A stretch of DNA of 64,000 nucleotides, from positions 1-64,000 of the forward strand of contig CANQDD010000014.1 in the NCBI GenBank assembly GCA_947591315.1, written 5' to 3'. Position numbers and translations under genes: made by a program. Of this stretch, positions 1 through 64,000 are shown piece by piece. Position 1 is the stretch's first letter; each line of letters starts with the position of its first letter. Source of the stretch: an uncultured Clostridia bacterium. Its GTDB lineage: Bacteria > Bacillota > Clostridia > UBA1381. The notes under the pieces are model-generated. The model made no database searches. It worked only from the letters and a program-made list of their open reading frames with translations, and had not been told where the DNA came from.

Positions 1-78
1 GCGTCGCAGCTTGTAAAGAAAAATCCCGACGAAAAGGAATTTCTCGAAAGCTGGATAAACGTGGTGGATTACGAATAG
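1..78 (+). CDS. 3' end of a gene cut by the left window edge
   Basis: An open frame enters from the left edge and ends at a TAG at 76-78, leaving the last 25 codons. The visible tail is polar and ends in the residues WINVVDYE. Nothing in it identifies a family. A strong hairpin follows the stop codon at once, which supports this being a real gene end. Confidence 0.55.
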   Translation, partial: ASQLVKKNPDEKEFLESWINVVDYE

Positions 79-110
79 TCAAGACCACCCCTAAGAGGGG
101 TGGTCTTGAC
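78..110 (+). terminator. 15-bp perfect hairpin after the truncated gene
   Basis: A perfect inverted repeat of 15 bp with a 3-nt loop begins on the last base of the stop codon; its left arm starts GTCAAGACCACC. There is no long T-run after it, so it may be a terminator or an mRNA 3'-end stabilising hairpin. Confidence 0.6.
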
Positions 111-167
111 TGCCCGAATGTTTGTTTTCGACCAATTTATTGACAGCGTGGCGGTCATTATCTGAAT

Positions 168-196
168 TTGACAGCAATTTAAATGAATGATATAAT
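168..196 (+). promoter_or_regulatory. Consensus sigma-A promoter of the sigma/WYL gene
   Basis: TTGACA at 168-173 and TATAAT at 191-196 are separated by exactly 17 bp, a perfect vegetative consensus. The predicted start of transcription near 203 leaves a leader of about 75 nt before the start codon at 278. A second TTGACA at 140-145 has no matching -10 box. Confidence 0.85.
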
Positions 197-202
197 TCTG
201 AT

Positions 203-212
203 ATACCGGTAT
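203..212 (+). promoter_or_regulatory. Palindromic putative operator at the start of transcription
   Basis: The 10-bp perfect palindrome ATACCGGTAT lies 6 bp after the -10 box, over the expected +1. A dimeric regulator bound there would block initiation. The downstream gene encodes a WYL regulator, so autoregulation is a reasonable inference. A second small hairpin (CACCGT/ACGGTG) lies at 248-264 just before the ribosome binding site. Confidence 0.4.
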
Positions 213-277
213 GATAAAATTGCGGCAGTTAAAACAGTTCACATTTCACCGTTTGTGACGGTGCGGGGGAGAGAAAT

Positions 278-1843
278 ATGGGAAAAGATATGACAAACCG
301 AGAGGTTAAGGAAGCGCTCGAAAAGGCAAAGTCAGGCGACGACGCGGCGTGGAAAAAGCTGTATGACCGATTTGAAAACTATGTTCATGACCGCGCGTGG
401 AAACGCTTGAAAAGGCTTAACATACCCGAATCGCGCAAAGGTGACGCCGAAAACGAGTTGTTTCAGGCGGGCTGGAAGGGATTTTTGTCCGCGGTTCGCA
501 ATTATGACCCCGAAAAGGGAGAGTTTTTGACTTACGCGACCTATTATATTGACGGGGAAATGTCGCGGGAGATTAAATTTATTATACATTCCCTTGAAAT
601 GACAAAGCAATCCGAGGATATTGATGATGCGGATTTGTTATCGGCGGAGGATAAAAAGTATTCCGTGGGCGACGCGCCCGACCAAGGAAAGTACAGCGCG
701 GAGCGGCGCGCGCTGCAAATCATGGAAATTCTGCGCCTTCTCACCGACGAGGAACACAGTCTGTCAAAGGACGAGCTGCGCCGTTTTCTTCGGATTTACC
801 GTATCGCAAAATACAATAACGGAACACCGATTGAAGCGCCGAACACGTTTACAAGCACGATTGAGGAAATTCTCTCCGAGGTCAATCCGACGGAATACAG
901 CGAGCAAAACGAGGATAAGTATAAAATAAAATACGAGGGATACAAGGAAAACCGCTTAAAAGCCAAGCGTGACAAGACAGGCGGAAAGAAGGCAGCCGCC
1001 GTGACCAACTTTTCATACGTGCATCTGTTCGGCTATGAGGAGCTTAACAGGCTGATTCAGATTGTCTGCCTTTCCGATATGCTTTCCGCCGAGGAGAAAA
1101 ACCGCATAGTTACAAAGCTCGTATCGACCGCCGGAGTATATTACAATACGCCGTTCCTCGACGGGGACAAACTGAAATTCAGCCCCACTGCGGTGCACGG
1201 AAGATTCAGCGGAAAAATAATTAAGGACAAGCGTCAGCTTTCCGAAAATATAAACCTCATTCAACGGGCAATAAACGGCTTATGTCAAATCCAATTCAAA
1301 TTCAACTGCTACACAGCCGACCACGAAATGACGCCGAAATCGGACTATATTCATACGTTAAGCCCGTATCATCTGGCGGTATACCATGACAATTACTATT
1401 GTATTGGGCTGAAACATGGCGATAAGCGTATCTGGCACTACCGTGTGGATCTTATGACGGATATTGAATTTGTCACGGACAAAAACGGAAAAAATGTAAC
1501 TATTGACGTTGACGCGTTCGAGGGACTGCCTATCAGCAACGCGTATTGGAACCCCGAAAAGTATATGTCGGAGCATCTTTACATGGCGTATGACGAGCCG
1601 AGGGATATTCACATAAAAATCCGTAACACGGACTACACAATCCTCCATGATTGGTTCGGAGACCATTACGAGAAAACGGATAAGCCGTGCGGGGACGGAT
1701 ACGATATTGTGAAGGTCAAGACCTCTCCTTCCATGATAGTGCATTGGGCAATGCAGTATGCCGGCGACGTTGAGATAACAGACGAGGATATTCGCGATAA
1801 AATACGGGACGAAATAAAAAAATTACGGGAAAAATACAAATAA
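278..1843 (+). CDS. Sigma-70 region 2 / WYL-domain regulator fusion
   Basis: This 521-residue protein joins two modules not usually found together. Residues about 15-105 resemble sigma-70 region 2, with the motifs ELFQAGWKGFLSAVRNYDP and YATYYIDGEMSREI (core-binding and -10-recognition helices). No region 4 follows. Residues about 143-205 look like the winged HTH of WYL regulators, beginning RALQIMEILRLL. A helical linker follows, then a WYL core at about 335-410 with SPYHLAVYHDNYYCIG and a YRVDLM strand, then a WCX-type C-terminus at about 445-515. WYL domains sense ligands, often nucleic acids, in defence or DNA-damage regulators. By inference this protein could direct RNA polymerase or bind DNA in response to a ligand. 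A GGGGGAG site precedes the ATG; M5 is an alternative start. It is monocistronic, with its own consensus promoter and terminator. Confidence 0.75.
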   Translation: MGKDMTNREVKEALEKAKSGDDAAWKKLYDRFENYVHDRAWKRLKRLNIPESRKGDAENELFQAGWKGFLSAVRNYDPEKGEFLTYATYYIDGEMSREIKFIIHSLEMTKQSEDIDDADLLSAEDKKYSVGDAPDQGKYSAERRALQIMEILRLLTDEEHSLSKDELRRFLRIYRIAKYNNGTPIEAPNTFTSTIEEILSEVNPTEYSEQNEDKYKIKYEGYKENRLKAKRDKTGGKKAAAVTNFSYVHLFGYEELNRLIQIVCLSDMLSAEEKNRIVTKLVSTAGVYYNTPFLDGDKLKFSPTAVHGRFSGKIIKDKRQLSENINLIQRAINGLCQIQFKFNCYTADHEMTPKSDYIHTLSPYHLAVYHDNYYCIGLKHGDKRIWHYRVDLMTDIEFVTDKNGKNVTIDVDAFEGLPISNAYWNPEKYMSEHLYMAYDEPRDIHIKIRNTDYTILHDWFGDHYEKTDKPCGDGYDIVKVKTSPSMIVHWAMQYAGDVEITDEDIRDKIRDEIKKLREKYK

Positions 1844-1870
1844 TTCACTTATCTTCAAAATTTTGAACAT

Positions 1871-1928
1871 AAAATCCTCCATAATATAGGTGAAACGGAA
1901 AATTCACTTATGTTACGGAGGTTTTTTT
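1871..1928 (+). terminator. Two-tier terminator after the sigma/WYL gene
   Basis: An outer CCTCC/GGAGG stem (1876-1880 with 1917-1921) encloses an inner TAGGTGAA/TTCACTTA stem and is followed by seven Ts. An 11-bp direct repeat AATTCACTTAT (1842-1852, 1901-1911) contributes to the inner arm. It probably ends the sigma/WYL transcript; the bipartite form could also switch. Confidence 0.6.
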
Positions 1929-2019
1929 GAAGGAGTGATCATGATGCAAAAACAAATCAGGGCGGGACCGGAGAGCATGCCGGAATGAGTACATATATTC
2001 ACGGAAAGGAAACTTTGTT

Positions 2020-2631
2020 ATGAATTTAGTCGGGGAAAGAGTCTGCCTGCGCAGTCTGGGGCGCGGCGCGGATAACGGAGACAGAGCGGCGTTTGTGACA
2101 AATATATTGAAGCGTGAGGTCGTTTATGCGAATGAGTTTGAAATGTATTACGGACTTAAATGCGCTCCGGAAACGCTGGCGCAGATAGACCTTGCCGATC
2201 CACTGTTTTTTGATATAGTGATACATGATATGTCAGACGGCGATATGAAAGCTTATGACGGAAGCGTGGGATATATCGGGCTTAGCGAACGCAAAGATGA
2301 CGTTTATGAGGCGGAAATATATATTTATCCGAAATTCCGCAGGAGAGGCTATGCCGAGGAAGCGATTGGTATACTGCTTGACCGCGCGTTTCGCGGCGCG
2401 CTCAGGGAAGGCTCCGAAGGTATCGCCGTTCGGGAAGTAACCGCTTCCGTTCGGGTGGAAAATGAGCCGTCACGGGCTCTTATGGAAAAAATCGGGTTTG
2501 AGTGTGACGAAAAAGGAATACTTATGCCGGTTGTTGTTTCGGAATACGCGCTTGACGGTATGCTGCGGCTTGTAAATTACCGTATGACAAGGGAGCGTTT
2601 CGAGCGCCTTGCGGCGCGGCAGGAACAGTAA
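2020..2631 (+). CDS. GNAT-family N-acetyltransferase (RimJ/RimL-like)
   Basis: This 203-residue protein has the GNAT fold order. The N-terminus MNLVGERVCLRSL is typical of RimJ/RimL-type acetyltransferases. The acetyl-CoA loop is KFRRRGYAEEAIGILLDRAF at about residues 107-126 (Q/R-x-x-G-x-A type). A later strand, TASVRVENEPSRALMEKIGF, matches motif B, where such enzymes place the conserved Asn and the GF turn. The family moves an acetyl group from acetyl-CoA to an amine; the substrate cannot be read from sequence. An AAGGA site precedes the ATG. It stands alone between the sigma/WYL gene and an AT-rich gene that has its own promoter. A housekeeping or antibiotic-type role cannot be separated. 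Confidence 0.75.
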   Translation: MNLVGERVCLRSLGRGADNGDRAAFVTNILKREVVYANEFEMYYGLKCAPETLAQIDLADPLFFDIVIHDMSDGDMKAYDGSVGYIGLSERKDDVYEAEIYIYPKFRRRGYAEEAIGILLDRAFRGALREGSEGIAVREVTASVRVENEPSRALMEKIGFECDEKGILMPVVVSEYALDGMLRLVNYRMTRERFERLAARQEQ

Positions 2632-2641
2632 ACGAGGAATA

Positions 2642-2671
2642 TTGACATTGTAGGCTGCGGCGTGATAAAAT
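2642..2671 (+). promoter_or_regulatory. Promoter of the AT-rich hypothetical gene
   Basis: TTGACA (2642-2647) and TAAAAT (2666-2671) are 18 bp apart and lie 31 bp before the start codon, with AAGGAGG immediately upstream of the ATG. Confidence 0.7.
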
Positions 2672-2702
2672 AGATAAAAGAAAGAATAAGGAGGAAATTA
2701 AA

Positions 2703-3431
2703 ATGTGTGAGGAAAAAATGAACATGAGTGAGGAAACAATTGAAAAGGTGGAATATAAAGCTGAGGAAATCCTATTTAAGGATTTAAAAGCCATATATAA
2801 ACAAAGAAGAAAAGATGAGCTGACGAAATTAAAAAAATTTTTGAAAAAACATTTCTCATCTAAGGGTTTTGTTGTAGAAATAAATTTATTTTCCAGAGAC
2901 ACGTTCCCTAAAAAACATTATCGAAGCAGAGGTAAAAGCGAGGCACTTGAAATAGCACCATATGACAATACCAACTGGCTTGGTCTTGACGTCATTTTAA
3001 CCGATAATAATAGTACCGACGCAGATAATACCGGAACAAGATATGCATTTTTCATATCCTTGCAATCATTTGACTATGATGATAACAAGGGAAACTATCA
3101 TGTTCTTATGGACAGATTGGGAGTGTATATGTATCATGGCGATAATGCACAAACCGTTAACGCCTTAGCAGAAATGTATACAACAGATTTTGACCTGCCG
3201 TTAAGCAAGAAAGATCTTAAAGGTCTGGCGGAATTGTTAGAACAGTTTATTTCAAATGATCCTAATTTATTGGAAAAACGGATAGAGCGTATCAAGGTAC
3301 GAAGAAATGCGGCGAAAAAATCAATAATAGATACAATTAAAAACTTTGACAAGAAGGCAATGAACAACAAAAAATTTATAACGGACCTAATAAAAGAATT
3401 AGAAGAATTAAATAAGGAATTAGACTATTAA
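2703..3431 (+). CDS. Hypothetical AT-rich protein of unknown family
   Basis: I do not recognise this 242-residue protein. Its N-terminal 60 residues are lysine-rich and helical. A central part carries the motif NTNWLGLDVILTDNN followed by a strand pattern RYAFFISLQSF. The C-terminal 70 residues are again lysine/glutamate-rich and probably coiled-coil, ending ELEELNKELDY. There is no signal peptide or membrane segment. Codon use is strongly AT-biased (many AAA, ATA, TTA), unlike the GC-rich codons of nearby genes, which suggests recent acquisition. It has its own promoter and a strong AAGGAGG site. A metallophosphoesterase gene begins 20 bp downstream and may be cotranscribed. Confidence 0.65.
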   Translation: MCEEKMNMSEETIEKVEYKAEEILFKDLKAIYKQRRKDELTKLKKFLKKHFSSKGFVVEINLFSRDTFPKKHYRSRGKSEALEIAPYDNTNWLGLDVILTDNNSTDADNTGTRYAFFISLQSFDYDDNKGNYHVLMDRLGVYMYHGDNAQTVNALAEMYTTDFDLPLSKKDLKGLAELLEQFISNDPNLLEKRIERIKVRRNAAKKSIIDTIKNFDKKAMNNKKFITDLIKELEELNKELDY

Positions 3432-3451
3432 ACGTGATAGGAGAAATTTAT

Positions 3452-4150
3452 ATGAGCATATACATAACCGGTGACACGCACCGATATTTTGACAAGGTTT
3501 ACTACGCCTGCGTGGAATATGCGACAATGCCCGACGATATAATGATAATTCTTGGCGACGCGGGAATAAACTACTATCTCGGCGAATCGGACGCGGCGCT
3601 TAAAGAAGAATTGCGCGGCTATCCGATAACGATGTTTATGATTCACGGCAACCATGAGGAGCGCCCGTCGGAGATCGACACGTATGAGATAAAGCGCTGG
3701 CACGGCGGACTTGTATATTACGAGAAGGAATACCCCAATCTGCTGTTCGCGATTGACGGCGAGATTTACGACTTTGACGGCAGAACGGCGATAGCGATAG
3801 GCGGCGCGTATTCCGTGGACAAGTACGCGCGTTTCATGTCGGGAGAGCCGTGGTTTGACACAGAGCAGCCGTCGGAGGAAATAAAGGAGCGTGTGGAGCG
3901 TCAACTTGACAAGGCAAACTGGAGCGTGGATTTTGTTTTGTCGCACACGTGCCCGAAAAAGTACGAGCCGACGCACGCTTTTATCCCTGGCTTGGATCAG
4001 AGTACGGTCGACAAATCAACCGAGGAATGGCTCGACACGATAGAGGAACGGCTCGACTACGACCGCTGGTACTGCGGACATTACCACATTGACTACGAGG
4101 AATGCGCGGTTCGTTTTATGTTTGACGACGTTGAAGAACTGGACAGTTAA
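3452..4150 (+). CDS. Calcineurin-like metallophosphoesterase
   Basis: This 232-residue enzyme carries the ordered metal ligands of the calcineurin-like family: ITGDTHRYF (DxH) at the N-terminus, ILGDAGINYY (GDxx), MIHGNHEE (GNHE), LSHTCPKK (H) and WYCGHYHID (GHxH). Such proteins bind two divalent metals and cleave phosphoesters; the substrate is not evident. I place the start at the ATG at 3452 because GGAG at 3440-3443 lies 8 nt upstream; the in-frame GTG at 3434 has no ribosome site. There is no signal peptide, so it is cytoplasmic. It follows the AT-rich gene closely and may share its promoter, although its own codon use is GC-rich. Confidence 0.85.
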   Translation: MSIYITGDTHRYFDKVYYACVEYATMPDDIMIILGDAGINYYLGESDAALKEELRGYPITMFMIHGNHEERPSEIDTYEIKRWHGGLVYYEKEYPNLLFAIDGEIYDFDGRTAIAIGGAYSVDKYARFMSGEPWFDTEQPSEEIKERVERQLDKANWSVDFVLSHTCPKKYEPTHAFIPGLDQSTVDKSTEEWLDTIEERLDYDRWYCGHYHIDYEECAVRFMFDDVEELDS

Positions 4151-4206
4151 AGTAAAGACAAAAAAACTTATGTGTCAGCCGAAAAAAGGGAAGGGAATTA
4201 CGCGGC

Positions 4207-4620
4207 ATGGAAATGATTGAGATACGATATTTGAACAACGATGACAAAAAGTTTTGGTACAGCCTTGACCGCCATTTGCCGGAAACGGAGTTTGAGGGCA
4301 AAGTCCGTACCAAAACCGGCTATGTGATACTGTCGGGCGGCAAGCCGGTCGGACTTATGCGTTACAATCTTTTCTGGGACAATACGCCGTTTTGCACAAT
4401 GCTTTTTGTGTCTGAGGAATACCGCGGGCAAGGCTTTGGCACAAGGCTTATGCATCATTGGGAAAACGATATGAAATCGCGCGGGTACAGGCTGCTGCTC
4501 ACATCAACGCAGTCCGACGAAACGGCGCAGCATTTTTACCGCAAGCTCGGCTATACCGACTGCGGCTGCCTTCTGCTGGAACGGCAGGCGGCGGAAATAT
4601 TTTTAAGTAAGGCGATTTAA
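4207..4620 (+). CDS. GNAT-family N-acetyltransferase
   Basis: A compact 137-residue single-domain acetyltransferase. The acetyl-CoA binding motif is VSEEYRGQGFGTRLMHHWEN at about residues 70-89 (RGQGFGT being the classic Q/R-x-x-G-x-G/A loop). It is followed by a serine/threonine-rich strand and by FYRKLGYTDCGCLLL, the usual C-terminal motif with an aromatic residue near the cofactor. The substrate is unknown. It lies 56 bp after the metallophosphoesterase gene. An alternative ATG lies two codons downstream. A bidirectional terminator separates it from the convergent fusion gene. Confidence 0.8.
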   Translation: MEMIEIRYLNNDDKKFWYSLDRHLPETEFEGKVRTKTGYVILSGGKPVGLMRYNLFWDNTPFCTMLFVSEEYRGQGFGTRLMHHWENDMKSRGYRLLLTSTQSDETAQHFYRKLGYTDCGCLLLERQAAEIFLSKAI

Positions 4621-4640
4621 CTGTATAGTGTTAATTGAAA

Positions 4641-4665
4641 AAAGCCGCGGCATTGCCGCGGCTTT
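4641..4665. terminator. Bidirectional terminator between convergent genes
   Basis: The hairpin AAAGCCGCGG-cattg-CCGCGGCTTT, with A-rich and T-rich flanks, lies between a plus-strand and a minus-strand gene end and can serve both. Confidence 0.8.
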
Positions 4666-4674
4666 AACAATATA

Positions 4675-6756
4675 TCAATAATTTTCGGCGTGAACCTCGA
4701 AGAAACTCTGCGGATGATTGCACACGGGGCAAACCTCCGGCGCTTTCGTGCCGACGCAGATGTGACCGCAGTTGCGGCATTCCCAAACCTTAACCTCGCT
4801 CTTTTCAAACACCTGTGCCGTCTCGATGTTTTTGAGCAGAGCGCGGTAACGCTCCTCGTGATGCTTCTCAATTTCCGCAACGGCGCGGAATTTAGCCGCA
4901 AGCTCCGTAAAGCCTTCCTTCTCGGCAGTGTCCGCAAAGCCCGCGTACATATCAGTCCACTCGTAATTCTCGCCGTCAGCCGCTTCCTTCAGATTTTCGG
5001 AAGTGCTGCCGATGCCGTTAAGCTCCTTGAACCACATCTTCGCGTGTTCCTTCTCGTTGTCGGCGGTCTTTAAAAACAGCGCCGACATCTGCTCGTAACC
5101 CTCTTTCTTCGCGACCGACGCGAAATAGGTGTACTTGTTCCTCGCCTGAGACTCGCCCGCAAATGCCGCCTCAAGGTTCTTTTCCGTCTGTGTTCCCGCG
5201 TACTTGTTTGTTTTCATTTCCTTTACCTCCTCTAATTTATCTCCCGTTGACTTGCAGAGCGGACATACCGCCGTTTCGCCTTCGGGTACTTCAAACACTT
5301 CTCCGCATACCTTGCACCTGTACTTTTTCATGCCTTTACGCTCCTTTTTAATATTAACCGCCGCGTCGCCCGCGTGCTTTATGCCCGTGTATTTCGCTAT
5401 ATCCGCGTCGGTCGTTACAAGGTCGCCCACGGACAGCCCGTGAACCGACGTATGCCCGGTTACTCTTGCGAACGTTTTTAATTCCGCGAGCGACACGTTT
5501 AGATAATTCGCCGTTCTCTGCGCCGCCGCGTCCTCGTTCAGCCGCTTGCGCAGCTCGGGATCCTGCGTCGCGACACCGACGGGACATTTACCGCTTCCGC
5601 ATATTCTGTACTGCTGACACGCCGCCGCAATCAGCGCGCCGCTTGCCACAGCTACCGCGTCCGCGCCCATTGCAAGCGCCTTCGCGAAATCGGCGCTGAC
5701 GCGCAGTCCGCCCGTTATGACAAGTGAAATATCGGAATTTACGCTGTCAAGATATTTCCTTGCGCGAGAGAGCGCGTAAATCGTCGGGACGGTCGACGCC
5801 TCGCGCAGAAAATACGGACTTGAACCCGTCGCGCCGCCGCGCCCGTCGATCGTGATAAAATCGGGCTCGGCGTAAACGCAGTGCTCCAAATCATCTTCAA
5901 TATGCCCCGCCGCGATTTTAATTCCTATCGGTCTGCCCTCCGACCGCTCGCGCAGCATCGAAACCATAGCCTTCAAATCCTCTTTGGAGTTTATCTCCGC
6001 GAATTTGCTCGGACTTTGAATATCCTCGCCCGGCTTCCTTCCGCGTATAGCGGCAACCTCCGGCGTTACCTTTTCACCGGGCAGATGACCGCCCATACCG
6101 GGTTTTGTGCCCTGCCCGATTTTAATTTCAACCGCGTCGGACGTTTTGAGGTTTTCGTCGGTGACGCTGTACTTATTCGGAATATACTCGAATATGTACT
6201 TGTACGCCGCCGCCTTTTCCTCCGGCAGTATGCCGCCCTCGCCGCTGCACACAGCCGTTTTCGCCATAGCCGAGCCTTTTGCGAGAGCCGTCTTGACCTC
6301 CTTTGAAAGCGCGCCGAACGACATGTGCGATATGTACACGGGACTTTCCAAAATCATCGGCTTTTTCGCATGCTTGCCTATCACCGTGCGCGTGTCAACG
6401 CTGTCATCGTCATTTAGCGGCGGCGGGTTAAGCTGCGCGCCGAGAATAAGAATATCCTCCCACTTCGGCAGCGGAAGCCGCGTACCCATAGCCGCGCTGA
6501 TGTAATGACCGGTCACAGCCATTTCGTGAATTTCAGCCATGTACCGCGCCGACGGATCGCTTCGCGCGAACCGCGCGTCGTACGCAAGCTCGCCGTCATA
6601 CGTCTCAGCGTCCGCCGCCTGTTTCGGCTCGTCTATAAGAACGAACTTCGACGGCGGCTGTCCGCACACGGGACACGCCTTAAGCTCCGAAAACGGCTTG
6701 CCTTCCTTTTCCTCGTCGTAAATTGCACCGCACACGCTGCATCTGTAAACTGCCAT
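4675..6756 (-). CDS. Rubredoxin / FMN glutamate-synthase-like / rubrerythrin fusion
   Basis: One uninterrupted 693-codon frame encodes parts usually made as separate proteins. Residues 1-40 are a rubredoxin (CSVCG and CPVCG iron knuckles). Residues about 65-455 are a glutamate-synthase large-subunit-like FMN domain with [28 protein letters not shown] and the cluster cysteines in [14 protein letters not shown] second rubredoxin-like knuckle (CKVCG, CPLCK) spans 476-511. Rubrerythrin follows from 514, with diiron helices [15 protein letters not shown] and [10 protein letters not shown], and a last rubredoxin (CRNCG, CPVCN). It likely detoxifies peroxide while passing electrons between flavin and iron sites. 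ATG 6756 has AGGAGG 7 nt upstream; a GTG at 6762 is less likely. The stop codons expected between modules are absent, yet two internal starts with strong Shine-Dalgarno sites remain. It follows perR by 18 bp. Confidence 0.85.
5217..5231 (-). promoter_or_regulatory. Internal ribosome site and start for rubrerythrin alone
   Basis: Inside the fusion frame, AGGAGG (complement of 5226-5231) lies 8 nt before an in-frame ATG at 5217. Initiation there would make a 180-residue rubrerythrin, the usual family length. The site is as strong as any true start in the window. Confidence 0.6.
5331..5346 (-). promoter_or_regulatory. Internal ribosome site before the second rubredoxin knuckle
   Basis: AAGGAG (complement of 5341-5346) lies 9 nt before an in-frame ATG at 5331, giving a product that begins [13 protein letters not shown]. 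This would be a 218-residue rubredoxin-rubrerythrin. Confidence 0.55.
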
Positions 6757-6774
6757 ACACACTCCTCCTTTACG

Positions 6775-7167
6775 TTAAATTTCTTCTTTTTTCTGACATT
6801 CGGGGCAGAGCCCCTCAAATATCGTTCTGTGACGCTCTATCCTAAACCCCGTCTCACGCTCCGCCGCCGCGTCAAAGCTCTCCTTATAGCTTACGGGCGC
6901 GTCAATAACGGTGCCGCAGCCCACGCAGAACATGTGATAATGCCTGTCGAGCCGCACATCGTACCTGTCAGCGGCGGGAACTTTTACATGAAGTATTTCG
7001 CCGCTTTCCGCGAGAATATTCAGATTTCGGTACACCGTGCCGCGGCTGATTTTATCGTCCCTTTCGCGGACGTCCATATAAATCTCGTCCGCGCTGGGGT
7101 GGTCACAGCGGCTCCGCACCGCTTCAAGCACCAGCCGCCGCTGCCTTGTGTCGCGCGTCTGCTTCAT
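6775..7167 (-). CDS. perR: Fur-family peroxide regulator PerR
   Basis: This 130-residue Fur-family repressor has the winged helix in the N-terminal half (TVYRNLNILAESGEI) and the metal-binding dimer domain in the C-terminal half. Visible metal residues are the histidines of DRHYHMFCVGCG and the two CxxC pairs CVGC and CPEC of the structural zinc site. Upstream in-frame codons reach 7236, but they lie inside the promoter, so translation must begin later; ATG 7167 is downstream of the predicted transcript start. The next gene, 18 bp away, is the rubrerythrin fusion. PerR proteins repress peroxide-defence genes and lose DNA binding when iron-catalysed oxidation damages them. Fur or Zur is possible by sequence, but the partner gene favours PerR. 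Confidence 0.82.
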   Translation of the reverse strand: MKQTRDTRQRRLVLEAVRSRCDHPSADEIYMDVRERDDKISRGTVYRNLNILAESGEILHVKVPAADRYDVRLDRHYHMFCVGCGTVIDAPVSYKESFDAAAERETGFRIERHRTIFEGLCPECQKKEEI

Positions 7168-7191
7168 CGTTAAAACCCTCTCGTTATCGCT

Positions 7192-7204
7192 ATTAAGACT
7201 TAAT
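7192..7204 (-). promoter_or_regulatory. Putative PerR operator
   Basis: ATTAAG-A-CTTAAT is a perfect 6-1-6 inverted repeat, the layout of PerR/Fur boxes. It covers the predicted +1 of the perR promoter, four bases after the -10 box, consistent with autorepression. Confidence 0.65.
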
Positions 7205-7207
7205 CCT

Positions 7208-7236
7208 ATTATACTGCGTTTTATACCGTTTGTCAA
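7208..7236 (-). promoter_or_regulatory. Consensus promoter of perR and the fusion gene
   Basis: On the minus strand TTGACA (7231-7236) and TATAAT (7208-7213) are exactly 17 bp apart. Confidence 0.85.
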
Positions 7237-7300
7237 GATATGGGAAATAATATTTTGAGGTTATTTTTGCATTTGCATGATAAATTTACATATTTTTATG

Positions 7301-7329
7301 TTGCAGTCTTTTCAAATATATGGTATAAT
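7301..7329 (+). promoter_or_regulatory. Promoter of the Fe-S scaffold operon
   Basis: TTGCAG (7301-7306) and TATAAT (7324-7329) with 17-bp spacing lie 45 bp before the start codon at 7375. It is divergent from the perR promoter, about 70 bp away. Confidence 0.75.
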
Positions 7330-7374
7330 AACCCCAAACAGCGGTTTCCGCAAATGACGAAAGGAGTACATAGT

Positions 7375-8067
7375 ATGAAATATTCAAGTGAAGTAGAGAA
7401 TATGTGTCCCTTGGCAAAGGGCGCGTATCACGGTCCGGCTCCTATTCCGCAGGAAGGAAAATGGACACAGGCTAAGGAAATAACGGACATTTCCGGTCTT
7501 ACGCACGGCATAGGCTGGTGCGCTCCGCAGCAGGGCGGCTGCAAGCTGACGCTCAACGTCAAGGAGGGCGTTATCCAAGAGGCTCTTGTTGAGACGATCG
7601 GCTGCTCCGGTATGACACACTCGGCTGCAATGGCGGCTGAAATTCTTATCGGCAAGACGATTTTAGAGGCGCTCAACACCGACCTCGTATGCGACGCGAT
7701 CAACACCGCTATGCGCGAGTTATTCCTCCAGATCGTATACGGACGTACGCAGACGGCGTTCTCCGAGGACGGACTTCCCATCGGCGCGGGTCTTGAGGAC
7801 CTCGGTAAGGGACTTCGCTCGCAGGTAGGCACGACGTACGCGACGAGCAAGAAGGGTCCGCGTTATCTCGAGCTTGCGGAGGGCTACATAACAAAGATAG
7901 CTATCGACGAAAACGACGAGATAATCGGCTACAAGTTCGTTCATCTCGGCAAGATGATGGAAATGATTGCTAAAGGTACGGACGCGAACGAGGCGCTCGA
8001 AAAGGCGAGCGGTCAGTACGGCAGAGTTGACGACGCTGTTAAGCTCATCGACCCGAGACACGAATAA
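7375..8067 (+). CDS. NifU-like iron-sulfur cluster assembly scaffold protein
   Basis: This 230-residue protein resembles NifU/IscU-type scaffolds of the kind paired with GGGtGRT proteins. Cysteines that could hold a cluster occur in WCAPQQGGCKL and TIGCSGMTHSAAMAAEIL, the latter resembling the NifU-like CGCSGxxxS segment. ATG 7375 has AAGGAG at 7361-7366; an in-frame upstream ATG at 7240 lies before the promoter and cannot be used. It is the first gene of a two-gene operon with the GGGtGRT gene 21 bp downstream. By inference it builds or carries an Fe-S cluster for that partner. The exact client is unknown. Confidence 0.8.
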   Translation: MKYSSEVENMCPLAKGAYHGPAPIPQEGKWTQAKEITDISGLTHGIGWCAPQQGGCKLTLNVKEGVIQEALVETIGCSGMTHSAAMAAEILIGKTILEALNTDLVCDAINTAMRELFLQIVYGRTQTAFSEDGLPIGAGLEDLGKGLRSQVGTTYATSKKGPRYLELAEGYITKIAIDENDEIIGYKFVHLGKMMEMIAKGTDANEALEKASGQYGRVDDAVKLIDPRHE

Positions 8068-8088
8068 TTGAGAGGGAGGTAAAATATA

Positions 8089-9087
8089 ATGGCTTTATTT
8101 GAGAGTTATGAAAGAAGAATAGATCAAATCAACGCCGAGCTTGCAAAGCACGGTATTTCCTCGATAGAAGAAGCAAAAAAGATTTGCGACGAAAAGGGCG
8201 TTGACGCTTACGGCATCACAAAGAGCATCCAGCCGATTTGCTTCGAGAACGCGGCTTGGGCGTACACCGTAGGCGCGGCTATCGCGATAAAGGACGGCTG
8301 CACAAAGGCGGCGGACGCGGCTGAGAAAATCGGTCTGGGCTTGCAGTCATTCTGTATCCCCGGTTCTGTTGCGGACGACAGAAAGGTTGGTATCGGTCAC
8401 GGAAACCTCGGCGCGATGCTGTTAAGAGAAGAAACAAAGTGCTTCGCATTCTTAGCGGGTCACGAGTCGTTCGCGGCGGCGGAGGGCGCGATAGGTCTTG
8501 CGAGAAGCGCGAACAAGGCTCGTAAAGAGGATTTGAGAGTGATCCTGAACGGTCTCGGCAAGGACGCGGCGCAAATTATTTCGAGAATCAACGGCTTTAC
8601 ATACGTTCAGACGAAGTTTGACTACTACACCGGCGAGGTAACAATCGTTAAGGAAACGGCGTACTCAAAGGGTGAGAGAGCGAAGGTTCGCTGCTACGGC
8701 GCGGACGACGTTCGCGAGGGCGTAGCAATCATGCACCTCGAGGGCGTTGACGTTTCGATCACCGGTAACTCCACAAACCCGACGCGTTTCCAGCACCCCG
8801 TTGCGGGCACGTACAAGAAGGAATGCATCGAGCAGGGCAAGAAGTATTTCTCGGTTGCGTCCGGCGGCGGCACAGGCAGAACGCTTCACCCCGACAACAT
8901 GGCTGCGGGTCCCGCGTCATACGGCATGACCGACACGATGGGCAGAATGCACTCCGACGCGCAGTTCGCGGGTTCGTCGTCTGTACCGGCTCACGTTGAG
9001 ATGATGGGACTTATCGGCATGGGCAATAACCCGATGGTCGGCGCTACTGTTGCGGTGGCGGTTGCCGTTGAGGAAGCGATGAAGTAA
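8089..9087 (+). CDS. GGGtGRT-family protein
   Basis: This 332-residue protein carries the signature for which the family is named, in YFSVASGGGTGRTLHPDNMA at about residues 256-275. It is rich in small residues, with a C-terminal GMGNNPMVGATVAVAVAVEE segment. The family is conserved in anaerobic bacteria next to a NifU-like scaffold, as here, and its biochemical role is not established to my knowledge. The gene has a GGGAGG site and ends before a clear terminator. There is no signal peptide or membrane helix, so it is probably cytosolic. The gene pairing suggests the two products act together in cluster handling. Confidence 0.85.
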   Translation: MALFESYERRIDQINAELAKHGISSIEEAKKICDEKGVDAYGITKSIQPICFENAAWAYTVGAAIAIKDGCTKAADAAEKIGLGLQSFCIPGSVADDRKVGIGHGNLGAMLLREETKCFAFLAGHESFAAAEGAIGLARSANKARKEDLRVILNGLGKDAAQIISRINGFTYVQTKFDYYTGEVTIVKETAYSKGERAKVRCYGADDVREGVAIMHLEGVDVSITGNSTNPTRFQHPVAGTYKKECIEQGKKYFSVASGGGTGRTLHPDNMAAGPASYGMTDTMGRMHSDAQFAGSSSVPAHVEMMGLIGMGNNPMVGATVAVAVAVEEAMK

Positions 9088-9103
9088 TTTAATCACACAC
9101 ACA

Positions 9104-9135
9104 AAAAACAGCGTTCCCTATGGAGCGCTGTTTTT
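9104..9135 (+). terminator. Intrinsic terminator of the scaffold/GGGtGRT operon
   Basis: A stem AAAAACAGCGTTCC / GGAGCGCTGTTTTT with one G-T pair and a 4-nt loop, ending in a T-run. Confidence 0.85.
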
Positions 9136-9146
9136 GCATATGCGAG

Positions 9147-9230
9147 TGGTGCACCTGATAGGACTTGAACCTACACGTCGGGGACACCAGATCCTAAGTC
9201 TGGCGCGTCTGCCAATTCCGCCACAGGTGC
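9147..9230 (-). tRNA. tRNA-Leu (UAG)
   Basis: On the minus strand, a 7-bp acceptor stem GCACCTG/CAGGTGC closes a cloverleaf with anticodon stem CCAGA/TCTGG and loop CTTAGGA (anticodon UAG, reading CUA and CUG), a long variable arm typical of leucine tRNA, and a T-loop TTCAAGT. CCA is encoded at the 3' end (9147-9149). It sits just after the plus-strand operon terminator. Confidence 0.95.
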
Positions 9231-9426
9231 ATACGAGCCTATTGTAGCATAAATGCGCGCTATTGTCAAGGAAATCCGACTTTGTGATGAGAACGTCATG
9301 CCGGCGAGTTGAGTGGATTTTCGCTTTTACAAGGGGTTCTTTTTTTCATGCGCGAATGATTTTCGCCGTTTTACACAAAAAAGATGTCTGTTTTTTGTTG
9401 AACCAAACCCACAAAAAACACTATAC

Positions 9427-9465
9427 AAATCAGTGATTTTATAGTATAATTTATACAACTGATTT
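9427..9465 (+). promoter_or_regulatory. -10 box flanked by an inverted repeat, upstream of the secreted esterase
   Basis: TATAAT at 9445-9450 is flanked by AAATCAGT (9427-9434) and ACTGATTT (9458-9465), an 8-bp perfect inverted repeat. There is no good -35 box at 17 bp, so the promoter may need an activator or be repressed by a protein binding the repeat. The stretch 9231-9420 holds nothing else I can identify. Confidence 0.45.
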
Positions 9466-9495
9466 ATTAAAATCAAAATGAGAGGAGAGAATTAA

Positions 9496-12400
9496 ATGAA
9501 AGGAAAATTCAAAAAGCTGATTGCGGGCGTGTCAGTGCTTGCAATGGCAATAAGCTCATTTGCCGCATTTTCCGGCGTTGCGTTTGCCGATACCGGCATA
9601 CAGTACGATTATGGCACCAAAATGGTAACCGTAACCGCCGCGAATAATGAGACGTCCGCTGTTCTTTTGTGCGCGGAATACACCGGCAACAAGCTTACAT
9701 CCGTAACGCCGTACCAGTTAACATTTACCAATGGCACGGCTACGCAGGAGGTTGAGGCAAAAATAAATACAAAGCTCATGGTATGGAGCAAGCTCAGCGG
9801 CGGTGAGGACGTTATAAGACCTATCACCGAAAGCTACGTAGTGCCCAAGCCTACTATCGATCCGAGTACAATCTATTACAAGCTCGATTTTGAAAATGCG
9901 ACAACGGACACTATTCAGGCTGACACGAATTGGGTAGGTTATAAGGGAGAGAACACCAGCGGCACAAAGAAAGCAGCAAGACTCGAGGTGCTTACTGACA
10001 CCAAAAACGAGAGCATAAATAAGTATTTGTGCTTTGTTCCCGACTCCAAAGACAGCGGCTCCAGAGACGTAAATTATAAAATGGATGCCGCAGCAGGAAA
10101 CGCAAATGAAGACAATTTTGCGGTTCTCGAATTTGATTTTAAAGCGAACGTAACCAATGCCAGTTACGGACCTGCTCAGATAGGCTTCCTCGATTCGGAC
10201 GCGACAGGTCATAAAGCTTTGAAATCAGATAGCAGCAACGTTCTGTATGATGGCGATGATTACATCGTATTATTGAGCTATGCAAACGGCGGCACATTAA
10301 CGGTTAACGGCGCAACCGCCGAAAAGAAGGTGCCGGGAGACGCGTGGATGCATGTAACGGCTATTCTCAACTATGCAAGTAAGGTTTGCCAGTTTAATAT
10401 TACATCCTTAGATGGAAACACAGAATATTATACCGGCAACGTGCCTATGGGTAAGAGCGCCGACAAGAAGATTCAGTACATGTTCTTGGCAGGTGTCAGA
10501 GCCGGCGCGGGAAATACAAGCGTTGACAACGTTATGGTTCGTCAGCCGGCGTCGTTTGACGACATAGAAGTATATTACTCAATTACTTATGATGTTGATG
10601 GAAAAGAAAGCTCGGAAGCTGTACGTAAAGACGAAAAGGGCGTAAGCGTTCCTACGGACACCGCGAAAACAGGTTATCTGTTCAAGGGCTGGACGACGGA
10701 CGGCGACAGCGTATATGATGAATCAAAGACATACTTGACGGCGGAGCAGATTAAGGATACTCCCGTTACGGCTAATATTAAATATACGGCTGTATATGAG
10801 AAGGATCCGGAGTATGTTGAGCCTATGGTTGACATTAAGGTTACCGTTCCGAACGGCGGCTTGCTGGCGATGGGTGAAACTAACGATAACTTTGCCGACA
10901 ATAATTTCTCTGTTCAGCTTGTAGGTGAAATCGGCGGAGACCTTTATGCTCAGCAAGAAACAAGAGTAAATCCCGTTAAGGTTGACTGGAAATTCGACGG
11001 ATTTACCACAATGGTTGATCCTTCCGCGGGTACGAGCCAAAAGACAGAGGATGTTGCGGGAGCGGATGGAACATATACTACTTACTGCGGTAGCTACGGT
11101 AGGATAGAGTATGATCCGACAAATCCGACGGTTGCCAACTTTAAGCTTGCAAATCAGGCTTCCAACTATTACGGAAGAGTAACGGTTACGGTTACTTACG
11201 GCGGCGGTGAATATATAGAAGAAAAGACAATAACAAAACAAGCCGCGGTTGCTATTTTGGCGAATACAACACAGCCTCAAGGTCAATATCTGCCCAAGGC
11301 GGGTTACATCTCAGACTTCAAGTGGTATGCCGATGATATGGTAGGCTATCAGGCGACGATATCGGGAGATAATAAGAGCGCTGTGGACGTTGTAACGGGT
11401 GACTGGGCTGCTTACGGCGGCAACAACGGCAGAAGTCTTTCTCTTGCTACAGAAGGCGACGGCGCAGAAGCAACGAAGTTCCTTAAGCTCAAGGCGACAG
11501 GAAACAACTCTTCATGCTTTGCGGTTAATAAGCTCGCGGCGGCTCCGACAGGTCAGGTCATCATATCGCAGGATGTAAGATTCTATACTCCGGGTACAGC
11601 TATCCTGTTCAAGCAGGACAATCCTGTAACATGGTCGGATAACGCGACAACATTCAGCCTTAACTTTACCGGTGAAGCGCTCACCATGAACGGCGGGGCA
11701 AAGGTGGCGAATGTGACCGCAGGCACATGGTATCATATCGTTCTTTCGTGCGACGTAACGTCAAAGCTGTGGTATGCTAAGGTATACGACATGCAGGGTG
11801 AGCTTCTCGGAGAATCCGAAACCGAGGCGTTTGTAAACGCAGGCTCCACTGCGCCTACTTATCTGTGCTACAGAACGCCTGACAACTCAACAGGCGAGTT
11901 TGACTTTAACAATGTAAAGATGTACACTCCGGAAATTACCGGCGAGCTTGAAACGACTATTGACAATACTGTATTGTCTATCCCCGGAGAAGATACTCCG
12001 GCAGACGCGATTACCTCCGCAAATCTGACGGTAACCGCAAAGTCAACCGAAGGCTACAATATGATAGGAGCGGCAACATGGTCGATTGATGGTGAACCTG
12101 AGCATGTTACGATTACTCCGGATGCGGTTGATTCGCATAAGGCGGTTCTTAAAGTTGAAGAAGGCGCTCAGCCGGGAGATATTACAGTGAAAGTATCTCT
12201 TGGCGGAAGGACAAAGGAAATTACCGTGACGTTATCATCTTCGGGCGACAGCGTGTCATTCACAGATCAGACAAGAAGCATTTCAATCCCGATGAATGCG
12301 GGAGAGACTGCCGAGGCTACGTATAAGGCTCACGTTGTTGATAATACTAACCAGCAAATCTCGGGCGGCGACAACGTAACATACAAATTATATGATAAGA

Positions 12401-13728
12401 ACAACGTCAATGAGCTTACAACACCGCCCAAGGGCGTAACATTTACTCCGGATAATGAGGCGCACACGGCGAAACTGACAGTAAGCGCAGACGCAGAGCC
12501 GACCGTGGTATATATCCGCGCGACGGGTGAGAACAGTGAGGGTGAGACTATATCCCGAGCCGTAAGAGTTGACATTCACGGACTTGCGTTCGACTTTGGT
12601 ACAACGGCTGCCGAGGGCTACACGGCTGTAACTGCGACAACTGCATATTCAAATACGACGGGTTACGGTATTGACAACGGTACTCCGACGGCTGCCGGCG
12701 AAGGAACGGAAGAGGACGCTGATTCTGACAGCTTAAAGGGTGCGTTCACCTTTAAGGTAAACGTGCCGGAAGGAAAGCTATATAATGTCACTATCAACTA
12801 TGCGGGAGCTATTACATCAGAGTATGTAAGCGCTGATTTGGCAGGACATCCATACGCGAATGAAACAAAGTCATCCGTAACATACGAGATTCCTGTGATC
12901 GATGGTGTAATGGATTTGGCATTCAATGCTTCTTCCGAAGTTTCGTCGATCGTGATTGAGAAACAGCAGGATAAGGCGGCAGGTGTGAAGCCTAATATTT
13001 ACACTGTCGGCGACTCGACAATAGCGAATAACGGTTCATGGGCTTATGTTCTCGCAAGAGATATCGCGCAATATCCGGATTTGACAGATATTGCGACATT
13101 TACCAATAACGGACGCGGCGGACGTAATCTTTCAACCTACTACGTACAGGGCGAACTGAGAGACAGAGTTCTTACAGCGATCAGACCGGGTGATTATGTA
13201 GTCATAGGATGTATGGGTACAAACGGCACAGGCACTGACTTTGAGGGCAGCTTCAATTATTACATCGACGCTTGTGAAGCTATGGGCGCTAAAATCATTC
13301 TGAACTCGTATACGCCTCACATGGTAGACGGTGGAAGCTATAATAGCGTTTACAACGCGACAACACACACATTCAATGGTGTGCGCACAGACGGATACGA
13401 TAACACCGTAAGAAAGATTTATCAGGAAAGAACAACGCCCAGCGGCGATAAGTACGATCCGAATGTTGTAGGCTTCATAGACATCGGTAATATGGCTGAC
13501 GCGGCATTTAACGCATACGTTGCGGAAGGCGCTGACGATGCGGCTAAGGAAGCAAGAGCGCAGGAGATTATCGCTTGCGCCGGTGAGAATGGCGGTAAGG
13601 ATCATAACCACTACAGCAACGGCACAAAGGCTTGTGAGCTTATGCTGAAAGGCTATGGCACCGGTGAAGATGCAAAGGGTATCGTTGCGACGCTCGTTGA
13701 TATTATCACGGCTGATTTAGCCGACTAA
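9496..13728 (+). CDS. Large secreted multidomain SGNH esterase (CE12/rhamnogalacturonan acetylesterase-like)
   Basis: This 1,410-residue exported protein begins with a signal peptide (positively charged MKGKFKK, hydrophobic core, cleavage near AFA-DT at residue 31-32). Residues about 130-355 and 600-815 look like two LamG/concanavalin-type sandwich domains. Residues about 358-435 match an InlB-type (Listeria-Bacteroides) beta repeat with GYLFKGWTTDG. Ig-like repeats span about 815-1030. From 1028 an LAFDFGTTAAEGYTAV segment introduces the usual CE12 N-terminal sandwich. The catalytic SGNH domain starts near 1165: GDST holds the nucleophile Ser, NNGRGGRN is block II, GTNG is block III and DHNHYSN near 1369 supplies the Asp-His pair. 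It likely removes acetyl groups from pectic or other plant polysaccharides outside the cell. No LPXTG or SLH anchor is seen. It is monocistronic. Confidence 0.8.
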   Translation: MKGKFKKLIAGVSVLAMAISSFAAFSGVAFADTGIQYDYGTKMVTVTAANNETSAVLLCAEYTGNKLTSVTPYQLTFTNGTATQEVEAKINTKLMVWSKLSGGEDVIRPITESYVVPKPTIDPSTIYYKLDFENATTDTIQADTNWVGYKGENTSGTKKAARLEVLTDTKNESINKYLCFVPDSKDSGSRDVNYKMDAAAGNANEDNFAVLEFDFKANVTNASYGPAQIGFLDSDATGHKALKSDSSNVLYDGDDYIVLLSYANGGTLTVNGATAEKKVPGDAWMHVTAILNYASKVCQFNITSLDGNTEYYTGNVPMGKSADKKIQYMFLAGVRAGAGNTSVDNVMVRQPASFDDIEVYYSITYDVDGKESSEAVRKDEKGVSVPTDTAKTGYLFKGWTTDGDSVYDESKTYLTAEQIKDTPVTANIKYTAVYEKDPEYVEPMVDIKVTVPNGGLLAMGETNDNFADNNFSVQLVGEIGGDLYAQQETRVNPVKVDWKFDGFTTMVDPSAGTSQKTEDVAGADGTYTTYCGSYGRIEYDPTNPTVANFKLANQASNYYGRVTVTVTYGGGEYIEEKTITKQAAVAILANTTQPQGQYLPKAGYISDFKWYADDMVGYQATISGDNKSAVDVVTGDWAAYGGNNGRSLSLATEGDGAEATKFLKLKATGNNSSCFAVNKLAAAPTGQVIISQDVRFYTPGTAILFKQDNPVTWSDNATTFSLNFTGEALTMNGGAKVANVTAGTWYHIVLSCDVTSKLWYAKVYDMQGELLGESETEAFVNAGSTAPTYLCYRTPDNSTGEFDFNNVKMYTPEITGELETTIDNTVLSIPGEDTPADAITSANLTVTAKSTEGYNMIGAATWSIDGEPEHVTITPDAVDSHKAVLKVEEGAQPGDITVKVSLGGRTKEITVTLSSSGDSVSFTDQTRSISIPMNAGETAEATYKAHVVDNTNQQISGGDNVTYKLYDKNNVNELTTPPKGVTFTPDNEAHTAKLTVSADAEPTVVYIRATGENSEGETISRAVRVDIHGLAFDFGTTAAEGYTAVTATTAYSNTTGYGIDNGTPTAAGEGTEEDADSDSLKGAFTFKVNVPEGKLYNVTINYAGAITSEYVSADLAGHPYANETKSSVTYEIPVIDGVMDLAFNASSEVSSIVIEKQQDKAAGVKPNIYTVGDSTIANNGSWAYVLARDIAQYPDLTDIATFTNNGRGGRNLSTYYVQGELRDRVLTAIRPGDYVVIGCMGTNGTGTDFEGSFNYYIDACEAMGAKIILNSYTPHMVDGGSYNSVYNATTHTFNGVRTDGYDNTVRKIYQERTTPSGDKYDPNVVGFIDIGNMADAAFNAYVAEGADDAAKEARAQEIIACAGENGGKDHNHYSNGTKACELMLKGYGTGEDAKGIVATLVDIITADLAD

Positions 13729-13741
13729 TTCAAACAAATTC

Positions 13742-13769
13742 AAAAAGCAGGGCGAAAGCCCTGCTTTTT
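13742..13769 (+). terminator. Terminator of the secreted esterase gene
   Basis: AAAAAGCAGGGC-gaaa-GCCCTGCTTTTT, a GNRA-looped stem with a T-run. Confidence 0.9.
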
Positions 13770-13802
13770 CTTTACCTAAAACCCGTGCGCTAACCATTAA
13801 AA

Positions 13803-13828
13803 AAACCGCCGCAGTCCGCGGCGGTTTT
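13803..13828 (-). terminator. Terminator of the dehydrogenase operon
   Basis: An ACCGCCGC/GCGGCGGT stem with flanking A- and T-runs lies just past the minus-strand gene end at 13845 and can act on both strands. Confidence 0.75.
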
Positions 13829-13844
13829 GTATATCGGTTTTAAA

Positions 13845-14645
13845 TTACGGCTGCTTGCCGATGTAGGCAAGGATACCGCCGTCTACGTAAAGCACGTGAC
13901 CGTTTACGGCGTTCGACGCGTCCGACGCGAGGAATACCGCGGGGCCCGTAAGCTCCTCCGCCTGCAGCCATCTGCCGGCGGGTGTGCGTCCGCAGATGAA
14001 CTGGTCGAACGGGTGTCTCGAACCGTCCGGCTGCTTCTCGCGCAGAGGCGCGGTCTGCGGTGTCGCGATGTAACCGGGGCCTATGCCGTTGCACTGGATA
14101 TTGTACGCGCCGTACTCCGCGCAGATGTTTCTCGTAAGCATTTTAAGACCGCCCTTTGCGGCAGCGTATGCCGAAACAGTCTCGCGTCCGAGCTCTGACA
14201 TCATCGAGCAGATGTTTATGATTTTGCCGTGTCCCTTCTTGATCATCGACGGGATAACCGCCTTCGATACGATGAACGGAGCGTTCAGGTCAACGTCGAT
14301 AACCTGCCTGAATTCCTCCGGCGTCATGTCGCACATCGGTATTCTCTTAATGATACCCGCGTTGTTGACAAGAATGTCGATAACGCCGACCTCGGCTTCG
14401 ACCTTCTTAACCATGTCCTGCACCATTTCCTCGTTGGTAACGTCGCAAACGTAACCCTTCGCGTCGATACCGTCCGCCGTGTAGGACGCAAGTCCCTTGT
14501 CAACGAACTCCTGCTTGATGTCGCAGAAAACGATTTTCGCGCCCGACTTCGCGTAAGCCGATGCGATAGCGTAGCCGATGCCGTAGCTTGCGCCGGTTAC
14601 GAGCGCAACCTTTCCTTCAAGGCTAAAGTTTAAGTAATCACTCAT
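13845..14645 (-). CDS. SDR-family gluconate 5-dehydrogenase
   Basis: This 266-residue classical short-chain dehydrogenase has the Rossmann motif VTGASYGIGYAIA, NNAG, the catalytic serine in NICSMMSELG and the YAAAK active-site pair. The stretch around IIKRIPMCDMTPEEFRQ and the C-terminal VDGGILAYIGKQP closely match gluconate 5-dehydrogenases as I know them from Bacteroides and Clostridia; these interconvert 5-keto-gluconate and gluconate with NAD(P)H. A related role in hexuronate breakdown (KduD-like) is possible. An AAGGAGG site precedes the ATG. It is the second gene of an operon, 49 bp after the VOC gene. Confidence 0.85.
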   Translation of the reverse strand: MSDYLNFSLEGKVALVTGASYGIGYAIASAYAKSGAKIVFCDIKQEFVDKGLASYTADGIDAKGYVCDVTNEEMVQDMVKKVEAEVGVIDILVNNAGIIKRIPMCDMTPEEFRQVIDVDLNAPFIVSKAVIPSMIKKGHGKIINICSMMSELGRETVSAYAAAKGGLKMLTRNICAEYGAYNIQCNGIGPGYIATPQTAPLREKQPDGSRHPFDQFICGRTPAGRWLQAEELTGPAVFLASDASNAVNGHVLYVDGGILAYIGKQP

Positions 14646-14694
14646 CTTTGTTTTTCCTCCTTAATTTGTGTTTATTTTAATATAAAATATTAAC

Positions 14695-15084
14695 TTATAT
14701 AAGCGGGTCGGGGCGGTATATTAAATGGCTGAAATTGCCCTCAATATCCTTGTACCAGTACGTTTTAAGTCCCTTCGCGTTCTCGCTTACGTCGTGTACC
14801 TCCTCGACGCGGCTGTCCGCTTTGAGCTTTGCGACGATTTCGTCGAAGTTTTTCGGTGAAACGGAAAACGCGAGATGTCTTATACCGGGTGACTTCTCCG
14901 ATTCGCCCGACCTGCCTGTCTGCGCCACCACGAACTCAATCATGCTGCCGTCGGGGAACTGCAGGAAGTACGTACCCTTGCCGTTGTCGTACACAACCCT
15001 GCCGCCGTACATTTCCATGTACCAGTCTTTCAGCACAGCCGTGTCCTTGGCGACAATGGCTACATGCTCTATGCCGTTTACCAT
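14695..15084 (-). CDS. VOC (glyoxalase-like) family protein
   Basis: A 129-residue single-domain VOC protein. It starts GIEHVAIVAKD, where His is the first metal ligand, and continues with MIEFV (Glu ligand), GIRHLAFSV (second His) and YWYKDIEGNFSHL near the end, the usual betaalpha-betabetabeta pairing. Such proteins act as isomerases, dioxygenases or lyases on small metal-chelated substrates. I chose ATG 15084 because AAGGAG lies 10 nt upstream; a GTG at 15093 sits against the ribosome site. It is the promoter-proximal gene before the gluconate 5-dehydrogenase, hinting at sugar-acid metabolism. Confidence 0.8.
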   Translation of the reverse strand: MVNGIEHVAIVAKDTAVLKDWYMEMYGGRVVYDNGKGTYFLQFPDGSMIEFVVAQTGRSGESEKSPGIRHLAFSVSPKNFDEIVAKLKADSRVEEVHDVSENAKGLKTYWYKDIEGNFSHLIYRPDPLI

Positions 15085-15124
15085 GTTAATCACTCTCCTT
15101 TAATTATTGTTATTCCTAATTAGC

Positions 15125-15153
15125 ATTATATCACATATTTTATTGGATTTCAA
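15125..15153 (-). promoter_or_regulatory. Promoter of the VOC / gluconate dehydrogenase operon
   Basis: On the minus strand TTGAAA (15148-15153) and TATAAT (15125-15130) are 17 bp apart. Confidence 0.75.
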
Positions 15154-15202
15154 TAGTAATCACGGCAAAATTATCCGAAAAATTATGAAGTATGCCGACT
15201 TT

Positions 15203-15856
15203 TTACAGTGGCTCGCTGCCGCCGCACGTCATGCTCGCGCGGTGCACGTTCATAAATCCCGCGCGGAAATCGGGAAGGTACTTTTCCATAGCGTCAATTA
15301 CGCTTTGCGGCTTTAAATTGTACGCGCTTCCGACCGCGACGCACATTGTAAGCGTGAGCGTTTTGCCGTCGTCCGCTGTTTTTTCAAGGGAATAGATGTA
15401 CGGGCGTATGTCGGAGTCCTTTACGCCGCTTTTCGTCTTTTTCGGCACGATCAGCTCGTTTTGCGCCATCAGCGCGTCAACGTCCGCGCCGCCCTCGTAT
15501 TCAAGCTCGACAGCGTACACCGCGCGGTCAAGCTTTGTGAGGTCTATCTCTTTACCCTGTACCTTTTTAGCCGCGAGTATCTTGTACCCGGGCGGGAACG
15601 CGGCGTTTACCGTACTCATTATCTCGTCCGCGTCAAGGTCGCCGTCGAACGACACGCGCATATATTCGCAGTCGGACGTCACGCCGACCGACAGAGGCTG
15701 CGCGACGGTCATTATGGGGTGTGGGTTAAACCCCTGACTGAACACGAAATTAAGCCCCGTGCGCCGTATCGTCCTGTGGAACAGGCGCATAAAATCGAGG
15801 TGGGAGATGTATTTGACGCGCTCGTCGCGCGAATATTTTAAGATATAATCACTCAT
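15203..15856 (-). CDS. TIGR03936-type DUF2344 radical-SAM-linked protein
   Basis: This 217-residue protein starts MSDYILKYSRDERVKYISHL and has FSQGFNPHPIMTVAQPLSVG, the hallmark of the DUF2344 family found next to or fused with the TIGR03960 radical SAM protein. Its function is not established; a tRNA or rRNA modification role has been proposed from context. The true start is ATG 15856, which overlaps the stop of the radical SAM gene by 8 bp and suggests translational coupling. An upstream in-frame extension to 16111 only reads through the neighbour in another frame. It is the last gene of the long minus-strand operon. Confidence 0.85.
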   Translation of the reverse strand: MSDYILKYSRDERVKYISHLDFMRLFHRTIRRTGLNFVFSQGFNPHPIMTVAQPLSVGVTSDCEYMRVSFDGDLDADEIMSTVNAAFPPGYKILAAKKVQGKEIDLTKLDRAVYAVELEYEGGADVDALMAQNELIVPKKTKSGVKDSDIRPYIYSLEKTADDGKTLTLTMCVAVGSAYNLKPQSVIDAMEKYLPDFRAGFMNVHRASMTCGGSEPL

Positions 15857-17690
15857 GGCACACCCCCGCGCCAAACGACGCCGCGCCGCAGCCGGCGCAT
15901 TTCTGACGGCAGTTAGCCGTCGTTTCGGCTCGTTTGGCTTTCTCGTTTTCACGAATAAGGAAATTTTTTGTAACTCCCACGTCAATATGATCCCACGGCA
16001 GGACCTCGTCGTAGCCGCGTTCGCGCGTTGTGTAAAAATCGGGGTCAACGCCCATTTCCTTAAACGTTTCAATCCACGTGTCGAACTTGAAATGCTCGCC
16101 CCACGCGTCAAACTTGCAGCCGTTCTCCGCCGCCTTTATTATAACGGGGCAGAGTCGCCTGTCGCCGCGCGCGAACACGCCTTCAAGGTAGCTTGTCTTG
16201 TTGTCGTGCCAGTTGTAGCGTATGCGTTTGGATTTTATGGATTTTTTTAATTCGTCCTGCTTTTCTATGAGCATGCCGCGCGTGTCCTGCGCCGCCCATT
16301 GGAACGCCGTAAAGGGCTTCGGGACAAAGCTCGACGTACTGACGGTTATGTTAATGTTTTTCGCGCGTTCCTCCTTCGGCACGGCAAAGTAAACGTCCAG
16401 CACCTTCTGCGCAAGCTCCGCTATACCGCGCACGTCATCCATTGTTTCCGACGGCAGACCTATCATAAAATACAGCTTAACCGTCGTCCACCCGCCGCGG
16501 AACAGCATGTCGGCGGATTTTAATACATCGTCCTCGGTTATATTCTTGTTTATCACATCGCGCAGCCGCTGCGTACCCGCCTCGGGCGCGAATGTTATAC
16601 CCGTCTTTCTGACCTTCTGCACCTTCTCCATAAGCTCCATGGAGAAGTTGTCGATACGCATAGAGGGGAGAGACAAGCCTATCTTCTTTTCCTCGGTTAT
16701 CTTCAAAAGCCCGTCCGTAAGCTCCTTGAGCGAGCCGTAGTCGCTCGTCGAGAGCGAGGACAGCGAAATCTCATCGTACCCGCTGCACGTGAGCAGATTT
16801 TCCGCGATACCGAGCAGACGCTCAGGCTTACGTTCGCGAAGCGGACGGTATATGTACCCCGCCTGACAGAAACGGCAGCCGCGCAGACAGCCGCGCATTA
16901 TTTCGAGCATAACGCGGTCATGCACGACCTCGCCGAACGGCACTATTATGGTTTCGGGCGTGTACGCGGAGGAAAAGTCATTCATTATGCGCTTTCTCAC
17001 CCTTGCCTTTGCGTGGGGGTTGTTCGGCGTGACGCTTTTAACCGTGTTGTCGTCGTTGTACTCCACATCGTAAAACGACGGCACGTAGATACCCTCTATC
17101 TCCGCGATAGCCTCAAGGTAGTCACGCTTATTCTTCTTGCCGCTTTTTTTCCACTTCACATACTCGTCCACGACCTCGTGGATAATATCCTCACCCTCGC
17201 CCATCATAAAGAAGTCGAAAATATCCGCCACCGGCTCGGCGTTGTACGCGCAGGGACCGCCGCCGCATATTATCGGGTACGTCTCGTCCCTGCCCTTCGC
17301 TAAAACGGGTATCTCGGCGAGGTTCAGCATATTCACGATTGTGGAGTAGCAAAGCTCGTACTGCAGTGTAAAGCCGAGCATATCAAAATGCGTCACCTCG
17401 TCGCCCGACTCGAGCGCGAAAAGACGCATACCGTGCTTTTTCATCTCGTCCTCCATGTCTGTCCACGGCGCGAACACGCGCTCGCAGTATGTGTCGGGAC
17501 GCTCGTTGAGCGTGTGGTAGAGAATTTTAAGACCGAGGTGCGACATGGCAATCTCGTATATGTCGGCAAAGCAAAAGCCGAAGCGCACAAACGAGGCGGA
17601 GCCGTCCTTTATAACGGAATTAAGCTCACCGCCCGTGTAACGCGTCGGCTTTGTGACAGCCGATAATATTTTATCTCGTGTTGTTATCAT
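15849..17690 (-). CDS. TIGR03960-family B12-binding-like radical SAM protein
   Basis: This 613-residue protein has a cobalamin-binding-like N-terminal domain (GGGPCAYNAEP region near residue 142) and a radical SAM core with the CxxxCxxC motif in MRGCLRGCRFCQAGYIYRP near residues 263-281. A TFAPEAGTQRLRDVINK strand is typical of the family. The C-terminus has a cysteine cluster, CRQKCAGCG. It is universally paired with DUF2344, here directly downstream with an 8-bp overlap. The reaction is unknown; RNA modification is the usual guess. Its ATG overlaps the stop of gerW by 4 bp. Confidence 0.88.
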   Translation of the reverse strand: MITTRDKILSAVTKPTRYTGGELNSVIKDGSASFVRFGFCFADIYEIAMSHLGLKILYHTLNERPDTYCERVFAPWTDMEDEMKKHGMRLFALESGDEVTHFDMLGFTLQYELCYSTIVNMLNLAEIPVLAKGRDETYPIICGGGPCAYNAEPVADIFDFFMMGEGEDIIHEVVDEYVKWKKSGKKNKRDYLEAIAEIEGIYVPSFYDVEYNDDNTVKSVTPNNPHAKARVRKRIMNDFSSAYTPETIIVPFGEVVHDRVMLEIMRGCLRGCRFCQAGYIYRPLRERKPERLLGIAENLLTCSGYDEISLSSLSTSDYGSLKELTDGLLKITEEKKIGLSLPSMRIDNFSMELMEKVQKVRKTGITFAPEAGTQRLRDVINKNITEDDVLKSADMLFRGGWTTVKLYFMIGLPSETMDDVRGIAELAQKVLDVYFAVPKEERAKNINITVSTSSFVPKPFTAFQWAAQDTRGMLIEKQDELKKSIKSKRIRYNWHDNKTSYLEGVFARGDRRLCPVIIKAAENGCKFDAWGEHFKFDTWIETFKEMGVDPDFYTTRERGYDEVLPWDHIDVGVTKNFLIRENEKAKRAETTANCRQKCAGCGAASFGAGVCHE

Positions 17691-18139
17691 AAAATCTCCT
17701 CGGGTGCTGTTGTGTCGGTCACGGTTGACGCGTCCGCTTGCTTTTGAGCCTTTTTCGCGGCTTTCTTGTCACTCATGGAGCTTATAAAGCCGTTAGCCTT
17801 GTCAATTATGCCCGGCACCATGTCGATAACCCTGTCGATCGGTGATGATGTGCCGCCCATGGGCATAAGGCGCACGTTGTCGTTGTTTATAATGAGGAAC
17901 GCCTCTGCCTGAACCGACGCGCCGCCGCCCGCACCGCCGCCGAAGCGCGTGCCCGCCGAATTCTTCTTTTCAAACTCGTTGCCGCCGCCGCCGAAGCCGA
18001 AGGACACCTTTGAGATTGGGATAATAACCGTTCCGTCACTGACCTTCATCGGTTCGCCGACCACGGAATTAGCGTCGATAAGCCCCTTGAATTTTTCCGA
18101 CGCCAGCGTGAATAAATCGCTCACCTTGTTTTCATCCAT
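17687..18139 (-). CDS. GerW family sporulation protein (YtfJ)
   Basis: A 150-residue GerW/YtfJ protein. The central segment, with PISKVSFGFGGGG and a later GGGAGGGASVQAEAFLII, is diagnostic for the family. GerW is a spore protein needed for normal germination in Bacillus. The last 40 residues form a charged Ala/Lys-rich tail. Its start overlaps the end of the DUF2953 gene by 8 bp and its stop overlaps the radical SAM gene by 4 bp. The presence of this gene supports a spore-forming host. Confidence 0.9.
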   Translation of the reverse strand: MDENKVSDLFTLASEKFKGLIDANSVVGEPMKVSDGTVIIPISKVSFGFGGGGNEFEKKNSAGTRFGGGAGGGASVQAEAFLIINNDNVRLMPMGGTSSPIDRVIDMVPGIIDKANGFISSMSDKKAAKKAQKQADASTVTDTTAPEEIL

Positions 18140-18761
18140 TGTTCTTTAACCTCCTGTTAATTTTCAGTATTTTAAGCAGTATAATTGCCGCCTTAAAGCC
18201 TATAACCAACACGCTCGAAATGCGCGTCCGCACCGTTATATCCGCGCCGCCCTCGATAACGAAGCCGTTGTAATCCGCGTCTATATCTACTCTCCAGTCG
18301 TCAAGGCGCGTGTGATTGTCGATAAAGCCGAGCAGACCGTATATAAACGCGTTCGCCGCGCCGTAAGCGATACCGGTGTACATCGCGTCGCCCGTGCCTA
18401 TCTTCGCGCTCACATAAAATTTCTTTACCGCGAGCGTCCGCGCGAACAGGTCGCGTATGAGTTTTTTTATATCGTCCCACGTCACGTCTATGACCTCGCG
18501 CGCAAGCTCTACCGTCTGTGACAGCGGACGTTTTGATTTTTCAATATCCTTCTTTTCCTTTTCCGCGTCGTCAGCCGCTTTTTCCGCGTCCTTTTTGACC
18601 TTCGCGGGCAGTATGCTGAGCTTTATCGGGAAGTATTTTACCGTAAGGCGCACGTCCGCGTTTTTCTCCGCGTACGACACCGAAAAAGCCGCGTCGATAG
18701 GGATAAATATTATCAGCGCGATAACGGCTGCTATAATGAGTACGATATACACTGCCGTCAT
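18132..18761 (-). CDS. DUF2953 membrane protein (GerW partner)
   Basis: This 209-residue protein begins with one membrane helix (VYIVLIIAAVIALIIFIPID), followed by a charged stretch with EKAADDAEKEKKDIEKSK and the ending ILLKILKINRRLKNNG. DUF2953 genes sit directly upstream of gerW in many Clostridia, as here. The ATG at 18761 has AAGGAAG upstream. A longer in-frame reading to 18947 only translates the adjacent dispersed repeat and is rejected. The role is unknown; a sporulation link is inferred from context. Confidence 0.82.
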   Translation of the reverse strand: MTAVYIVLIIAAVIALIIFIPIDAAFSVSYAEKNADVRLTVKYFPIKLSILPAKVKKDAEKAADDAEKEKKDIEKSKRPLSQTVELAREVIDVTWDDIKKLIRDLFARTLAVKKFYVSAKIGTGDAMYTGIAYGAANAFIYGLLGFIDNHTRLDDWRVDIDADYNGFVIEGGADITVRTRISSVLVIGFKAAIILLKILKINRRLKNNG

Positions 18762-18797
18762 TGGCTCACTTCCTTTGTGGATGATATGGTCTGTACA

Positions 18798-18992
18798 CGG
18801 GACGTCGGGGCGCCGTCCCCTACAACCGTAATTCAGAAATTGTGCCGTAGGGGCTGGCGCCCTCGACAGCCCGTTAGCCTCTCCTTGAGGAGAGGTGGCA
18901 TCGCGGAGCGATGACGGAGAGGTGGCAATACGTATTTGAGGAACCACCTCTCAGTCGCCTACGGCGACAGCTCCCCTCAAGGGGAGCCTCAC
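18798..18992. repeat. Intergenic repeat tract: one B unit and one D unit
   Basis: Between scpB and the DUF2953 gene. Unit B (18798-18874) has two hairpins, GGGACG...CGTCCC and GGGCTG...CAGCCC in inverse order, joined by an AT-rich linker. Unit D (18875-18992) has arms CTCTCCTTGAGGAGAG, CATCGCGGAGCGATG, GTCGCCTACGGCGAC and CTCCCCTCAAGGGGAG. Copies recur in seven or more other gaps of this window. Confidence 0.9.
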
Positions 18993-19022
18993 AAGGTCGC
19001 TCCTATTATTTGCCCGTATCGC

Positions 19023-19601
19023 TTACGCGTCCGTCCCCGCACTCTCTCCCTCAATTTCCAACTGCACGCCCTGTGCGCTCTCGGTGTCGAGCCGGCTCAA
19101 ATCGAGCGGCGGCAAATCGCGCGGATCCTTAAGCCCAAAACAGCGCAGAAACGTGTCCGTCGTCACGTACAGTATCGGTCTGCCGGGCGCGTCGAGCCTG
19201 CCCTTTTCCTCGATAAGACCGCGCTCGTACAGCCTGTTTACGCAGCCGTCACTGTTTACGCCGCGTATTTCCTCGATCTGACCGCGCGTTACCGGCTGCT
19301 TGTATGCGATGATCGCGAGCGCCTCCATAGCCGCGTTCGACAGCGGCTGAAGCCTCTGCTCTCCTAATATTTCCTGTATATACGTATAATATTCGGGGCG
19401 CGAACAAATCTGGTACCCCTCCGAAATGTCTATTATGTTAAAGCCGCGCTTGTCGCGCTCGTATTCCTCTTTCAGCTCGCCGACGGCGTTTTCAACGTCC
19501 TTAACGCCGCAGTCGAGCACCGCCGCCAGCTTCGCGGCTTTGACGGGTTCGCCCGCCGCGAACAGTATACCCTCGATGGCGTATTTTATATTTTCCTTCA
19601 T
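19023..19601 (-). CDS. scpB: Segregation and condensation protein B
   Basis: This 192-residue protein has the tandem winged-helix layout of ScpB. Diagnostic segments are KYAIEGILFAAGEPV at the N-terminus, LSNAAMEALAIIAYKQPVTR in the middle and EIRGVNSDGCVNRLYERGLI. ScpB dimers bind ScpA, the kleisin of the Smc complex that condenses and segregates the chromosome. Its ATG overlaps the scpA stop by 4 bp, so the pair is translationally coupled. It is slightly longer than usual because of an acidic tail. Confidence 0.95.
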   Translation of the reverse strand: MKENIKYAIEGILFAAGEPVKAAKLAAVLDCGVKDVENAVGELKEEYERDKRGFNIIDISEGYQICSRPEYYTYIQEILGEQRLQPLSNAAMEALAIIAYKQPVTRGQIEEIRGVNSDGCVNRLYERGLIEEKGRLDAPGRPILYVTTDTFLRCFGLKDPRDLPPLDLSRLDTESAQGVQLEIEGESAGTDA

Positions 19602-20341
19602 TCATTGCCTCCCCGCGCGCCGCCGCGCCTTGACGTGAGTATAAAATCCTTCTTTTCGCTGTCATAATCGGCTGACAGTCTGCCGAGCTTCACCATTTCA
19701 AGCACTGCGAGGAATGTCGCAATCATCTCGGGTTTCGAGTCGTTCTCGCCAAACAACGTTTCAAACTTTATTTTACCCGAGCGGCGCAGCCGCTTGCAGA
19801 TTTTCTCGACCATATCGTCCACCGATACCTTTTCGCGTCCGACTATCTGCGAGAACGCGCGCTTTTCCGGCTTCTGCCTTCTCATGTGGCGGCGGAAAAT
19901 GCTCTCAAACGCGCTCAAAAGCTCGTCCGTGCTGTGGCTTACGTCGTACTCCGGCACGGGAAAGTCAATATTCTCCGCCTCACGGAACACCATGTGCCGC
20001 GTCGAGAACTCGCTTTTGCGAAGCTCCTGTGACGCCTCCTTGTACTGCTGATATTCGATAAGCCTGCGCGCAAGCTCCTCTCTGGGATCCTCTGCGTCCT
20101 CCTCGTCAGCCTTCGGCAGCAGCATCTTTGACTTTATATACAGAAGCTGCGACGCCATAACGAGAAATTCGCTCGCGTTATCGAGGTTAAGCTCCTCTAT
20201 TCCGTCAATCGCCTCGAGGTACTGCTCCGTTATCTCCGCTATCGGTATATCATAGATGCTGACCTTGTTTTTCTGTATCAGCGTCAGCAGCAGGTCGAGC
20301 GGGCCCTCAAAATTTTCGAGTTTATATGTTACCTGTTCCAT
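19598..20341 (-). CDS. scpA: Segregation and condensation protein A
   Basis: A 247-residue kleisin. The N-terminus YKLENFEGPLDLLLTLIQK is the ScpA hallmark, followed by IYDIPIAEITEQYLEAI and ASEFLVMASQLLYIKSKMLL. The C-terminal winged helix includes FLAVLEMVKLGRLSADYD. It bridges the Smc ATPase heads. Its ATG shares a base with the stop of the upstream M50 protease gene (TAATG), a classic coupled junction. Confidence 0.95.
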   Translation of the reverse strand: MEQVTYKLENFEGPLDLLLTLIQKNKVSIYDIPIAEITEQYLEAIDGIEELNLDNASEFLVMASQLLYIKSKMLLPKADEEDAEDPREELARRLIEYQQYKEASQELRKSEFSTRHMVFREAENIDFPVPEYDVSHSTDELLSAFESIFRRHMRRQKPEKRAFSQIVGREKVSVDDMVEKICKRLRRSGKIKFETLFGENDSKPEMIATFLAVLEMVKLGRLSADYDSEKKDFILTSRRGGARGGNE

Positions 20342-21018
20342 TAAACAATTATCCTTATCAAGCCGTTAAGCAAATTTGTGATACCGTCCATAAAGAAATT
20401 CACGCCCGTGCCTATCACCGCGCTCAAAGCGCCCGATATTGACAGCAGCATGATCAGTATCATCGAGTACCTCTCGTACTGCATGATCGTATAGTATATC
20501 CTGTTCGGCACGATTATGCCGAGAACCTTCGCGCCGTCGAGCGGCGGAATGGGAATGAAGTTAAATACCATGAAGCAGAGGTTACGAAACGCGAAGAACG
20601 AAAGTATGCTTCCGACGGTGTTGACCGCGCCGTACCAGCCGAGGTTAAGTTTTATATTCATGACGAGGAACGCCGCGTACAAAAGCATTGCTATAAACGC
20701 CATTATGAGGTTCGCGAGCGGACCTGCCGCAGCCGTGACAGCCATGCCGGCCTTCGGGTTTTTATAGTAGCGCGGATTTACCTCCACGGGCTTTGCCCAG
20801 CCGAAGCCGGTGAGTATCATAAGTATCGTTCCCACAAGGTCGAGATGCGCGAACGGGTTCAGCGTGAGCCTGCCCTGACTGCGCGGCGTGGGATCGCCGA
20901 GCTTGTCCGACACAAGACCGTGCGCGAACTCGTGACCGGCGAGCGCTATAAGCGTGCCGGGTATACCTATCAAAATATTCTGCCAGCTTCCGAACAGTCG
21001 GGTGAATATATTAAACAT
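20341..21018 (-). CDS. Site-2 protease family (M50) zinc metalloprotease
   Basis: This 225-residue integral membrane protein has about five or six hydrophobic segments. The zinc motif HExxH is seen as LAGHEFAHGLVSDKLGD near residue 27, and the second metal motif as FNFIPIPPLDGAKV near residue 155, in the usual NPDG/LDG position. It is the YwhC-type short M50 protease commonly found upstream of scpA in Clostridia. Family members cleave substrates inside the membrane; the substrate here is unknown. AAGGAG lies 7 nt before the ATG. It leads an operon with scpA and scpB. Confidence 0.88.
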   Translation of the reverse strand: MFNIFTRLFGSWQNILIGIPGTLIALAGHEFAHGLVSDKLGDPTPRSQGRLTLNPFAHLDLVGTILMILTGFGWAKPVEVNPRYYKNPKAGMAVTAAAGPLANLIMAFIAMLLYAAFLVMNIKLNLGWYGAVNTVGSILSFFAFRNLCFMVFNFIPIPPLDGAKVLGIIVPNRIYYTIMQYERYSMILIMLLSISGALSAVIGTGVNFFMDGITNLLNGLIRIIV

Positions 21019-21049
21019 ACAAATTCTCCTTAATATTACAGATATTTAT

Positions 21050-21078
21050 ATTATATAAAATTTTTACCGAAAAGTAAA
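21050..21078 (-). promoter_or_regulatory. Promoter of the M50-scpA-scpB operon
   Basis: On the minus strand TTTACT (21073-21078) and TATAAT (21050-21055) are 17 bp apart, 31 bp before the ATG. Confidence 0.6.
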
Positions 21079-21124
21079 GAGAAATTACTGATTAAACGCA
21101 AAAAAAGAACACCCCGACCCGTAA

Positions 21125-21474
21125 AGCCTCCCTTGTCAAAGGGAGGGGGACCGCCGAAGGCGGTGGAGGGATTTGTGCGGTCGAACACGGTTCGCCCCTA
21201 CTTTAAGCCTTCACCTTGAGGGGAAGGTGGCATTTGCGAAGCAAATGACGGATGAGGTGTAGCTGCGAAGCAGCGTTAGCATCCCTTTGCTGCGGCGTTT
21301 GTTGCTGCGCAACATGCGGGCGACCGCAAGGGTCGCCCCTACGGCAACTCCATTAAATTATCGCAAATGCGGGCTGTCGATGGCGCCAGCCCCTACGGCG
21401 CGCAATTTCAAAATTACGGATGTAGGGGACGGCGCCTCGACGTCCCGTAAGTAGGGGCGACCCTTGCGGTCGCC
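21125..21474. repeat. Dense intergenic repeat tract with A, B, C, D and E fragments
   Basis: This gap is almost wholly repeat. It holds part of a C unit (21125-21172), A hairpins (about 21178-21200, 21316-21342 and 21450-21474), a broken D unit (from about 21207) and a full B unit in reverse orientation (21369-21448). The start of an E insert (21286-21317, TTTGCTGCGGCGTTTGTTGC) runs straight into an A hairpin. The mixture suggests repeated insertion of elements into one another. Confidence 0.85.
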
Positions 21475-21481
21475 TGTGTGT

Positions 21482-22528
21482 CTACCTCACCACAATCGTT
21501 TTAATAACCTGCTGCTGCACCGGCACATCGTCGGCGTCCATGGTGCCATTATGCTCCGTCGGCGTTTCGGCGATCGCGTCCACGTACTCCATACCGCTCG
21601 TCACGCGTCCGAACGCCGCGTACTGACCGTCGAGCGCGTCGTTGTCGGCGTGCATTATGAAGAACTGGCTCGAACCGCTGTCATAGTCCTGCGCTCTCGC
21701 CATAGAGATAACGCCCCTCGCGTGATGTATGAGGTTGAGGTAGCCGTTCGCGAGGAACTCACCCGTAATTGCCGCCGCGTCCTTGTGGCTGTAATCCGTG
21801 CCAAATCCGCCGCCCTGAATCATGAAATCCTTGATTACGCGGTGGAATATAAGCCCGTCGTAGAAATGGCTATCCGCGAGCTTAACGAAATTCGCGACCG
21901 ACACCGGCGCAATATCGGGGTACAGCTCCAACTCTATAACGCCGCCGTTTTCAAGCTGAATTTCCGCGTTCACGACGTTGCCGTTTTTAAGCACGTAACC
22001 GAGATACGCGTCGTATTTTTTAAATAAAATCTGCTCATACGTCTTAAACTTCTCCGCTATGCCCGTGAGGTCCGCGGTAGGGGGCGTGTACGTAATATCG
22101 ACCGTTCTCGACGCGTCGTCCCAGCCGACCTCCGCGCCGAAAAGCTCCGACAATGCCCTGAGCGGCACCATTGTGTAATCGTTCACAATAACGGGCGGCA
22201 CCTCCATGGGCGCGTAGCCGCATATTTTAACGGCGTCCGTCACAAACGCGTTCTCCTTGCCTATCCACGCGAACGTAAGCTCAGAGCCGTCGGTAACGGT
22301 TATGCCGCGCGTGTCGGGATCCCATGATATGTCGCAGCCGAGCACATCGCTTATCGAGCGAAGCGAAACAAGCGTCCTGCCGTTCTCTATCACAGGCGGC
22401 ACCTGCATCGTCACGGCGCTGCCGTTCAGTCTGACGGTAAGATCTTCGCCCTCCGCCATTGCGGGCGCCGCGGTCAAAACCGAAGCCGCAACGGAAAGTG
22501 CGGCTGCAAAAGCGGTTATCCTTTTCAT
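21482..22528 (-). CDS. Secreted cyclophilin-type peptidyl-prolyl isomerase with stalk domains
   Basis: This 348-residue exported protein has a signal peptide (MKRITAFAAALSVAASVL, cleavage near AMA-EG). Residues about 30-165 hold a copper-amine-oxidase-N-like (stalk) module in two halves, marked by VPPVIENGRTLVSLRSIS and VPPVIVNDYTMVPLRALS. From about 195 follows a cyclophilin fold with NFVKLADSHFYDGLIFHRVI, FMIQGGG and SSQFFIMHADN, which include the Arg and Gln/Phe active-site residues. It probably assists folding of exported proteins at the cell wall. ATG 22528 has an AAGGAG site and its own promoter, divergent from the M20 peptidase. Confidence 0.9.
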   Translation of the reverse strand: MKRITAFAAALSVAASVLTAAPAMAEGEDLTVRLNGSAVTMQVPPVIENGRTLVSLRSISDVLGCDISWDPDTRGITVTDGSELTFAWIGKENAFVTDAVKICGYAPMEVPPVIVNDYTMVPLRALSELFGAEVGWDDASRTVDITYTPPTADLTGIAEKFKTYEQILFKKYDAYLGYVLKNGNVVNAEIQLENGGVIELELYPDIAPVSVANFVKLADSHFYDGLIFHRVIKDFMIQGGGFGTDYSHKDAAAITGEFLANGYLNLIHHARGVISMARAQDYDSGSSQFFIMHADNDALDGQYAAFGRVTSGMEYVDAIAETPTEHNGTMDADDVPVQQQVIKTIVVR

Positions 22529-22559
22529 TTTAACAGCTCCTTAATACGAATATATAAAT

Positions 22560-22588
22560 ATTATACCACATTTCGACATTTTTTTCAA
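22560..22588 (-). promoter_or_regulatory. Promoter of the cyclophilin gene
   Basis: On the minus strand TTGAAA (22583-22588) and TATAAT (22560-22565) are 17 bp apart. Confidence 0.75.
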
Positions 22589-22614
22589 TATCTATTTTGC
22601 GCATGAACTTTGTA

Positions 22615-22643
22615 TTGTGTTTTTGCCCGTTTTATGATAAAAT
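22615..22643 (+). promoter_or_regulatory. Promoter of the M20 peptidase gene
   Basis: TTGTGT (22615-22620) and TAAAAT (22638-22643) with 17-bp spacing, divergent from the cyclophilin promoter and 57 bp before the ATG. Confidence 0.6.
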
Positions 22644-22700
22644 GCGGTTTAACAAATAATTTGCCGCAGTGAACCGACATACGGAAACGGGAGGATAAAA

Positions 22701-23918
22701 ATGGATATTAAAGAGATATTAAGCGGCGCGTCGGCGTTTCAAGCCGAAATGCGCGAAATACGCCGCACGCTGCACCGCCGCCCAGAAACGGGCTTTGACC
22801 TGACATTTACGAAAGCGTTTGTAAAGGAAAAGCTTACGGAATACGGCTATGAGCCTATTGAAACGGGCAAGGCGGGACTTGTCGCGCTTTGCGGCGGAAA
22901 TAGAGAGGGAAAAACGATTCTGCTCCGCGCCGACATGGACGCGCTGCCGATTTTCGAGGAAGCCGACGTTGATTTCCGCAGCGAAACCGACGGCAAAATG
23001 CACGGCTGCGGACACGATATGCACACTGCTATGCTGCTCGGCGCGGCGAAAATATTAAAGGCGCATGAGAACGAATTAAACGGAACGGTCAAGCTTGAAT
23101 TTCAGCCCGCCGAGGAAATTTTCCAGGGCTCGCCCGACATGATTAAATCGGGTGTGCTTGAAAATCCGCGCGTTGACGCGGCTGTGATGATCCACGTAAT
23201 GGCGGGTGTGCCGCTCCCGACGGGCATGATCGCGGTATCAAACGGCGGAATTTCAACCGCGTCATGCGAGCAGTACCACATCACGGTGCGCGGCAAGGGC
23301 GGTCACGGCTCCGTGCCGCACGAGACGATAGACCCGATAACGGCAGCCGCGCATATTCACCTTGCGCTTGCGGAAATAAACAGCCGTGAGATAGACGGCC
23401 ACGACTACGGCGTGTTCACGACCGGTCGATTTGAGGCGGGACAGGCTTCAAACGTCATACCCGACAAGGCTGAAATGTGGGGAACGATACGCACGACCGA
23501 TCCCGACAACAAGGTCGGCGCTCTCATAAAAAAGCGCATGGAGGAAATCGTTAAAGGCGTGGGCACGGCTTTGCGGTGCGAAACCGAGGTCGAGTTTTAC
23601 GATTACTGCCCGTGCATGATGATAGACGACGACCTCGCGGCTGACATGCTGCGGTATATGAAGGAGCTTTTCGGCGATGGCGCGATCGACCTTTCCGTAA
23701 TATCGGGCGGCAAGCCGGGCGGCGGCAGCGAGGACTTCGCGTTTGTGAGTCACGAAGTCCCGACGGCGAGCATGTTCCTCGTTGCCGGAAGCTCGAACGA
23801 CGGCTATATTTACGGTCAGCACCACCCGAAGGTACGCTTCGACGACTCCGTGCTGTACCGAGGCGCCGCGGCGTACGCGTGCGCGGCTGTAAAATGGCTT
23901 GAAAATCATTCCTCGTGA
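22701..23918 (+). CDS. M20-family amidohydrolase
   Basis: This 405-residue metal-dependent amidohydrolase is of the hippurate hydrolase/N-acyl-amino-acid deacylase type. Metal ligands appear in GCGHDMHTAMLLGAAKIL (Cys-His pair near residues 100-102), EFQPAEEIFQG (catalytic and ligand Glu) and GGGSEDFAF plus a late HHPKVRFDD His. A lid/dimerisation domain interrupts the catalytic fold (GKGGHGSVPHETIDP). It removes acyl groups from amino acids or similar amides; the substrate is unknown. GGGAGG precedes the ATG. The downstream lyase gene starts within 21 bp of its stop, so they are probably cotranscribed. Confidence 0.88.
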   Translation: MDIKEILSGASAFQAEMREIRRTLHRRPETGFDLTFTKAFVKEKLTEYGYEPIETGKAGLVALCGGNREGKTILLRADMDALPIFEEADVDFRSETDGKMHGCGHDMHTAMLLGAAKILKAHENELNGTVKLEFQPAEEIFQGSPDMIKSGVLENPRVDAAVMIHVMAGVPLPTGMIAVSNGGISTASCEQYHITVRGKGGHGSVPHETIDPITAAAHIHLALAEINSREIDGHDYGVFTTGRFEAGQASNVIPDKAEMWGTIRTTDPDNKVGALIKKRMEEIVKGVGTALRCETEVEFYDYCPCMMIDDDLAADMLRYMKELFGDGAIDLSVISGGKPGGGSEDFAFVSHEVPTASMFLVAGSSNDGYIYGQHHPKVRFDDSVLYRGAAAYACAAVKWLENHSS

Positions 23919-23938
23919 GTGAAAACGGGAGCAAAATA

Positions 23939-25594
23939 ATGTATATATACAAAAGCGGAATTAGCGTAAAACGGTTTTTGAATATAAAAAACGCGTACAC
24001 GGAGAACTATCTTCGCGAGCTTTACACGGAATACGAGCATATTAAAGACGCGCCCGTGCCGGAGCTTACGCGTGAGGATTTCGACGAGTACGCGCAGACG
24101 GGCAGACGCGTGGGGTATGAGCGCAAATATTTTGCGCGCCGCACGATGCTTCGCGACTTCGCGCTTATGACGCTGCTCGGACGCGGTGAAGCGGTTGGAA
24201 AACTGGAAAAAATAATAACGGCGGTGTGCGCGGAAAAAACGTGGACACTCCCCGCTCACGCGAGCGAGGACGAAAACGCGGTAGACCTTTTCGCGGCTGA
24301 AACGGCGCAGTCGCTCACTGAAATAGTGTCGCTCACGCGCGGCAAACTCAAAGCCGACATTGCGGAAAACGCAATATCCGAGGTCAAACGGCGCGTACTC
24401 ACGCCGTATCTTACGCGCCGCAAGCCGTACAACTGGGAAAATGTGCGCTCGAACTGGTGTGCCGTGTGCGGCGGCTGTGTCGGTATGACCGCGCTTTACC
24501 TTATCGAGGACGCGGACGAGGCGCGCGACGCCGTCAGCGGACTTGAGAGCGTTTTTGAAAGCTACGCCGAAAGCTTTTCCGACGACGGCGCGTGCCTCGA
24601 GGGGCTGTACTACTGGGGCTACGGCATGACGTACCTCACCGCGTTTTTGGAGCTTTACCGTGAACGCATGGGAGAGGATTTTCCCGTGAACACGGAAAAA
24701 CTCACAAAAATGGCTGCCTTCGCCGGTAAGTGCGCTGTTAAAGACGGAATAACCGTCAGCTTTTCCGACGACTTTGAGCGCGGAAGAATATATTCGGGAC
24801 TTTCCTCACGCCTTACTGAACGCTTCGGCGTGCCGCCCGTACCGAGCGAGTACCTCGCGCCGTTTTCGGGCGACGAGTGCGGCAGGTGGTGCAGAGCGGT
24901 ACGCGACATGGCGTGGTACAGCGCCGACGAGTGCGGCGAAACGGAAGCGGTATCGGTGATGAGCGGCGCGCAGTGGGCGGTAATGCGCGGCGATACGCTG
25001 TCGCTTGCCTTTAAGGGCGGCACGAACGGTGAGCCGCACAACCACAACGACATAGGCAGCTTCACCGTTGTGAAAAACGGCGATGTCATTCTCTGCGATC
25101 TCGGCGCTGGCGAGTACACGCGCGAGTATTTTTCCGACGACAGGTACAGCGTTTTCTGCTGCTCGTCCTTCGGTCACAGCGTACCTGTAATAAACGGCGC
25201 GCCGCAGCTTGCGGGCGCTGAGTACGCGGCGAAGGATTTTAAAGTAAACGGCACAACGGTAAGCGCCGACATAAGCGGCGCTTACGGAATAAGCGCGCTT
25301 AAAAAGTGCGTCCGCACGCTCACGCTCACCGAAAACGACATTCGCCTTACCGACAAATTCACGACGGACGAGCTTGTCAAAATAACGGAACGCTTCATAT
25401 CGCGCCTTGCCGCGCGCGAAACGGCTGACGGCATAGCCGTTGGCGGCGCGACGCTCAAAGCAAGCGGCGCGTACGACATAAAAATATCCCACGCAAAACA
25501 CGCGGAACACGGCGGCGCAGAAACGGACGTAACGGTCATCGACTTCACGTTTGAAGTACAGGGAGAGGGCGCGTTTACGCTCACGATAGAATAA
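23939..25594 (+). CDS. Heparinase II/III-family polysaccharide lyase-like protein
   Basis: A 551-residue protein with an alpha/alpha toroid in the N-terminal half and a beta-sandwich C-terminal half. The diagnostic motif FKGGTNGEPHNHNDIGSFTV at about residues 358-377 contains the conserved NHND-type His and Asn of heparinase II/III lyases. YYWGYGMTYLTAFLEL in the toroid matches the Tyr-bearing helix. The enzyme probably breaks uronic-acid polysaccharides by beta-elimination, although family hydrolases exist. No signal peptide is present, so it would act on imported oligosaccharides. ATG 23939 has GGGAG 7 nt upstream; a GTG at 23915 overlaps the M20 stop but lacks a ribosome site. Confidence 0.82.
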   Translation: MYIYKSGISVKRFLNIKNAYTENYLRELYTEYEHIKDAPVPELTREDFDEYAQTGRRVGYERKYFARRTMLRDFALMTLLGRGEAVGKLEKIITAVCAEKTWTLPAHASEDENAVDLFAAETAQSLTEIVSLTRGKLKADIAENAISEVKRRVLTPYLTRRKPYNWENVRSNWCAVCGGCVGMTALYLIEDADEARDAVSGLESVFESYAESFSDDGACLEGLYYWGYGMTYLTAFLELYRERMGEDFPVNTEKLTKMAAFAGKCAVKDGITVSFSDDFERGRIYSGLSSRLTERFGVPPVPSEYLAPFSGDECGRWCRAVRDMAWYSADECGETEAVSVMSGAQWAVMRGDTLSLAFKGGTNGEPHNHNDIGSFTVVKNGDVILCDLGAGEYTREYFSDDRYSVFCCSSFGHSVPVINGAPQLAGAEYAAKDFKVNGTTVSADISGAYGISALKKCVRTLTLTENDIRLTDKFTTDELVKITERFISRLAARETADGIAVGGATLKASGAYDIKISHAKHAEHGGAETDVTVIDFTFEVQGEGAFTLTIE

Positions 25595-25599
25595 ACATA

Positions 25600-25628
25600 T
25601 TGACAAACGGCAAATTTGCTGATACAAT
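25600..25628 (+). promoter_or_regulatory. Promoter of trpE-trpG
   Basis: TTGACA (25600-25605) and TACAAT (25623-25628) with 17-bp spacing begin 5 bp after the lyase stop codon. The leader before trpE is about 100 nt. Confidence 0.8.
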
Positions 25629-25674
25629 ATCGGCAGACGAGATTAGATGAGACGAGTAAAATGAATAGAATTAT

Positions 25675-25706
25675 ACGTCTTTTTCTGATGCGAAAAAGGC
25701 GTTTTT
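25675..25706 (+). terminator. Attenuator-like terminator in the trpE leader
   Basis: An 11-bp stem (25675-25685 with 25692-25702, one G-T pair, 6-nt loop) followed by a short T-run lies between the trpE promoter and start codon. It is placed to stop leader transcripts early. No Trp-codon leader peptide or T-box motif is visible, so the control mechanism is open. Confidence 0.5.
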
Positions 25707-25737
25707 CATATAACATACGGAAAGGGTAGGATAGAGA

Positions 25738-27210
25738 ATGTTCAATCTGACACAGGACGAGGTAAAAGCGCTCTCGAAGGATTACAGCATAATACCGCTC
25801 ACGACGGAGTGCTACGCCGACATGGACACGCCGATAAGCGTTTTTAAGCGTATGCGTACCGAAAAGGACTGCTTTTTGCTTGAAAGTATCGGTCAGAACC
25901 ACGTTACGGCGCGGTATTCGTTTATAGGCAGGAAGCCGTTCCTGACGTTTAAGAGCCTTGAGAGCGAGATAACCGTCACCGACTGCGCGGGCAATACGCG
26001 GACGTATACGGGTAAGCCTATGGAGGAGCTTGAGAAAATTGTATCGGCGTACAAAGCGCCGAAGCTTGACGATATACCGTCGTTTAACGGCGGCGCGGTC
26101 GGCTTTTTCGCGTACGACATAATACGTCAGTACGAGGAGCTTCCAAACAGCAACCCCGACGAGCTCGGCGTTCCCGATATGCAGTTTATGCTGACGGACG
26201 AGATAATAGCGTTCGACCACATCAGGCAGAAGATAGTCATAATCGTAAATATCCACGCCGACGGCGACATAGAGACGCAGTACAAAAAAGCAGCCGGCAG
26301 ACTGCTCGAAATACGCCGTGAAATGGAGGATTTGTCGCCGCTTGCGGAAAAGGAGCAGCGCGTACAGATTTCGACCTCAAAGCCGGTGTCGAATATGACG
26401 AAGGAGCAGTTTTGCAAAAACGTCGAAAAGGCGAAGGAATATATTAAAAACGGCGACATATTCCAGGTCGTGCCGTCGCAGCGGTTCACTGTCGAAACGA
26501 ATGTAAGCCCGTTCAACGTCTACCGCGCGCTGCGGCTCATAAACCCGTCGCCGTACATGTACTACCTCGATTTCGGGGACTACCAGATAGTCGGTGCGTC
26601 GCCGGAAATGCTCGTGAGAGTTGAGGACGGAATTGTGCACACGGGCCCCATAGCCGGAACGCGTCCGCGCGGCAAGACGGTCGAGGAGGACGTGGAGCTT
26701 GAAAAAGGACTGTTAAAGGACGAAAAAGAAATAGCCGAGCACACTATGCTCGTCGACCTCGGACGCAACGATATCGGACGCGTCAGCGAGTACGGCTCGG
26801 TGAAGGTGACGCGGTTTAAGTACGTTGAGCGGTTCTCGCACGTAATGCACATTATATCCGACGTTGAGGGCAAGCTCCGCAAGGACAAAACGTGCTTTGA
26901 CGCGCTCGCTGCGACGCTGCCTGCCGGTACGCTCTCGGGCGCGCCGAAGATACGCGCCATGGAAATAATAGACGAGCTTGAAAACACGAAACGCTGCATA
27001 TACGGCGGCGCGATAGGCTACATCAGCTTTAACGGCAATTTCGACAGCTGTATCACGATTCGCACCGGCGTTTTCAAGGACGGCAGGGCGCATGTTCAGG
27101 CGGGCGGCGGAATAGTGTACGACTCCGAACCGGAGTACGAGTACCGCGAATCGGTGAACAAAGCGTCGGCGGTACTCAGAGCCATAGAGGAAGCGGGGGA
27201 TATAGTATGA
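25738..27210 (+). CDS. trpE: Anthranilate synthase component I
   Basis: This 490-residue chorismate-utilising enzyme makes anthranilate from chorismate with ammonia from TrpG. The N-terminal tryptophan-feedback site is recognisable as FLLESIG, which favours TrpE over PabB. The catalytic core has GDIFQVVPSQRF, SPEMLVR, GPIAGTRPRG, DLGRNDIGRVSEYGSV and the late LPAGTLSGAPKIRAMEII and GGIVYDSEPEYEY motifs. The length is normal. The start of trpG overlaps its stop by 4 bp, so subunits are coupled. Other trp genes do not follow; the operon ends after trpG. Confidence 0.95.
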   Translation: MFNLTQDEVKALSKDYSIIPLTTECYADMDTPISVFKRMRTEKDCFLLESIGQNHVTARYSFIGRKPFLTFKSLESEITVTDCAGNTRTYTGKPMEELEKIVSAYKAPKLDDIPSFNGGAVGFFAYDIIRQYEELPNSNPDELGVPDMQFMLTDEIIAFDHIRQKIVIIVNIHADGDIETQYKKAAGRLLEIRREMEDLSPLAEKEQRVQISTSKPVSNMTKEQFCKNVEKAKEYIKNGDIFQVVPSQRFTVETNVSPFNVYRALRLINPSPYMYYLDFGDYQIVGASPEMLVRVEDGIVHTGPIAGTRPRGKTVEEDVELEKGLLKDEKEIAEHTMLVDLGRNDIGRVSEYGSVKVTRFKYVERFSHVMHIISDVEGKLRKDKTCFDALAATLPAGTLSGAPKIRAMEIIDELENTKRCIYGGAIGYISFNGNFDSCITIRTGVFKDGRAHVQAGGGIVYDSEPEYEYRESVNKASAVLRAIEEAGDIV

Positions 27211-27770
27211 TAATAGTGATAGACAATTACGACTCGTTCACGTACAATCTCTGCCAGTACATCGGCGAGATAAATCCCGACATAGAGGTGTACCGCAACG
27301 ACAAAATAACGGTCGGCGAAGTATTAGACAAAAACCCGAGCCACATCATACTGTCGCCGGGTCCCGGTTACCCCGCAGACGCGGGAATATGTATCGAGCT
27401 TATCAAAAACGCCGGTGATATACCCATTCTCGGCGTATGCCTCGGACACCAGGCGATAGGCGAGGCGTTCGGCTGCAAAATAACGCACGCGCCGCGCATA
27501 ATGCACGGCAAGAGCGACATTGTGACGATTGACATGGACTGTCCGATATTCGAGGGACTTTCCGCGCGCACGGAGGTGGGCAGGTACCACTCGCTCGTGA
27601 TTCACGAGGACACGCTCCCCGATTGCCTAAACATAACGGCGCGCAGCGACGACGGCTGCATTATGGGCGTAAAGCACACGGAGCGTCCGGTTTACGGAAT
27701 ACAGTTCCACCCCGAATCCGTCCTCACACCCGACGGCAAGAAAATAATAAGAAACTTTCTGGACATGTAA
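27207..27770 (+). CDS. trpG: Anthranilate synthase component II, glutamine amidotransferase
   Basis: A 187-residue class I glutamine amidotransferase. The catalytic triad is visible: Cys in LGVCLGHQAIGEAFG, and His-Glu in GIQFHPESVLTPDG. The oxyanion-region motif LSPGPGYPADAG is present. It supplies ammonia to TrpE and in some bacteria also serves PabB. A 4-bp ATGA overlap couples it to trpE. The gene is followed directly by a strong bidirectional terminator. Confidence 0.95.
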   Translation: MIIVIDNYDSFTYNLCQYIGEINPDIEVYRNDKITVGEVLDKNPSHIILSPGPGYPADAGICIELIKNAGDIPILGVCLGHQAIGEAFGCKITHAPRIMHGKSDIVTIDMDCPIFEGLSARTEVGRYHSLVIHEDTLPDCLNITARSDDGCIMGVKHTERPVYGIQFHPESVLTPDGKKIIRNFLDM

Positions 27771-27805
27771 AAAAAGGCTTGAAGCCATGCGGCTTCAAGC
27801 TTTTT
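27771..27805. terminator. Bidirectional terminator after trpG
   Basis: A stem GCTTGAAGCC/GGCTTCAAGC flanked by AAAAAG and CTTTTTCTTTT serves trpG and the convergent membrane operon. Confidence 0.92.
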
Positions 27806-27808
27806 CTT

Positions 27809-28414
27809 TTAATTCGCGCTCTCCCTAAACGGAGATTTCCACGTTAGCTTTTCCTTGTAATACTCGTTTTTGAACCTTTTCGGCGTTACCTTATACAAAA
27901 TCGGCAGCAGCACGCACAGCACGGCTGTATCTATAATTTTCAGCACTCCCGCTCCGAATGCGGCGGAGAAGAACACGGAAACACCGCGCGACCTTGCCGC
28001 GCTGAAAAATACAAGCTCCCAGCCACTGTTCGGCGCGCCCGTGCGCCACATCGTGATAGCCGCCGACAAGAACGATGCCGCGACCACGTAAATTACGGCT
28101 GCAAGCGGCAGTTTTTTCCATGAGACTTTTCCGTTTTTGCGGAGCATAAGTCCGAACAGAAGCGAGACGAGAGCCGCTACCGCGTAATAAACTATGGCGT
28201 TGCTCGCGTAAACGGCGTTCGACTCAAAAAGGTTTGTGAGGTAGGCTATAATAAGTCCCGCCGCCGGCTCGAGCGTTACGGCTGCGTACACCGTTCCTAC
28301 GGTGTCGAGCCACGCGGGGATATGCAAAATATGTGCGAGCCAGTAAAGACCGAGATTGAGGATTATTCCCGCGAGCATAATAACGAGGTACTTTTGCAGC
28401 GTCTTATTTTTCAT
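27809..28414 (-). CDS. ECF-type S-component-like membrane protein
   Basis: A 201-residue protein with about five membrane helices. The segment IPAWLDTVGTVYAAVTLEP near its N-terminus resembles substrate-binding (S) components of ECF transporters and matches LPLWLDGFGPFFAAAVDGP in the operon's other membrane protein (29159-29887), so the two appear to be paralogues. The ligand is unknown. I chose ATG 28414 since AAGGAGG ends 9 nt upstream; an earlier ATG at 28423 abuts the ribosome site. It overlaps the channel gene by 11 bp and is the last gene of the operon. No ATPase or T component is nearby. Confidence 0.6.
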   Translation of the reverse strand: MKNKTLQKYLVIMLAGIILNLGLYWLAHILHIPAWLDTVGTVYAAVTLEPAAGLIIAYLTNLFESNAVYASNAIVYYAVAALVSLLFGLMLRKNGKVSWKKLPLAAVIYVVAASFLSAAITMWRTGAPNSGWELVFFSAARSRGVSVFFSAAFGAGVLKIIDTAVLCVLLPILYKVTPKRFKNEYYKEKLTWKSPFRESAN

Positions 28415-29162
28415 CGGAAGCATCCTCCTTTTCCCCGTTCTCTTTGTTTTCCTTTTCCTTCTCCCTTTCGGCTAAGTCTTTGTTAAGCTCCTCCATAAAG
28501 CCCGCCGTAACGATACCTGCCGGCATCGCGATCACGGCTATTCCGAGAAGCGAGGAAACCATACTGATGAACCGCCCTATCTGCGTCGCGGGGTAAATAT
28601 CGCCGTAGCCCACGGTCGTGAGCGCCGTCGTCGCCCAGTAGAGAGCGTCAAAAAACGTCGGAAAATTGTCCGCCGGCTCATGCACGAACATCACAAGCGC
28701 CGATATAAATATGTACGCTATCGCGATTACAAGCACCGAGCAGAGCGTTTTTGCCTGACTGCGGAACACGTTCATGACGCGTCTGCCGCTTTGCGAGTAC
28801 TGTGCGAGCTTTACAAGACGCAGCACCCTCAAAATCATAAAGCTCGGCGGCAAGAGCCCCAACGTCGGAAGTATACCGACTATATCCATAATCGCAAGAG
28901 GCGTAAACGGGTAGATGAAAAACGCCCATACGGAGTGATTTTTCATTCTGAAATCGTGCGTCATCCACCTTAAAATATAGTCAAAAAACAGTATGTAGAC
29001 CGTGATTGATTCAAGCGTTTGCATCCACATCGAAAGCGCGCCGCGGAACATCATCGGCACAACGCTCGCGATTGCCACAAGCATTATGAACCAGTCGTAG
29101 TACACGGTCGAGCGTCCCTTTGTTTTCTGACCGTAAATGACATTACTTATCTGTTCTCTCAT
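28404..29162 (-). CDS. Voltage-gated-like potassium channel
   Basis: This 252-residue channel has six predicted membrane helices. The selectivity filter is clear in ALTTVGYGDIYPATQ near residue 195. An S4-like helix with spaced arginines, MILRVLRLVKLAQYSQSGRR near residues 130-149, suggests voltage sensing. A pore helix region, FDALYWAT, precedes the filter. The C-terminus is a short charged tail (KEKENKENGEKED) with no RCK domain. It overlaps its upstream neighbour by 4 bp (ATGA) and its downstream neighbour by 11 bp, so all three are made from one message. Confidence 0.88.
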   Translation of the reverse strand: MREQISNVIYGQKTKGRSTVYYDWFIMLVAIASVVPMMFRGALSMWMQTLESITVYILFFDYILRWMTHDFRMKNHSVWAFFIYPFTPLAIMDIVGILPTLGLLPPSFMILRVLRLVKLAQYSQSGRRVMNVFRSQAKTLCSVLVIAIAYIFISALVMFVHEPADNFPTFFDALYWATTALTTVGYGDIYPATQIGRFISMVSSLLGIAVIAMPAGIVTAGFMEELNKDLAEREKEKENKENGEKEDASDEK

Positions 29163-29887
29163 TTTACCGCCTCCGCGCTTTTCTTCTGTTCTATTTTTTC
29201 CTGAGCGCTCTGTTTAAGCTTGTCCGCTTCCTCCTGAAATTCCGCGTCCTCCTTCGACTTTGCGAACACGGCGACGGGGATTTTCTTGCTTATAAGAAAG
29301 AAATCGGCGACCTTTTGCGGCATGACCTTAAATATCAGGAATATAACCGCGATGATGATTGCCTTATCCACAATGCTTGCAGCCATATACGACACCGTTC
29401 CGGCTATAAGTCCGTGTACGCCGAGCGAGGTCATAAGACCGTGAATGAACGTGGTTATAATATTTGTGAACGTCGATTCCCCGTAAAGCGCCATACTTGT
29501 CGCGACCGCCGTTAAAGTATCGACCAAAATCAGCACCGCGAACGCGAACGGAACGGTTTTCTTGTTACCGAAAAATCCGAGACGGAACATCGCTCCGAAT
29601 ATCGCAGCCATTATCGCGAACATAAGTATCAGCAAAAACGAGTGCACAGAAAAGCCGTTCACGGCGATGCTCAATATAAGCCACAGCACCGACACAGCCG
29701 CTCCGAACACGGGCCCGTCCACCGCAGCCGCGAAAAACGGTCCGAAGCCGTCGAGCCACAGCGGAAGGTACGGATTTGCGGATATGTATTTCTGTATAAG
29801 CAGGCTGAGTACGGCGAGAATAACAAGCAAAACTATTCTGCCGAAGCTCCATTTTACCGAGACAAGACCGATAGCATAATCTTTCAT
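29159..29887 (-). CDS. ECF-type S-component-like membrane protein with charged tail
   Basis: A 242-residue protein with five or six membrane helices and a lysine/glutamate-rich cytoplasmic tail of about 45 residues. LPLWLDGFGPFFAAAVDGP resembles S components of ECF transporters and parallels the paralogue at 27809-28414. The start is ATG 29887, with AAGGAG 10 nt upstream; a longer reading to 30016 enters the neighbouring gene. It overlaps the potassium channel gene by 4 bp. Why such proteins flank a channel is not evident; a membrane complex is one possibility. Confidence 0.6.
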   Translation of the reverse strand: MKDYAIGLVSVKWSFGRIVLLVILAVLSLLIQKYISANPYLPLWLDGFGPFFAAAVDGPVFGAAVSVLWLILSIAVNGFSVHSFLLILMFAIMAAIFGAMFRLGFFGNKKTVPFAFAVLILVDTLTAVATSMALYGESTFTNIITTFIHGLMTSLGVHGLIAGTVSYMAASIVDKAIIIAVIFLIFKVMPQKVADFFLISKKIPVAVFAKSKEDAEFQEEADKLKQSAQEKIEQKKSAEAVK

Positions 29888-29910
29888 GACCCCAATTCTC
29901 CTTCCCGAAA

Positions 29911-30447
29911 TTATACCGTCGCCATATACGCCGACAGCGGCATGAGTATATGACCGAGTATAACTATAAACATCAGCGTAAAGCTCATTACGCGTCCGAA
30001 CAGCGCTATAAAGCATTTCGCGTAAAGTCCCAGACCGCTCCTGTTGATTTCAAGCTGCGTCATAAATTCCGACGTTATCTCGTCGTCGCTGTTTTTGCCG
30101 TACGACGTGTCGTATACCTGCGTAAATTCAGCCGTGTCGTGGCGCACAATGTAAAAACCGGGTATACCTATATTAGGATTGTACGAGCTGTTGTCGCCGT
30201 CCTTTTCGAGAACAACTCTGCTTGCCGGCATATTCGGCTCTATGTAGAAACGCATCTGATGCGATTCGAGCGGGAAACGCACCGTCCAGAAATCGTTGTT
30301 CGTCGTGCCGTTGTAGATATGGAAGTTGTTCACCATATCGAGGTCGTCGTCACCCTGCCAGCGGAACCATATACTGCACACGACGCGGTAATAGCTGCTG
30401 CGCAGAGCGACATCCTTGACGCTTTCGAGATATGTACCCGTGAACAC
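29911..30447 (-). CDS. Hypothetical membrane-anchored protein
   Basis: I do not recognise this 178-residue protein. The first 140 residues are soluble-looking, with beta-rich segments such as MRFYIEPNMPASRVVLEK and GIPGFYIVRHD. One hydrophobic helix near the C-terminus (CFIALFGRVMSFTLMFIVIL) would anchor it. The only credible start is GTG 30447, because a TAA lies in frame a short way upstream; the nearest purine-rich tract is about 20 nt away, so initiation may be weak. It is the first gene after the promoter and lies 23 bp before the S-component-like gene. Confidence 0.55.
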   Translation of the reverse strand: MFTGTYLESVKDVALRSSYYRVVCSIWFRWQGDDDLDMVNNFHIYNGTTNNDFWTVRFPLESHQMRFYIEPNMPASRVVLEKDGDNSSYNPNIGIPGFYIVRHDTAEFTQVYDTSYGKNSDDEITSEFMTQLEINRSGLGLYAKCFIALFGRVMSFTLMFIVILGHILMPLSAYMATV

Positions 30448-30504
30448 GCGCGTCGTTTCCGCGCTCCCCCCTTAAATAAAAATGTAAAACAGCTTATTAA
30501 ACAT

Positions 30505-30533
30505 ATTATAACAAATTTTTACATATTTTGCAA
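30505..30533 (-). promoter_or_regulatory. Promoter of the K+ channel operon
   Basis: On the minus strand TTGCAA (30528-30533) and TATAAT (30505-30510) are 17 bp apart. Confidence 0.75.
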
Positions 30534-30554
30534 CGGAAAAGCCACATTTTTATG

Positions 30555-30583
30555 TTTACATTTACGGAGAAAAGAATTATAAT
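30555..30583 (+). promoter_or_regulatory. Promoter of the GH2 gene
   Basis: TTTACA (30555-30560) and TATAAT (30578-30583) with 17-bp spacing, divergent from the channel operon promoter. An in-frame ATG at 30528 lies upstream of this promoter and is therefore not the start. Confidence 0.7.
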
Positions 30584-30617
30584 AACGGTGAACACAGCGC
30601 GGACGGAGGACGAAAAT

Positions 30618-33005
30618 ATGCGTAAAAAAATTGATATAAACACGGACTGGAAATTTTTCGAGGGCGATCTTGCTCCGAAAAAGCCGACCGACGGCTGGGG
30701 CGGCGCGAAGGCGCGGGCGCACTTTAAGGGCGCGGCGGCGTTTAACTTTGACGATTCCGCATGGCGGAGCGTCGATTTGCCGCACGATTTTCTCCCCGAA
30801 AAGGACTATTGCTTCAAAACCTCCCAAAACTCCGATATGCGCGACATTCCCGAAATGGAGAGCATCGGCAGCCGTCTGTTCGCGGGCGGCTGTCTGGAGG
30901 GCGGCGCCGCGTGGTACAGAAAGAAAATCACAATATCCGACGACCTTGACGAAAACCGCGTATACATTCACTTTGACGGCGTTTACCGCGGCAGCGTTCT
31001 TTACGTGAACGAGTACTACGTCGGAACGCACGCGAGCGGCTACGGCGGATTTTACTATGACATCACCGACTTTTTGAACGCGGGCGAGAACATGATAGCC
31101 GTGCGCGTCGACGCGTCGGAGCGCGAGGGCTGGTGGTACGAGGGCGGCGGTATATACCGTCCGGTGCGGCTTGAAATCGCCCACAACATACATATCGAGC
31201 CATGGGGTGTTGTGGTACAAGCCGCGCCCGATTTAACGAACGGCACGGCGCGCGTAAAAATAAACGCCGATATTCTGAACAGAAATTTTGAACAAAAATC
31301 CGTGCGTGCCGAGGTAGAAATAAAAGACGGCAGCGGAAACACGATCGCCGAAATAGACGGAAGCGTATCGCTTGACGCGTGGGACGGCGCACGGTATTCG
31401 GGCGAGGTGACGCTCGATAATGTGACGCTCTGGGATTTGGACGATCCGTACCTATACGGCGCGACCGTGCGCCTTTACGTGGGCGAAACGGTCTGCGACG
31501 AATATGGGGTAACCTTCGGCATAAGGGATATGCGCTTTGACTGCGACGGCGGCTTTTACCTGAACGGCAGACACGTCCGCGTACAGGGCTTGTGCTGCCA
31601 CTACGACCACGCCGGCGTAGGCATCGCCGTTCCCGACAGCGTGAACGAGTACCGCGTAAAGCAAATGAAAAGCATGGGCGCGAACGCGGTAAGAAGCTCA
31701 CACTACCCCGCGCCGCCGGAACTTCTCGATATATGCGACAGGCTCGGTATGCTCGTGTTCGAGGAAACGCGTCGCATGTCCGCCGCGCCGGAGGACATCG
31801 AAAGCCTCACGTCAATGGTAAAGCGCGACAGGAACCACCCGTCAATCTTTTTGTGGGGCATAGGAAACGAGGAAATATTCGCGCAGCACCGCCCCGAAAC
31901 GGCAAGGGCGACGCGTACAATGACAGCGGAAATCAGAAAGCTCGACCTGACGCGCCCCGTCACGTCGGCTGTCGTGTGCTGGGACGGCGAGCGGCGTTAC
32001 GACAACGCCGAGCCGTATATCGGCGTGACGAAGTACCTTGACGTTATGGGCTTTAACTATAACAGATTTGCGTGGGACGACTACCATGAACGAGTGCCGA
32101 ATCAGCCCGTTATCATCACCGAAGCATCGTCGAACAGCGGCACGCGCGGCTGCTATGCTACCGACGAGAGCAGGGGTCAGTATTACGTGCTTGACGCGGA
32201 CAATGAAAGCAAGGTAAAAAGCGGAATTAAGGCGGTCAAGAAGGACATAGCCGAGAACGAGTGGAAATATTTCGCGGAGCGTCCGTACCTTTCGGGAATT
32301 TTTCTCTGGACGGGCTTCGACTACCGCGGCGAGCCGACTCCGCTCGGCTATCCGGCGGTGTATTCGCAGTTCGGCATTTTCGATTACTGCGGCTTTGAGA
32401 AGGATAATTACTACTATTATAAATCGTGGTGGACGGACGAACCGACGCTGCATATATTTCCCCGCAGCGGCTTTGTAAAGGGTGAAGCGGTAAACTTTTA
32501 CTGCTACAGTAACCTTGACGAGGTCGAGCTTTTCGTAAACGGCGAAAGCTGCGGTAAAAAGCTGATGGAAAGGAACTGGTACCTCGCGTGGGAAAATGTG
32601 ACCTGTGAAACGGGCGAGATAAAGGCTGTCGGATACAAAAACGGACAAAAGACAGCCGAGGATATTATAAAGCCGACCGGCGAACCGTGCGCGGTAAAAT
32701 TAAGCGCGTACAAAAACGAAATCGCCGTCGACGATACGGCGATAATAAACGCCCGTATAGTCGATAAAAACGGCGATACCGTTCCGACCGCCGACAATAG
32801 AATACGCTTTGAAATAAGCGGCGGCAAGCTGCTCGGCACGGGCAACGGCAACCCCGCAGACCACGACAGCGAAAAAACAAACACGCGCCGCGCGTTTAAC
32901 GGCAAATGTCAGCTTCTCGTGAGAGCCGACGCGCCCGGACAAATAAAGGTTACCGCGCTGTCTGACGGACTTGACGCGGGCGGGTGTGTTGTCAAAGTCA
33001 TATAA
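30618..33005 (+). CDS. Glycoside hydrolase family 2 protein (beta-galactosidase/beta-glucuronidase type)
   Basis: This 795-residue enzyme has the GH2 order: jelly-roll sugar-binding domain, immunoglobulin-like domain, TIM barrel, then C-terminal sandwich domains (DUF4982-like and Ig-like). The acid/base Glu lies in LWGIGNEEIFAQ near residue 417, and the nucleophile Glu in PVIITEASS near residue 500. YLNGRHVRVQGLCCHYDHAG is the usual entry into the barrel. No signal peptide is seen, so it acts on imported oligosaccharides. Substrate specificity cannot be read. ATG 30618 has GGAGGA 7 nt upstream. It is transcribed alone and followed by the GGGGACACTAAA repeats. Confidence 0.88.
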   Translation: MRKKIDINTDWKFFEGDLAPKKPTDGWGGAKARAHFKGAAAFNFDDSAWRSVDLPHDFLPEKDYCFKTSQNSDMRDIPEMESIGSRLFAGGCLEGGAAWYRKKITISDDLDENRVYIHFDGVYRGSVLYVNEYYVGTHASGYGGFYYDITDFLNAGENMIAVRVDASEREGWWYEGGGIYRPVRLEIAHNIHIEPWGVVVQAAPDLTNGTARVKINADILNRNFEQKSVRAEVEIKDGSGNTIAEIDGSVSLDAWDGARYSGEVTLDNVTLWDLDDPYLYGATVRLYVGETVCDEYGVTFGIRDMRFDCDGGFYLNGRHVRVQGLCCHYDHAGVGIAVPDSVNEYRVKQMKSMGANAVRSSHYPAPPELLDICDRLGMLVFEETRRMSAAPEDIESLTSMVKRDRNHPSIFLWGIGNEEIFAQHRPETARATRTMTAEIRKLDLTRPVTSAVVCWDGERRYDNAEPYIGVTKYLDVMGFNYNRFAWDDYHERVPNQPVIITEASSNSGTRGCYATDESRGQYYVLDADNESKVKSGIKAVKKDIAENEWKYFAERPYLSGIFLWTGFDYRGEPTPLGYPAVYSQFGIFDYCGFEKDNYYYYKSWWTDEPTLHIFPRSGFVKGEAVNFYCYSNLDEVELFVNGESCGKKLMERNWYLAWENVTCETGEIKAVGYKNGQKTAEDIIKPTGEPCAVKLSAYKNEIAVDDTAIINARIVDKNGDTVPTADNRIRFEISGGKLLGTGNGNPADHDSEKTNTRRAFNGKCQLLVRADAPGQIKVTALSDGLDAGGCVVKVI

Positions 33006-33008
33006 TAC

Positions 33009-33088
33009 GGGGACACTAAAATAAAACCGAGGGACACTAAAGTTTGGGGACACTAAAATAACGGGGACACTAAAATTTTAGTGTCCCC
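33009..33088. repeat. Four GGGGACACTAAA repeats ending in a perfect palindrome
   Basis: GGGGACACTAAA or GGGACACTAAA occurs at 33009-33020, 33031-33041, 33046-33057 and 33063-33074. The last copy runs into its own inverted copy, making a 26-bp perfect palindrome (33063-33088). The palindrome lies between convergent genes and may act as terminator. Repeats of this look accompany REP-associated Y1 transposases in other genomes, but no transposase is in this window. Confidence 0.85.
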
Positions 33089-33097
33089 ATTTTCATG

Positions 33098-33976
33098 TTA
33101 CGCGTTTACAAATTTGCATATACGTTTAAGTGCTCTGTACCCCTCGGGTATGGACGATACGATCGCCCAGTCGTGGCACATACCCTTGCCGGCGTACACT
33201 TTTATATGCGCGCCGCTCTTTTTGATATTCGCGATAAGCCTGTCAATATGCGGCGCGAACATTTCGCCCGTGCCGTAAAAAAGCAGCGTCGGCGGGTAAC
33301 CGGTAAAGTCTGTGTACTCGGCGTTCATACGCCCGTCCGACAGCGGTACACCCTTTCCCCAGTGCTTCGCCGACATGCCGATTATAAACTCCGACAAAAG
33401 CACGTCGTTTTGCTTCGCCTTTATGTACGCCTCGTCGTCGTTATCCGTACCAGTAACGGGCGATATAAGCACAACTCCGCGCGGCTTACGCGCCGTGTGA
33501 CCGACAAGACGCGCCGCCAAAAGCGCGCCCGCGCTGTCGCCTATTACGGTGATTTTGTCGGCTTCGTATTCCTTTAAAATTTTATCGTACGCCTTATACA
33601 CCCACTCCGCCGACTCGTCAACCGTCGCCTCGGGCGCGAGCGGATAAAACGGGAAAAACACCTCCGCGCGCGAATTCTGCGCGAGCCTCTGCGCGAGCTT
33701 GTAATGGAATATTGTGGGCGGGAACATACCCCCGCCTCCGTGCAGGAACAGCACGGCTCTGCCGTTTGAACCGCCGGCGCGCGTCAGGCGGAACATCGGC
33801 CGCTGCTCAAATACCGTTTTTTCCACGCATAGCTCCTTATACATAAATTTCGGCAGATCCGTCGGACGCTCCTTTGTTTTCAGGAAATTCAAAAACTCGT
33901 CCTCCGGCATATCAAAGCGGTGCTTCAAGTCCTTTTTTCGTATTATGCGGTCAACCAGCTTGTAAGTTAAACTCAT
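33098..33976 (-). CDS. Alpha/beta hydrolase, hormone-sensitive-lipase-like
   Basis: This 292-residue hydrolase has the oxyanion motif VLFLHGGGGMFPP (HGGG), the nucleophile elbow VIGDSAGALLAARL (GDSAG) and a late His in GMCHDWAIV. These mark the HSL/type IV esterase group, which cleaves short-chain esters. No signal peptide is visible. The ATG at 33976 has only a weak purine-rich ribosome site, but its own promoter lies just upstream. It faces the GH2 gene and may remove acyl groups from sugars, which is an inference from position only. Confidence 0.85.
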   Translation of the reverse strand: MSLTYKLVDRIIRKKDLKHRFDMPEDEFLNFLKTKERPTDLPKFMYKELCVEKTVFEQRPMFRLTRAGGSNGRAVLFLHGGGGMFPPTIFHYKLAQRLAQNSRAEVFFPFYPLAPEATVDESAEWVYKAYDKILKEYEADKITVIGDSAGALLAARLVGHTARKPRGVVLISPVTGTDNDDEAYIKAKQNDVLLSEFIIGMSAKHWGKGVPLSDGRMNAEYTDFTGYPPTLLFYGTGEMFAPHIDRLIANIKKSGAHIKVYAGKGMCHDWAIVSSIPEGYRALKRICKFVNA

Positions 33977-34008
33977 TTTGTCACTTCTCTCGTCGTATTT
34001 TCCCGTGT

Positions 34009-34037
34009 ATTATAACAGCTTTCGGACGAACAGTCAA
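34009..34037 (-). promoter_or_regulatory. Promoter of the alpha/beta hydrolase gene
   Basis: On the minus strand TTGACT (34032-34037) and TATAAT (34009-34014) are 17 bp apart, 32 bp before the ATG. Confidence 0.75.
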
Positions 34038-34116
34038 CCTTGCGGGAATGTATAATTATTGTTTTTCGGAGTCAATATTGGTATAAATTTCCTCAAAACA
34101 GGCAAAAATCGTGATT

Positions 34117-34137
34117 ATGTAATGAAAATGTAATGAA
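34117..34137 (+). promoter_or_regulatory. Direct repeat upstream of the LCP promoter
   Basis: ATGTAATGAA occurs at 34117-34126 and 34128-34137, an 11-bp period, ending about 20 bp before the -35 box. Tandem repeats with this period are typical sites for OmpR/PhoB-type response regulators; no direct proof exists here. Confidence 0.3.
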
Positions 34138-34156
34138 TAATGACGCGGTATATATG

Positions 34157-34185
34157 TTGACGAAAAAAAAATAAAATGTTATACT
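34157..34185 (+). promoter_or_regulatory. Promoter of the LCP gene
   Basis: TTGACG (34157-34162) and TATACT (34180-34185) with an A-rich 17-bp spacer. Confidence 0.7.
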
Positions 34186-34243
34186 AATTGCTGTAATATA
34201 AAATTTTGATACTGTTTTTACGGGTACATTGGAGGTAAACTCT

Positions 34244-35503
34244 GTGAAATTTAATGTAAAAAGATATTTTCAGGTTCTCGGCGTATCGCTTGCGGTAATA
34301 GTTGCCGCGGTGGCTGTGTGCATGGGATTTGAATTCGGCACGACGGGCGACGAGACCGAAATGGTTGATAATACATCTACCGTCCGCGCGGAGGGCGGAA
34401 AGATCAACGTGCTTTTGATGGGTACGGACGTGGAAGGCTTGCGTACGGACGCGATAATGCTCGCCTGCATTGACACCGACAAGCAGGAGGTCAATATGCT
34501 TTCCATTCCGAGAGATACAGAGATGTACGTCGGAAACCGCTACCAGAAGATAAACGCGGCGCACGCTTATATCGGCAGCGACGGACAGATAGGCGGACCG
34601 ACCGCGACGTGCGAGGCTGTGACGCGTATTACGGGAATACCGATAAACTATTACGTGGACTTTTCGTTTGACGCGGTCGCGCACGTTATAAACGAGCTTG
34701 GACCGATCGACTTCGAGATACCCGACCTGTACGGCGACGGCGTCGGCATGGTGTACGACGATCCCGTGCAGAGCCTGCACATAAACCTTCCGCCCGGACA
34801 TTACGGCGACGGCGGCGACTACCCCGGGCTTACCGGTCAGCAGGCGGTGTGGCTCATGCGTTACCGTCACGGCAATGTCAATCCAAATACGGGAACGTTT
34901 AAGGGTTACACGAACGGCGACACCGACAGAGTGGAAATGCAGCAGAAATTCTTAAAAGCCGTCGTTGACCAGAAGGTAAATCCGAGCCTTGTAATGAAAA
35001 TCCCCGCGATATTCAAAGCGGTAAGCGGCGAGATAAAGACGAACTTCACCGTAAGCGATATAATCACTTACTCAAAGTTTATTACCGACTTCACGAGCGC
35101 GAGCATACATTCCTACCAGCTTCCCGGCGAGTACGGACACGACGGCAACGGCGACGTATGGATCCCCGATATGGACGCGACGAGGGAAATGGTTGAGACG
35201 ATATTCGGCTACGACGCGTCGGGAATAACGACCGGTAACCCCAACGACGAGGAGAGCCGCGAGGCGGGCAAGACGACGAGAACCTCCGGTCAGGCGGCGG
35301 CTTCCGGCTCGTCCGACGAATCGGACGACACGTACTACGAAAGCCCGTCCGAGTCATACTCGGTATCGTCGGACTACGACGACGATGATTACGATTACAC
35401 GTCCGACGACGAGGATTACAGCTACGACGACGATTACGATACATACGACGCGAGCTCCGACTACGATTCGAGCGATTATGACACATACGACGACGAGGAA
35501 TAA
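34244..35503 (+). CDS. LytR-CpsA-Psr (LCP) family cell-wall polymer ligase
   Basis: This 419-residue protein has one N-terminal membrane helix (VLGVSLAVIVAAVAVCMGF) and an extracellular LCP domain at about residues 55-260. Conserved residues appear in LLMGTDVEGLRTDAIMLACI, MLSIPRDTEMYV, DFSFDAVAHVINELGPIDF and LTGQQAVWLMRYRHGN; the Asp and Arg residues hold the polyprenyl-phosphate. LCP enzymes attach teichoic acids or capsule to peptidoglycan. The start is GTG 34244, with GGAGG 8 nt upstream. The last 80 residues are an unusual low-complexity tail rich in Asp, Ser and Tyr, such as SSDYDDDDYDYTSDDEDY. It is transcribed alone. Confidence 0.9.
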   Translation: MKFNVKRYFQVLGVSLAVIVAAVAVCMGFEFGTTGDETEMVDNTSTVRAEGGKINVLLMGTDVEGLRTDAIMLACIDTDKQEVNMLSIPRDTEMYVGNRYQKINAAHAYIGSDGQIGGPTATCEAVTRITGIPINYYVDFSFDAVAHVINELGPIDFEIPDLYGDGVGMVYDDPVQSLHINLPPGHYGDGGDYPGLTGQQAVWLMRYRHGNVNPNTGTFKGYTNGDTDRVEMQQKFLKAVVDQKVNPSLVMKIPAIFKAVSGEIKTNFTVSDIITYSKFITDFTSASIHSYQLPGEYGHDGNGDVWIPDMDATREMVETIFGYDASGITTGNPNDEESREAGKTTRTSGQAAASGSSDESDDTYYESPSESYSVSSDYDDDDYDYTSDDEDYSYDDDYDTYDASSDYDSSDYDTYDDEE

Positions 35504-35518
35504 AATACCGAAAAACAC

Positions 35519-35547
35519 TTGACATTTTCGTACTTATGTGCTATAAT
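35519..35547 (+). promoter_or_regulatory. Consensus promoter of the rimP-nusA-infB operon
   Basis: TTGACA (35519-35524) and TATAAT (35542-35547) are exactly 17 bp apart. Confidence 0.88.
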
Positions 35548-35577
35548 AAATACTACCTATGAATATACTATATTCAG

Positions 35578-35602
35578 AAAGAGTGGGCAAGTCCCACTCT
35601 TT
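35578..35602 (+). terminator. Hairpin in the rimP leader, possible attenuator
   Basis: AAAGAGTGGG-caagt-CCCACTCTTT, a perfect 10-bp stem, sits about 25 nt into the transcript and 42 nt before the rimP ATG. A GAGTGGG...CCCACTC hairpin is common before rimP in Firmicutes. Since nusA is in this operon, feedback through termination is plausible. Confidence 0.6.
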
Positions 35603-35644
35603 CATTTATAATATTCGGAAAAAGCCGCATAAACAGGAGGAATT

Positions 35645-36103
35645 ATGGCAAACGCAACAGAAAAAAAGGCGCTCGAAGCGGGCGAGAGCATCGCAAAGGA
35701 GCAGGGCGTATACATCGTTGACGTGACGTACAAAAAGGAAAAAGATGGCTATTCGCTCTGCTACTACATCGACCGCGAGGGCGGCGTGGGCATAGACGAG
35801 TGCGAGACGTTTTCGAGAGCCGTCGAGGAGGTTCTCGACAGGGAAAACTTTATCGACGACGCGTACACGCTCGAGGTATCGTCGCCCGGCGCGGACAGAA
35901 AGCTCACAAAGGAAAGAGAATTTCTCTACTACATCGGACGCGACGTTGACGTGAAGCTGTACGCCGCCGAGGACGGCGAGAAGGAGTTTTCGGGCGTTCT
36001 TAAGGATTACTCAGACGGCGACGCGTACGTGGAGCGCGGCGGAGCAATAAAGAAAATACCCGTTAAAAGCGCGGTTTATATAAGATTAGGCTTTAAATTT
36101 TAA
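35645..36103 (+). CDS. rimP: Ribosome maturation factor RimP
   Basis: A 152-residue RimP needed for 30S subunit assembly. The N-terminal domain carries GVYIVDVTYKKEKDGYSLCYYIDREGG-like alternating strands, with the family motif ECETFSRAVEEVLD. The turn TLEVSSPGADRKLTKEREF is diagnostic (SSPG). The C-terminal SH3-like domain ends IPVKSAVYIRLGFKF. It starts at an ATG with an AGGAGG site and is the first gene of the translation operon. Confidence 0.95.
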   Translation: MANATEKKALEAGESIAKEQGVYIVDVTYKKEKDGYSLCYYIDREGGVGIDECETFSRAVEEVLDRENFIDDAYTLEVSSPGADRKLTKEREFLYYIGRDVDVKLYAAEDGEKEFSGVLKDYSDGDAYVERGGAIKKIPVKSAVYIRLGFKF

Positions 36104-36116
36104 GAGAGAGGAAGAT

Positions 36117-37148
36117 TTGAGACAAATGGAAAAAGGATTATTTGACGTTCTTATGGAGATATGCGATGAAAAGGGCATAAGCCCCGACGTGCTTACCGAG
36201 GCTTTGGAGGCTGCGCTTGTAGCCGCGTACAGGAAGAATTTCAACTCATCGCAGAATGTTAAGGTTGAGATGGATAAGAAGAAGGGTACGGTAAAGGTAT
36301 ACGCGCAAAAGACCGTAGCCGAAGCCGTAGAGGACGAACGCGAGCAGATTTCGCTTGAGGACGCGAGAAAGATAGACGGCGCTTACGAGATAGGCGACGT
36401 GGTGAACATCGAGGTTACGCCGAAAAATTTCGGCAGAATAAGCGCAATGACGGCGAAGCAGGTCGTAACGCAGAGAATAAGAGAAGCGGAGCGCGGAATT
36501 ATATACAGCGAGTACACCGAAAAGACGAATGACATAATATCGGGACGCGTCGAAAGAGTTGAGCGCGGAGCCGTGTTCATCGACATCGGCAAAATAGAAG
36601 CGATACTCCCCGAAAAGGAGCAGCCGCCGGGTGAAACGTACATTGTCGGCGAAACGATACGCTGCTATGTGAGCGATGTGAGAACGAGCGCGAGAGGCAC
36701 TCAAATAATCGTGTCGAGAACGCACCCCGGACTTGTGAGAAAGCTTTTTGAAAACGAAGTCCCCGAGATAGGCGCGGGAATAGTCGAAATAAAGAGTATT
36801 GCGCGCGAGGCGGGCAGCAGAACAAAAATAGCCGTTCACTCGAACGATCCCGACGTTGACGCGCAGGGCGCGTGCATAGGTCCGAGGGGCATGAGAGTGC
36901 AGAACATAGGCGACGAGCTTCGCGAAGAAAAGATCGACATAGTGAAGTGGAGCGAGGATCCCGTGGAATACATCACGGCAAGCCTCAGCCCGTCAAAGGT
37001 TATAAGCACGGAAATTGACGAGGAAGAAAAGAGAGCGCACGTAACAGTGCCGGAGCATCAGCTGTCACTTGCAATCGGCAGATCCGGTCAGAACGTCCGC
37101 CTCGCGGCGAGGCTCACGGGCTGGAAGATAGACATAAGCGCGGAGTAA
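36117..37148 (+). CDS. nusA: Transcription termination/antitermination factor NusA
   Basis: This 343-residue NusA has the N-terminal polymerase-binding domain (EALEAALVAAYRKNF), an S1 domain starting near DIISGRVERVERGAVFIDIG, and two KH domains (DPVDAQGACIGPRGMRVQNI-type at about 240-260 and SLAIGRSGQNVRLAARLTGW near 310-330). It lacks the acidic C-terminal repeats of enterobacteria, as usual in Firmicutes. The TTG at 36117 is 5 nt after GAGG; ATG 36126 is an alternative. It may regulate its own operon through the leader hairpin. Confidence 0.95.
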   Translation: MRQMEKGLFDVLMEICDEKGISPDVLTEALEAALVAAYRKNFNSSQNVKVEMDKKKGTVKVYAQKTVAEAVEDEREQISLEDARKIDGAYEIGDVVNIEVTPKNFGRISAMTAKQVVTQRIREAERGIIYSEYTEKTNDIISGRVERVERGAVFIDIGKIEAILPEKEQPPGETYIVGETIRCYVSDVRTSARGTQIIVSRTHPGLVRKLFENEVPEIGAGIVEIKSIAREAGSRTKIAVHSNDPDVDAQGACIGPRGMRVQNIGDELREEKIDIVKWSEDPVEYITASLSPSKVISTEIDEEEKRAHVTVPEHQLSLAIGRSGQNVRLAARLTGWKIDISAE

Positions 37149-37150
37149 TT

Positions 37151-37417
37151 ATGAGCGAGAAACATATACCACTCAGAATGTGCATTTCGTGCAGACAGAT
37201 GAAGCCGCAGAGTGAGCTTATACGCGTCGTGAGGGAAAACGGCACGGACGCGGTGCTGCTCGACACAGGCAAAAAATGCTTCGGCAGAGGCGCGTACGTG
37301 TGCCGCGAAGCGGAATGTATAGATAAGGCGATAAAGAGGAACGGTTTTGCGAGACATCTGGGGTGTGCCGTTCCGACGGAGATATATAAATCCTTACAGG
37401 AAGAAAAGAAAGGATGA
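37151..37417 (+). CDS. rnpM: YlxR family RNase P modulator RnpM
   Basis: This 88-residue small RNA-binding protein has the YlxR signature: [20 protein letters not shown] at the N-terminus and [20 protein letters not shown] with the conserved GRGAY. It binds RNase P RNA and slows its activity in Bacillus. It lies between nusA and infB as in most Firmicutes. The L7Ae-like ylxQ gene that often follows is missing. Its stop codon lies within the infB start region. Confidence 0.93.
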
Positions 37418-37422
37418 TGAAT

Positions 37423-39936
37423 ATGGCGAACTCTTTGAAACTCGGAGATATTTCCAAAAATTTAAAAATAACGAATAAGGACGCGATAGCGAAGCTTGCC
37501 GAGCACGGCATAGAGGTCAAAAGCGCGACGAGCGTCATAACGGAGGACGTGGCGGGCTTTATTCTCGACCTTTATACCGCCGCGAATATGCTTGACGAGG
37601 ATGAGGCGGCACAGCTCCGCGACCGGGCGGTAGCGGAGAAGAAGGCGGAGGAAGAGAAAGCGGCTGCCGTTGAAGCCGAGAGCAAAAAGGCTGCCGAGGA
37701 AAGCAAGAAGGCGGCTGATGAAAGCAAGAGCGAAGAGGTCAAGACGGAGAAACCAAAACCCGAAAAGACCGCGGAAGCAAAGAAGGAAAAGCCTGCAAAG
37801 GAAAAGACCGCTCCGAAGGAGCAGCCTGCTCCCGTGAAGGAGGAAAAGAAGGAACAGCCGCCCGAGAAGCCGCGCCGCGAAAAGCGTAAGAAGGTCGCGA
37901 AGAAGCAGACAGGTCAGAGAATCGATCTTTCAAACGTAGACCGCAGCGGCACGGACGAGGAATTTGTCGTAAAGACCGAGGAAAAGCGCCGTCATGTTGA
38001 CACGCGCCAGTCGAACGTAGACCTTAAAGCTATCGAGTCGCGCGAGCGTATCGAGGACATGGTACAGGGCGACAGACGCATGAATAAACAGGGCGGAAAG
38101 GTCAAGAATAACAGACGCGGGGGCAAGAACCGCCGCGAAAAGGAAGCGCGCAAGGAGAAGAAGGTCATTCCCGTAAAGGTAATAACCGAGATAGAAGTCG
38201 GCGAGACGATCCCCGTAGGCGAGCTTGCGTCACGCATGGGCAAAACATCGGCGGAGGTCGTAAAGAAGCTGATGATGCTCGGCATAATGGCGACGCAGAA
38301 CCAGTCGGTAGACTACGAGACAGCCGCGCTTGTCGGTATGGATTTCGGTATCGAGGTAAAGCAGGAGGTCATAGTCACCAAGGAGGATATGCTTGCGGAG
38401 CTTACAACGCACGAGGACACGGAAGACGAGCTTGTACCGCGTCCGCCGGTAGTCGTTGTCATGGGACACGTAGACCACGGCAAGACCTCGCTGCTTGACG
38501 CTATACGCCACACCAACGTGATAGAAGGCGAGGCGGGCGGTATCACGCAGCACATAGGCGCGTACAGCGTTAAACTCAACGACCGCGTGATAACGTTCCT
38601 CGACACGCCGGGACACGAGGCGTTCACGACAATGCGTGCGCGCGGCGCGCAGGTAACGGACGTGGCGATACTCGTTGTAGCCGCCGACGACGGTATAATG
38701 CCACAGACGATTGAGGCGATAAACCACGCGAAGGCTGCCGGAGTGCAGATAGTCGTGGCGATAAACAAGATAGATAAGGAAGGCGCGAACCCCGACAGAG
38801 TGCGTCAGTCGCTCGTCGAGTACGACCTCGTTCCCGAGGAATGGGGCGGCGACACGGTTTGCGTCGAAATATCGGCGAAAAAGCGCATAAACATAGACGG
38901 ACTTCTCGAAATGGTACTGCTCGTAGCCGATATGCAGGAGCTTAAGGCAAACCCGAACCGCGACGCGCAGGGTACGGTCATAGAGGCGCAGATAGACAAG
39001 GGACGCGGACCTGTCGCGACGGTGCTCGTGCAGAACGGCACGCTCAAGGTCGGCGACTTCGTGATTGCGGGAACGGCGGTCGGACGCATACGCGCCATGG
39101 TAAACGACAAGGGCAGACGCGTTAAGACGGCATCGCCGTCAACTCCCGTGGAGCTTCTGGGACTGAGCGAAGCGCCGTCGGGCGGCGACACATTCGTTGT
39201 CGTAAACGATGAAAAGCTTGCCCGCGCCGTAGCGGAGCAGCGCCGTCAGGAAATGAAGGAGACGGAGTTTAATCAGGTCGTAAAGGTATCGCTCGACAAC
39301 CTGTTCAGCCAGATAGACGAGGGCAACATGAAGGAGCTCGACATCATCGTCAAGGCTGACGTTCAGGGCAGCGTCGAGGCGGTTAAGCAGAGCCTTGAAA
39401 AGCTGTCGAACGACGAGGTAAGAGTAAAGGTTATCCACGGCGGCGTCGGCGCTGTAAACGAGTCGGACGTAATGCTCGCGAACGCCTCGAACGCTATAAT
39501 CGTCGGCTTCAACGTGCGTCCCGACGCGGGCGCGCTTGCATCGGCGGAGCAGCATGAGGTCGACATCAGACTTTACCGCGTAATCTATCAGGCGATAGAG
39601 GAAATCGAAGCCGCGATGAAGGGTATGCTCGATCCTGAATTTAAGGAGGTCGTACTCGGTTACGCCGAGGTACGCCAGACATTCAAGGTGTCGGGCGTCG
39701 GCACGATCGCGGGCTGCTACGTTACGCAGGGCATTATACGCCGCAACGCGGATATACGCGTAGTGCGCGACGGTATTATCATACACGAGGGCAAGATAGA
39801 CTCGTTAAAGAGATTTAAGGACGACGCGAGAGAGGTAAGCGAGAACTTTGAGTGCGGTCTCGGTATCGCGAACTTCAACGACGTTAAGGAAGGCGACACC
39901 ATCGAGTGCTTCGTCATGGAGGAAATAGAGCGGTAA
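37423..39936 (+). CDS. infB: Translation initiation factor IF-2
   Basis: This 837-residue IF-2 has a long Lys/Glu/Ala low-complexity N-terminus (about residues 65-200), the IF2N domain ([20 protein letters not shown]), then the GTPase with G1 [19 protein letters not shown]2 region [11 protein letters not shown]3 DTPGHEAF and G4 NKID. The C-terminal domains include [20 protein letters not shown]. It places initiator tRNA on the ribosome. I favour ATG 37423, 9 nt after AAAGG; an ATG at 37414 overlaps the ribosome site and the rnpM stop. Confidence 0.95.
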
Positions 39937-39944
39937 CTCAATAT

Positions 39945-40230
39945 GGCTCCCCTATTAGGGGAGCTGTCACACGAAGTGTGACTGAGGGGTTTATATCGAA
40001 CAAAACCCTTCCACCGCCTTCGGCGGTCCCCCTCCCCTAGTAGGGGAGGCTCACCGTAGGGGCTGGCGCTTTGCTACGGCATACGAGCAAAGCTCTATGC
40101 CTACCACACGCAAACGTGTGGTTCACCTCGACAGCCCGTCCCCCCCGACGACCTGAATGTAACGGCACCGTAGGGGCGAACCGTGTTCGCCCGCACCCCA
40201 CCCCGTAGGGGCGACCCTTGCGGTCGCCCG
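39945..40230. repeat. Repeat tract between infB and rbfA (C, split B, two A units)
   Basis: A C unit (39945-40054) keeps the C architecture but with other arm sequences, such as GTCACAC-gaa-GTGTGAC. A B half-unit (from 40056) is split by an E insert at 40070-40125 and resumes with CCTCGACAGCCCGT. Two A hairpins follow at about 40170-40193 (GAACCGTGTTC type) and 40204-40230 (GACCCTTGCGGTC type). No promoter for rbfA is evident, so the tract is probably transcribed within the operon. Confidence 0.88.
40070..40125. repeat. E element inserted in a B unit
   Basis: This 56-nt insert starts TTTGCTACGGCAT and ends GTGTGGTTCA. It forms two hairpins: GGCATA.GAGC/GCTC.TATGCC and ACCACACG/CGTGTGGT. It lies exactly between GGCGC and CCTCGAC, which are contiguous in intact B units. 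A homologue with compensated stems sits in the C unit at 60187-60244. Confidence 0.75.
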
Positions 40231-40257
40231 CAAATAAATTATAGCAGGTACACAAAA

Positions 40258-40593
40258 ATGGCAAGAATAGACAAAATCAACGGCGAGGTAATGCGCGAAC
40301 TGGCGAACATCATACGCAGTCTGAAGGATTCGCGCATACCCCTCATGACGAGCGTGGTAAAGGTCAGCGTCACGAGCGACCTGCGCTACGCGAAAGCCTA
40401 CATCTCCGTAATGGGAGACGAGGAAACGAAAAAAAAGGCTATGGAAGGCTTAAAGAGCGCGTCGGGCTATATACGGCGCGAGATAGGCAAGCGTATAGAT
40501 CTGCGCTACACGCCCGAATTTATTTTTGAGCTTGACAACTCAATCGAGCACGGCGCGAGAATAGAGGAGCTTTTAAAACGTTATGGAAAATAA
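40258..40593 (+). CDS. rbfA: Ribosome-binding factor A
   Basis: A 111-residue RbfA for 30S maturation and cold adaptation. It begins MARIDKINGEVMRELANIIR, with the KH-like core SVVKVSVTSDLRYAKAYISVMG and the ending GKRIDLRYTPEFIFELDNSIEHGARI, all typical. The start is ATG 40258; codons upstream to 40183 translate repeat DNA and are rejected. The ribosome site is weak (AGGT). It overlaps nrnA by 11 bp. Confidence 0.93.
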   Translation: MARIDKINGEVMRELANIIRSLKDSRIPLMTSVVKVSVTSDLRYAKAYISVMGDEETKKKAMEGLKSASGYIRREIGKRIDLRYTPEFIFELDNSIEHGARIEELLKRYGK

Positions 40594-41554
40594 TATGAAA
40601 GCGGCTGCCGACAAAATAACAGCCGCAGAAACGGTTGCAATTCTGACACACGCAAACGAGGATCCCGACACCTTGGGATCCTGCTTTGCGTTTAAAAAAA
40701 TGATGACAAAGCTCGGCAAGAAAGCCGAAATATACGTGAGCGGCAAGGTGGAGGAACGCCTTTCGTTCATGGGTGACGACTACATAATATACGACGAAAG
40801 TATGAAAAAGCACTGCGATCTGTGCGTTTGCATCGACTGCGGCGACGCGCAGCGCATAGGCGCGCGCAAGGCGTTATTCGACGCAGCCGGTACTACAATA
40901 AACATAGACCACCACTACACGAACACGAATTTTGCCGACGCGAATCTCGTAAACGGAAGCGCGTCCTCGGCGGCGGAGATACTGACGGAGCTTTTCGCGT
41001 ACATGCAGCTTGATTTGGACGATGCGATTGCCGCCGATTTGTACACCGCTATCTGCTCCGATACGGGCTGCTTCAAGTTCAGCAGCGTCACGCCCAAAAC
41101 AATGCGTATGGCTGCCGATTTACTCGAATATAATTTTGACCACGCCGAAATCGCGCGGCTTCTTTTCGACACCGAATCGCTCGCGGCGGCAAGGCTCAAA
41201 GCCGAGATAACGGGCGGTATAAAAAGTTACGCGGACGGCAGGATAACGCTCGTGACAGCCGATGAAAAGGACGGCGAAAAGTACGGCATAGCGCCGGAGG
41301 ACATACCGAATCTCGTGGAGATTCCGCGCTGCATAGAGGGTACGGAGATAGCCGTGTGCGTAAAGAAAACAGCGTCGGGCTACCGCGTAAATCTGCGTTC
41401 AAACGGAGACGCGGACGTTTCCGGCGCGGCTGCCGCGATAGGCGGGGGCGGTCACAAAAAAGCCGCCGGCGGCACGATCCACGCCTCAAGCATGGACGAA
41501 GCCGAAAAAATAATCATAGACGAATGTCTAAAGGCGTTAGAGGAAATGAAATGA
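40583..41554 (+). CDS. nrnA: DHH/DHHA1 oligoribonuclease and pAp phosphatase
   Basis: This 323-residue NrnA-type phosphoesterase degrades short RNA oligomers and 3'-phosphoadenosine 5'-phosphate. Metal motifs are LTHANEDPDTLGSCFAF, CVCIDCGDAQRIGARKALF and INIDHHYTNTNFAD (the DHH motif). The DHHA1 domain ends in AIGGGGHKKAAGGTI. The first motif has Glu where Pro is usual but keeps both Asp residues. The ATG at 40583 overlaps rbfA; ATG 40595 is an alternative. Its stop overlaps the truB start (ATGA). Confidence 0.93.
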   Translation: MENNMKAAADKITAAETVAILTHANEDPDTLGSCFAFKKMMTKLGKKAEIYVSGKVEERLSFMGDDYIIYDESMKKHCDLCVCIDCGDAQRIGARKALFDAAGTTINIDHHYTNTNFADANLVNGSASSAAEILTELFAYMQLDLDDAIAADLYTAICSDTGCFKFSSVTPKTMRMAADLLEYNFDHAEIARLLFDTESLAAARLKAEITGGIKSYADGRITLVTADEKDGEKYGIAPEDIPNLVEIPRCIEGTEIAVCVKKTASGYRVNLRSNGDADVSGAAAAIGGGGHKKAAGGTIHASSMDEAEKIIIDECLKALEEMK

Positions 41555-42420
41555 ACGGTATAATAATCGTCGATAAGCCGAAGGGCAAAACGTCGCACGA
41601 CGTGGTGTACGCGGTGCGCCGTCTTACGGGTGTGAAAAAGGTCGGTCACACCGGCACGCTCGACCCCATGGCGACGGGCGTTCTGCCCGTGTGCGTGGGC
41701 AGCGCGACAAAGGCAGCCGATATGCTCACGCTGTCCGACAAAATTTACCGCGCCGAGCTTATACTCGGCAAAACGACCGATACGCAGGACGCGGAGGGTA
41801 CGGTTTTAACGGAGCATGAAGTCAACTGCGGCGCGGACGAAATCAGAAACGCGGTAATGAGCTTTGTCGGCGAAATCGAGCAGATACCGCCTATGTACTC
41901 CGCGGTAAAGCGTAACGGCAAAAAGCTGTACGAGCTTGCAAGGCAGGGCATAGAGGTCGAGCGCGAGCCGAGACGCGTCACAATACACTCGATAGACATT
42001 ATCGACATAAGCGGCAAAAGCGTCACAATGGACGTGCACTGCTCAAAGGGCGTTTACATACGCACGCTTTGCGCCGACATAGGCGAAAGGCTTGGCACGG
42101 GCGCGTACATGAACGCGCTGCGACGCACGAAAACGGGCGCGTTCACAGCCGGGGAAAGCCGCACGCTTGACGAGCTTGCGGAAATGGCTGAAAACGGTGT
42201 GATAGAGAGAGCGCTTATACCCGTGGACAGACTGTTTGACGATCTGCCGCGCATAACGCTCAACGAAAAACAGAAAAAAAGCGTAACGAACGGCGTACGC
42301 ATGACATACAGGGGCGCGGAGAACGAGCGTTACCGCGTCTACGACGAAAACGGGACGTTCCTGTGCGTGTCGAAAATCACGGACGGACGGCTCACGCTCG
42401 AAAAATCATTCTGGAGTTAA
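41551..42420 (+). CDS. truB: tRNA pseudouridine(55) synthase
   Basis: A 289-residue TruB that makes pseudouridine 55 in the T-loop of tRNAs. It begins MNGIIIVDKPKGKTSHDVV; the catalytic Asp lies in VGHTGTLDPMATGVLPVCVG near residue 39. Later family motifs are IEQIPPMYSAVKRNGKKLYE and CSKGVYIRTLCADIGERLG. A C-terminal PUA-like part follows. The ATG overlaps the nrnA stop by 4 bp; longer frames upstream lie in nrnA. ribF follows 20 bp downstream. Confidence 0.95.
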   Translation: MNGIIIVDKPKGKTSHDVVYAVRRLTGVKKVGHTGTLDPMATGVLPVCVGSATKAADMLTLSDKIYRAELILGKTTDTQDAEGTVLTEHEVNCGADEIRNAVMSFVGEIEQIPPMYSAVKRNGKKLYELARQGIEVEREPRRVTIHSIDIIDISGKSVTMDVHCSKGVYIRTLCADIGERLGTGAYMNALRRTKTGAFTAGESRTLDELAEMAENGVIERALIPVDRLFDDLPRITLNEKQKKSVTNGVRMTYRGAENERYRVYDENGTFLCVSKITDGRLTLEKSFWS

Positions 42421-42440
42421 GGGAAAAAGGAGGGGTGACA

Positions 42441-43343
42441 ATGGAGATACTGCGCGATACCGTGCCTTACGACGGCACCGTCGCCGCGCTCGGCAATTTT
42501 GACGGACTTCACGTCGCCCACATGACTATAATACGCAGCGGCATAAAATACGCGGCGGAGCACGGCTTAAAAAGCGGCGTGCTGCTGTTCGACGTGAACA
42601 CGAAGGACTTGACGCAGGGCGGCGTAGAGCTCATAACGCCGATCGAGGCGAAAATAGAGCTTTTGGGGCGCGAAAAGCCCGACTTTGTGTTTATGCGCAG
42701 GTTCGACCAGGAATTTATGCAGCTTTCACCCGATGAGTTCGCGCGGTACCTCGTGGACACGCTTCACGTAAAAGCGGTCTGCTGCGGCTACGATTACAGC
42801 TTCGGCTACAAGGCGTCGGGCGACGCGGAGCTTCTGCGAAGGCTCGGCGAAAAATACGGCTTTGAGGTGCTTGTGACGGACGTTATAAAGCTTGACGGCA
42901 CGGTTGTGTCAAGCACGTACATACGTTCCCTTATCCGCGAGGGCGACATGGAGAGAGCGGAAATGTTTTTGGGTCGCAGGTTCTGCGTTGAGGGCATAGT
43001 CGTGAAGGGCTTGCAGAACGGCACGAAAATGGGCTTCCCGACCGCGAACGTCGCGTACGACAAGCACATGGCGCTGCCGAAGGAAGGCGTGTACGCGGGT
43101 ATCACATACGTGCACGGCAAACGCTTAAAATGCGTCATAAACGTCGGCAAAAACCCGACCTTCGGCGCGCGCAATGTCACGATAGAGAGCCACATACTCG
43201 ACTTTGACGAAAACATCTACGGCGAATACATACGCGTCAGCTTTGCGAAACGGCTGCGCGGCGACATTAAATTTGCGGGCGCTGACGAGCTTGTAAAGCA
43301 GATACAAAAGGATACGGAAATAGTAAGGAACATGGTACTGTAA
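42441..43343 (+). CDS. ribF: Bifunctional riboflavin kinase / FAD synthetase
   Basis: This 300-residue protein makes FMN and FAD. The N-terminal adenylyltransferase domain has VAALGNFDGLHVAHMTII, CCGYDYSFGYKASGD and VSSTYIRSLIREGD (ISSTxIR). The C-terminal kinase domain has MGFPTANVAYDKHMALPKEG (GxPTAN) and NVGKNPTFGARNVTIESHI. ATG 42441 has an AAGGAGG site; an upstream GTG lies inside truB. GNFDGLHVAH departs slightly from the usual GVHLGH, keeping both His residues. Confidence 0.95.
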   Translation: MEILRDTVPYDGTVAALGNFDGLHVAHMTIIRSGIKYAAEHGLKSGVLLFDVNTKDLTQGGVELITPIEAKIELLGREKPDFVFMRRFDQEFMQLSPDEFARYLVDTLHVKAVCCGYDYSFGYKASGDAELLRRLGEKYGFEVLVTDVIKLDGTVVSSTYIRSLIREGDMERAEMFLGRRFCVEGIVVKGLQNGTKMGFPTANVAYDKHMALPKEGVYAGITYVHGKRLKCVINVGKNPTFGARNVTIESHILDFDENIYGEYIRVSFAKRLRGDIKFAGADELVKQIQKDTEIVRNMVL

Positions 43344-43354
43344 GGAGGATAAAC

Positions 43355-44719
43355 ATGAGCTTTTCAACACTGATTTTGGCGGCGGGCATGGGTACGAGAA
43401 TGAAATCGAGCCGCCCGAAGGTAATACACACGGTATGCGGCAAGCCGCTCACGATGTGGGTAATTGACGCGTCAAAGGCGGCGGGCGCGGACAAGGTGTG
43501 CGCCGTTGTCGGACACTGCGCCGACATGGTAAAGGAAACGCTCGGCGGCGCGTGCGAATACGCGCTTCAGGCGGAGCAGAAGGGTACGGGTCACGCCGTA
43601 ATGCAGGCGATGGACTTTATAAAAAGCGCGGACGGTGAGATAGTGATACTGAACGGCGACACACCGCTTGTGACAGCCGGCGCGATAAAGGACGCGGTGG
43701 AATACCACAGAACGAGCGGCAACAAGGCAACCGTCATAACAGCCATACTCCCCGACGCGACCGGCTACGGCAGAATAGTGCGCGGCGCGGACGGCGGCGT
43801 TAAAAAAATCGTCGAGCAGAAGGACGCGACCGACGAGGAAAAGAAGATAAACGAGGTAAACTCCGGCATGTACGTGTTTGACGCGCAGTCGCTCGCGTAC
43901 GCGCTCACAAAGCTCACGCCGAACAACGCGCAGGGCGAGTACTACCTCACCGACACGCTTGAGATCCTCCTCGCGGCGGGCGAGAAGGTCGGCGGGTACG
44001 CCATAGCCGACAACGACGAAATACGCGGCATAAACGACAGAGTGCAGCTTTACGAGGCTGAAAAAATAATGCGCCGCCGCATAAACGAAAAGCACATGCG
44101 CGCCGGCGTGACGATACGCGATATTGACAGCGTTTGCATTGAGGACGGCGTAATGATAGGCGCGGACACCGAGATAGACGGCTGTGTTACGATAAAGAGC
44201 GGCACGGTGATAGGCGGGGGCTGCTACGTAGGCGGCACGACGACCGTTGATAATTCCGAGATATGCGACGGAACGCATATTTTAAGCTCCGTAATCTTGA
44301 ACTCAAAAATAGGCAAAAACACTAACGTCGGACCGTTCGCGTACGTGCGCCCGAACTGCGTCGTCGGCGACAACGTGAAGGTCGGCGATTTTGTCGAGGT
44401 CAAGAATTCGGCCATAGGCGACGGCACAAAAATATCGCACCTCACCTACATCGGCGACAGCGACGTGGGCAAGCGCGTAAACTTCGGCTGCGGCACGGTT
44501 ACATGCAATTACGACGGCAAAAAGAAATTCCGCACAACGATAGGCGACGACTGCTTTATCGGCTGCAATACCAACCTCGTTTCGCCCGTCAGCGTCGGCG
44601 ACGGCGCGTATATCGCCGCCGGTTCGACGATTACCGACGATATCCCCGATAACGCCCTCGCAATAGCAAGACAGCGACAGGTAAATAAAAACACATGGAA
44701 AGATAAACGCGGGGAGTAA
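43355..44719 (+). CDS. glmU: Bifunctional UDP-GlcNAc pyrophosphorylase / glucosamine-1-phosphate acetyltransferase
   Basis: A 454-residue GlmU that makes UDP-GlcNAc for cell wall synthesis. The N-terminal uridylyltransferase has LILAAGMGTRMKSSRPKVIH and GEIVILNGDTPLVT. The C-terminal left-handed beta helix starts near residue 250, with hexapeptide turns and RPNCVVGDNVKVGDFVEVKN, THIGDSDV-like and GCGTVTCNYDGKKKFRTTIG, which hold the catalytic His and acetyl-CoA pocket. An AAGGAGG site is 7 nt before ATG. It follows ribF by 11 bp, and a repeat tract separates it from pth. Confidence 0.95.
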   Translation: MSFSTLILAAGMGTRMKSSRPKVIHTVCGKPLTMWVIDASKAAGADKVCAVVGHCADMVKETLGGACEYALQAEQKGTGHAVMQAMDFIKSADGEIVILNGDTPLVTAGAIKDAVEYHRTSGNKATVITAILPDATGYGRIVRGADGGVKKIVEQKDATDEEKKINEVNSGMYVFDAQSLAYALTKLTPNNAQGEYYLTDTLEILLAAGEKVGGYAIADNDEIRGINDRVQLYEAEKIMRRRINEKHMRAGVTIRDIDSVCIEDGVMIGADTEIDGCVTIKSGTVIGGGCYVGGTTTVDNSEICDGTHILSSVILNSKIGKNTNVGPFAYVRPNCVVGDNVKVGDFVEVKNSAIGDGTKISHLTYIGDSDVGKRVNFGCGTVTCNYDGKKKFRTTIGDDCFIGCNTNLVSPVSVGDGAYIAAGSTITDDIPDNALAIARQRQVNKNTWKDKRGE

Positions 44720-44731
44720 GGAACCGCCCGT

Positions 44732-44927
44732 CAGCCTCTCCTTGAGGAGAGGTGGCATCGCGAAGCGATGACGGAGAGGTGGCAATGAATTTTAGAAAAC
44801 CACCTCTCAGTCGCCTACGGCGACAGCTCCCCTCAAGGGGAGCCTTTCGTAGGGGCGACCCTTGCGGTCGCCCGTCCACGACAACCCGATGTCAACGGTA
44901 TCGTAGGGACGGTCATCGGCCGCCCGC
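44732..44927. repeat. Repeat tract between glmU and pth (D unit, two A units)
   Basis: A full D unit (44732-44846) is nearly identical to those at 18875 and 57812. An A hairpin with GACCCTTGCGGTC follows (44849-44873), then an A variant GGGACGGTCATCGGCCGCCC (44902-44927). A continuous reading frame through this tract falsely extends pth by 72 codons. Confidence 0.88.
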
Positions 44928-44967
44928 CATAGTCACACACAAATCCAAAAAACGAAAGGAACACACC

Positions 44968-45534
44968 ATGTATATCATAGTCGGTCTCGGCAATCCGGGC
45001 GCGCAATACGACATGACGCGCCACAACATCGGTTTCCACACGATAGACTACATCGCCGGCAAGCACAACATAAAAATTAAAAAGCTCAAATTCAAATCCG
45101 TGTACGGCGAAGGCAGCATCGCGGGCGAGAAGGTATACCTTGTAAAGCCGCAGACGTACATGAATCTGAGCGGCGAGAGCGTCGCGGAACTGGCGCGGTT
45201 TTACAAAGTGCCGCCGGAGCGTATAATAGTGATAAACGACGATATTTCTCTCGAAACGGGCAGAATAAGAGTGCGCGCGAAGGGCAGCGCGGGCGGTCAC
45301 AACGGGCTTAAATCCATAATCTATCTGCTCGGCAGCGACGAATTCCCGCGCGTCAAAATGGGCGTGGGCGCGCCGAAACGCGAGGGCGGCGGCCTTGCAG
45401 ACTATGTGCTCGGACGCTTTGCAAAGGACGAAATACCCGTAATGGAGGACGCTATAATAAGAGCGTGCGGCGCGGTTGAGGAAATCATCAAAAATGGCGT
45501 GGAAAGCGCGATGAACAAGTTTAACGGTAAATAA
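44968..45534 (+). CDS. pth: Peptidyl-tRNA hydrolase
   Basis: A 188-residue Pth that frees stalled peptidyl-tRNA. It begins MYIIVGLGNPGAQYDMTRHN, where the His following the GNPG motif is catalytic. Later motifs are KPQTYMNLSGESV, IVINDDISLETG and AKGSAGGHNGLKSIIYLLGS, all family hallmarks. The ATG at 44968 has GAAAGGA upstream. Its stop is one base before the mfd ATG. Confidence 0.95.
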   Translation: MYIIVGLGNPGAQYDMTRHNIGFHTIDYIAGKHNIKIKKLKFKSVYGEGSIAGEKVYLVKPQTYMNLSGESVAELARFYKVPPERIIVINDDISLETGRIRVRAKGSAGGHNGLKSIIYLLGSDEFPRVKMGVGAPKREGGGLADYVLGRFAKDEIPVMEDAIIRACGAVEEIIKNGVESAMNKFNGK

Positions 45535-45535
45535 T

Positions 45536-48500
45536 ATGAAATTTTCCGACATTTTATCAGACTACAAGCCTTACATCGGCATAAAAGAGAATATCGACAA
45601 AGGCGCGGTATCGGTCGCGGGCATTGCGGAGTCGGCGCAGGGACAGCTTATCTGCTCCCTCACCGGTGACCTTGGTGTTTCCGCGCTCGTTATATGCTAC
45701 ACCGACACCGAGGCGCGGAAAATGTATTCCGACCTCCAGCTTTACACCGACAGCGCGCTGTACTTCCCGTCGAAGGAATACGTGTTCTACAACATTGAAA
45801 CGTCCGGCAGACAAAACGAGCACGCGCGTATAAGCGTGCTGCGCAGACTTGTCTCCGAAAAAGGCTATGTCGTTGTGACGAGCCTTGACGCAGTGCTTCA
45901 ATTTACGGCGGATAAAGAGGAATTTAAAGACCTCTGCGTGACATTCGAGGCAGGGAAGCGATTTGATTTGGACGCTCTTTCGGAGCGTCTTGTTATAATG
46001 GGCTACACGCGAGAGGACGCGGTCGAGGGCGTCGGTCAGTTCGCCGTGCGCGGCGGCATACTCGACGTGTTCCCGCCCGGCTGCGACAACCCGTACCGCG
46101 TTGAATTTTTCGACGACGAAACCGACTCCGTGAGGGAGTTTGACGTGTACACGCAGCGCTCGCTCGATAAGGTGGACAGCGCGACGGTGTCGCCGGTGGG
46201 CGAGATAACGCTGACCGACGAAAAACGCGCCGCGCTTATTTTGGAGCTTGAAAAACGCGTAAAAAGCGCGAAGCGCAAAAAGAGCGACGAGAGCGTTTTC
46301 ATCGAAACGACGAACGCCGACATCGAGAGCCTGAACGAAACGCGCTACTTCCCGTCGCTCGACAAGTACGTGTCGCTCGTGTACGACAAGATACCGTCCG
46401 TCGCGGACTATTTCACGACCGACGACCTCGTGTTCATAATAGACCCCAAGCGCATATGCGAGCGCGGCGCGAGCTTTGAGCGCGACATGGCGGAGCGCGT
46501 AACAGACCTTAAAGACAAGAACATTTTGTCCTCGGCAAAGGACGCGTTCTGCCGCTCATATAAAGATATTGTGACGGAACTGTCGGGAAAACGGCTCGCC
46601 GCGCTTGACGTGCTGTCGCACTCAACGTGTGACTTTAAGTACAAGCACCTCGAAACATTCGTGACGAAAACGACCGTCTCGTTCCACGGCAAAATAGAAT
46701 ACCTCTACGACGACCTAAAAAAATGGCAGGAGCAGAGCTACACCGTCGTAATTCTCGCGGCTTCGCGCGGACGCGGCGAGAACCTCGCGGGCGTGTTGAA
46801 GGACAGGGGCATACGCGCGAAATTCGCGTACGAAAAAAGCTCCGACGTGAAATTTTACCGCGGCGACACCGTTATAATGCGCGGCGACATGAGCAAGGGC
46901 TTTGAGTACCCCGAGCTTAAATTTGTGCTTGTAAGCGACCGTGAAATTTTCGAGACGCAAAAGAGCCGCACGCGCCGCAAAATTGACAACACGAACCGCA
47001 TAAAGAACTACACCGACATAAGCGCGGGCGACTACGTTGTACACCGCACCCACGGTATAGGCAAATACGTCGGCACGCAGAGGATAACGGTCGGCGGCGT
47101 GACGAAGGACTACCTTAAAATACAGTACAAGGGCACGGACACCTTATATATACCGATAGACCAGCTCAACATGCTCTACAAGTACGTCGGCAGCGAGGGC
47201 AAGCACCTCACGCTGAGCCGTCTCGGCGGCAGCGACTGGAGCAAGACGAAGCAGCGCGTAAAGCAGTCAACGGCGGAGCTTGCGAAAAAGCTCGTCGCGC
47301 TCTACGCCGAGCGTGAAAGAGCGAAAGGCTTCGCGTTCAGCGCGGACACACCGTGGCAGCGCGACTTTGAGGACACCTTCGAGTACACGGAGACCGAGGA
47401 TCAGCTCCGCTCGATTGAAGAGGTAAAAGCCGACATGGAAAGCACGAAGCCGATGGACAGACTGCTCTGCGGCGACGTGGGCTTCGGCAAAACCGAGGTG
47501 GCGCTGCGCGCCGCGTTCAAAGCCGTGAGCGACTCGAAACAGGCGGCGTACCTCTGCCCGACGACCATACTCGCGATGCAGCATTACGAGACATTCTTAA
47601 AGCGCATGGAAAACTTCCCGATAAAGGTCGAAATGCTGTCGCGCTTCCGCACACAGGCGGAGCAAAAGCGCATACTAAAACAGCTTAAAACGGGCGAGAT
47701 AGACATTATAATCGGCACTCACCGCATACTGTCGAAGGATTTGGAATTTAAGGATTTGGGACTTTTAATCATAGACGAGGAACAGCGTTTCGGAGTTGAG
47801 CATAAGGAGCGGCTCAAGGAGCTTAAAAAGAATATCGACGTGCTCACCATGACAGCCACACCGATACCGCGCACGCTGCACATGGCGATGACGGGCGTGC
47901 GCGACATGAGCGTACTCACCGAGCCGCCCGAGAACCGTTACCCCGTACAGACGTACGTCCTTGAGGACAACCCCGCCGTAATAACGGACGCGATACGCAA
48001 CGAGCTTTCGCGCGGCGGACAGGTATTTTACCTCTACAACCGCGTACAAGGCATACACCGCCGAGCCGAGTGGATACAGTCGCAGTTTTCCGACATAAAG
48101 GTAGCCGTCGCTCACGGCAAGATGAAGGAGGACAGCCTTGAGGATATAATGTACGACATGGTAAACGGCAAAACGGACGTGCTCGTCTGCACGACGATTA
48201 TAGAGACGGGTCTCGACATACCGAACGCGAACACGATAATAATAGAAAACGCCGACAAAATGGGACTTGCCCAGCTTTATCAGCTGCGCGGACGTGTCGG
48301 ACGCTCAAACCGCGCGGCGTACGCGTACCTCACGTACCGCCGCGATATGATACTTTCCGAGGTCGCGTCAAAGCGTCTGCGCGCCGTGAAGGAGTTTACG
48401 GAGTTCGGCTCCGGCTTTAAGATAGCGATGCGCGACCTTGAAATACGCGGCGCAGGCAACATTTTGGGCGCGGAGCAGCACGGTCACATGGACGCGGTCG

Positions 48501-49027
48501 GCTACGACATGTACTGCCGTATTTTAAAGGAGAGCGTGGACGAGGCGCGCGGCGTAAAGACCGAGGAAAAGCGCGAGGTATCGGTCGACGTGAGCGTCAG
48601 CGCGTACCTTCCCGAGGAATATATAACGAACCACAACCAGCGCATTGAAATATACAAAAAAATCGCCGCGATAGAGAGCGAGGACGACCGTTACGAGATT
48701 GAGGACGAGCTTATCGACCGCTTCGGCGACATACCCGCGCCGGTGATGAACATTATTGCGGTCGCGTCGCTCAAAATTCCGGCGAAGGAATGCGGCGTGT
48801 ACGAGATAAACCAGACCGCTGACTCCGTAATGCTGAAATTCGAGCCGGAGTACGTGGACGCGCGGCTCGTAATGGGACTTGACGGCATGTTTAAGGGACG
48901 CATAAAGCTCTACTCCGGCGACAGTCCCGTGATAGGCTACGCGCTCAAAGGCGAGCACAAGCAGATTTTGAATATTGTAAACAATTTATTAACTGCTATA
49001 AAAGAATTGCAAAATGCGGAAAAGTAG
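45536..49027 (+). CDS. mfd: Transcription-repair coupling factor Mfd
   Basis: This 1,163-residue DNA translocase removes stalled RNA polymerase and recruits UvrA. The UvrB-homologous N-terminal part, the CarD-like polymerase-interaction domain (DYVVHRTHGIGKYVG, near residue 500) and the superfamily 2 motor are present. Motor motifs are RLLCGDVGFGKTEVALRA (Walker A), LLIIDEEQRFGVEHKE (DEEQ) and TMTATPIPRTLHMAMTG. QLRGRVGRSNRAAYAYL belongs to the second lobe. A TRCF C-terminal domain follows. It starts right after the pth stop and carries the promoter of the next gene in its 3' end. Confidence 0.96.
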   Translation: MKFSDILSDYKPYIGIKENIDKGAVSVAGIAESAQGQLICSLTGDLGVSALVICYTDTEARKMYSDLQLYTDSALYFPSKEYVFYNIETSGRQNEHARISVLRRLVSEKGYVVVTSLDAVLQFTADKEEFKDLCVTFEAGKRFDLDALSERLVIMGYTREDAVEGVGQFAVRGGILDVFPPGCDNPYRVEFFDDETDSVREFDVYTQRSLDKVDSATVSPVGEITLTDEKRAALILELEKRVKSAKRKKSDESVFIETTNADIESLNETRYFPSLDKYVSLVYDKIPSVADYFTTDDLVFIIDPKRICERGASFERDMAERVTDLKDKNILSSAKDAFCRSYKDIVTELSGKRLAALDVLSHSTCDFKYKHLETFVTKTTVSFHGKIEYLYDDLKKWQEQSYTVVILAASRGRGENLAGVLKDRGIRAKFAYEKSSDVKFYRGDTVIMRGDMSKGFEYPELKFVLVSDREIFETQKSRTRRKIDNTNRIKNYTDISAGDYVVHRTHGIGKYVGTQRITVGGVTKDYLKIQYKGTDTLYIPIDQLNMLYKYVGSEGKHLTLSRLGGSDWSKTKQRVKQSTAELAKKLVALYAERERAKGFAFSADTPWQRDFEDTFEYTETEDQLRSIEEVKADMESTKPMDRLLCGDVGFGKTEVALRAAFKAVSDSKQAAYLCPTTILAMQHYETFLKRMENFPIKVEMLSRFRTQAEQKRILKQLKTGEIDIIIGTHRILSKDLEFKDLGLLIIDEEQRFGVEHKERLKELKKNIDVLTMTATPIPRTLHMAMTGVRDMSVLTEPPENRYPVQTYVLEDNPAVITDAIRNELSRGGQVFYLYNRVQGIHRRAEWIQSQFSDIKVAVAHGKMKEDSLEDIMYDMVNGKTDVLVCTTIIETGLDIPNANTIIIENADKMGLAQLYQLRGRVGRSNRAAYAYLTYRRDMILSEVASKRLRAVKEFTEFGSGFKIAMRDLEIRGAGNILGAEQHGHMDAVGYDMYCRILKESVDEARGVKTEEKREVSVDVSVSAYLPEEYITNHNQRIEIYKKIAAIESEDDRYEIEDELIDRFGDIPAPVMNIIAVASLKIPAKECGVYEINQTADSVMLKFEPEYVDARLVMGLDGMFKGRIKLYSGDSPVIGYALKGEHKQILNIVNNLLTAIKELQNAEK

Positions 49028-49035
49028 TGTATAAT
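49007..49035 (+). promoter_or_regulatory. Promoter of the PrsA-like lipoprotein gene
   Basis: TTGCAA (49007-49012) and TATAAT (49030-49035) with 17-bp spacing; the -35 box lies within the last codons of mfd. Confidence 0.75.
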
Positions 49036-49071
49036 ACCCATATAAAAATTCAAATGTAAGGAGAAATGAAA

Positions 49072-50067
49072 ATGAAATTTACGAAAACGGCTGCGGCTGT
49101 GATTGCGGGCGCGCTTCTTTTGACAGGCTGCGGAGCGAATAACGGCGGCGGCAGTGAGCAAAAAGCGGAGCAGACAGTACCGGCGGACAATGTTGTAATG
49201 ATGGTCGGCAGTGAGAGCGTGAGCGGCGGTATATTCACGCTGTTCTTCAACTCGTACAACGGTCAGCTTAACGACGCTCCGAGAGCGAGAGACATGGCGC
49301 TCGAGGAAGCCGAGATGGGCTTTAAGCGCATCGCCGTTGCGAAGGCTATGGGAATAGAGCTTGACGACGAGGCGCAGAAGAGCATGGAGGACGACAAGAA
49401 TCAAATTAAGGAAAGCTACGGCGACAATTACGAGCCGTTCCTTGAAGATAACGGTCTTACCGAGGCGGACGTTGACACTATAATCAGCATGGGCTACTAC
49501 ACGAGCGCTCTGAAGGATAAGCTTGAATCGAGCGAGCTTACTGACGATCAAAAGCGCGACTACTTCAAGAACCACTATCTGCGCGCAAAGCACGTGCTCA
49601 TCTCCATTGACGACGACACCGACGACGCGGCGGCAAAGGCAAAAGCCGAAGAGGTGCTCGCAAAGGCACAGGCGGGCGAGAACTTTGACGAGCTCGTAAA
49701 GGAGTACGGCGAGGATCCCGGTATGGAGGGAAATCCTGACGGCTACGTGTTCACCGACGGCACGATGGTACAGGAGTTTGAGGACGGCACAAAGTCGATT
49801 CAGCCGGGCGAATTTACACTCGTAAAGACGAGCTACGGCTACCACGTAATACAGCGTCTCGACCTTGAGGAGTCGCCGGACTACTTTGAGGAAGCGTACG
49901 CGAGCGTTAAGGACGATATTGACAGCGTTGCCGAAAACGGACTGTTCGAGGAACAGCTTGAAAAATGGGTTGCGGAGTACAACATCACCGTCACGACAAA
50001 CGACGGGACAGTTGACGCGATCGTAGCCGCTGTAACGGCTGACGCGACTGCCGCGCCCGCGGAATAA
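49072..50067 (+). CDS. PrsA/SurA-like parvulin peptidyl-prolyl isomerase lipoprotein
   Basis: This 331-residue exported foldase has a lipoprotein signal peptide with lipobox LLTGC (lipid Cys at residue 21) followed by a glycine/serine linker. A SurA_N-like helical part precedes a parvulin domain at about 180-270, beginning LRAKHVLISIDDD and including ENFDELVKEYGEDPG and TSYGYHVIQRLD. It likely folds secreted proteins at the outer membrane face. ATG 49072 has AAGGAG 8 nt upstream; ATG 49066 is too close to it. The C-terminus is Ala-rich. Confidence 0.9.
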   Translation: MKFTKTAAAVIAGALLLTGCGANNGGGSEQKAEQTVPADNVVMMVGSESVSGGIFTLFFNSYNGQLNDAPRARDMALEEAEMGFKRIAVAKAMGIELDDEAQKSMEDDKNQIKESYGDNYEPFLEDNGLTEADVDTIISMGYYTSALKDKLESSELTDDQKRDYFKNHYLRAKHVLISIDDDTDDAAAKAKAEEVLAKAQAGENFDELVKEYGEDPGMEGNPDGYVFTDGTMVQEFEDGTKSIQPGEFTLVKTSYGYHVIQRLDLEESPDYFEEAYASVKDDIDSVAENGLFEEQLEKWVAEYNITVTTNDGTVDAIVAAVTADATAAPAE

Positions 50068-50084
50068 TTTCAAATTGCGCACAC

Positions 50085-50112
50085 GCCGCTCCGACAAACG
50101 GGGCGGCTTTTT
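50085..50112 (+). terminator. Terminator of the PrsA-like gene
   Basis: GCCGCTCCG-acaaa-CGGGGCGGC followed by TTTTT, a 9-bp stem with one G-T pair. Confidence 0.88.
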
Positions 50113-50127
50113 GTATGTAAAAAACTA

Positions 50128-50156
50128 TTGACCTTTTATTTAATGTTTATTATAAT
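50128..50156 (+). promoter_or_regulatory. Promoter of the serine acetyltransferase gene
   Basis: TTGACC (50128-50133) and TATAAT (50151-50156) with an AT-rich 17-bp spacer. Confidence 0.82.
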
Positions 50157-50201
50157 AGTAGCATAGTATGTAACGATATGTTTTGTAAGGAAGTGAGCGC
50201 G

Positions 50202-51122
50202 ATGAACGAAAAAACGGAAAAGCTTGTGGACGACATAGTCGCGGGCTATTCGAGCGACGATACGACAAACCGCATTGACGCGGAAAATATGCTTGCGAAG
50301 GATACGCTTATCGAGGTCGTGGAGGAAATACGCAAATTACTTTTCCCCGGCTTTTTTGACGAGAACAGGGCACGGAGCGAGTACATAAAATTCCTTGTCG
50401 GCGAGCGTCTGGAGTTTATACAGTACAACCTCAAAAAGCAGGTCGCAAAGGCTCTGGGCAATATAGAGATGTGCAGCGAGTGCAAAAAATCCACGATAAA
50501 CAAGGAAGCGGACGAGATCGTGCATAAATTCCTTGAGCGTCTCACAAAAATCCGCGAGTACCTGCAGACCGATGTGCGCGCGGCGTACGACGGCGACCCC
50601 GCCGCGTACAGCACGGACGAGATTATTTTCTCATACCCCGGACTTTTCGCGATAACGGTTTACCGCATAGCTCACGAATTATGGGAGCTTAAAGTCCCGA
50701 TGATACCGCGCATAATGACCGAGTACGCGCACAGCCAGACGGGTATCGACATTCACCCCGGCGCGAAGATAGGCAAGTATTTCTTCATTGACCACGGCAC
50801 CGGCATAGTAATAGGCGAAACGACCGAGATAGGCGACAACGTGAAGATTTACCAGGGCGTAACGCTCGGCGCTCTCTCGACGCGCAAGGGGCAGCAGCTT
50901 AAAGGCGTGAAGCGCCACCCGACGATAGGCGATAACGTGACGATATACTCCGGCACGACGATCCTCGGCGGCGAAACGGTGATAGGCAGCGGCGCGACGA
51001 TCGGCGGCAACGCATTTATCGTGAACTCCGTCAGCGAGGGTATGCGCGTCAGCGTCCGCAGTCCCCAGCTCGAATTCACAAACGGCAATCCCACCGACGG
51101 CACATGGGATTGGGTGATATAA
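50202..51122 (+). CDS. epsC: Serine O-acetyltransferase (EpsC type)
   Basis: This 306-residue enzyme makes O-acetylserine from serine and acetyl-CoA, the first step of cysteine synthesis. Its long N-terminal helical domain (about 170 residues) is the EpsC form rather than classic CysE. The C-terminal left-handed helix has ATTGIDIHPGAKIG-like turns, YFFIDHGTGIVIGETTEIGD (catalytic His-Asp) and GVTLGALSTRKGQQLKGVKR. ATG 50202 has AAGGAAG 8 nt upstream. No cysK lies nearby. A B repeat unit follows the stop codon. Confidence 0.92.
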   Translation: MNEKTEKLVDDIVAGYSSDDTTNRIDAENMLAKDTLIEVVEEIRKLLFPGFFDENRARSEYIKFLVGERLEFIQYNLKKQVAKALGNIEMCSECKKSTINKEADEIVHKFLERLTKIREYLQTDVRAAYDGDPAAYSTDEIIFSYPGLFAITVYRIAHELWELKVPMIPRIMTEYAHSQTGIDIHPGAKIGKYFFIDHGTGIVIGETTEIGDNVKIYQGVTLGALSTRKGQQLKGVKRHPTIGDNVTIYSGTTILGGETVIGSGATIGGNAFIVNSVSEGMRVSVRSPQLEFTNGNPTDGTWDWVI

Positions 51123-51135
51123 AAAATATGAGATG

Positions 51136-51215
51136 CGGGACGTCGAGGGCGCCGTCCCCTACACCCGTTATTTGTAAATAGTGCGTCGTAGGGGCTGGCG
51201 CCCTCGACAGCCCGT
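51136..51215. repeat. Intact B repeat unit
   Basis: A complete 80-bp unit: CGGGACGTCGAGGGCGCCG-type arm, CCCGTTATTTGTAAATAG linker, then GTAGGGGCTGGCGCCCTCG-type arm. It is nearly identical to the unit at 56075-56155. Its arms form separate hairpins GGGACG/CGTCCC and GGGCTG/CAGCCC. Confidence 0.9.
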
Positions 51216-51261
51216 CAGATTGGCAAGTTTAGGGGGGTGTATGGAATTGCCAAAAAAATTA

Positions 51262-51290
51262 TTGACAATTCCCCAAAGCAGCAGTATAAT
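51262..51290 (+). promoter_or_regulatory. Consensus promoter of the putative antitoxin RNA
   Basis: TTGACA (51262-51267) and TATAAT (51285-51290) are exactly 17 bp apart. GGAATTG (51243-51249) and CAATTCC (51266-51272) form an inverted repeat across the -35 region. Confidence 0.85.
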
Positions 51291-51296
51291 ATAAAT

Positions 51297-51388
51297 AGAG
51301 AAAAGGCAAAGCCTCCAACGGTTATGCCTCATTTAGAAACTATCTTAGATAGCCCGAACTTGGCAGAGTGGGGGCTATCTTACTTTTT
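51297..51388 (+). ncRNA. Putative antisense antitoxin RNA of a type I toxin-antitoxin system
   Basis: A transcript of about 90 nt is predicted from a perfect promoter (start near 51297) to a terminator hairpin GATAGCCC/GGGCTATC (51348-51355 with 51372-51379) and T-run (51384-51388). It has a small hairpin AGGC-aaa-GCCT near its 5' end. It is fully antisense to the 3' part of the toxin message, including its last five codons. This tail-to-tail overlap is the arrangement of TxpA/RatA- and BsrG/SR4-type loci. The only plus-strand frame here (from 51324) lacks a ribosome site, so I treat the RNA as noncoding. Confidence 0.6.
51348..51388. terminator. Terminator shared by toxin and antitoxin transcripts
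   Basis: An 8-bp GATAGCCC/GGGCTATC stem with a 16-nt loop. On the plus strand it is followed by TTACTTTTT. On the minus strand it begins at the toxin stop codon and could stop or protect that message. Confidence 0.7.
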
Positions 51389-51449
51389 GCGTAAGTGTCA
51401 GCAAAAATACAATAGTTAAAATCAAAATTCTTATTATGTACTTTCGCAC
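51375..51449 (-). CDS. Small hydrophobic peptide, putative type I toxin
   Basis: This 24-codon frame encodes MRKYIIRILILTIVFLLTLT followed by QKVR: a basic start, one membrane-spanning hydrophobic stretch of about 15 residues and a basic end. This is the usual make-up of type I toxins, which insert in the membrane. The start is GTG 51449, with a perfect AAGGAGG (complement of 51458-51464) 8 nt upstream. An upstream in-frame GTG overlaps that site. Its own promoter lies about 110 nt upstream, giving a long structured leader, also typical. I do not recognise the exact peptide family. It directly adjoins a HigBA-like module. Confidence 0.6.
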   Translation of the reverse strand: MRKYIIRILILTIVFLLTLTQKVR

Positions 51450-51558
51450 AACAACCACCTCCTTCCTCGACTTAGCGTTTCGGAAGTTTTCGGTGGCATA
51501 ACCGCCCGGTGTTTTACACCGTTTTCAGCCTTACCTTTTCCTGCCGGATTGCTCCGAC
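51450..51558 (-). promoter_or_regulatory. Long structured 5' leader of the putative toxin message
   Basis: About 110 nt lie between the predicted transcript start and the toxin GTG. Visible hairpins are GGTGT-aaa-ACACC-like, CGGTGGCATAACCGCC-like (on the complementary reading) and a TTGCTCCGACAA-type arm near the 5' end. Type I toxin messages often keep the ribosome site folded until processed. A riboswitch cannot be excluded. Confidence 0.4.
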
Positions 51559-51564
51559 AAGGAT

Positions 51565-51593
51565 ATTATACATTATTTAACTGCTTTTTGCAA
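51565..51593 (-). promoter_or_regulatory. Promoter of the putative toxin message
   Basis: On the minus strand TTGCAA (51588-51593) and TATAAT (51565-51570) are 17 bp apart. Confidence 0.75.
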
Positions 51594-51619
51594 GCTTTTT
51601 GAAAATCTGCCTAAAAAGT

Positions 51620-51645
51620 AAAAAGAGCAACATACGCGTTGCTCT
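51620..51645 (-). terminator. Terminator of the HigBA-like operon
   Basis: Read on the minus strand, AGAGCAAC-gcgtat-GTTGCTCT is followed by TTTTACTTTTT. Confidence 0.85.
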
Positions 51646-51662
51646 CAAATCATCTTGATATT

Positions 51663-51950
51663 TTACTTTTTTGCATCGATCGGAACGATTGAAATTGTGT
51701 AGCCCAACGGATTTAATACTTTGAATAAGGTATCGATTTGCGGCGTTGTTTTCATACTTTCAAGCCTTGCGATTGCGGGCTGCTTTACTCCGCTGATTTC
51801 GGCAAGCTCACGCTGCGATAAACCTTTTTGTTCACGGGCTTCGACCATTTTCCCGATAAGTTCGATTTCAAAGTTTATTTTTTCTCTCTCGGCAGGTGAC
51901 ACCCGTTCTTCATCATTCATATACTCGGAAAATGTTTTTACCTGTTTCAT
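51663..51950 (-). CDS. HigA-like XRE-family antitoxin
   Basis: This 95-residue protein has an XRE helix-turn-helix in the centre, LSQRELAEISGVKQPAIARLE at about residues 44-64, preceded by a helical N-terminus and followed by TTPQIDTLFKVLNPLGYTISIV, typical of antitoxins with RelE-type partners. It would bind the toxin and repress the operon. The gene overlaps the toxin gene by 4 bp and is promoter-distal, the toxin-first order of HigBA systems. The operon ends in a strong terminator. Confidence 0.88.
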   Translation of the reverse strand: MKQVKTFSEYMNDEERVSPAEREKINFEIELIGKMVEAREQKGLSQRELAEISGVKQPAIARLESMKTTPQIDTLFKVLNPLGYTISIVPIDAKK

Positions 51951-52315
51951 ATTTTATCATTCCTTTCCAAAAAATCCTTGAGATTATTTTTTGCCTTTTC
52001 AATTTCTTTCGGAGGTGTCTTTTGCGACTTCTTTATAAAATGATGTAAAAGAACAAATTTATTATCTTTCCAATAAAAGAAAAATATCCTGTTTCCCAAC
52101 GGACGCAGTTCCCATAATTCATTTTCGATGTGTTTCACATAGGGCTTTCCTATTCTTGTTCCGTAGCGTGCGAGAGCTCCGATGTAGGCAAGGATTTTCT
52201 CTCTGTTTATTCTGTCCGTTTTACTTGTTTTTGATTTTGCTTTCAACTCATCAAGGAAATCAACGATTTCTGACTTCCCGTTCTTGTCATAGTAAAACTC
52301 TACCTCATACAACAC
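51947..52315 (-). CDS. HigB/RelE-type (Gp49) mRNA-interferase toxin
   Basis: A 122-residue toxin of the phage-Gp49/HigB branch of the RelE superfamily. Features are YEVEFYYDKNGKSEIVDFLD at the start, ENELWELRPLGNRIFFFYWK in the core (Arg residues that contact mRNA) and FVLLHHFIKKSQKTPPKEIE near the end. Such toxins cut ribosome-bound mRNA. The frame is open to 52345, but this lies within the promoter and operator; the GTG at 52315 follows AAGG. The antitoxin gene starts within its stop codon region. Confidence 0.88.
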   Translation of the reverse strand: MLYEVEFYYDKNGKSEIVDFLDELKAKSKTSKTDRINREKILAYIGALARYGTRIGKPYVKHIENELWELRPLGNRIFFFYWKDNKFVLLHHFIKKSQKTPPKEIEKAKNNLKDFLERNDKI

Positions 52316-52335
52316 GCACACCTTCTTTCTATTAT

Positions 52336-52364
52336 ATGATAACATATTTGTTATCGCGCGTCAA
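52336..52364 (-). promoter_or_regulatory. Promoter with operator of the HigBA-like operon
   Basis: On the minus strand TTGACG (52359-52364) and TATCAT (52336-52341) are 17 bp apart. GATAACA-tatt-TGTTATC (52338-52355), a perfect 7-4-7 palindrome, overlaps the -10 box and spacer. It is a likely antitoxin-binding site for autorepression. Confidence 0.72.
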
Positions 52365-52386
52365 TATATTTAATAAATTTTTTTAC

Positions 52387-52570
52387 AGGCGGTCATTGGC
52401 CGCCCGCCGCGCTGCATTGGGAACGGGCGAACACGGTTCGCCCCTACGGAAGGCTCCCCTTGTCAAAGGGGGCTGTCAGCGGAGCTGACTGGGGGATTCC
52501 TTCTCAATTTTTACAATGAATCCCTCCACCGCCTACGGCGGTCCCCCTCCCTTTGACAAGGGAGGCTCAC
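52387..52570. repeat. Composite repeat: two A units and a C unit
   Basis: An A variant GGCGGTCATTGGCCGCC (52387-52408), an A hairpin GGGCGAACACGGTTCGCCC (52424-52447) and a full C unit (52450-52570). C has hairpin arms CTCCCCTTGTCAAAGGGGG, GTCAGCGGAGCTGAC, ACCGCCTACGGCGGT and CCTCCCTTTGACAAGGGAGG. The same A-A-C order recurs at 56158-56346. Confidence 0.88.
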
Positions 52571-52621
52571 ACCGCTAAATCCCAATTTGCCCCGTATCCC
52601 CGAAAAAACATGAAAAGGGTA

Positions 52622-52650
52622 TTGATATTACAGGGAAAATCAGGTATAAT
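52622..52650 (+). promoter_or_regulatory. Promoter of gltX
   Basis: TTGATA (52622-52627) and TATAAT (52645-52650) with 17-bp spacing, 44 bp before the ATG. Confidence 0.78.
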
Positions 52651-52694
52651 ATAAGGGAGTATATATAGATTACGAAAATGAAAGGAAAAGATAC

Positions 52695-54353
52695 ATGGAC
52701 AGTTTTAAACAGATGGCGGAGCTTTTATTCGCGCACATCGACAAAACGCCGGACGACTACGAGGCGCTCTACCCGCCGCGCAATCTTGAAGAAGGCGCGG
52801 TCGTGACGCGTTTCGCGCCGAGCCCCACGGGCTTTCTGCACTTCGGCGGCTTGTTCGCGGCGTTCACGGAAAAGACGGCGGCAAAAACGACAAACGGCAT
52901 TTTCTACCTGCGCATCGAGGACACCGACAAAAAGCGCGAGGTCGAAAACGGCGTTAGCCTTATCGTAAAGGGACTTAACGATTTCGGCATAGAGATAGAC
53001 GAGGGCATGATGTCGGAGACCGAGGAAAAGGGCGCGTACGGACCGTATATGCAGTCGAGGCGCACGCCGATATATCAGGCGTACGTAAAATCGCTTGTCG
53101 AGCAGGGACTCGCGTACCCGTGCTTCATGTCCGAGGACGAGCTTAATGAGATACGCGCCGAACAGGAGAGTAAGAAGGTTCTTCCCGGCGTTTACGGAGA
53201 GTACGCGAAGTACCGCGACATAACAGTCGAGGAAGCGAAAAAGCGTATCGACGCCGGCGAGGAATACGTCGTGCGTCTCAAATCCCCCGGCAAAGAAGGC
53301 GGACGCGTAAAATTCAAGGACGTAATAAAGGGCGAAATAGAGATGCCCGAAAACATTCTCGACGTGGTACTGCTCAAAAAGGACGGAACGCCTACATACC
53401 ACTTCGCGCACGCCGTAGACGACCACCTTATGCGCACGACGCACGTAATACGCGGCGACGAATGGATTTCGTCCGTGCCGATACATCTGCAGCTTTTCAG
53501 ACTGCTCGGCTTCAAACCGCCGAAATACGCGCACATTTCCCCGATCATGAAGGAGGAAAACGGCGGCAAGAGAAAGCTGTCGAAGCGCAAGGATCCCGAA
53601 GCGGCTGTAAGCTACTACAGCGAGGCGGGCTACCCCAAGGGCGCGATATGGGAGTACCTCATGACGCTTGCCAACTCCACCTACGAGGACTGGCGGCTCG
53701 CGAACAAGGACGCGGATATAGACGACTTTAAATTCTCACTGTCGAAAATGAGCAAGGCGGGCGCGCTGTTCGACATTGTAAAGCTCACCGACGTGAGCAA
53801 GAATTATATAAGCACCCTGAACGCCGAGGAGGTCTACGAGCTTGTGACCGAATGGGCGCAGGATAATAACGAGAAGCTCTACAATCTGCTCTCGGACGAC
53901 GAGGAGTACGCGAAAGCGATTTTCGCGATAGAGCGCGGCAACGCGAAACCGCGTAAGGACATAGGCGCGTGGTCGGACGTTGAGGACTACATTTCCTACT
54001 TCTACGACGAGCTTTGGACACGTGAGCGCGACTTTGCCGACAACCTCTCAAAAGAGGACATGATAGAGATAATCGAAACGTATAAGGACGTTTACGACGA
54101 AAACGCGTCCGCGGAGGAATGGTTCCCCGCGCTGCGCGAAATGGCAGTCAATTTAGGCTACGCGAAAGCGCCGAAGGAATATAAGAAAAACCCCGACGCG
54201 TACAAAGGACACGTCGGCGACGTCGCGGGCGTAATACGCGCCGCCGTGACGGGCAGACGCAACACGCCCGACCTGTACGAGATAATGCAGGTACTCGGCG
54301 CGGAGGAAGTAAACAAACGCTTTGACGAGGCGGCGGACATATTAAGGCAATAG
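52695..54353 (+). CDS. gltX: Glutamate--tRNA ligase
   Basis: A 552-residue class I synthetase. The HIGH-equivalent lies in [20 protein letters not shown] at about residues 38-57 and the KMSKS-equivalent in [16 protein letters not shown] near residue 297. The helical anticodon-binding domain occupies the C-terminal half. An N-terminal extension of about 35 residues precedes the catalytic fold. It charges tRNA-Glu. It is followed by glnS 23 bp downstream and probably cotranscribed. AAAGGAAAAG upstream serves as ribosome site. Confidence 0.93.
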
Positions 54354-54376
54354 CCGTCGGAAAGGAGCTTACAATT

Positions 54377-56044
54377 TTGGAAGAGGTAATCAGCAAAAAT
54401 TTTATTCGCGAGGCGATAGACAGCGACTTAAAGGAAGGACGCTTCGACCATGTTCAGACGCGTTTTCCGCCCGAGCCGAACGGCTATCTCCACATCGGAC
54501 ACGCCAAGGCGATAAGCATCGACTTCGGCATGGCTGAACGCTACGGCGGCACGTGCAACCTGCGTTTTGACGACACGAACCCCACGAAAGAGGACGTCGA
54601 GTACGTTGACGCGATAATGGAGGATATAAAGTGGCTCGGCTTCAAATGGGACAAGGTACTTTACGCGTCCGACTATTTCGACGACATTTACGCCGCGGCG
54701 ATAGACCTCATAAAAAAGGGCAAGGCGTACGTGTGTGACCTGTCGCCCGACGAGATACGCGAGTACCGCGGCACTCTCACAACACCCGGCAAAAACAGCC
54801 CGTACCGCGATCGCTCGGTCGAGGAAAATCTCGACCTGTTCGAGCGCATGACGAAGGGTGAATTTGCGGACGGCGCAAAGGTGCTGCGCGCCAAAATCGA
54901 CATGGCTTCGCCGAACCTCAATATGCGCGACCCAATCATATACAGAATTTTGAGAGCGCACCACCACAGAACGGGAGACAAGTGGATAGTGTACCCGATG
55001 TACGACTTCGCGCACCCCATATCCGACACGGTCGAGGGCGTGACGCATTCGCTCTGCTCGCTCGAATTTGAGGATCACCGTCCGCTTTACGACTGGGTTC
55101 TGCGCGAGGTCGGCTACAAAGCGCCGTCGCGCCAGATAGAGTTTGCGCGTATGAATTTAAACTACACGCTGACGAGCAAACGCCGCTGCCTGAAGCTTGT
55201 GAACGACAAGATTGTCACCGGCTGGGACGATCCGAGAATGTCAACGCTCTGCGGTATGCGCCGACGCGGTTACACGCCGGAGGCGATACGCGATTTCTGC
55301 GAGCGTATCGGCGTGGCGAAGGCAAACAGCGTGATTGACTTCGCGCTGCTTGAAGCGTGCGTGAGAGAGGACTTAAACAAACGCGCACCCCGCGCAATGG
55401 CGGTGTTAAAACCGATAAAACTGATAATAGACAACTACCCCGAAGGCAAAACGGAGCAGATAGAGGTTGAGGTAAACCCCGAAAACCCCGAACTGGGCAA
55501 GCGGCTCGTATCATTCTCGCGTGAGCTTTACATCGAGGCGGACGACTTCATGGAGGACGCGCCGAAAAAGTATTTCCGCCTTTCACCGGGCAGGGAGGTA
55601 CGTCTAAAAGGCGCGTACTACGTAACGTGCATCGGCTGCGACAAGGACGAAAACGGCAATGTCACCGCCGTTCACTGCACCTACGACCCCGCAACGCGCG
55701 GCGGCGACTCGCCCGACGGACGCAAGGTAAAGGGCACAATTCATTTCGTAAGCGCCGCCCACGCGCGCGACGCTAAGGTAAGGCTTTACGACAGACTGTT
55801 TAACGTCGAGAACCCGTCCGACGAGAGCGGCGTCAGGGACTTTACCGAGAATTTGAACAGTGACTCAATGATAGTCATAGACGACGCGAAGATTGAGGAC
55901 ACGCTCACGGACTTAAAGGCGGGCGACACGTTCCAGTTCCTGCGTCTCGGCTACTTCTGCGTAGACCCCGACAGCACAGCCGATACCCCCGTATTTAACC
56001 GCACCGTCGCACTGAAGGATAGCTGGAAGAAGATAAATAAATGA
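54377..56044 (+). CDS. glnS: Glutamine--tRNA ligase
   Basis: A 555-residue GlnRS of bacterial type. The HIGH motif lies in [20 protein letters not shown] near residues 32-51 and the KMSKS-equivalent in [14 protein letters not shown] near residue 263. The C-terminal part has the double beta-barrel anticodon domain ([18 protein letters not shown]). The start is TTG 54377, with AAGGAG 10 nt upstream; no ATG is available. Having both GltX and GlnS suggests direct charging of tRNA-Gln, although GatCAB elsewhere cannot be excluded. Confidence 0.93.
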
Positions 56045-56074
56045 TGTGATAAATTATGATTTATCGGTGAAATG

Positions 56075-56346
56075 CGGGACGTCGAGGGCGCCGTCCCCTA
56101 CACCCGTTATTTGTAAATACTGCGCCGTAGGGGCTGGCGCCCTCGACAGCCCGTTCCCGTAGGGGCGAACCGTGTTCGCCCGCCGCGATACATTGTAAAC
56201 GGGCGAACACGGTTCGCCCCTACGGTGAGGTCCCCTTGTTAAAGGGGGCTGTCAGCGAAGCTGACTGGGGGATTCCTTTTCAATTTTTACAATGAATCCC
56301 TCCACCGCCCTCGGCGGTCCCCCTCCCTTTAACAAGGGAGGCTCAC
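56075..56346. repeat. Repeat tract after glnS (B, two A, C units)
   Basis: An intact B unit (56075-56155) is followed by A hairpins in opposite orientation (56158-56182 and 56199-56224) and a full C unit (56227-56346). The A-A-C part closely matches 52387-52570. The tract lies between glnS and the aminotransferase gene, which has no clear promoter of its own. Confidence 0.9.
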
Positions 56347-56391
56347 ACGCCCCTAAATCACAACTTAACCAAAAAAAGGAGAGAACCCACA

Positions 56392-57585
56392 ATGGAATAC
56401 AAAACATACATGGCAGACCGTGTAAAAACAATGAAAGGCAGCGCGATCCGCGAAATGTTCAAGCGCATGGCAGACCCCGAGATAATCTCGCTCGCCGGCG
56501 GCAACCCCGCGTCGGAGCTTTTTCCGGGCGACGAGCTTTCAAAGATCGCGGGCAAAATACTTATGACTAACCCGACGCTCGCGCTGCAGTACGGCACGAC
56601 CGACGGCTACCCGAAAATGCGCGACTGCGCCCGTCAGCGCGCCGAGAAGGTCAACTCTGTCGGCGAGAACGACGCGATTCTCATAATGACCGGCGCGAAC
56701 CAAGGCATCGACCTCACCGCCAAGGCGCTTCTCAACAAAGGCGACAAGGTGATAGTCGAAAGCCCGAGCTTTATCGGCAGTTTAAATGCGTTCCGCACAT
56801 ACGAGTGCGAACTCGTCGGCGTAACGGTCGAGGACGACGGCATGAGCATGGAGGGACTGGAGGACGCGCTCAAAAATAACGACGGCGTGAAATTCATCTA
56901 CACTATCCCGACGTTCCAGAACCCGACCGGCGCGACGATGTCGCTCGAAAAGAGAAAGAAAATGCTCGAGCTCGCGTCGAAATACGACGTGCTTATCTTA
57001 GAGGACAACCCCTATGGCGATCTGCGCTTCTCCGGCGAGGACGTGCCGACGATAAAGTCGATGGACACAGAAGGCAGAGTCGTTTACGCCGGCTCGTTCT
57101 CAAAGATTTTGTCGCCGGGCATGAGACTGGGCTACATAGTCGCCCCGTCGGAGCTTGCCGAGAAGATTGAGATGCTCAAACAGGTCAACGACGTTCACAC
57201 GCCGATGCTCACACAGCTTATGTGCGTGGAGTTTATGAAGAAGTACGACATTGACAGCTACATCGCGAAAAACCGCGAACTTTACGGCAAAAAGTGCGCC
57301 GCAATGGTGAGTGCGATGGAAAAGTATTTCCCGAAGGGCAAGGTAAAGTGGGTAACGCCGGAAGGCGGCATATTCCTTTGGTGCGAATGTCCGACAATCA
57401 CCGACATCACGCCTGTGGTTGACCGCTGCCTTGAAAAGAAGGTCGCGATAGTACCCGGCTCAAACTTCGCGACGGATATATTCGCGCCGTCGAATATGTT
57501 CAGACTGAACTACTCGTCCGCGACGATTGAAAATATCGAGGAGGGTATCCGCCGTTTGGGTGAGGTCTTGACGGAATTGCTGTAA
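56392..57585 (+). CDS. PLP-dependent aminotransferase (2-aminoadipate aminotransferase-like)
   Basis: This 397-residue fold-type I aminotransferase is of the LysN/MocR-catalytic type. The PLP lysine lies in YAGSFSKILSPGMRLGYIVA near residue 236. YTIPTFQNPTGATMSLEKRK and ILEDNPYGDLRF supply the Asn, Asp and Tyr that hold the cofactor, and FRLNYSSATIENIEEGI the late Arg. It likely transfers amino groups to and from branched-chain, aromatic or 2-aminoadipate substrates; the substrate cannot be fixed. An AAAGGAGAG site precedes ATG. A weak terminator follows. Confidence 0.9.
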   Translation: MEYKTYMADRVKTMKGSAIREMFKRMADPEIISLAGGNPASELFPGDELSKIAGKILMTNPTLALQYGTTDGYPKMRDCARQRAEKVNSVGENDAILIMTGANQGIDLTAKALLNKGDKVIVESPSFIGSLNAFRTYECELVGVTVEDDGMSMEGLEDALKNNDGVKFIYTIPTFQNPTGATMSLEKRKKMLELASKYDVLILEDNPYGDLRFSGEDVPTIKSMDTEGRVVYAGSFSKILSPGMRLGYIVAPSELAEKIEMLKQVNDVHTPMLTQLMCVEFMKKYDIDSYIAKNRELYGKKCAAMVSAMEKYFPKGKVKWVTPEGGIFLWCECPTITDITPVVDRCLEKKVAIVPGSNFATDIFAPSNMFRLNYSSATIENIEEGIRRLGEVLTELL

Positions 57586-57592
57586 AAAAGAA

Positions 57593-57614
57593 AAATATCT
57601 GATTGAGATATTTT
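57593..57614 (+). terminator. AT-rich terminator after the aminotransferase gene
   Basis: AAATATCT-gattg-AGATATTT followed by TCT. It is weaker than other terminators here and lies directly before the trpS promoter. Confidence 0.55.
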
Positions 57615-57617
57615 CTA

Positions 57618-57646
57618 TTGACAAATGTACAAAATTGTGGTATAAT
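57618..57646 (+). promoter_or_regulatory. Consensus promoter of trpS
   Basis: TTGACA (57618-57623) and TATAAT (57641-57646) are exactly 17 bp apart. The trpS leader is about 315 nt and consists mostly of two D repeat units. Confidence 0.88.
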
Positions 57647-57689
57647 ATAGATACAAAATCGGATAACGATACGATAAATTGTGATTTAT

Positions 57690-57925
57690 TAGCCTTCCCC
57701 TTGAGGGGAAGGGGGACCGCGAAGCGGTGGATGAGGTGTCAATCACCTCATCAGTCACTTCGTGACAGCTTCCCCTCAAGGGGAAGCCTTGCGCATAACG
57801 GCGCATTGTGTAAGCCTCCCCTTGAGGGGAGGTGGCATTGCGAAGCAATGACGGAGAGGTGGCAAAAGCCGCACAACCACCTCTCAGTCGCCTACAGCGA
57901 CAGCTCCCCTCAAGGGGAGCCTCAC
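57690..57925. repeat. Two D repeat units in the trpS leader
   Basis: D1 (57690-57789) has arms CTTCCCCTTGAGGGGAAG, ACCGCGAAGCGGT and GTCACTTCGTGAC. D2 (57812-57925) resembles the 18875 and 44732 copies, with CATTGCGAAGCAATG in place of CATCGCGAAGCGATG (a compensated pair). Both would be folded in the trpS message. Confidence 0.9.
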
Positions 57926-57969
57926 GTAGATAAATCACAATTTACCACACACCGAAAGGAAGAAAGAAC

Positions 57970-58974
57970 ATGGACGAAAAGAAAACGATATTTTCCGGCA
58001 TACAGCCGTCGGGAAATTTAACGCTCGGCAACTACCTCGGCGCGATACGCAACTGGGTAAGCCTGCAGAACGACTACAACTGCATCTACGCGATGATGGA
58101 CATGCACACGATAACGGTGCGCCAGACGCCTGCGGAGCTTAGACGCAGAACGCTCGAAGTCCTCGCGCTTTACATCGCGTGCGGCATAGATCCCGAGAAG
58201 GACGTGCTGTTTATCCAGTCGCACAATCCGGCGCACGCGGAGCTTGCGTGGGTACTGAACTGCTACACATACATGGGCGAGCTGCAGCGCATGACGCAGT
58301 TTAAGGACAAATCGGCGCGCCACGCGGAGAATATAAACGCGGGACTGTTCACGTACCCCGTGCTTATGGCTTCGGACATTCTCCTCTACCAGGCGGACTA
58401 CGTTCCCGTCGGCAAGGACCAGATGCAGCACATAGAGCTTTGCCGCGACGTTGCGCAGCGCTTCAACGCCATTTACGGCGACGTGTTCACCATTCCCGAG
58501 GGACTATTGCCGAAGGTGGGCGCGAACATAATGAGTTTGCAGAACCCGACGAAAAAAATGTCGAAATCCGACCCGAACCCGAAGGCGTACATCTCGATGA
58601 TGGACGATATGAACGTAATCGCGAAGAAAATAAAAAGCGCGGTCACGGACAGCGAGGGCGTTATCGAGTACCGCGAGGGCGACGAGACGAAGGCGGGCGT
58701 CAACAACCTTCTTTCAATCATGTCGGCTGTGACGGGACGCAAAATTGACGATATAGTAAAGGACTACGGCGGCAAGGGCTACGGCGACTTCAAGAGCGAC
58801 GTTGCCGACGCGGTCGTGGAATGCGTAAAACCGATACGCGCGGAGTACGACAAAATTATAGCGGACAAGAAATATCTTACGGATATATGCGAAAAGGGCG
58901 CGGAAACGGCTTACAAGATTGCGCGCAGGACACTCAGCAAGGTATACAAAAAAGTAGGCTTTGTGACGAGATAA
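57970..58974 (+). CDS. trpS: Tryptophan--tRNA ligase
   Basis: A 334-residue class I TrpRS. The HIGH-equivalent lies in FSGIQPSGNLTLGNYLGAIR near residues 8-27 and the KMSKS motif in PTKKMSKSDPNPKAYISMMD near residues 193-212. LYQADYVPVGKDQMQHIELC shapes the tryptophan pocket. Length is normal. GAAAGGAAG precedes ATG. No T-box motif is seen in the leader, although trpS genes of Firmicutes often have one. tagO follows 13 bp downstream. Confidence 0.95.
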   Translation: MDEKKTIFSGIQPSGNLTLGNYLGAIRNWVSLQNDYNCIYAMMDMHTITVRQTPAELRRRTLEVLALYIACGIDPEKDVLFIQSHNPAHAELAWVLNCYTYMGELQRMTQFKDKSARHAENINAGLFTYPVLMASDILLYQADYVPVGKDQMQHIELCRDVAQRFNAIYGDVFTIPEGLLPKVGANIMSLQNPTKKMSKSDPNPKAYISMMDDMNVIAKKIKSAVTDSEGVIEYREGDETKAGVNNLLSIMSAVTGRKIDDIVKDYGGKGYGDFKSDVADAVVECVKPIRAEYDKIIADKKYLTDICEKGAETAYKIARRTLSKVYKKVGFVTR

Positions 58975-58987
58975 GCGGAGGTATAAT

Positions 58988-60136
58988 ATGTATACGGAGA
59001 GCTTTGTAATACTGATGATATATGTGTTCGCGGCGGCGTTCATATTCACGTTCGTCGCGACGCCTAACGCGCGCCGTCTCGCGTTCAAGATAGGCGAGGG
59101 CGCGGTGGACAAGCCGCGCGACGCGCGCAGAATGCACAAGAAGCCCACGCCGAGAATAGGCGGACTTGCGATGATTTTCGGCTTTATCGTGCCTATCATA
59201 ACGATACTGCTGTTCTCGAAAATAAGCGGCGACTCGTCGTTTTGGGGGCAGTATTCGATAGCGAGCCGCCAGACTGTCGGAATGTTTATCGCGCTCGCGA
59301 TAATAGTCGTGATGGGCTTTATAGACGACTGCAAGGATCTGCCCGCGAAGCTGAAATTCCTCGTGCAGATTGCGGCGGCGCTTATCGTGATATTTGTCGG
59401 CGATATAAAGATCGACGTGTTCACAAACCCGAATTTCCTTAGCGACAACCCGTACCTTGTGCTGCCGGAATGGATTTCGGTAATAGTGACGGTGATATGG
59501 ATAGTGTTCATAACGAACGCCGTAAATTTCATAGACGGTCTTGACGGCCTTGCGGCGGGCGTAAGCGCGATAATGTCGGTGTCGCTCGTGTTCATATCAA
59601 TACGCGTCGGCGAATACCCGATAGCGATTATGGGTATCGCGCTCATGGGCTCGTGCTTCGGTTTTTTGCCGTTCAACTTTAATCCCGCGAAAATATTTAT
59701 GGGCGACACAGGCTCGACGTTTCTGGGGTTCATGCTTGCTACGCTGTCAATTCAGGGCGTGTTCAAGTCCTACGCGGTAATATCGTTCGCGGTGCCGCTT
59801 CTGATACTCGGACTGCCGCTGTTTGACGCGCTTTTCGCGATGATACGCAGAATACTGCACGGCGAAAGCCCGATGAAGGCGGACAGAGGACACCTCCACC
59901 ACAGACTTGTGGATATGGGTTTTTCGCAGAAGCAGACCGTGTTTATACTGTACGCGATAAGCGGCGTTTTGGGTATAACGGCTGTGCTGCTCGCCGAGAG
60001 CGGCGTACTTAGGGCGATACTCGTCGTAATAGCGATGATAATGCTGCTCCTTATCGGCGGTATGCTCGGCAAGGGCGGCCATAACCACGTCGCCGATACA
60101 AGAGATAAGACAGATGATACAGAGGATAGTGAATAG
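58988..60136 (+). CDS. Undecaprenyl-phosphate GlcNAc-1-phosphate transferase (TagO/WecA/MraY family)
   Basis: A 382-residue protein with about ten membrane helices. Catalytic motifs are MGFIDDCKDLPAKLKF (Asp pair), NAVNFIDGLDGLAAGVSAI, KIFMGDTGSTFLGFML and a cytoplasmic His-rich loop KADRGHLHHRLVDMG. It starts wall teichoic acid or similar polymer synthesis by loading GlcNAc-1-phosphate onto the lipid carrier. The His/Asp-rich C-terminal tail (HNHVADTRDKTDDTEDSE) is cytoplasmic. GGAGG precedes ATG. The UDP-GlcNAc epimerase gene follows, as in teichoic acid loci. Confidence 0.92.
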   Translation: MYTESFVILMIYVFAAAFIFTFVATPNARRLAFKIGEGAVDKPRDARRMHKKPTPRIGGLAMIFGFIVPIITILLFSKISGDSSFWGQYSIASRQTVGMFIALAIIVVMGFIDDCKDLPAKLKFLVQIAAALIVIFVGDIKIDVFTNPNFLSDNPYLVLPEWISVIVTVIWIVFITNAVNFIDGLDGLAAGVSAIMSVSLVFISIRVGEYPIAIMGIALMGSCFGFLPFNFNPAKIFMGDTGSTFLGFMLATLSIQGVFKSYAVISFAVPLLILGLPLFDALFAMIRRILHGESPMKADRGHLHHRLVDMGFSQKQTVFILYAISGVLGITAVLLAESGVLRAILVVIAMIMLLLIGGMLGKGGHNHVADTRDKTDDTEDSE

Positions 60137-60186
60137 AATGTGACGGAGCGGGCGACCGCGAGGGTCGCCCCTACGAAAGGCTCCCC

Positions 60187-60244
60187 TTTGCTACGGCGTT
60201 TGTTCGCAAGCGAACACGCCTACAACACGTTTGCGTGTTGTTCA
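60187..60244. repeat. E element inserted in a C unit
   Basis: This 58-nt insert starts TTTGCTACGGCGTTTGTTCG and ends GCGTGTTGTTCA. It lies within CTCCCC-TTGTC, contiguous in intact C units. Its hairpins, GGCGT..GTTCG/CGAAC..ACGCC and ACAACACG/CGTGTTGT, match the 40070 copy by position but with compensated bases. Confidence 0.75.
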
Positions 60245-60265
60245 CTTGTCAAAGGGGGCTGTCAG

Positions 60266-60295
60266 TGCGTACTATTGCGCAAGCAATAGTTGGCA
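60266..60295. repeat. Small hairpin insert in the same C unit
   Basis: ACTATTG-cgcaag-CAATAGT with short flanks replaces the two-base loop of the GTCAG-cg-aaGCTGAC hairpin found in the intact C unit at 56251. Confidence 0.6.
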
Positions 60296-60498
60296 AAGCT
60301 GACTGGGGGATTCCTTTTCTATTTTCACAATGAATCCCTCCACCGCCTACGGCGGTCCCCCTCCCTTTAACAAGGGAGGCTAACGGGCTGTCGAGGGCGC
60401 CAGCCCCTACGGCGCACGATTTCAAAATTACGGGTGTAGGGGACGCCGTAGGGGCGAACCGTGTTCGCCCGCTCAAACCACAAAAAAGGAGAAAGACG

Positions 60499-61650
60499 AT
60501 GAAGAAAATCAAGGTAATGACCGTATTCGGAACGCGTCCGGAGGCAATCAAAATGGCGCCGCTCGCGCTGGAGCTTCAAAAGCACGGCGAGATCGACTCC
60601 ATAATATGCGTAACGGCGCAGCACCGTCAGATGCTCGACCAGGTGCTTGAAATATTCGGCATAACGCCGGACTACGACCTCGACATAATGAAAACGCGCC
60701 AGACGCTCGTCGGCATTACCACGCGCGTTCTGGAGGGTCTTGACGAGGTCATACAAAAGGAAAAGCCCGACCTCGTGCTTGTTCACGGCGACACGTCAAC
60801 AAGCTTTGTCGCCGCGCTCGCCGCGTTCTACAACCAGGTGAAGGTCGGTCATGTCGAGGCGGGACTGCGCACGTACGACAAATATTCGCCGTTCCCCGAA
60901 GAAATGAACCGTCAGCTTACGGGCAGAATATCGGATCTGAACTTTTCCCCGACGGAGCAGAACAGACAGAATCTGCTTAAGGAAAACGTGCCGGACGGCA
61001 CGATTTACATTACCGGCAACACCGTAATAGACGCGTTAAAGACAACGGTTCGCCCCGACTACAGATTTAAGGACGACTGCCTGAACGAGCTTGATTTCCA
61101 AAACAAGCGCGTCATAATCGTGACGGCTCACCGCCGCGAAAACCTCGGCAAGCCGCTTGAAAATATATGCACCGCGCTTAAAGAAATCGTGACGGAGTAC
61201 CCCGATACGGAGCTTGTGTACCCGGTACACCTAAACCCCGCGGTGCGCGAAACGGCGTTTTCGATACTCGGCGGTATGGACAGGGTGCATCTTATAGATC
61301 CGCTCGATGTTGAGGACTTGCACAACGCGATGTCACGCGCGTTCATGGTAATGACCGACTCCGGCGGCATACAGGAGGAGGCGCCTGCGCTCGCGAAGCC
61401 GGTGCTTGTGCTGCGGCGCGAAACGGAGCGTCCCGAAGCGGTTAAGGCGGGAACGGTCAAGATTGCCGGCGTGGACAAGGACGAGATAAAGCGTCTCGCG
61501 AAGGAGCTTCTGGACAGCAGGGAAGCGTACGACAAAATGGCGCACGCCGCGAACCCCTACGGCGACGGCGAAGCGTCGAGACGTATCGCGGAAGCGATTT
61601 TGTACGAGTTCGGTATAAGCGATAAGAAGCCGGACAATTTTTCGGTGTAA
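60499..61650 (+). CDS. wecB: UDP-N-acetylglucosamine 2-epimerase (non-hydrolysing)
   Basis: A 383-residue GT-B-fold epimerase that makes UDP-ManNAc from UDP-GlcNAc. Motifs are VMTVFGTRPEAIKMAPLALE at the N-terminus, LVHGDTSTSF, VEAGLRTYDKYSPFPEEMNR, TAHRRENLGKPLENI and the UDP-binding DSGGIQEEAPALAKPVLVLR, followed by RPEAVKAGTVKI. Beside tagO it fits wall teichoic acid linkage-unit synthesis. GGAG precedes the ATG. mgtE follows 42 bp downstream. Confidence 0.95.
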   Translation: MKKIKVMTVFGTRPEAIKMAPLALELQKHGEIDSIICVTAQHRQMLDQVLEIFGITPDYDLDIMKTRQTLVGITTRVLEGLDEVIQKEKPDLVLVHGDTSTSFVAALAAFYNQVKVGHVEAGLRTYDKYSPFPEEMNRQLTGRISDLNFSPTEQNRQNLLKENVPDGTIYITGNTVIDALKTTVRPDYRFKDDCLNELDFQNKRVIIVTAHRRENLGKPLENICTALKEIVTEYPDTELVYPVHLNPAVRETAFSILGGMDRVHLIDPLDVEDLHNAMSRAFMVMTDSGGIQEEAPALAKPVLVLRRETERPEAVKAGTVKIAGVDKDEIKRLAKELLDSREAYDKMAHAANPYGDGEASRRIAEAILYEFGISDKKPDNFSV

Positions 61651-61692
61651 CGGCTTAGAATAATAATTTTGAGAAAAGGAGGCGGTTTAACA

Positions 61693-63057
61693 TTGGAAGA
61701 ACAGCTTGACACAATAAACCGCCTTTTAAAAGAGCGGCGGTTTTCGGAGGTAAAAAATTTAATAAAGGACGAGAACCCCGCCGACCTCGCGGAGCTTTTT
61801 GAGGAGCTTTTCGCCGATAATTTCGACGAGAAGGCGGAGTTTATGACGCTGTTCCGCCTGCTGCCGAAGGACAGCGCGGCTGAAACGTTCGCGCACATGA
61901 ACCCCGACATGCAGGGACATCTTATCGGAATGTTCACCGATAAGGAGCTTCGTGAAATTCTCGACGAGCTGTATATAGACGATACGGTCGACATGATAGA
62001 GGACTTGCCGGCAAACGTTGTGTCGCGTATACTCCTAAATTCCACAACGGGCGAGCGCCGCGCAATAAACGACATTCTCCGATACCCCCGCGACAGCGCG
62101 GGCAGCATAATGACGATAGAATACGTCAGCCTGCACAAGGACATGACGGTATCGGAGGCGTTCGAGAAAATACGCAAGGTAGGCGTGAACAAGGAGACGA
62201 TCTACACCTGCTACGTCACCGAGAACCGCATACTCACGGGCGTTGTGACGGTCAAGGATTTGTTCACCGCCGACGAGGACGACAGGATAGGCGACATAAT
62301 GGACACGCGCGTCATATCGGTAAACACGCACGAGGACAAAGAGGTCGTCGCGAACATGTTCCAGAAATACGACTTCCTCGCGCTGCCGGTCGTTGACCGC
62401 GACAACCGCCTTGTCGGTATCGTCACGTTCGACGACGCTATGGACGTTATCGAGGAGGAGAACACCGAGGATATTTCGCGCTGGGCAGCCGTAACGCCGA
62501 ATGAGGAAAGCTATTTCCGCACGGGCGTTTTCAAGCACGCGAAAAGCCGCATTGTGTGGCTTTTGATACTGATGATAAGCGCGACGCTGACGCAGCTTAT
62601 AACGGCACGGTACGAGAACGCGTTTAAGGTGCTGCCGCTTCTCGTGTCGTTCATGCCGATGATAATGGACACGGGCGGCAACTGCGGAGCGCAGAGCTCG
62701 ACGCTTATAATACGCGGCATAGCGCTGGGTGAAATACGGTTCACGGATTTTTTCCGAGTTGTGTTTAAGGAATTTAGAATATCTATAATAGTGAGCTCAA
62801 TTCTCGCGCTTGTGAACGGAGCGAGGGTGTACCTGATGTACGGGCATAATTTCCCGCTCGCGCTCACGATTGCACTGTCGATAATCGCGACGGTCGTAAT
62901 ATCGAAAATGATAGGCGCGAGTTTGCCGATGCTCGCGAAAAAGGTGCATCTCGATCCCGCGATAATGGCTACGCCGCTTATAACGACAATAGTTGACTGC
63001 GCGTCGCTGATTATTTATTTCAATATCGCGACGATTGTTTTCTCCAATGTTTTGTGA
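61693..63057 (+). CDS. mgtE: Magnesium transporter MgtE
   Basis: A 454-residue MgtE channel. The cytoplasmic N domain (about 1-125), with LAELFEELFADNFDEKAEF, and two CBS domains (from MTIEYVSLHKDMTVSEAF and from DTRVISVNTHEDKEVVA) sense Mg2+. The membrane part has five helices; pore motifs are MPMIMDTGGNCGAQSSTLII and a final MATPLITTIVDCASLIIYF. The start is TTG 61693, since AAGGAGG lies 10 nt upstream and no ATG is in frame there. No M-box riboswitch precedes it. Two terminators follow. Confidence 0.94.
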   Translation: MEEQLDTINRLLKERRFSEVKNLIKDENPADLAELFEELFADNFDEKAEFMTLFRLLPKDSAAETFAHMNPDMQGHLIGMFTDKELREILDELYIDDTVDMIEDLPANVVSRILLNSTTGERRAINDILRYPRDSAGSIMTIEYVSLHKDMTVSEAFEKIRKVGVNKETIYTCYVTENRILTGVVTVKDLFTADEDDRIGDIMDTRVISVNTHEDKEVVANMFQKYDFLALPVVDRDNRLVGIVTFDDAMDVIEEENTEDISRWAAVTPNEESYFRTGVFKHAKSRIVWLLILMISATLTQLITARYENAFKVLPLLVSFMPMIMDTGGNCGAQSSTLIIRGIALGEIRFTDFFRVVFKEFRISIIVSSILALVNGARVYLMYGHNFPLALTIALSIIATVVISKMIGASLPMLAKKVHLDPAIMATPLITTIVDCASLIIYFNIATIVFSNVL

Positions 63058-63065
63058 TATATAAC

Positions 63066-63096
63066 AAAAAGGCGTATCGAAGCGATACGCCTTTTT
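63066..63096. terminator. Bidirectional terminator after mgtE
   Basis: AAAAAGGCGTATCG-aag-CGATACGCCTTTTT, a strong stem with runs on both sides. Confidence 0.93.
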
Positions 63097-63099
63097 TAC

Positions 63100-63123
63100 A
63101 CACCCCGCAAGGGGTGTTTTTTA
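63100..63123 (+). terminator. Second terminator after mgtE
   Basis: ACACCCC-gcaa-GGGGTGT followed by TTTTTT, overlapping the last codon of the convergent gene. Confidence 0.85.
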
Positions 63124-64000
63124 CATAATGGAATGTCCCGTAAGGTAGCCCGCAAGGAAAATGCCGAACAGCACGGCAGAGCATACCGTTATAAGCTCCG
63201 CGGCGTTTTTTCGCTTTTCCGTAAGAGAGGCGAGTACCCACGCGGCGGGGATCATGCATGACATATAGCGGTTGAGGCTGAGCGGCCACGACGCGGCGGC
63301 GTTGAAAAAGAAGTACATGAGCATAAACGATGTGTACATACTCCTTGTGCGGCGTACCGCAAGCAGCGTCAGAACAGCCGTGACTACGACGGACACAATA
63401 TCGCTCATAAACATGCACACAACATACGACCATGGCTCGCTCATATTTACGCGCGACACAAGCATATTGACGGTCTTGCCGAAGTATTGAAGCTCCTGCG
63501 ACCAATGCTCCTTTTGGTACCCCATAAACGCGAACGCGCTGCCCTCGACGCGGTAATTTATAAAAAGGTAAATGAGCGTGCCCACGGGTATTATAAGAAG
63601 CGGCAGCGCCGAAACGATTTTTTTGCCGAGCGTCTTTAGGTTTTTCTCACGTATAAGCGCTATGGGACGCTCATGCTGCACCCACTCGACCGCCGCGACT
63701 ATAATCATAAGCACGCCGACCGAGCGCGTCAGAGCCGCGAGAGCGCCGAGAACGCCCGCGCCGAGCCAGTTATGCCTGCGTATCGCAAGGAAGGCCGCCG
63801 TGACGACGAGAAAGAACAGCCCCTCGGTCATAATTCCGCCGAAGAAGAACGCGAAAGGCGAAACCGACAGGAATATAACGCTCCTGCGCGCGACGGCGCG
63901 GCTGTAATCCATTCTTACGAGCTTATACATGAGCGCGCAGCCCGCGCTGTATGAAAGAAACGAAACGGCAAGCGCGGAAACCGTGTAGTTACGCAGTATG
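63121..64000 (-). CDS. PIG-V-like mannosyltransferase family membrane protein (5' end cut)
   Basis: The frame runs off the right edge with no stop or start before 64000; 292 codons are visible. The protein is highly hydrophobic, with about eight membrane helices. LSVSPFAFFFGGIMTEGLFF resembles the proline- and glutamate-bearing motif of PIG-V/GT76 and related mannosyltransferases that use lipid-linked sugars. ALTRSVGVLM and WPLSLNRYMSCMIPAAW are further family-like segments. It likely glycosylates a surface molecule. A member of another GT-C family cannot be excluded. It converges on mgtE. Confidence 0.72.
   Translation of the reverse strand, partial: ILRNYTVSALAVSFLSYSAGCALMYKLVRMDYSRAVARRSVIFLSVSPFAFFFGGIMTEGLFFLVVTAAFLAIRRHNWLGAGVLGALAALTRSVGVLMIIVAAVEWVQHERPIALIREKNLKTLGKKIVSALPLLIIPVGTLIYLFINYRVEGSAFAFMGYQKEHWSQELQYFGKTVNMLVSRVNMSEPWSYVVCMFMSDIVSVVVTAVLTLLAVRRTRSMYTSFMLMYFFFNAAASWPLSLNRYMSCMIPAAWVLASLTEKRKNAAELITVCSAVLFGIFLAGYLTGHSIM

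Follow-up and report, generated by a model that had tools for sequence, protein, structure and literature searches.

Several described systems each share part of the design reported here. DriD of Caulobacter and PafBC of Mycobacterium have the order winged helix-turn-helix (wHTH), WYL and WCX, and their sites lie within or close to the -35 region, with a fixed spacing to the -10 element: a DriD dimer can sit on the -35 element itself (PMC12340889), and PafBC can come between the DNA and region 4 of the sigma factor (PMC11804915). Both bind ssDNA. Both, however, use the housekeeping sigma holoenzyme and neither contains a sigma domain. Region 2 alone can open promoters in bacteriophage T4, where gp55, acting with gp33 and gp45, is a factor made of sigma region 2 only that works on a -10-like box (PMC7892883); this system consists of separate proteins, is activated by a sliding clamp, uses no -35 sequence and has neither wHTH nor ligand sensor. 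In Bacillus subtilis, SigO and RsoA show that a sigma factor can have its regions 2 and 4 on separate chains, region 4 being given in trans there (PMC8103513). ECF factors with fused regulatory domains, such as ECF41 and CorE-like proteins, join a sigma factor and a sensing extension in one chain but retain both regions 2 and 4 (PMC8999054), and PhyR carries an N-terminal sigma-like domain on a regulator whose own core and promoter contacts are degenerate, which makes it a sigma mimic (PMC8103513). The fusion described below would combine features of DriD, PafBC and T4 gp55 in one protein. Our searches of open-licence papers on WYL together with sigma returned no description of such a fusion, which is not proof of novelty.

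Sigma region 2 and a WYL regulator in a single gene

The window analysed here is a stretch of 64,000 nucleotides from an uncultured Clostridia bacterium (GCA_947591315.1, contig CANQDD010000014.1, positions 1-64,000 of the forward strand). Near its start lies a single unbroken open reading frame of 521 residues with the following features:

168-220, forward strand: probable sigmaA promoters of the fusion gene, TTGACA (168-173), 17 nt, TATAAT (191-196), and TGATAAAAT (212-220), the latter conserved in an alignment of four orthologous upstream regions
278-1843, forward strand: sigma2-WYL fusion gene, 521 aa
296-586, forward strand: sigma-70 region 2 domain, aa 7-103
587-691, forward strand: disordered variable linker, aa 104-138
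692-982, forward strand: winged HTH of the WYL regulator, aa 139-235
983-1222, forward strand: helical connector between wHTH and WYL, aa 236-315, from the secondary structure of the model
1223-1507, forward strand: WYL domain, aa 316-410
1550-1840, forward strand: WCX C-terminal extension, aa 425-521

Both halves were recognised by Pfam above their cut-offs: Sigma70_r2 at residues 41-99 (E 2.9e-6, 27.4 bits, cut-off 24) and WYL at residues 324-397 (E 1.7e-6, 28.3 bits, cut-off 21.8). WCX fell below its cut-off in the window protein (E 0.06), scored better in homologues and is matched structurally by the C-terminal domain of DriD. According to this, the joining of sigma region 2 to a WYL regulator, read at first from the sequence alone, was confirmed, and the search for the same domain order which that reading had proposed returned about 30 homologues. 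An assembly artefact or frame fusion was ruled out, as tens of independent assemblies carry the fusion, among them those of Eubacterium ruminantium FB3002 and of the Lachnospiraceae strains NC2008 and AB2028.

The AlphaFold2 model of the fusion protein, built with 35 family members (mean pLDDT 76, pTM 0.48), has four N-terminal helices (7-18, 22-45, 51-75 and 83-106), a disordered stretch at 105-136 (pLDDT below 50), a helical HTH region and then the WYL/WCX part; because of the pTM of 0.48, the model does not fix the placing of the sigma half relative to the WYL half. Residues ~1-104 superpose on Staphylococcus aureus SigB (8x6g; Z 13.9, rmsd 1.6 Å over 90 residues) and on Escherichia coli sigmaS (5ipl; Z 12.7). 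The proposal that the N-terminus folds as region 2 thus has strong computational support, and the contrary result of structure prediction, an N-terminus folded otherwise, was not obtained. Residues 138-521 match DriD, PafBC, CapW and BrxR, the wHTH from the N-termini of DriD, CapW and BrxR and the WYL domain with BrxR 7qfz over residues 311-421 (Z 11.4); the connector would be the positional counterpart of the DriD 3HB. Across homologues the linker varies from 35 to 102 residues between the same two anchor columns, and no conserved charge or sigma-finger-like motif was found in it. Its net charge of -10 to +7 gives no support for a conserved acidic linker like sigma 3.2. The promoter of the gene itself looks like a sigmaA one, which makes it probable that the protein is produced constitutively and works on the genes downstream.

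Scanning genome contigs yielded 40 loci, of which about 30 encode full-length homologues with the same order, 38-89% identical, mostly from Lachnospiraceae and other Clostridia of rabbit gut and rumen, isolates included. Pfam finds WYL in all of 35 aligned members and Sigma70_r2 in 29, the 35 including five sigma-less halves of a two-gene form. The distribution is rare and patchy, with 3 of 70 genomes in the family of the window, 3 of 95 in its order and 3 of 391 sampled from its class; some form of match, fused or sigma-less, occurs in 9 of 397 Lachnospiraceae. A phage or plasmid origin was considered and rejected: no full-length relative was found among phages, plasmids or viral contigs, and viral contigs held no exact copy of the motif described below. 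The fused gene, or its WYL/WCX part, was also seen in broken or incomplete form (L058 7983-9690; L100 4760-5089; L101 2818-3033; L102 17349-17582), pointing to turnover of these loci.

Conservation of region 2, absence of region 4 and the two-gene relatives

Region 2 is under purifying selection (dN/dS 0.14-0.32) and evolves faster than the WYL/WCX part (mean identity to the window protein 48% versus 62-69%). In sigma70 numbering and counted over 33 fused members, the core- or promoter-facing positions D/E403, L404 and G408 are kept in all 33 and G411 in 29; T429 is present in 32, position 430 is Y or F in all 33 and position 434, W in sigma70, is aromatic in 30. On the other hand, E407 and N409 are replaced (A, W), position 406 is Q in 13 of the 33 and position 433 is often non-aromatic. 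FliA and SigF likewise differ at 407 and 409. The sequence-only reading had singled out clamp-contact residues missing across homologues as a finding that would count against it; instead, most core-facing positions are conserved. This bears on the idea that the domain is a degenerate sigma mimic, in which region 2 would have given up its contacts with polymerase and promoter and would bind a different regulator instead, in the manner of PhyR and its sigma-like domain (PMC8103513). Beyond this precedent the idea can draw on the changed clamp positions; it is at odds with the retention of D/E403, L404, G408 and the T429-A431 motif across the family and with the absence of any recognised anti-sigma-like neighbour, and we hold it to be very improbable.

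All ~30 homologues keep the order region 2, linker, wHTH, WYL, WCX, and none has region 4. A region 4 hidden between region 2 and WYL was ruled out, because stand-alone WYL partners (L066-L069, L071) align to this stretch with their N-terminus and a region-4 HMM was blank over it. Nor was a region 4 supplied in trans found nearby: ORF and HMM searches found no region-4-like reading frame in any fused locus, and an HMM of the region 4 of the two-gene form matched, among the loci searched, that form only. The fused loci therefore differ from the SigO-RsoA arrangement in that region 4 is absent and a wHTH of another family is present instead, and from T4 gp55 in that the C-terminus is WYL/WCX and a palindrome lies in the -35 region. 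As region 4 is missing from chain and locus, the protein is not classed as an ECF or a group 1-3 sigma factor.

Region 4 was found only in relatives that hold the two parts as separate genes. In loci L066, L067, L069 and L071 the WYL protein lacks region 2, and a sigma gene of 185-214 aa lies directly upstream, overlapping it or within 14 nt. The family HMM finds region 2 in these sigma genes (E 2e-12 to 4e-19), which also encode a region-4-like HTH. The model of the split sigma is weak (pLDDT 63, with region 2 reaching only Z 7.7 against sigma28), and its region 4 was recognised from sequence, with Pfam Sigma70_r4 matches below cut-off (E 3.7e-5 and 0.003); the L071 sigma has no region 4 match in Pfam. 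In a tree of the WYL part these four split members form a clade with L101, which is fused and has lost region 4: its N-terminal stretch matches the L071 sigma at 41% over 113 alignment columns, and residues 144-563 of L101 match the L071 WYL protein over almost its full length at 55%. Unless L071 was split again, region 4 would have been lost twice on fusion, and L101 would represent an independent second fusion. Locus L068 shows a different state, as only the region 4 half of a split sigma is left (5700-6409), directly after the end of a carB gene, by deletion or assembly error. Additionally, L096-L099 are four more remote WYL relatives without a neighbouring sigma gene, and some of them adjoin similar kinds of cargo, a phosphoesterase and, as judged by motif, a probable DUF6994-like protein.

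A candidate promoter element linked to the gene

A repeat between the downstream genes was resolved as TTCAAAATTTTGAA, 11 nt, CCATAATA. The complete element consists of a palindrome, ATCTTCAAAATTTTGAAGAT, centred at -31.5, 11 nt from its core to CCATAATA, and then G at +1. In the window it reads as follows:

1851-1870, forward strand: 20-bp palindrome from -41 to -22, occupying the -35 region of the candidate target promoter; an exact core match in the window with 0 expected
1880-1885, forward strand: -10 element CATAAT, its first base being the C at -12; transcription is predicted to start (+1) at the G in 1892

The 33 fused loci carry 45 co-oriented copies with the spacing of 11, compared with 0-2 in first-order Markov simulations and at most 2 copies at each of the other spacings from 6 to 18 on the same strand. 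The element is present in 27 of these loci, and a contig end truncates two of the six lacking it. Its core shows symmetry and in some loci carries matched changes on both arms, for example TGCAAAATTTTGCA. With CATAAT set at -12 to -7, position -1 is T in 96% and position +1 is G in 87%, which is normal start-site geometry.

The motif was defined from the same loci, and its genome-wide linkage and a control pattern provide independent tests. In nine whole genomes all 17 sites (at most 3 mismatches) lie downstream of the gene, on its strand and within ~11 kb, while the reversed control gave 1. Of 70 genomes in the family of the window, only the three gene-bearing ones contain exact copies. In 397 Lachnospiraceae (at most 2 mismatches), sites were found in three gene-bearing genomes, in a further one beside a decayed C-terminal fragment, and at one contig end, with two more sites elsewhere at 2 mismatches and 4 matches for the control pattern. 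Genomes without the gene thus lack the element, bar near-chance matches. In the relatives, three split loci (L067-L069) carry CCATAATA, and L068 and L069 also have the same palindrome geometry. The sigma-less L096 and L097 repeat a different element, ending in TGnTATAAT; such a TATAAT-type repeated element occurs in these two of the four sigma-less loci, and the other two have no repeated element.

Since BrxR and CapW are WYL proteins that act as repressors, the palindrome from -41 to -22 could be an operator that blocks the downstream promoters until ligand releases the protein, with region 2 serving as decoy or anchor. Its overlap with the -35 region fits this. However, the sites show no apparent -35 hexamer for sigmaA, which would leave a repressor little to act on; the fixed 11-nt spacing to the -10 box is as expected for polymerase contacts, whereas operators would tolerate shifts, and repression would leave region 2 without a role. 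We rate a repressor as improbable.

The main rival is a conventional WYL activator, whose dimer on the palindrome would recruit the sigmaA holoenzyme; the latter would read CATAAT, one base away from TATAAT, and region 2 would add a contact to DNA or polymerase without replacing sigmaA. The position of the palindrome is not in itself proof of sigma function, because DriD, at the -35 element and a fixed distance from -10 (PMC12340889), and PafBC, inserted between DNA and sigma4 (PMC11804915), work there with the ordinary holoenzyme. What argues against such an activator is, first, position -12, which is C in 45 of 45 sites even though the search accepted the T of sigmaA, and which sigmaA reads with Q437 and T440. 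In the fused family these two positions are mostly G (437) and S or A (440), while the RpoD of the window genome retains Q437 and T440. In sigma70, Q437H and T440I suppress a T-to-C change at -12 (PMC2613000), so the C together with the altered 437/440 fits reading of -12 by the attached region 2, as a correlation. Against such reading stands a site with T at -12 at a contig end (G724; L112 83-115, at the contig start), before a methyltransferase-like gene and with no regulator visible up to where the contig ends. Second, region 2 is conserved and constrained, and third, in the two-gene relatives the neighbour of the WYL gene encodes a sigma factor that has both region 2 and region 4. On balance we consider the activator unlikely, and it is probable that the protein is a one-chain sigma-like factor in which region 2 reads the -10 box and a dimer of the WYL wHTH replaces region 4. 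The earlier suggestion that the HTH stands in for region 4 gains strong computational support in this way, from the absence of region 4 and from a matching promoter with a dimer-type palindrome in the -35 region.

Downstream genes and the proposed mode of initiation

The window further has a hairpin that takes in the -10 region of the element and, downstream of it, the predicted targets:

1876-1928, forward strand: hairpin (1876-1921) in which the -10 region pairs with GGAGG, and T7 after it
2020-2631, forward strand: GNAT acetyltransferase, first predicted target (Pfam Acetyltransf_3, 3.6e-13); the same downstream cluster is found in L039-L041
2703-3431, forward strand: uncharacterised protein, predicted target, with no confident Pfam match; it adjoins the gene in L039 and L041 too
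3434-4150, forward strand: calcineurin-like phosphoesterase, predicted target (Pfam Metallophos, 8e-10), gene cluster in 10 loci

Across loci the downstream genes are co-oriented and mosaic, including phosphoesterases, an NT5C-type nucleotidase, acetyltransferases, HD, AAA and DUF6994-like proteins and unknowns; a literature search on DUF6994 returned no functional paper. A known defence system was not recognised, as PADLOC finds the WYL protein itself and only weak matches in the cargo. From the enzyme types we would guess at a shared role in nucleotide or nucleic-acid stress. By eye, a 695-aa reading frame on the minus strand of the window (4675-6762) appears to hold rubredoxin, glutamate-synthase-like, rubredoxin and rubrerythrin parts in one chain.

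The hairpin has a folding energy of -22.7 kcal/mol (z -6.1), against -2.6 when the RNA starts at +1; as the -10 region is one of its arms, it forms in read-through RNA only and may insulate the target genes from upstream transcription. Similar hairpins between the -10 region and GGAGG (Shine-Dalgarno), some with a T-run, are found in L039, L040, L041, L043, L053, L060, L063, L064, L101 and L102. Other sites have a short hairpin and T-run straight after the predicted +1 (L049 10461, L050 3658, L055 11911, L056 10826, L059 11007, L048 9668 and others), a layout that would suit a very short RNA or a leader with attenuation. Rfam searches of the sites in six loci matched tRNAs only.

All these data suggest that the protein is a single-chain, probably dimeric initiation factor. 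Its WYL-type wHTH dimer would bind the palindrome centred at -31.5, where sigma region 4 would otherwise sit, while the attached region 2 would dock on the polymerase clamp and recognise and melt the -10 box CATAAT with its C at -12. The WYL domain would gate initiation through a nucleic-acid-type ligand, and the targets would be the genes directly downstream, namely the acetyltransferase, the phosphoesterase and other cargo. We lean slightly towards the broader proposal of a new sigma class, in which region 4 was replaced at least twice independently by a ligand-gated WYL dimer, with its own promoter code (palindrome at -31.5, 11 nt, CATAAT with C at -12) and a read-through hairpin protecting the targets.

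If this is true, sigma factor and activator would be one molecule, and the sensed ligand would pick the promoter directly, with neither anti-sigma factor nor housekeeping sigma. The promoter code would be precise enough for an immediate test and might provide an orthogonal expression part in Clostridia. Furthermore, the three arrangements, WYL alone, sigma and WYL as two genes, and the fusion without region 4, would trace a readable path of origin. The fusion, together with an adjacent, matching and otherwise unseen promoter, suggests a new way for bacteria to choose which genes to express.
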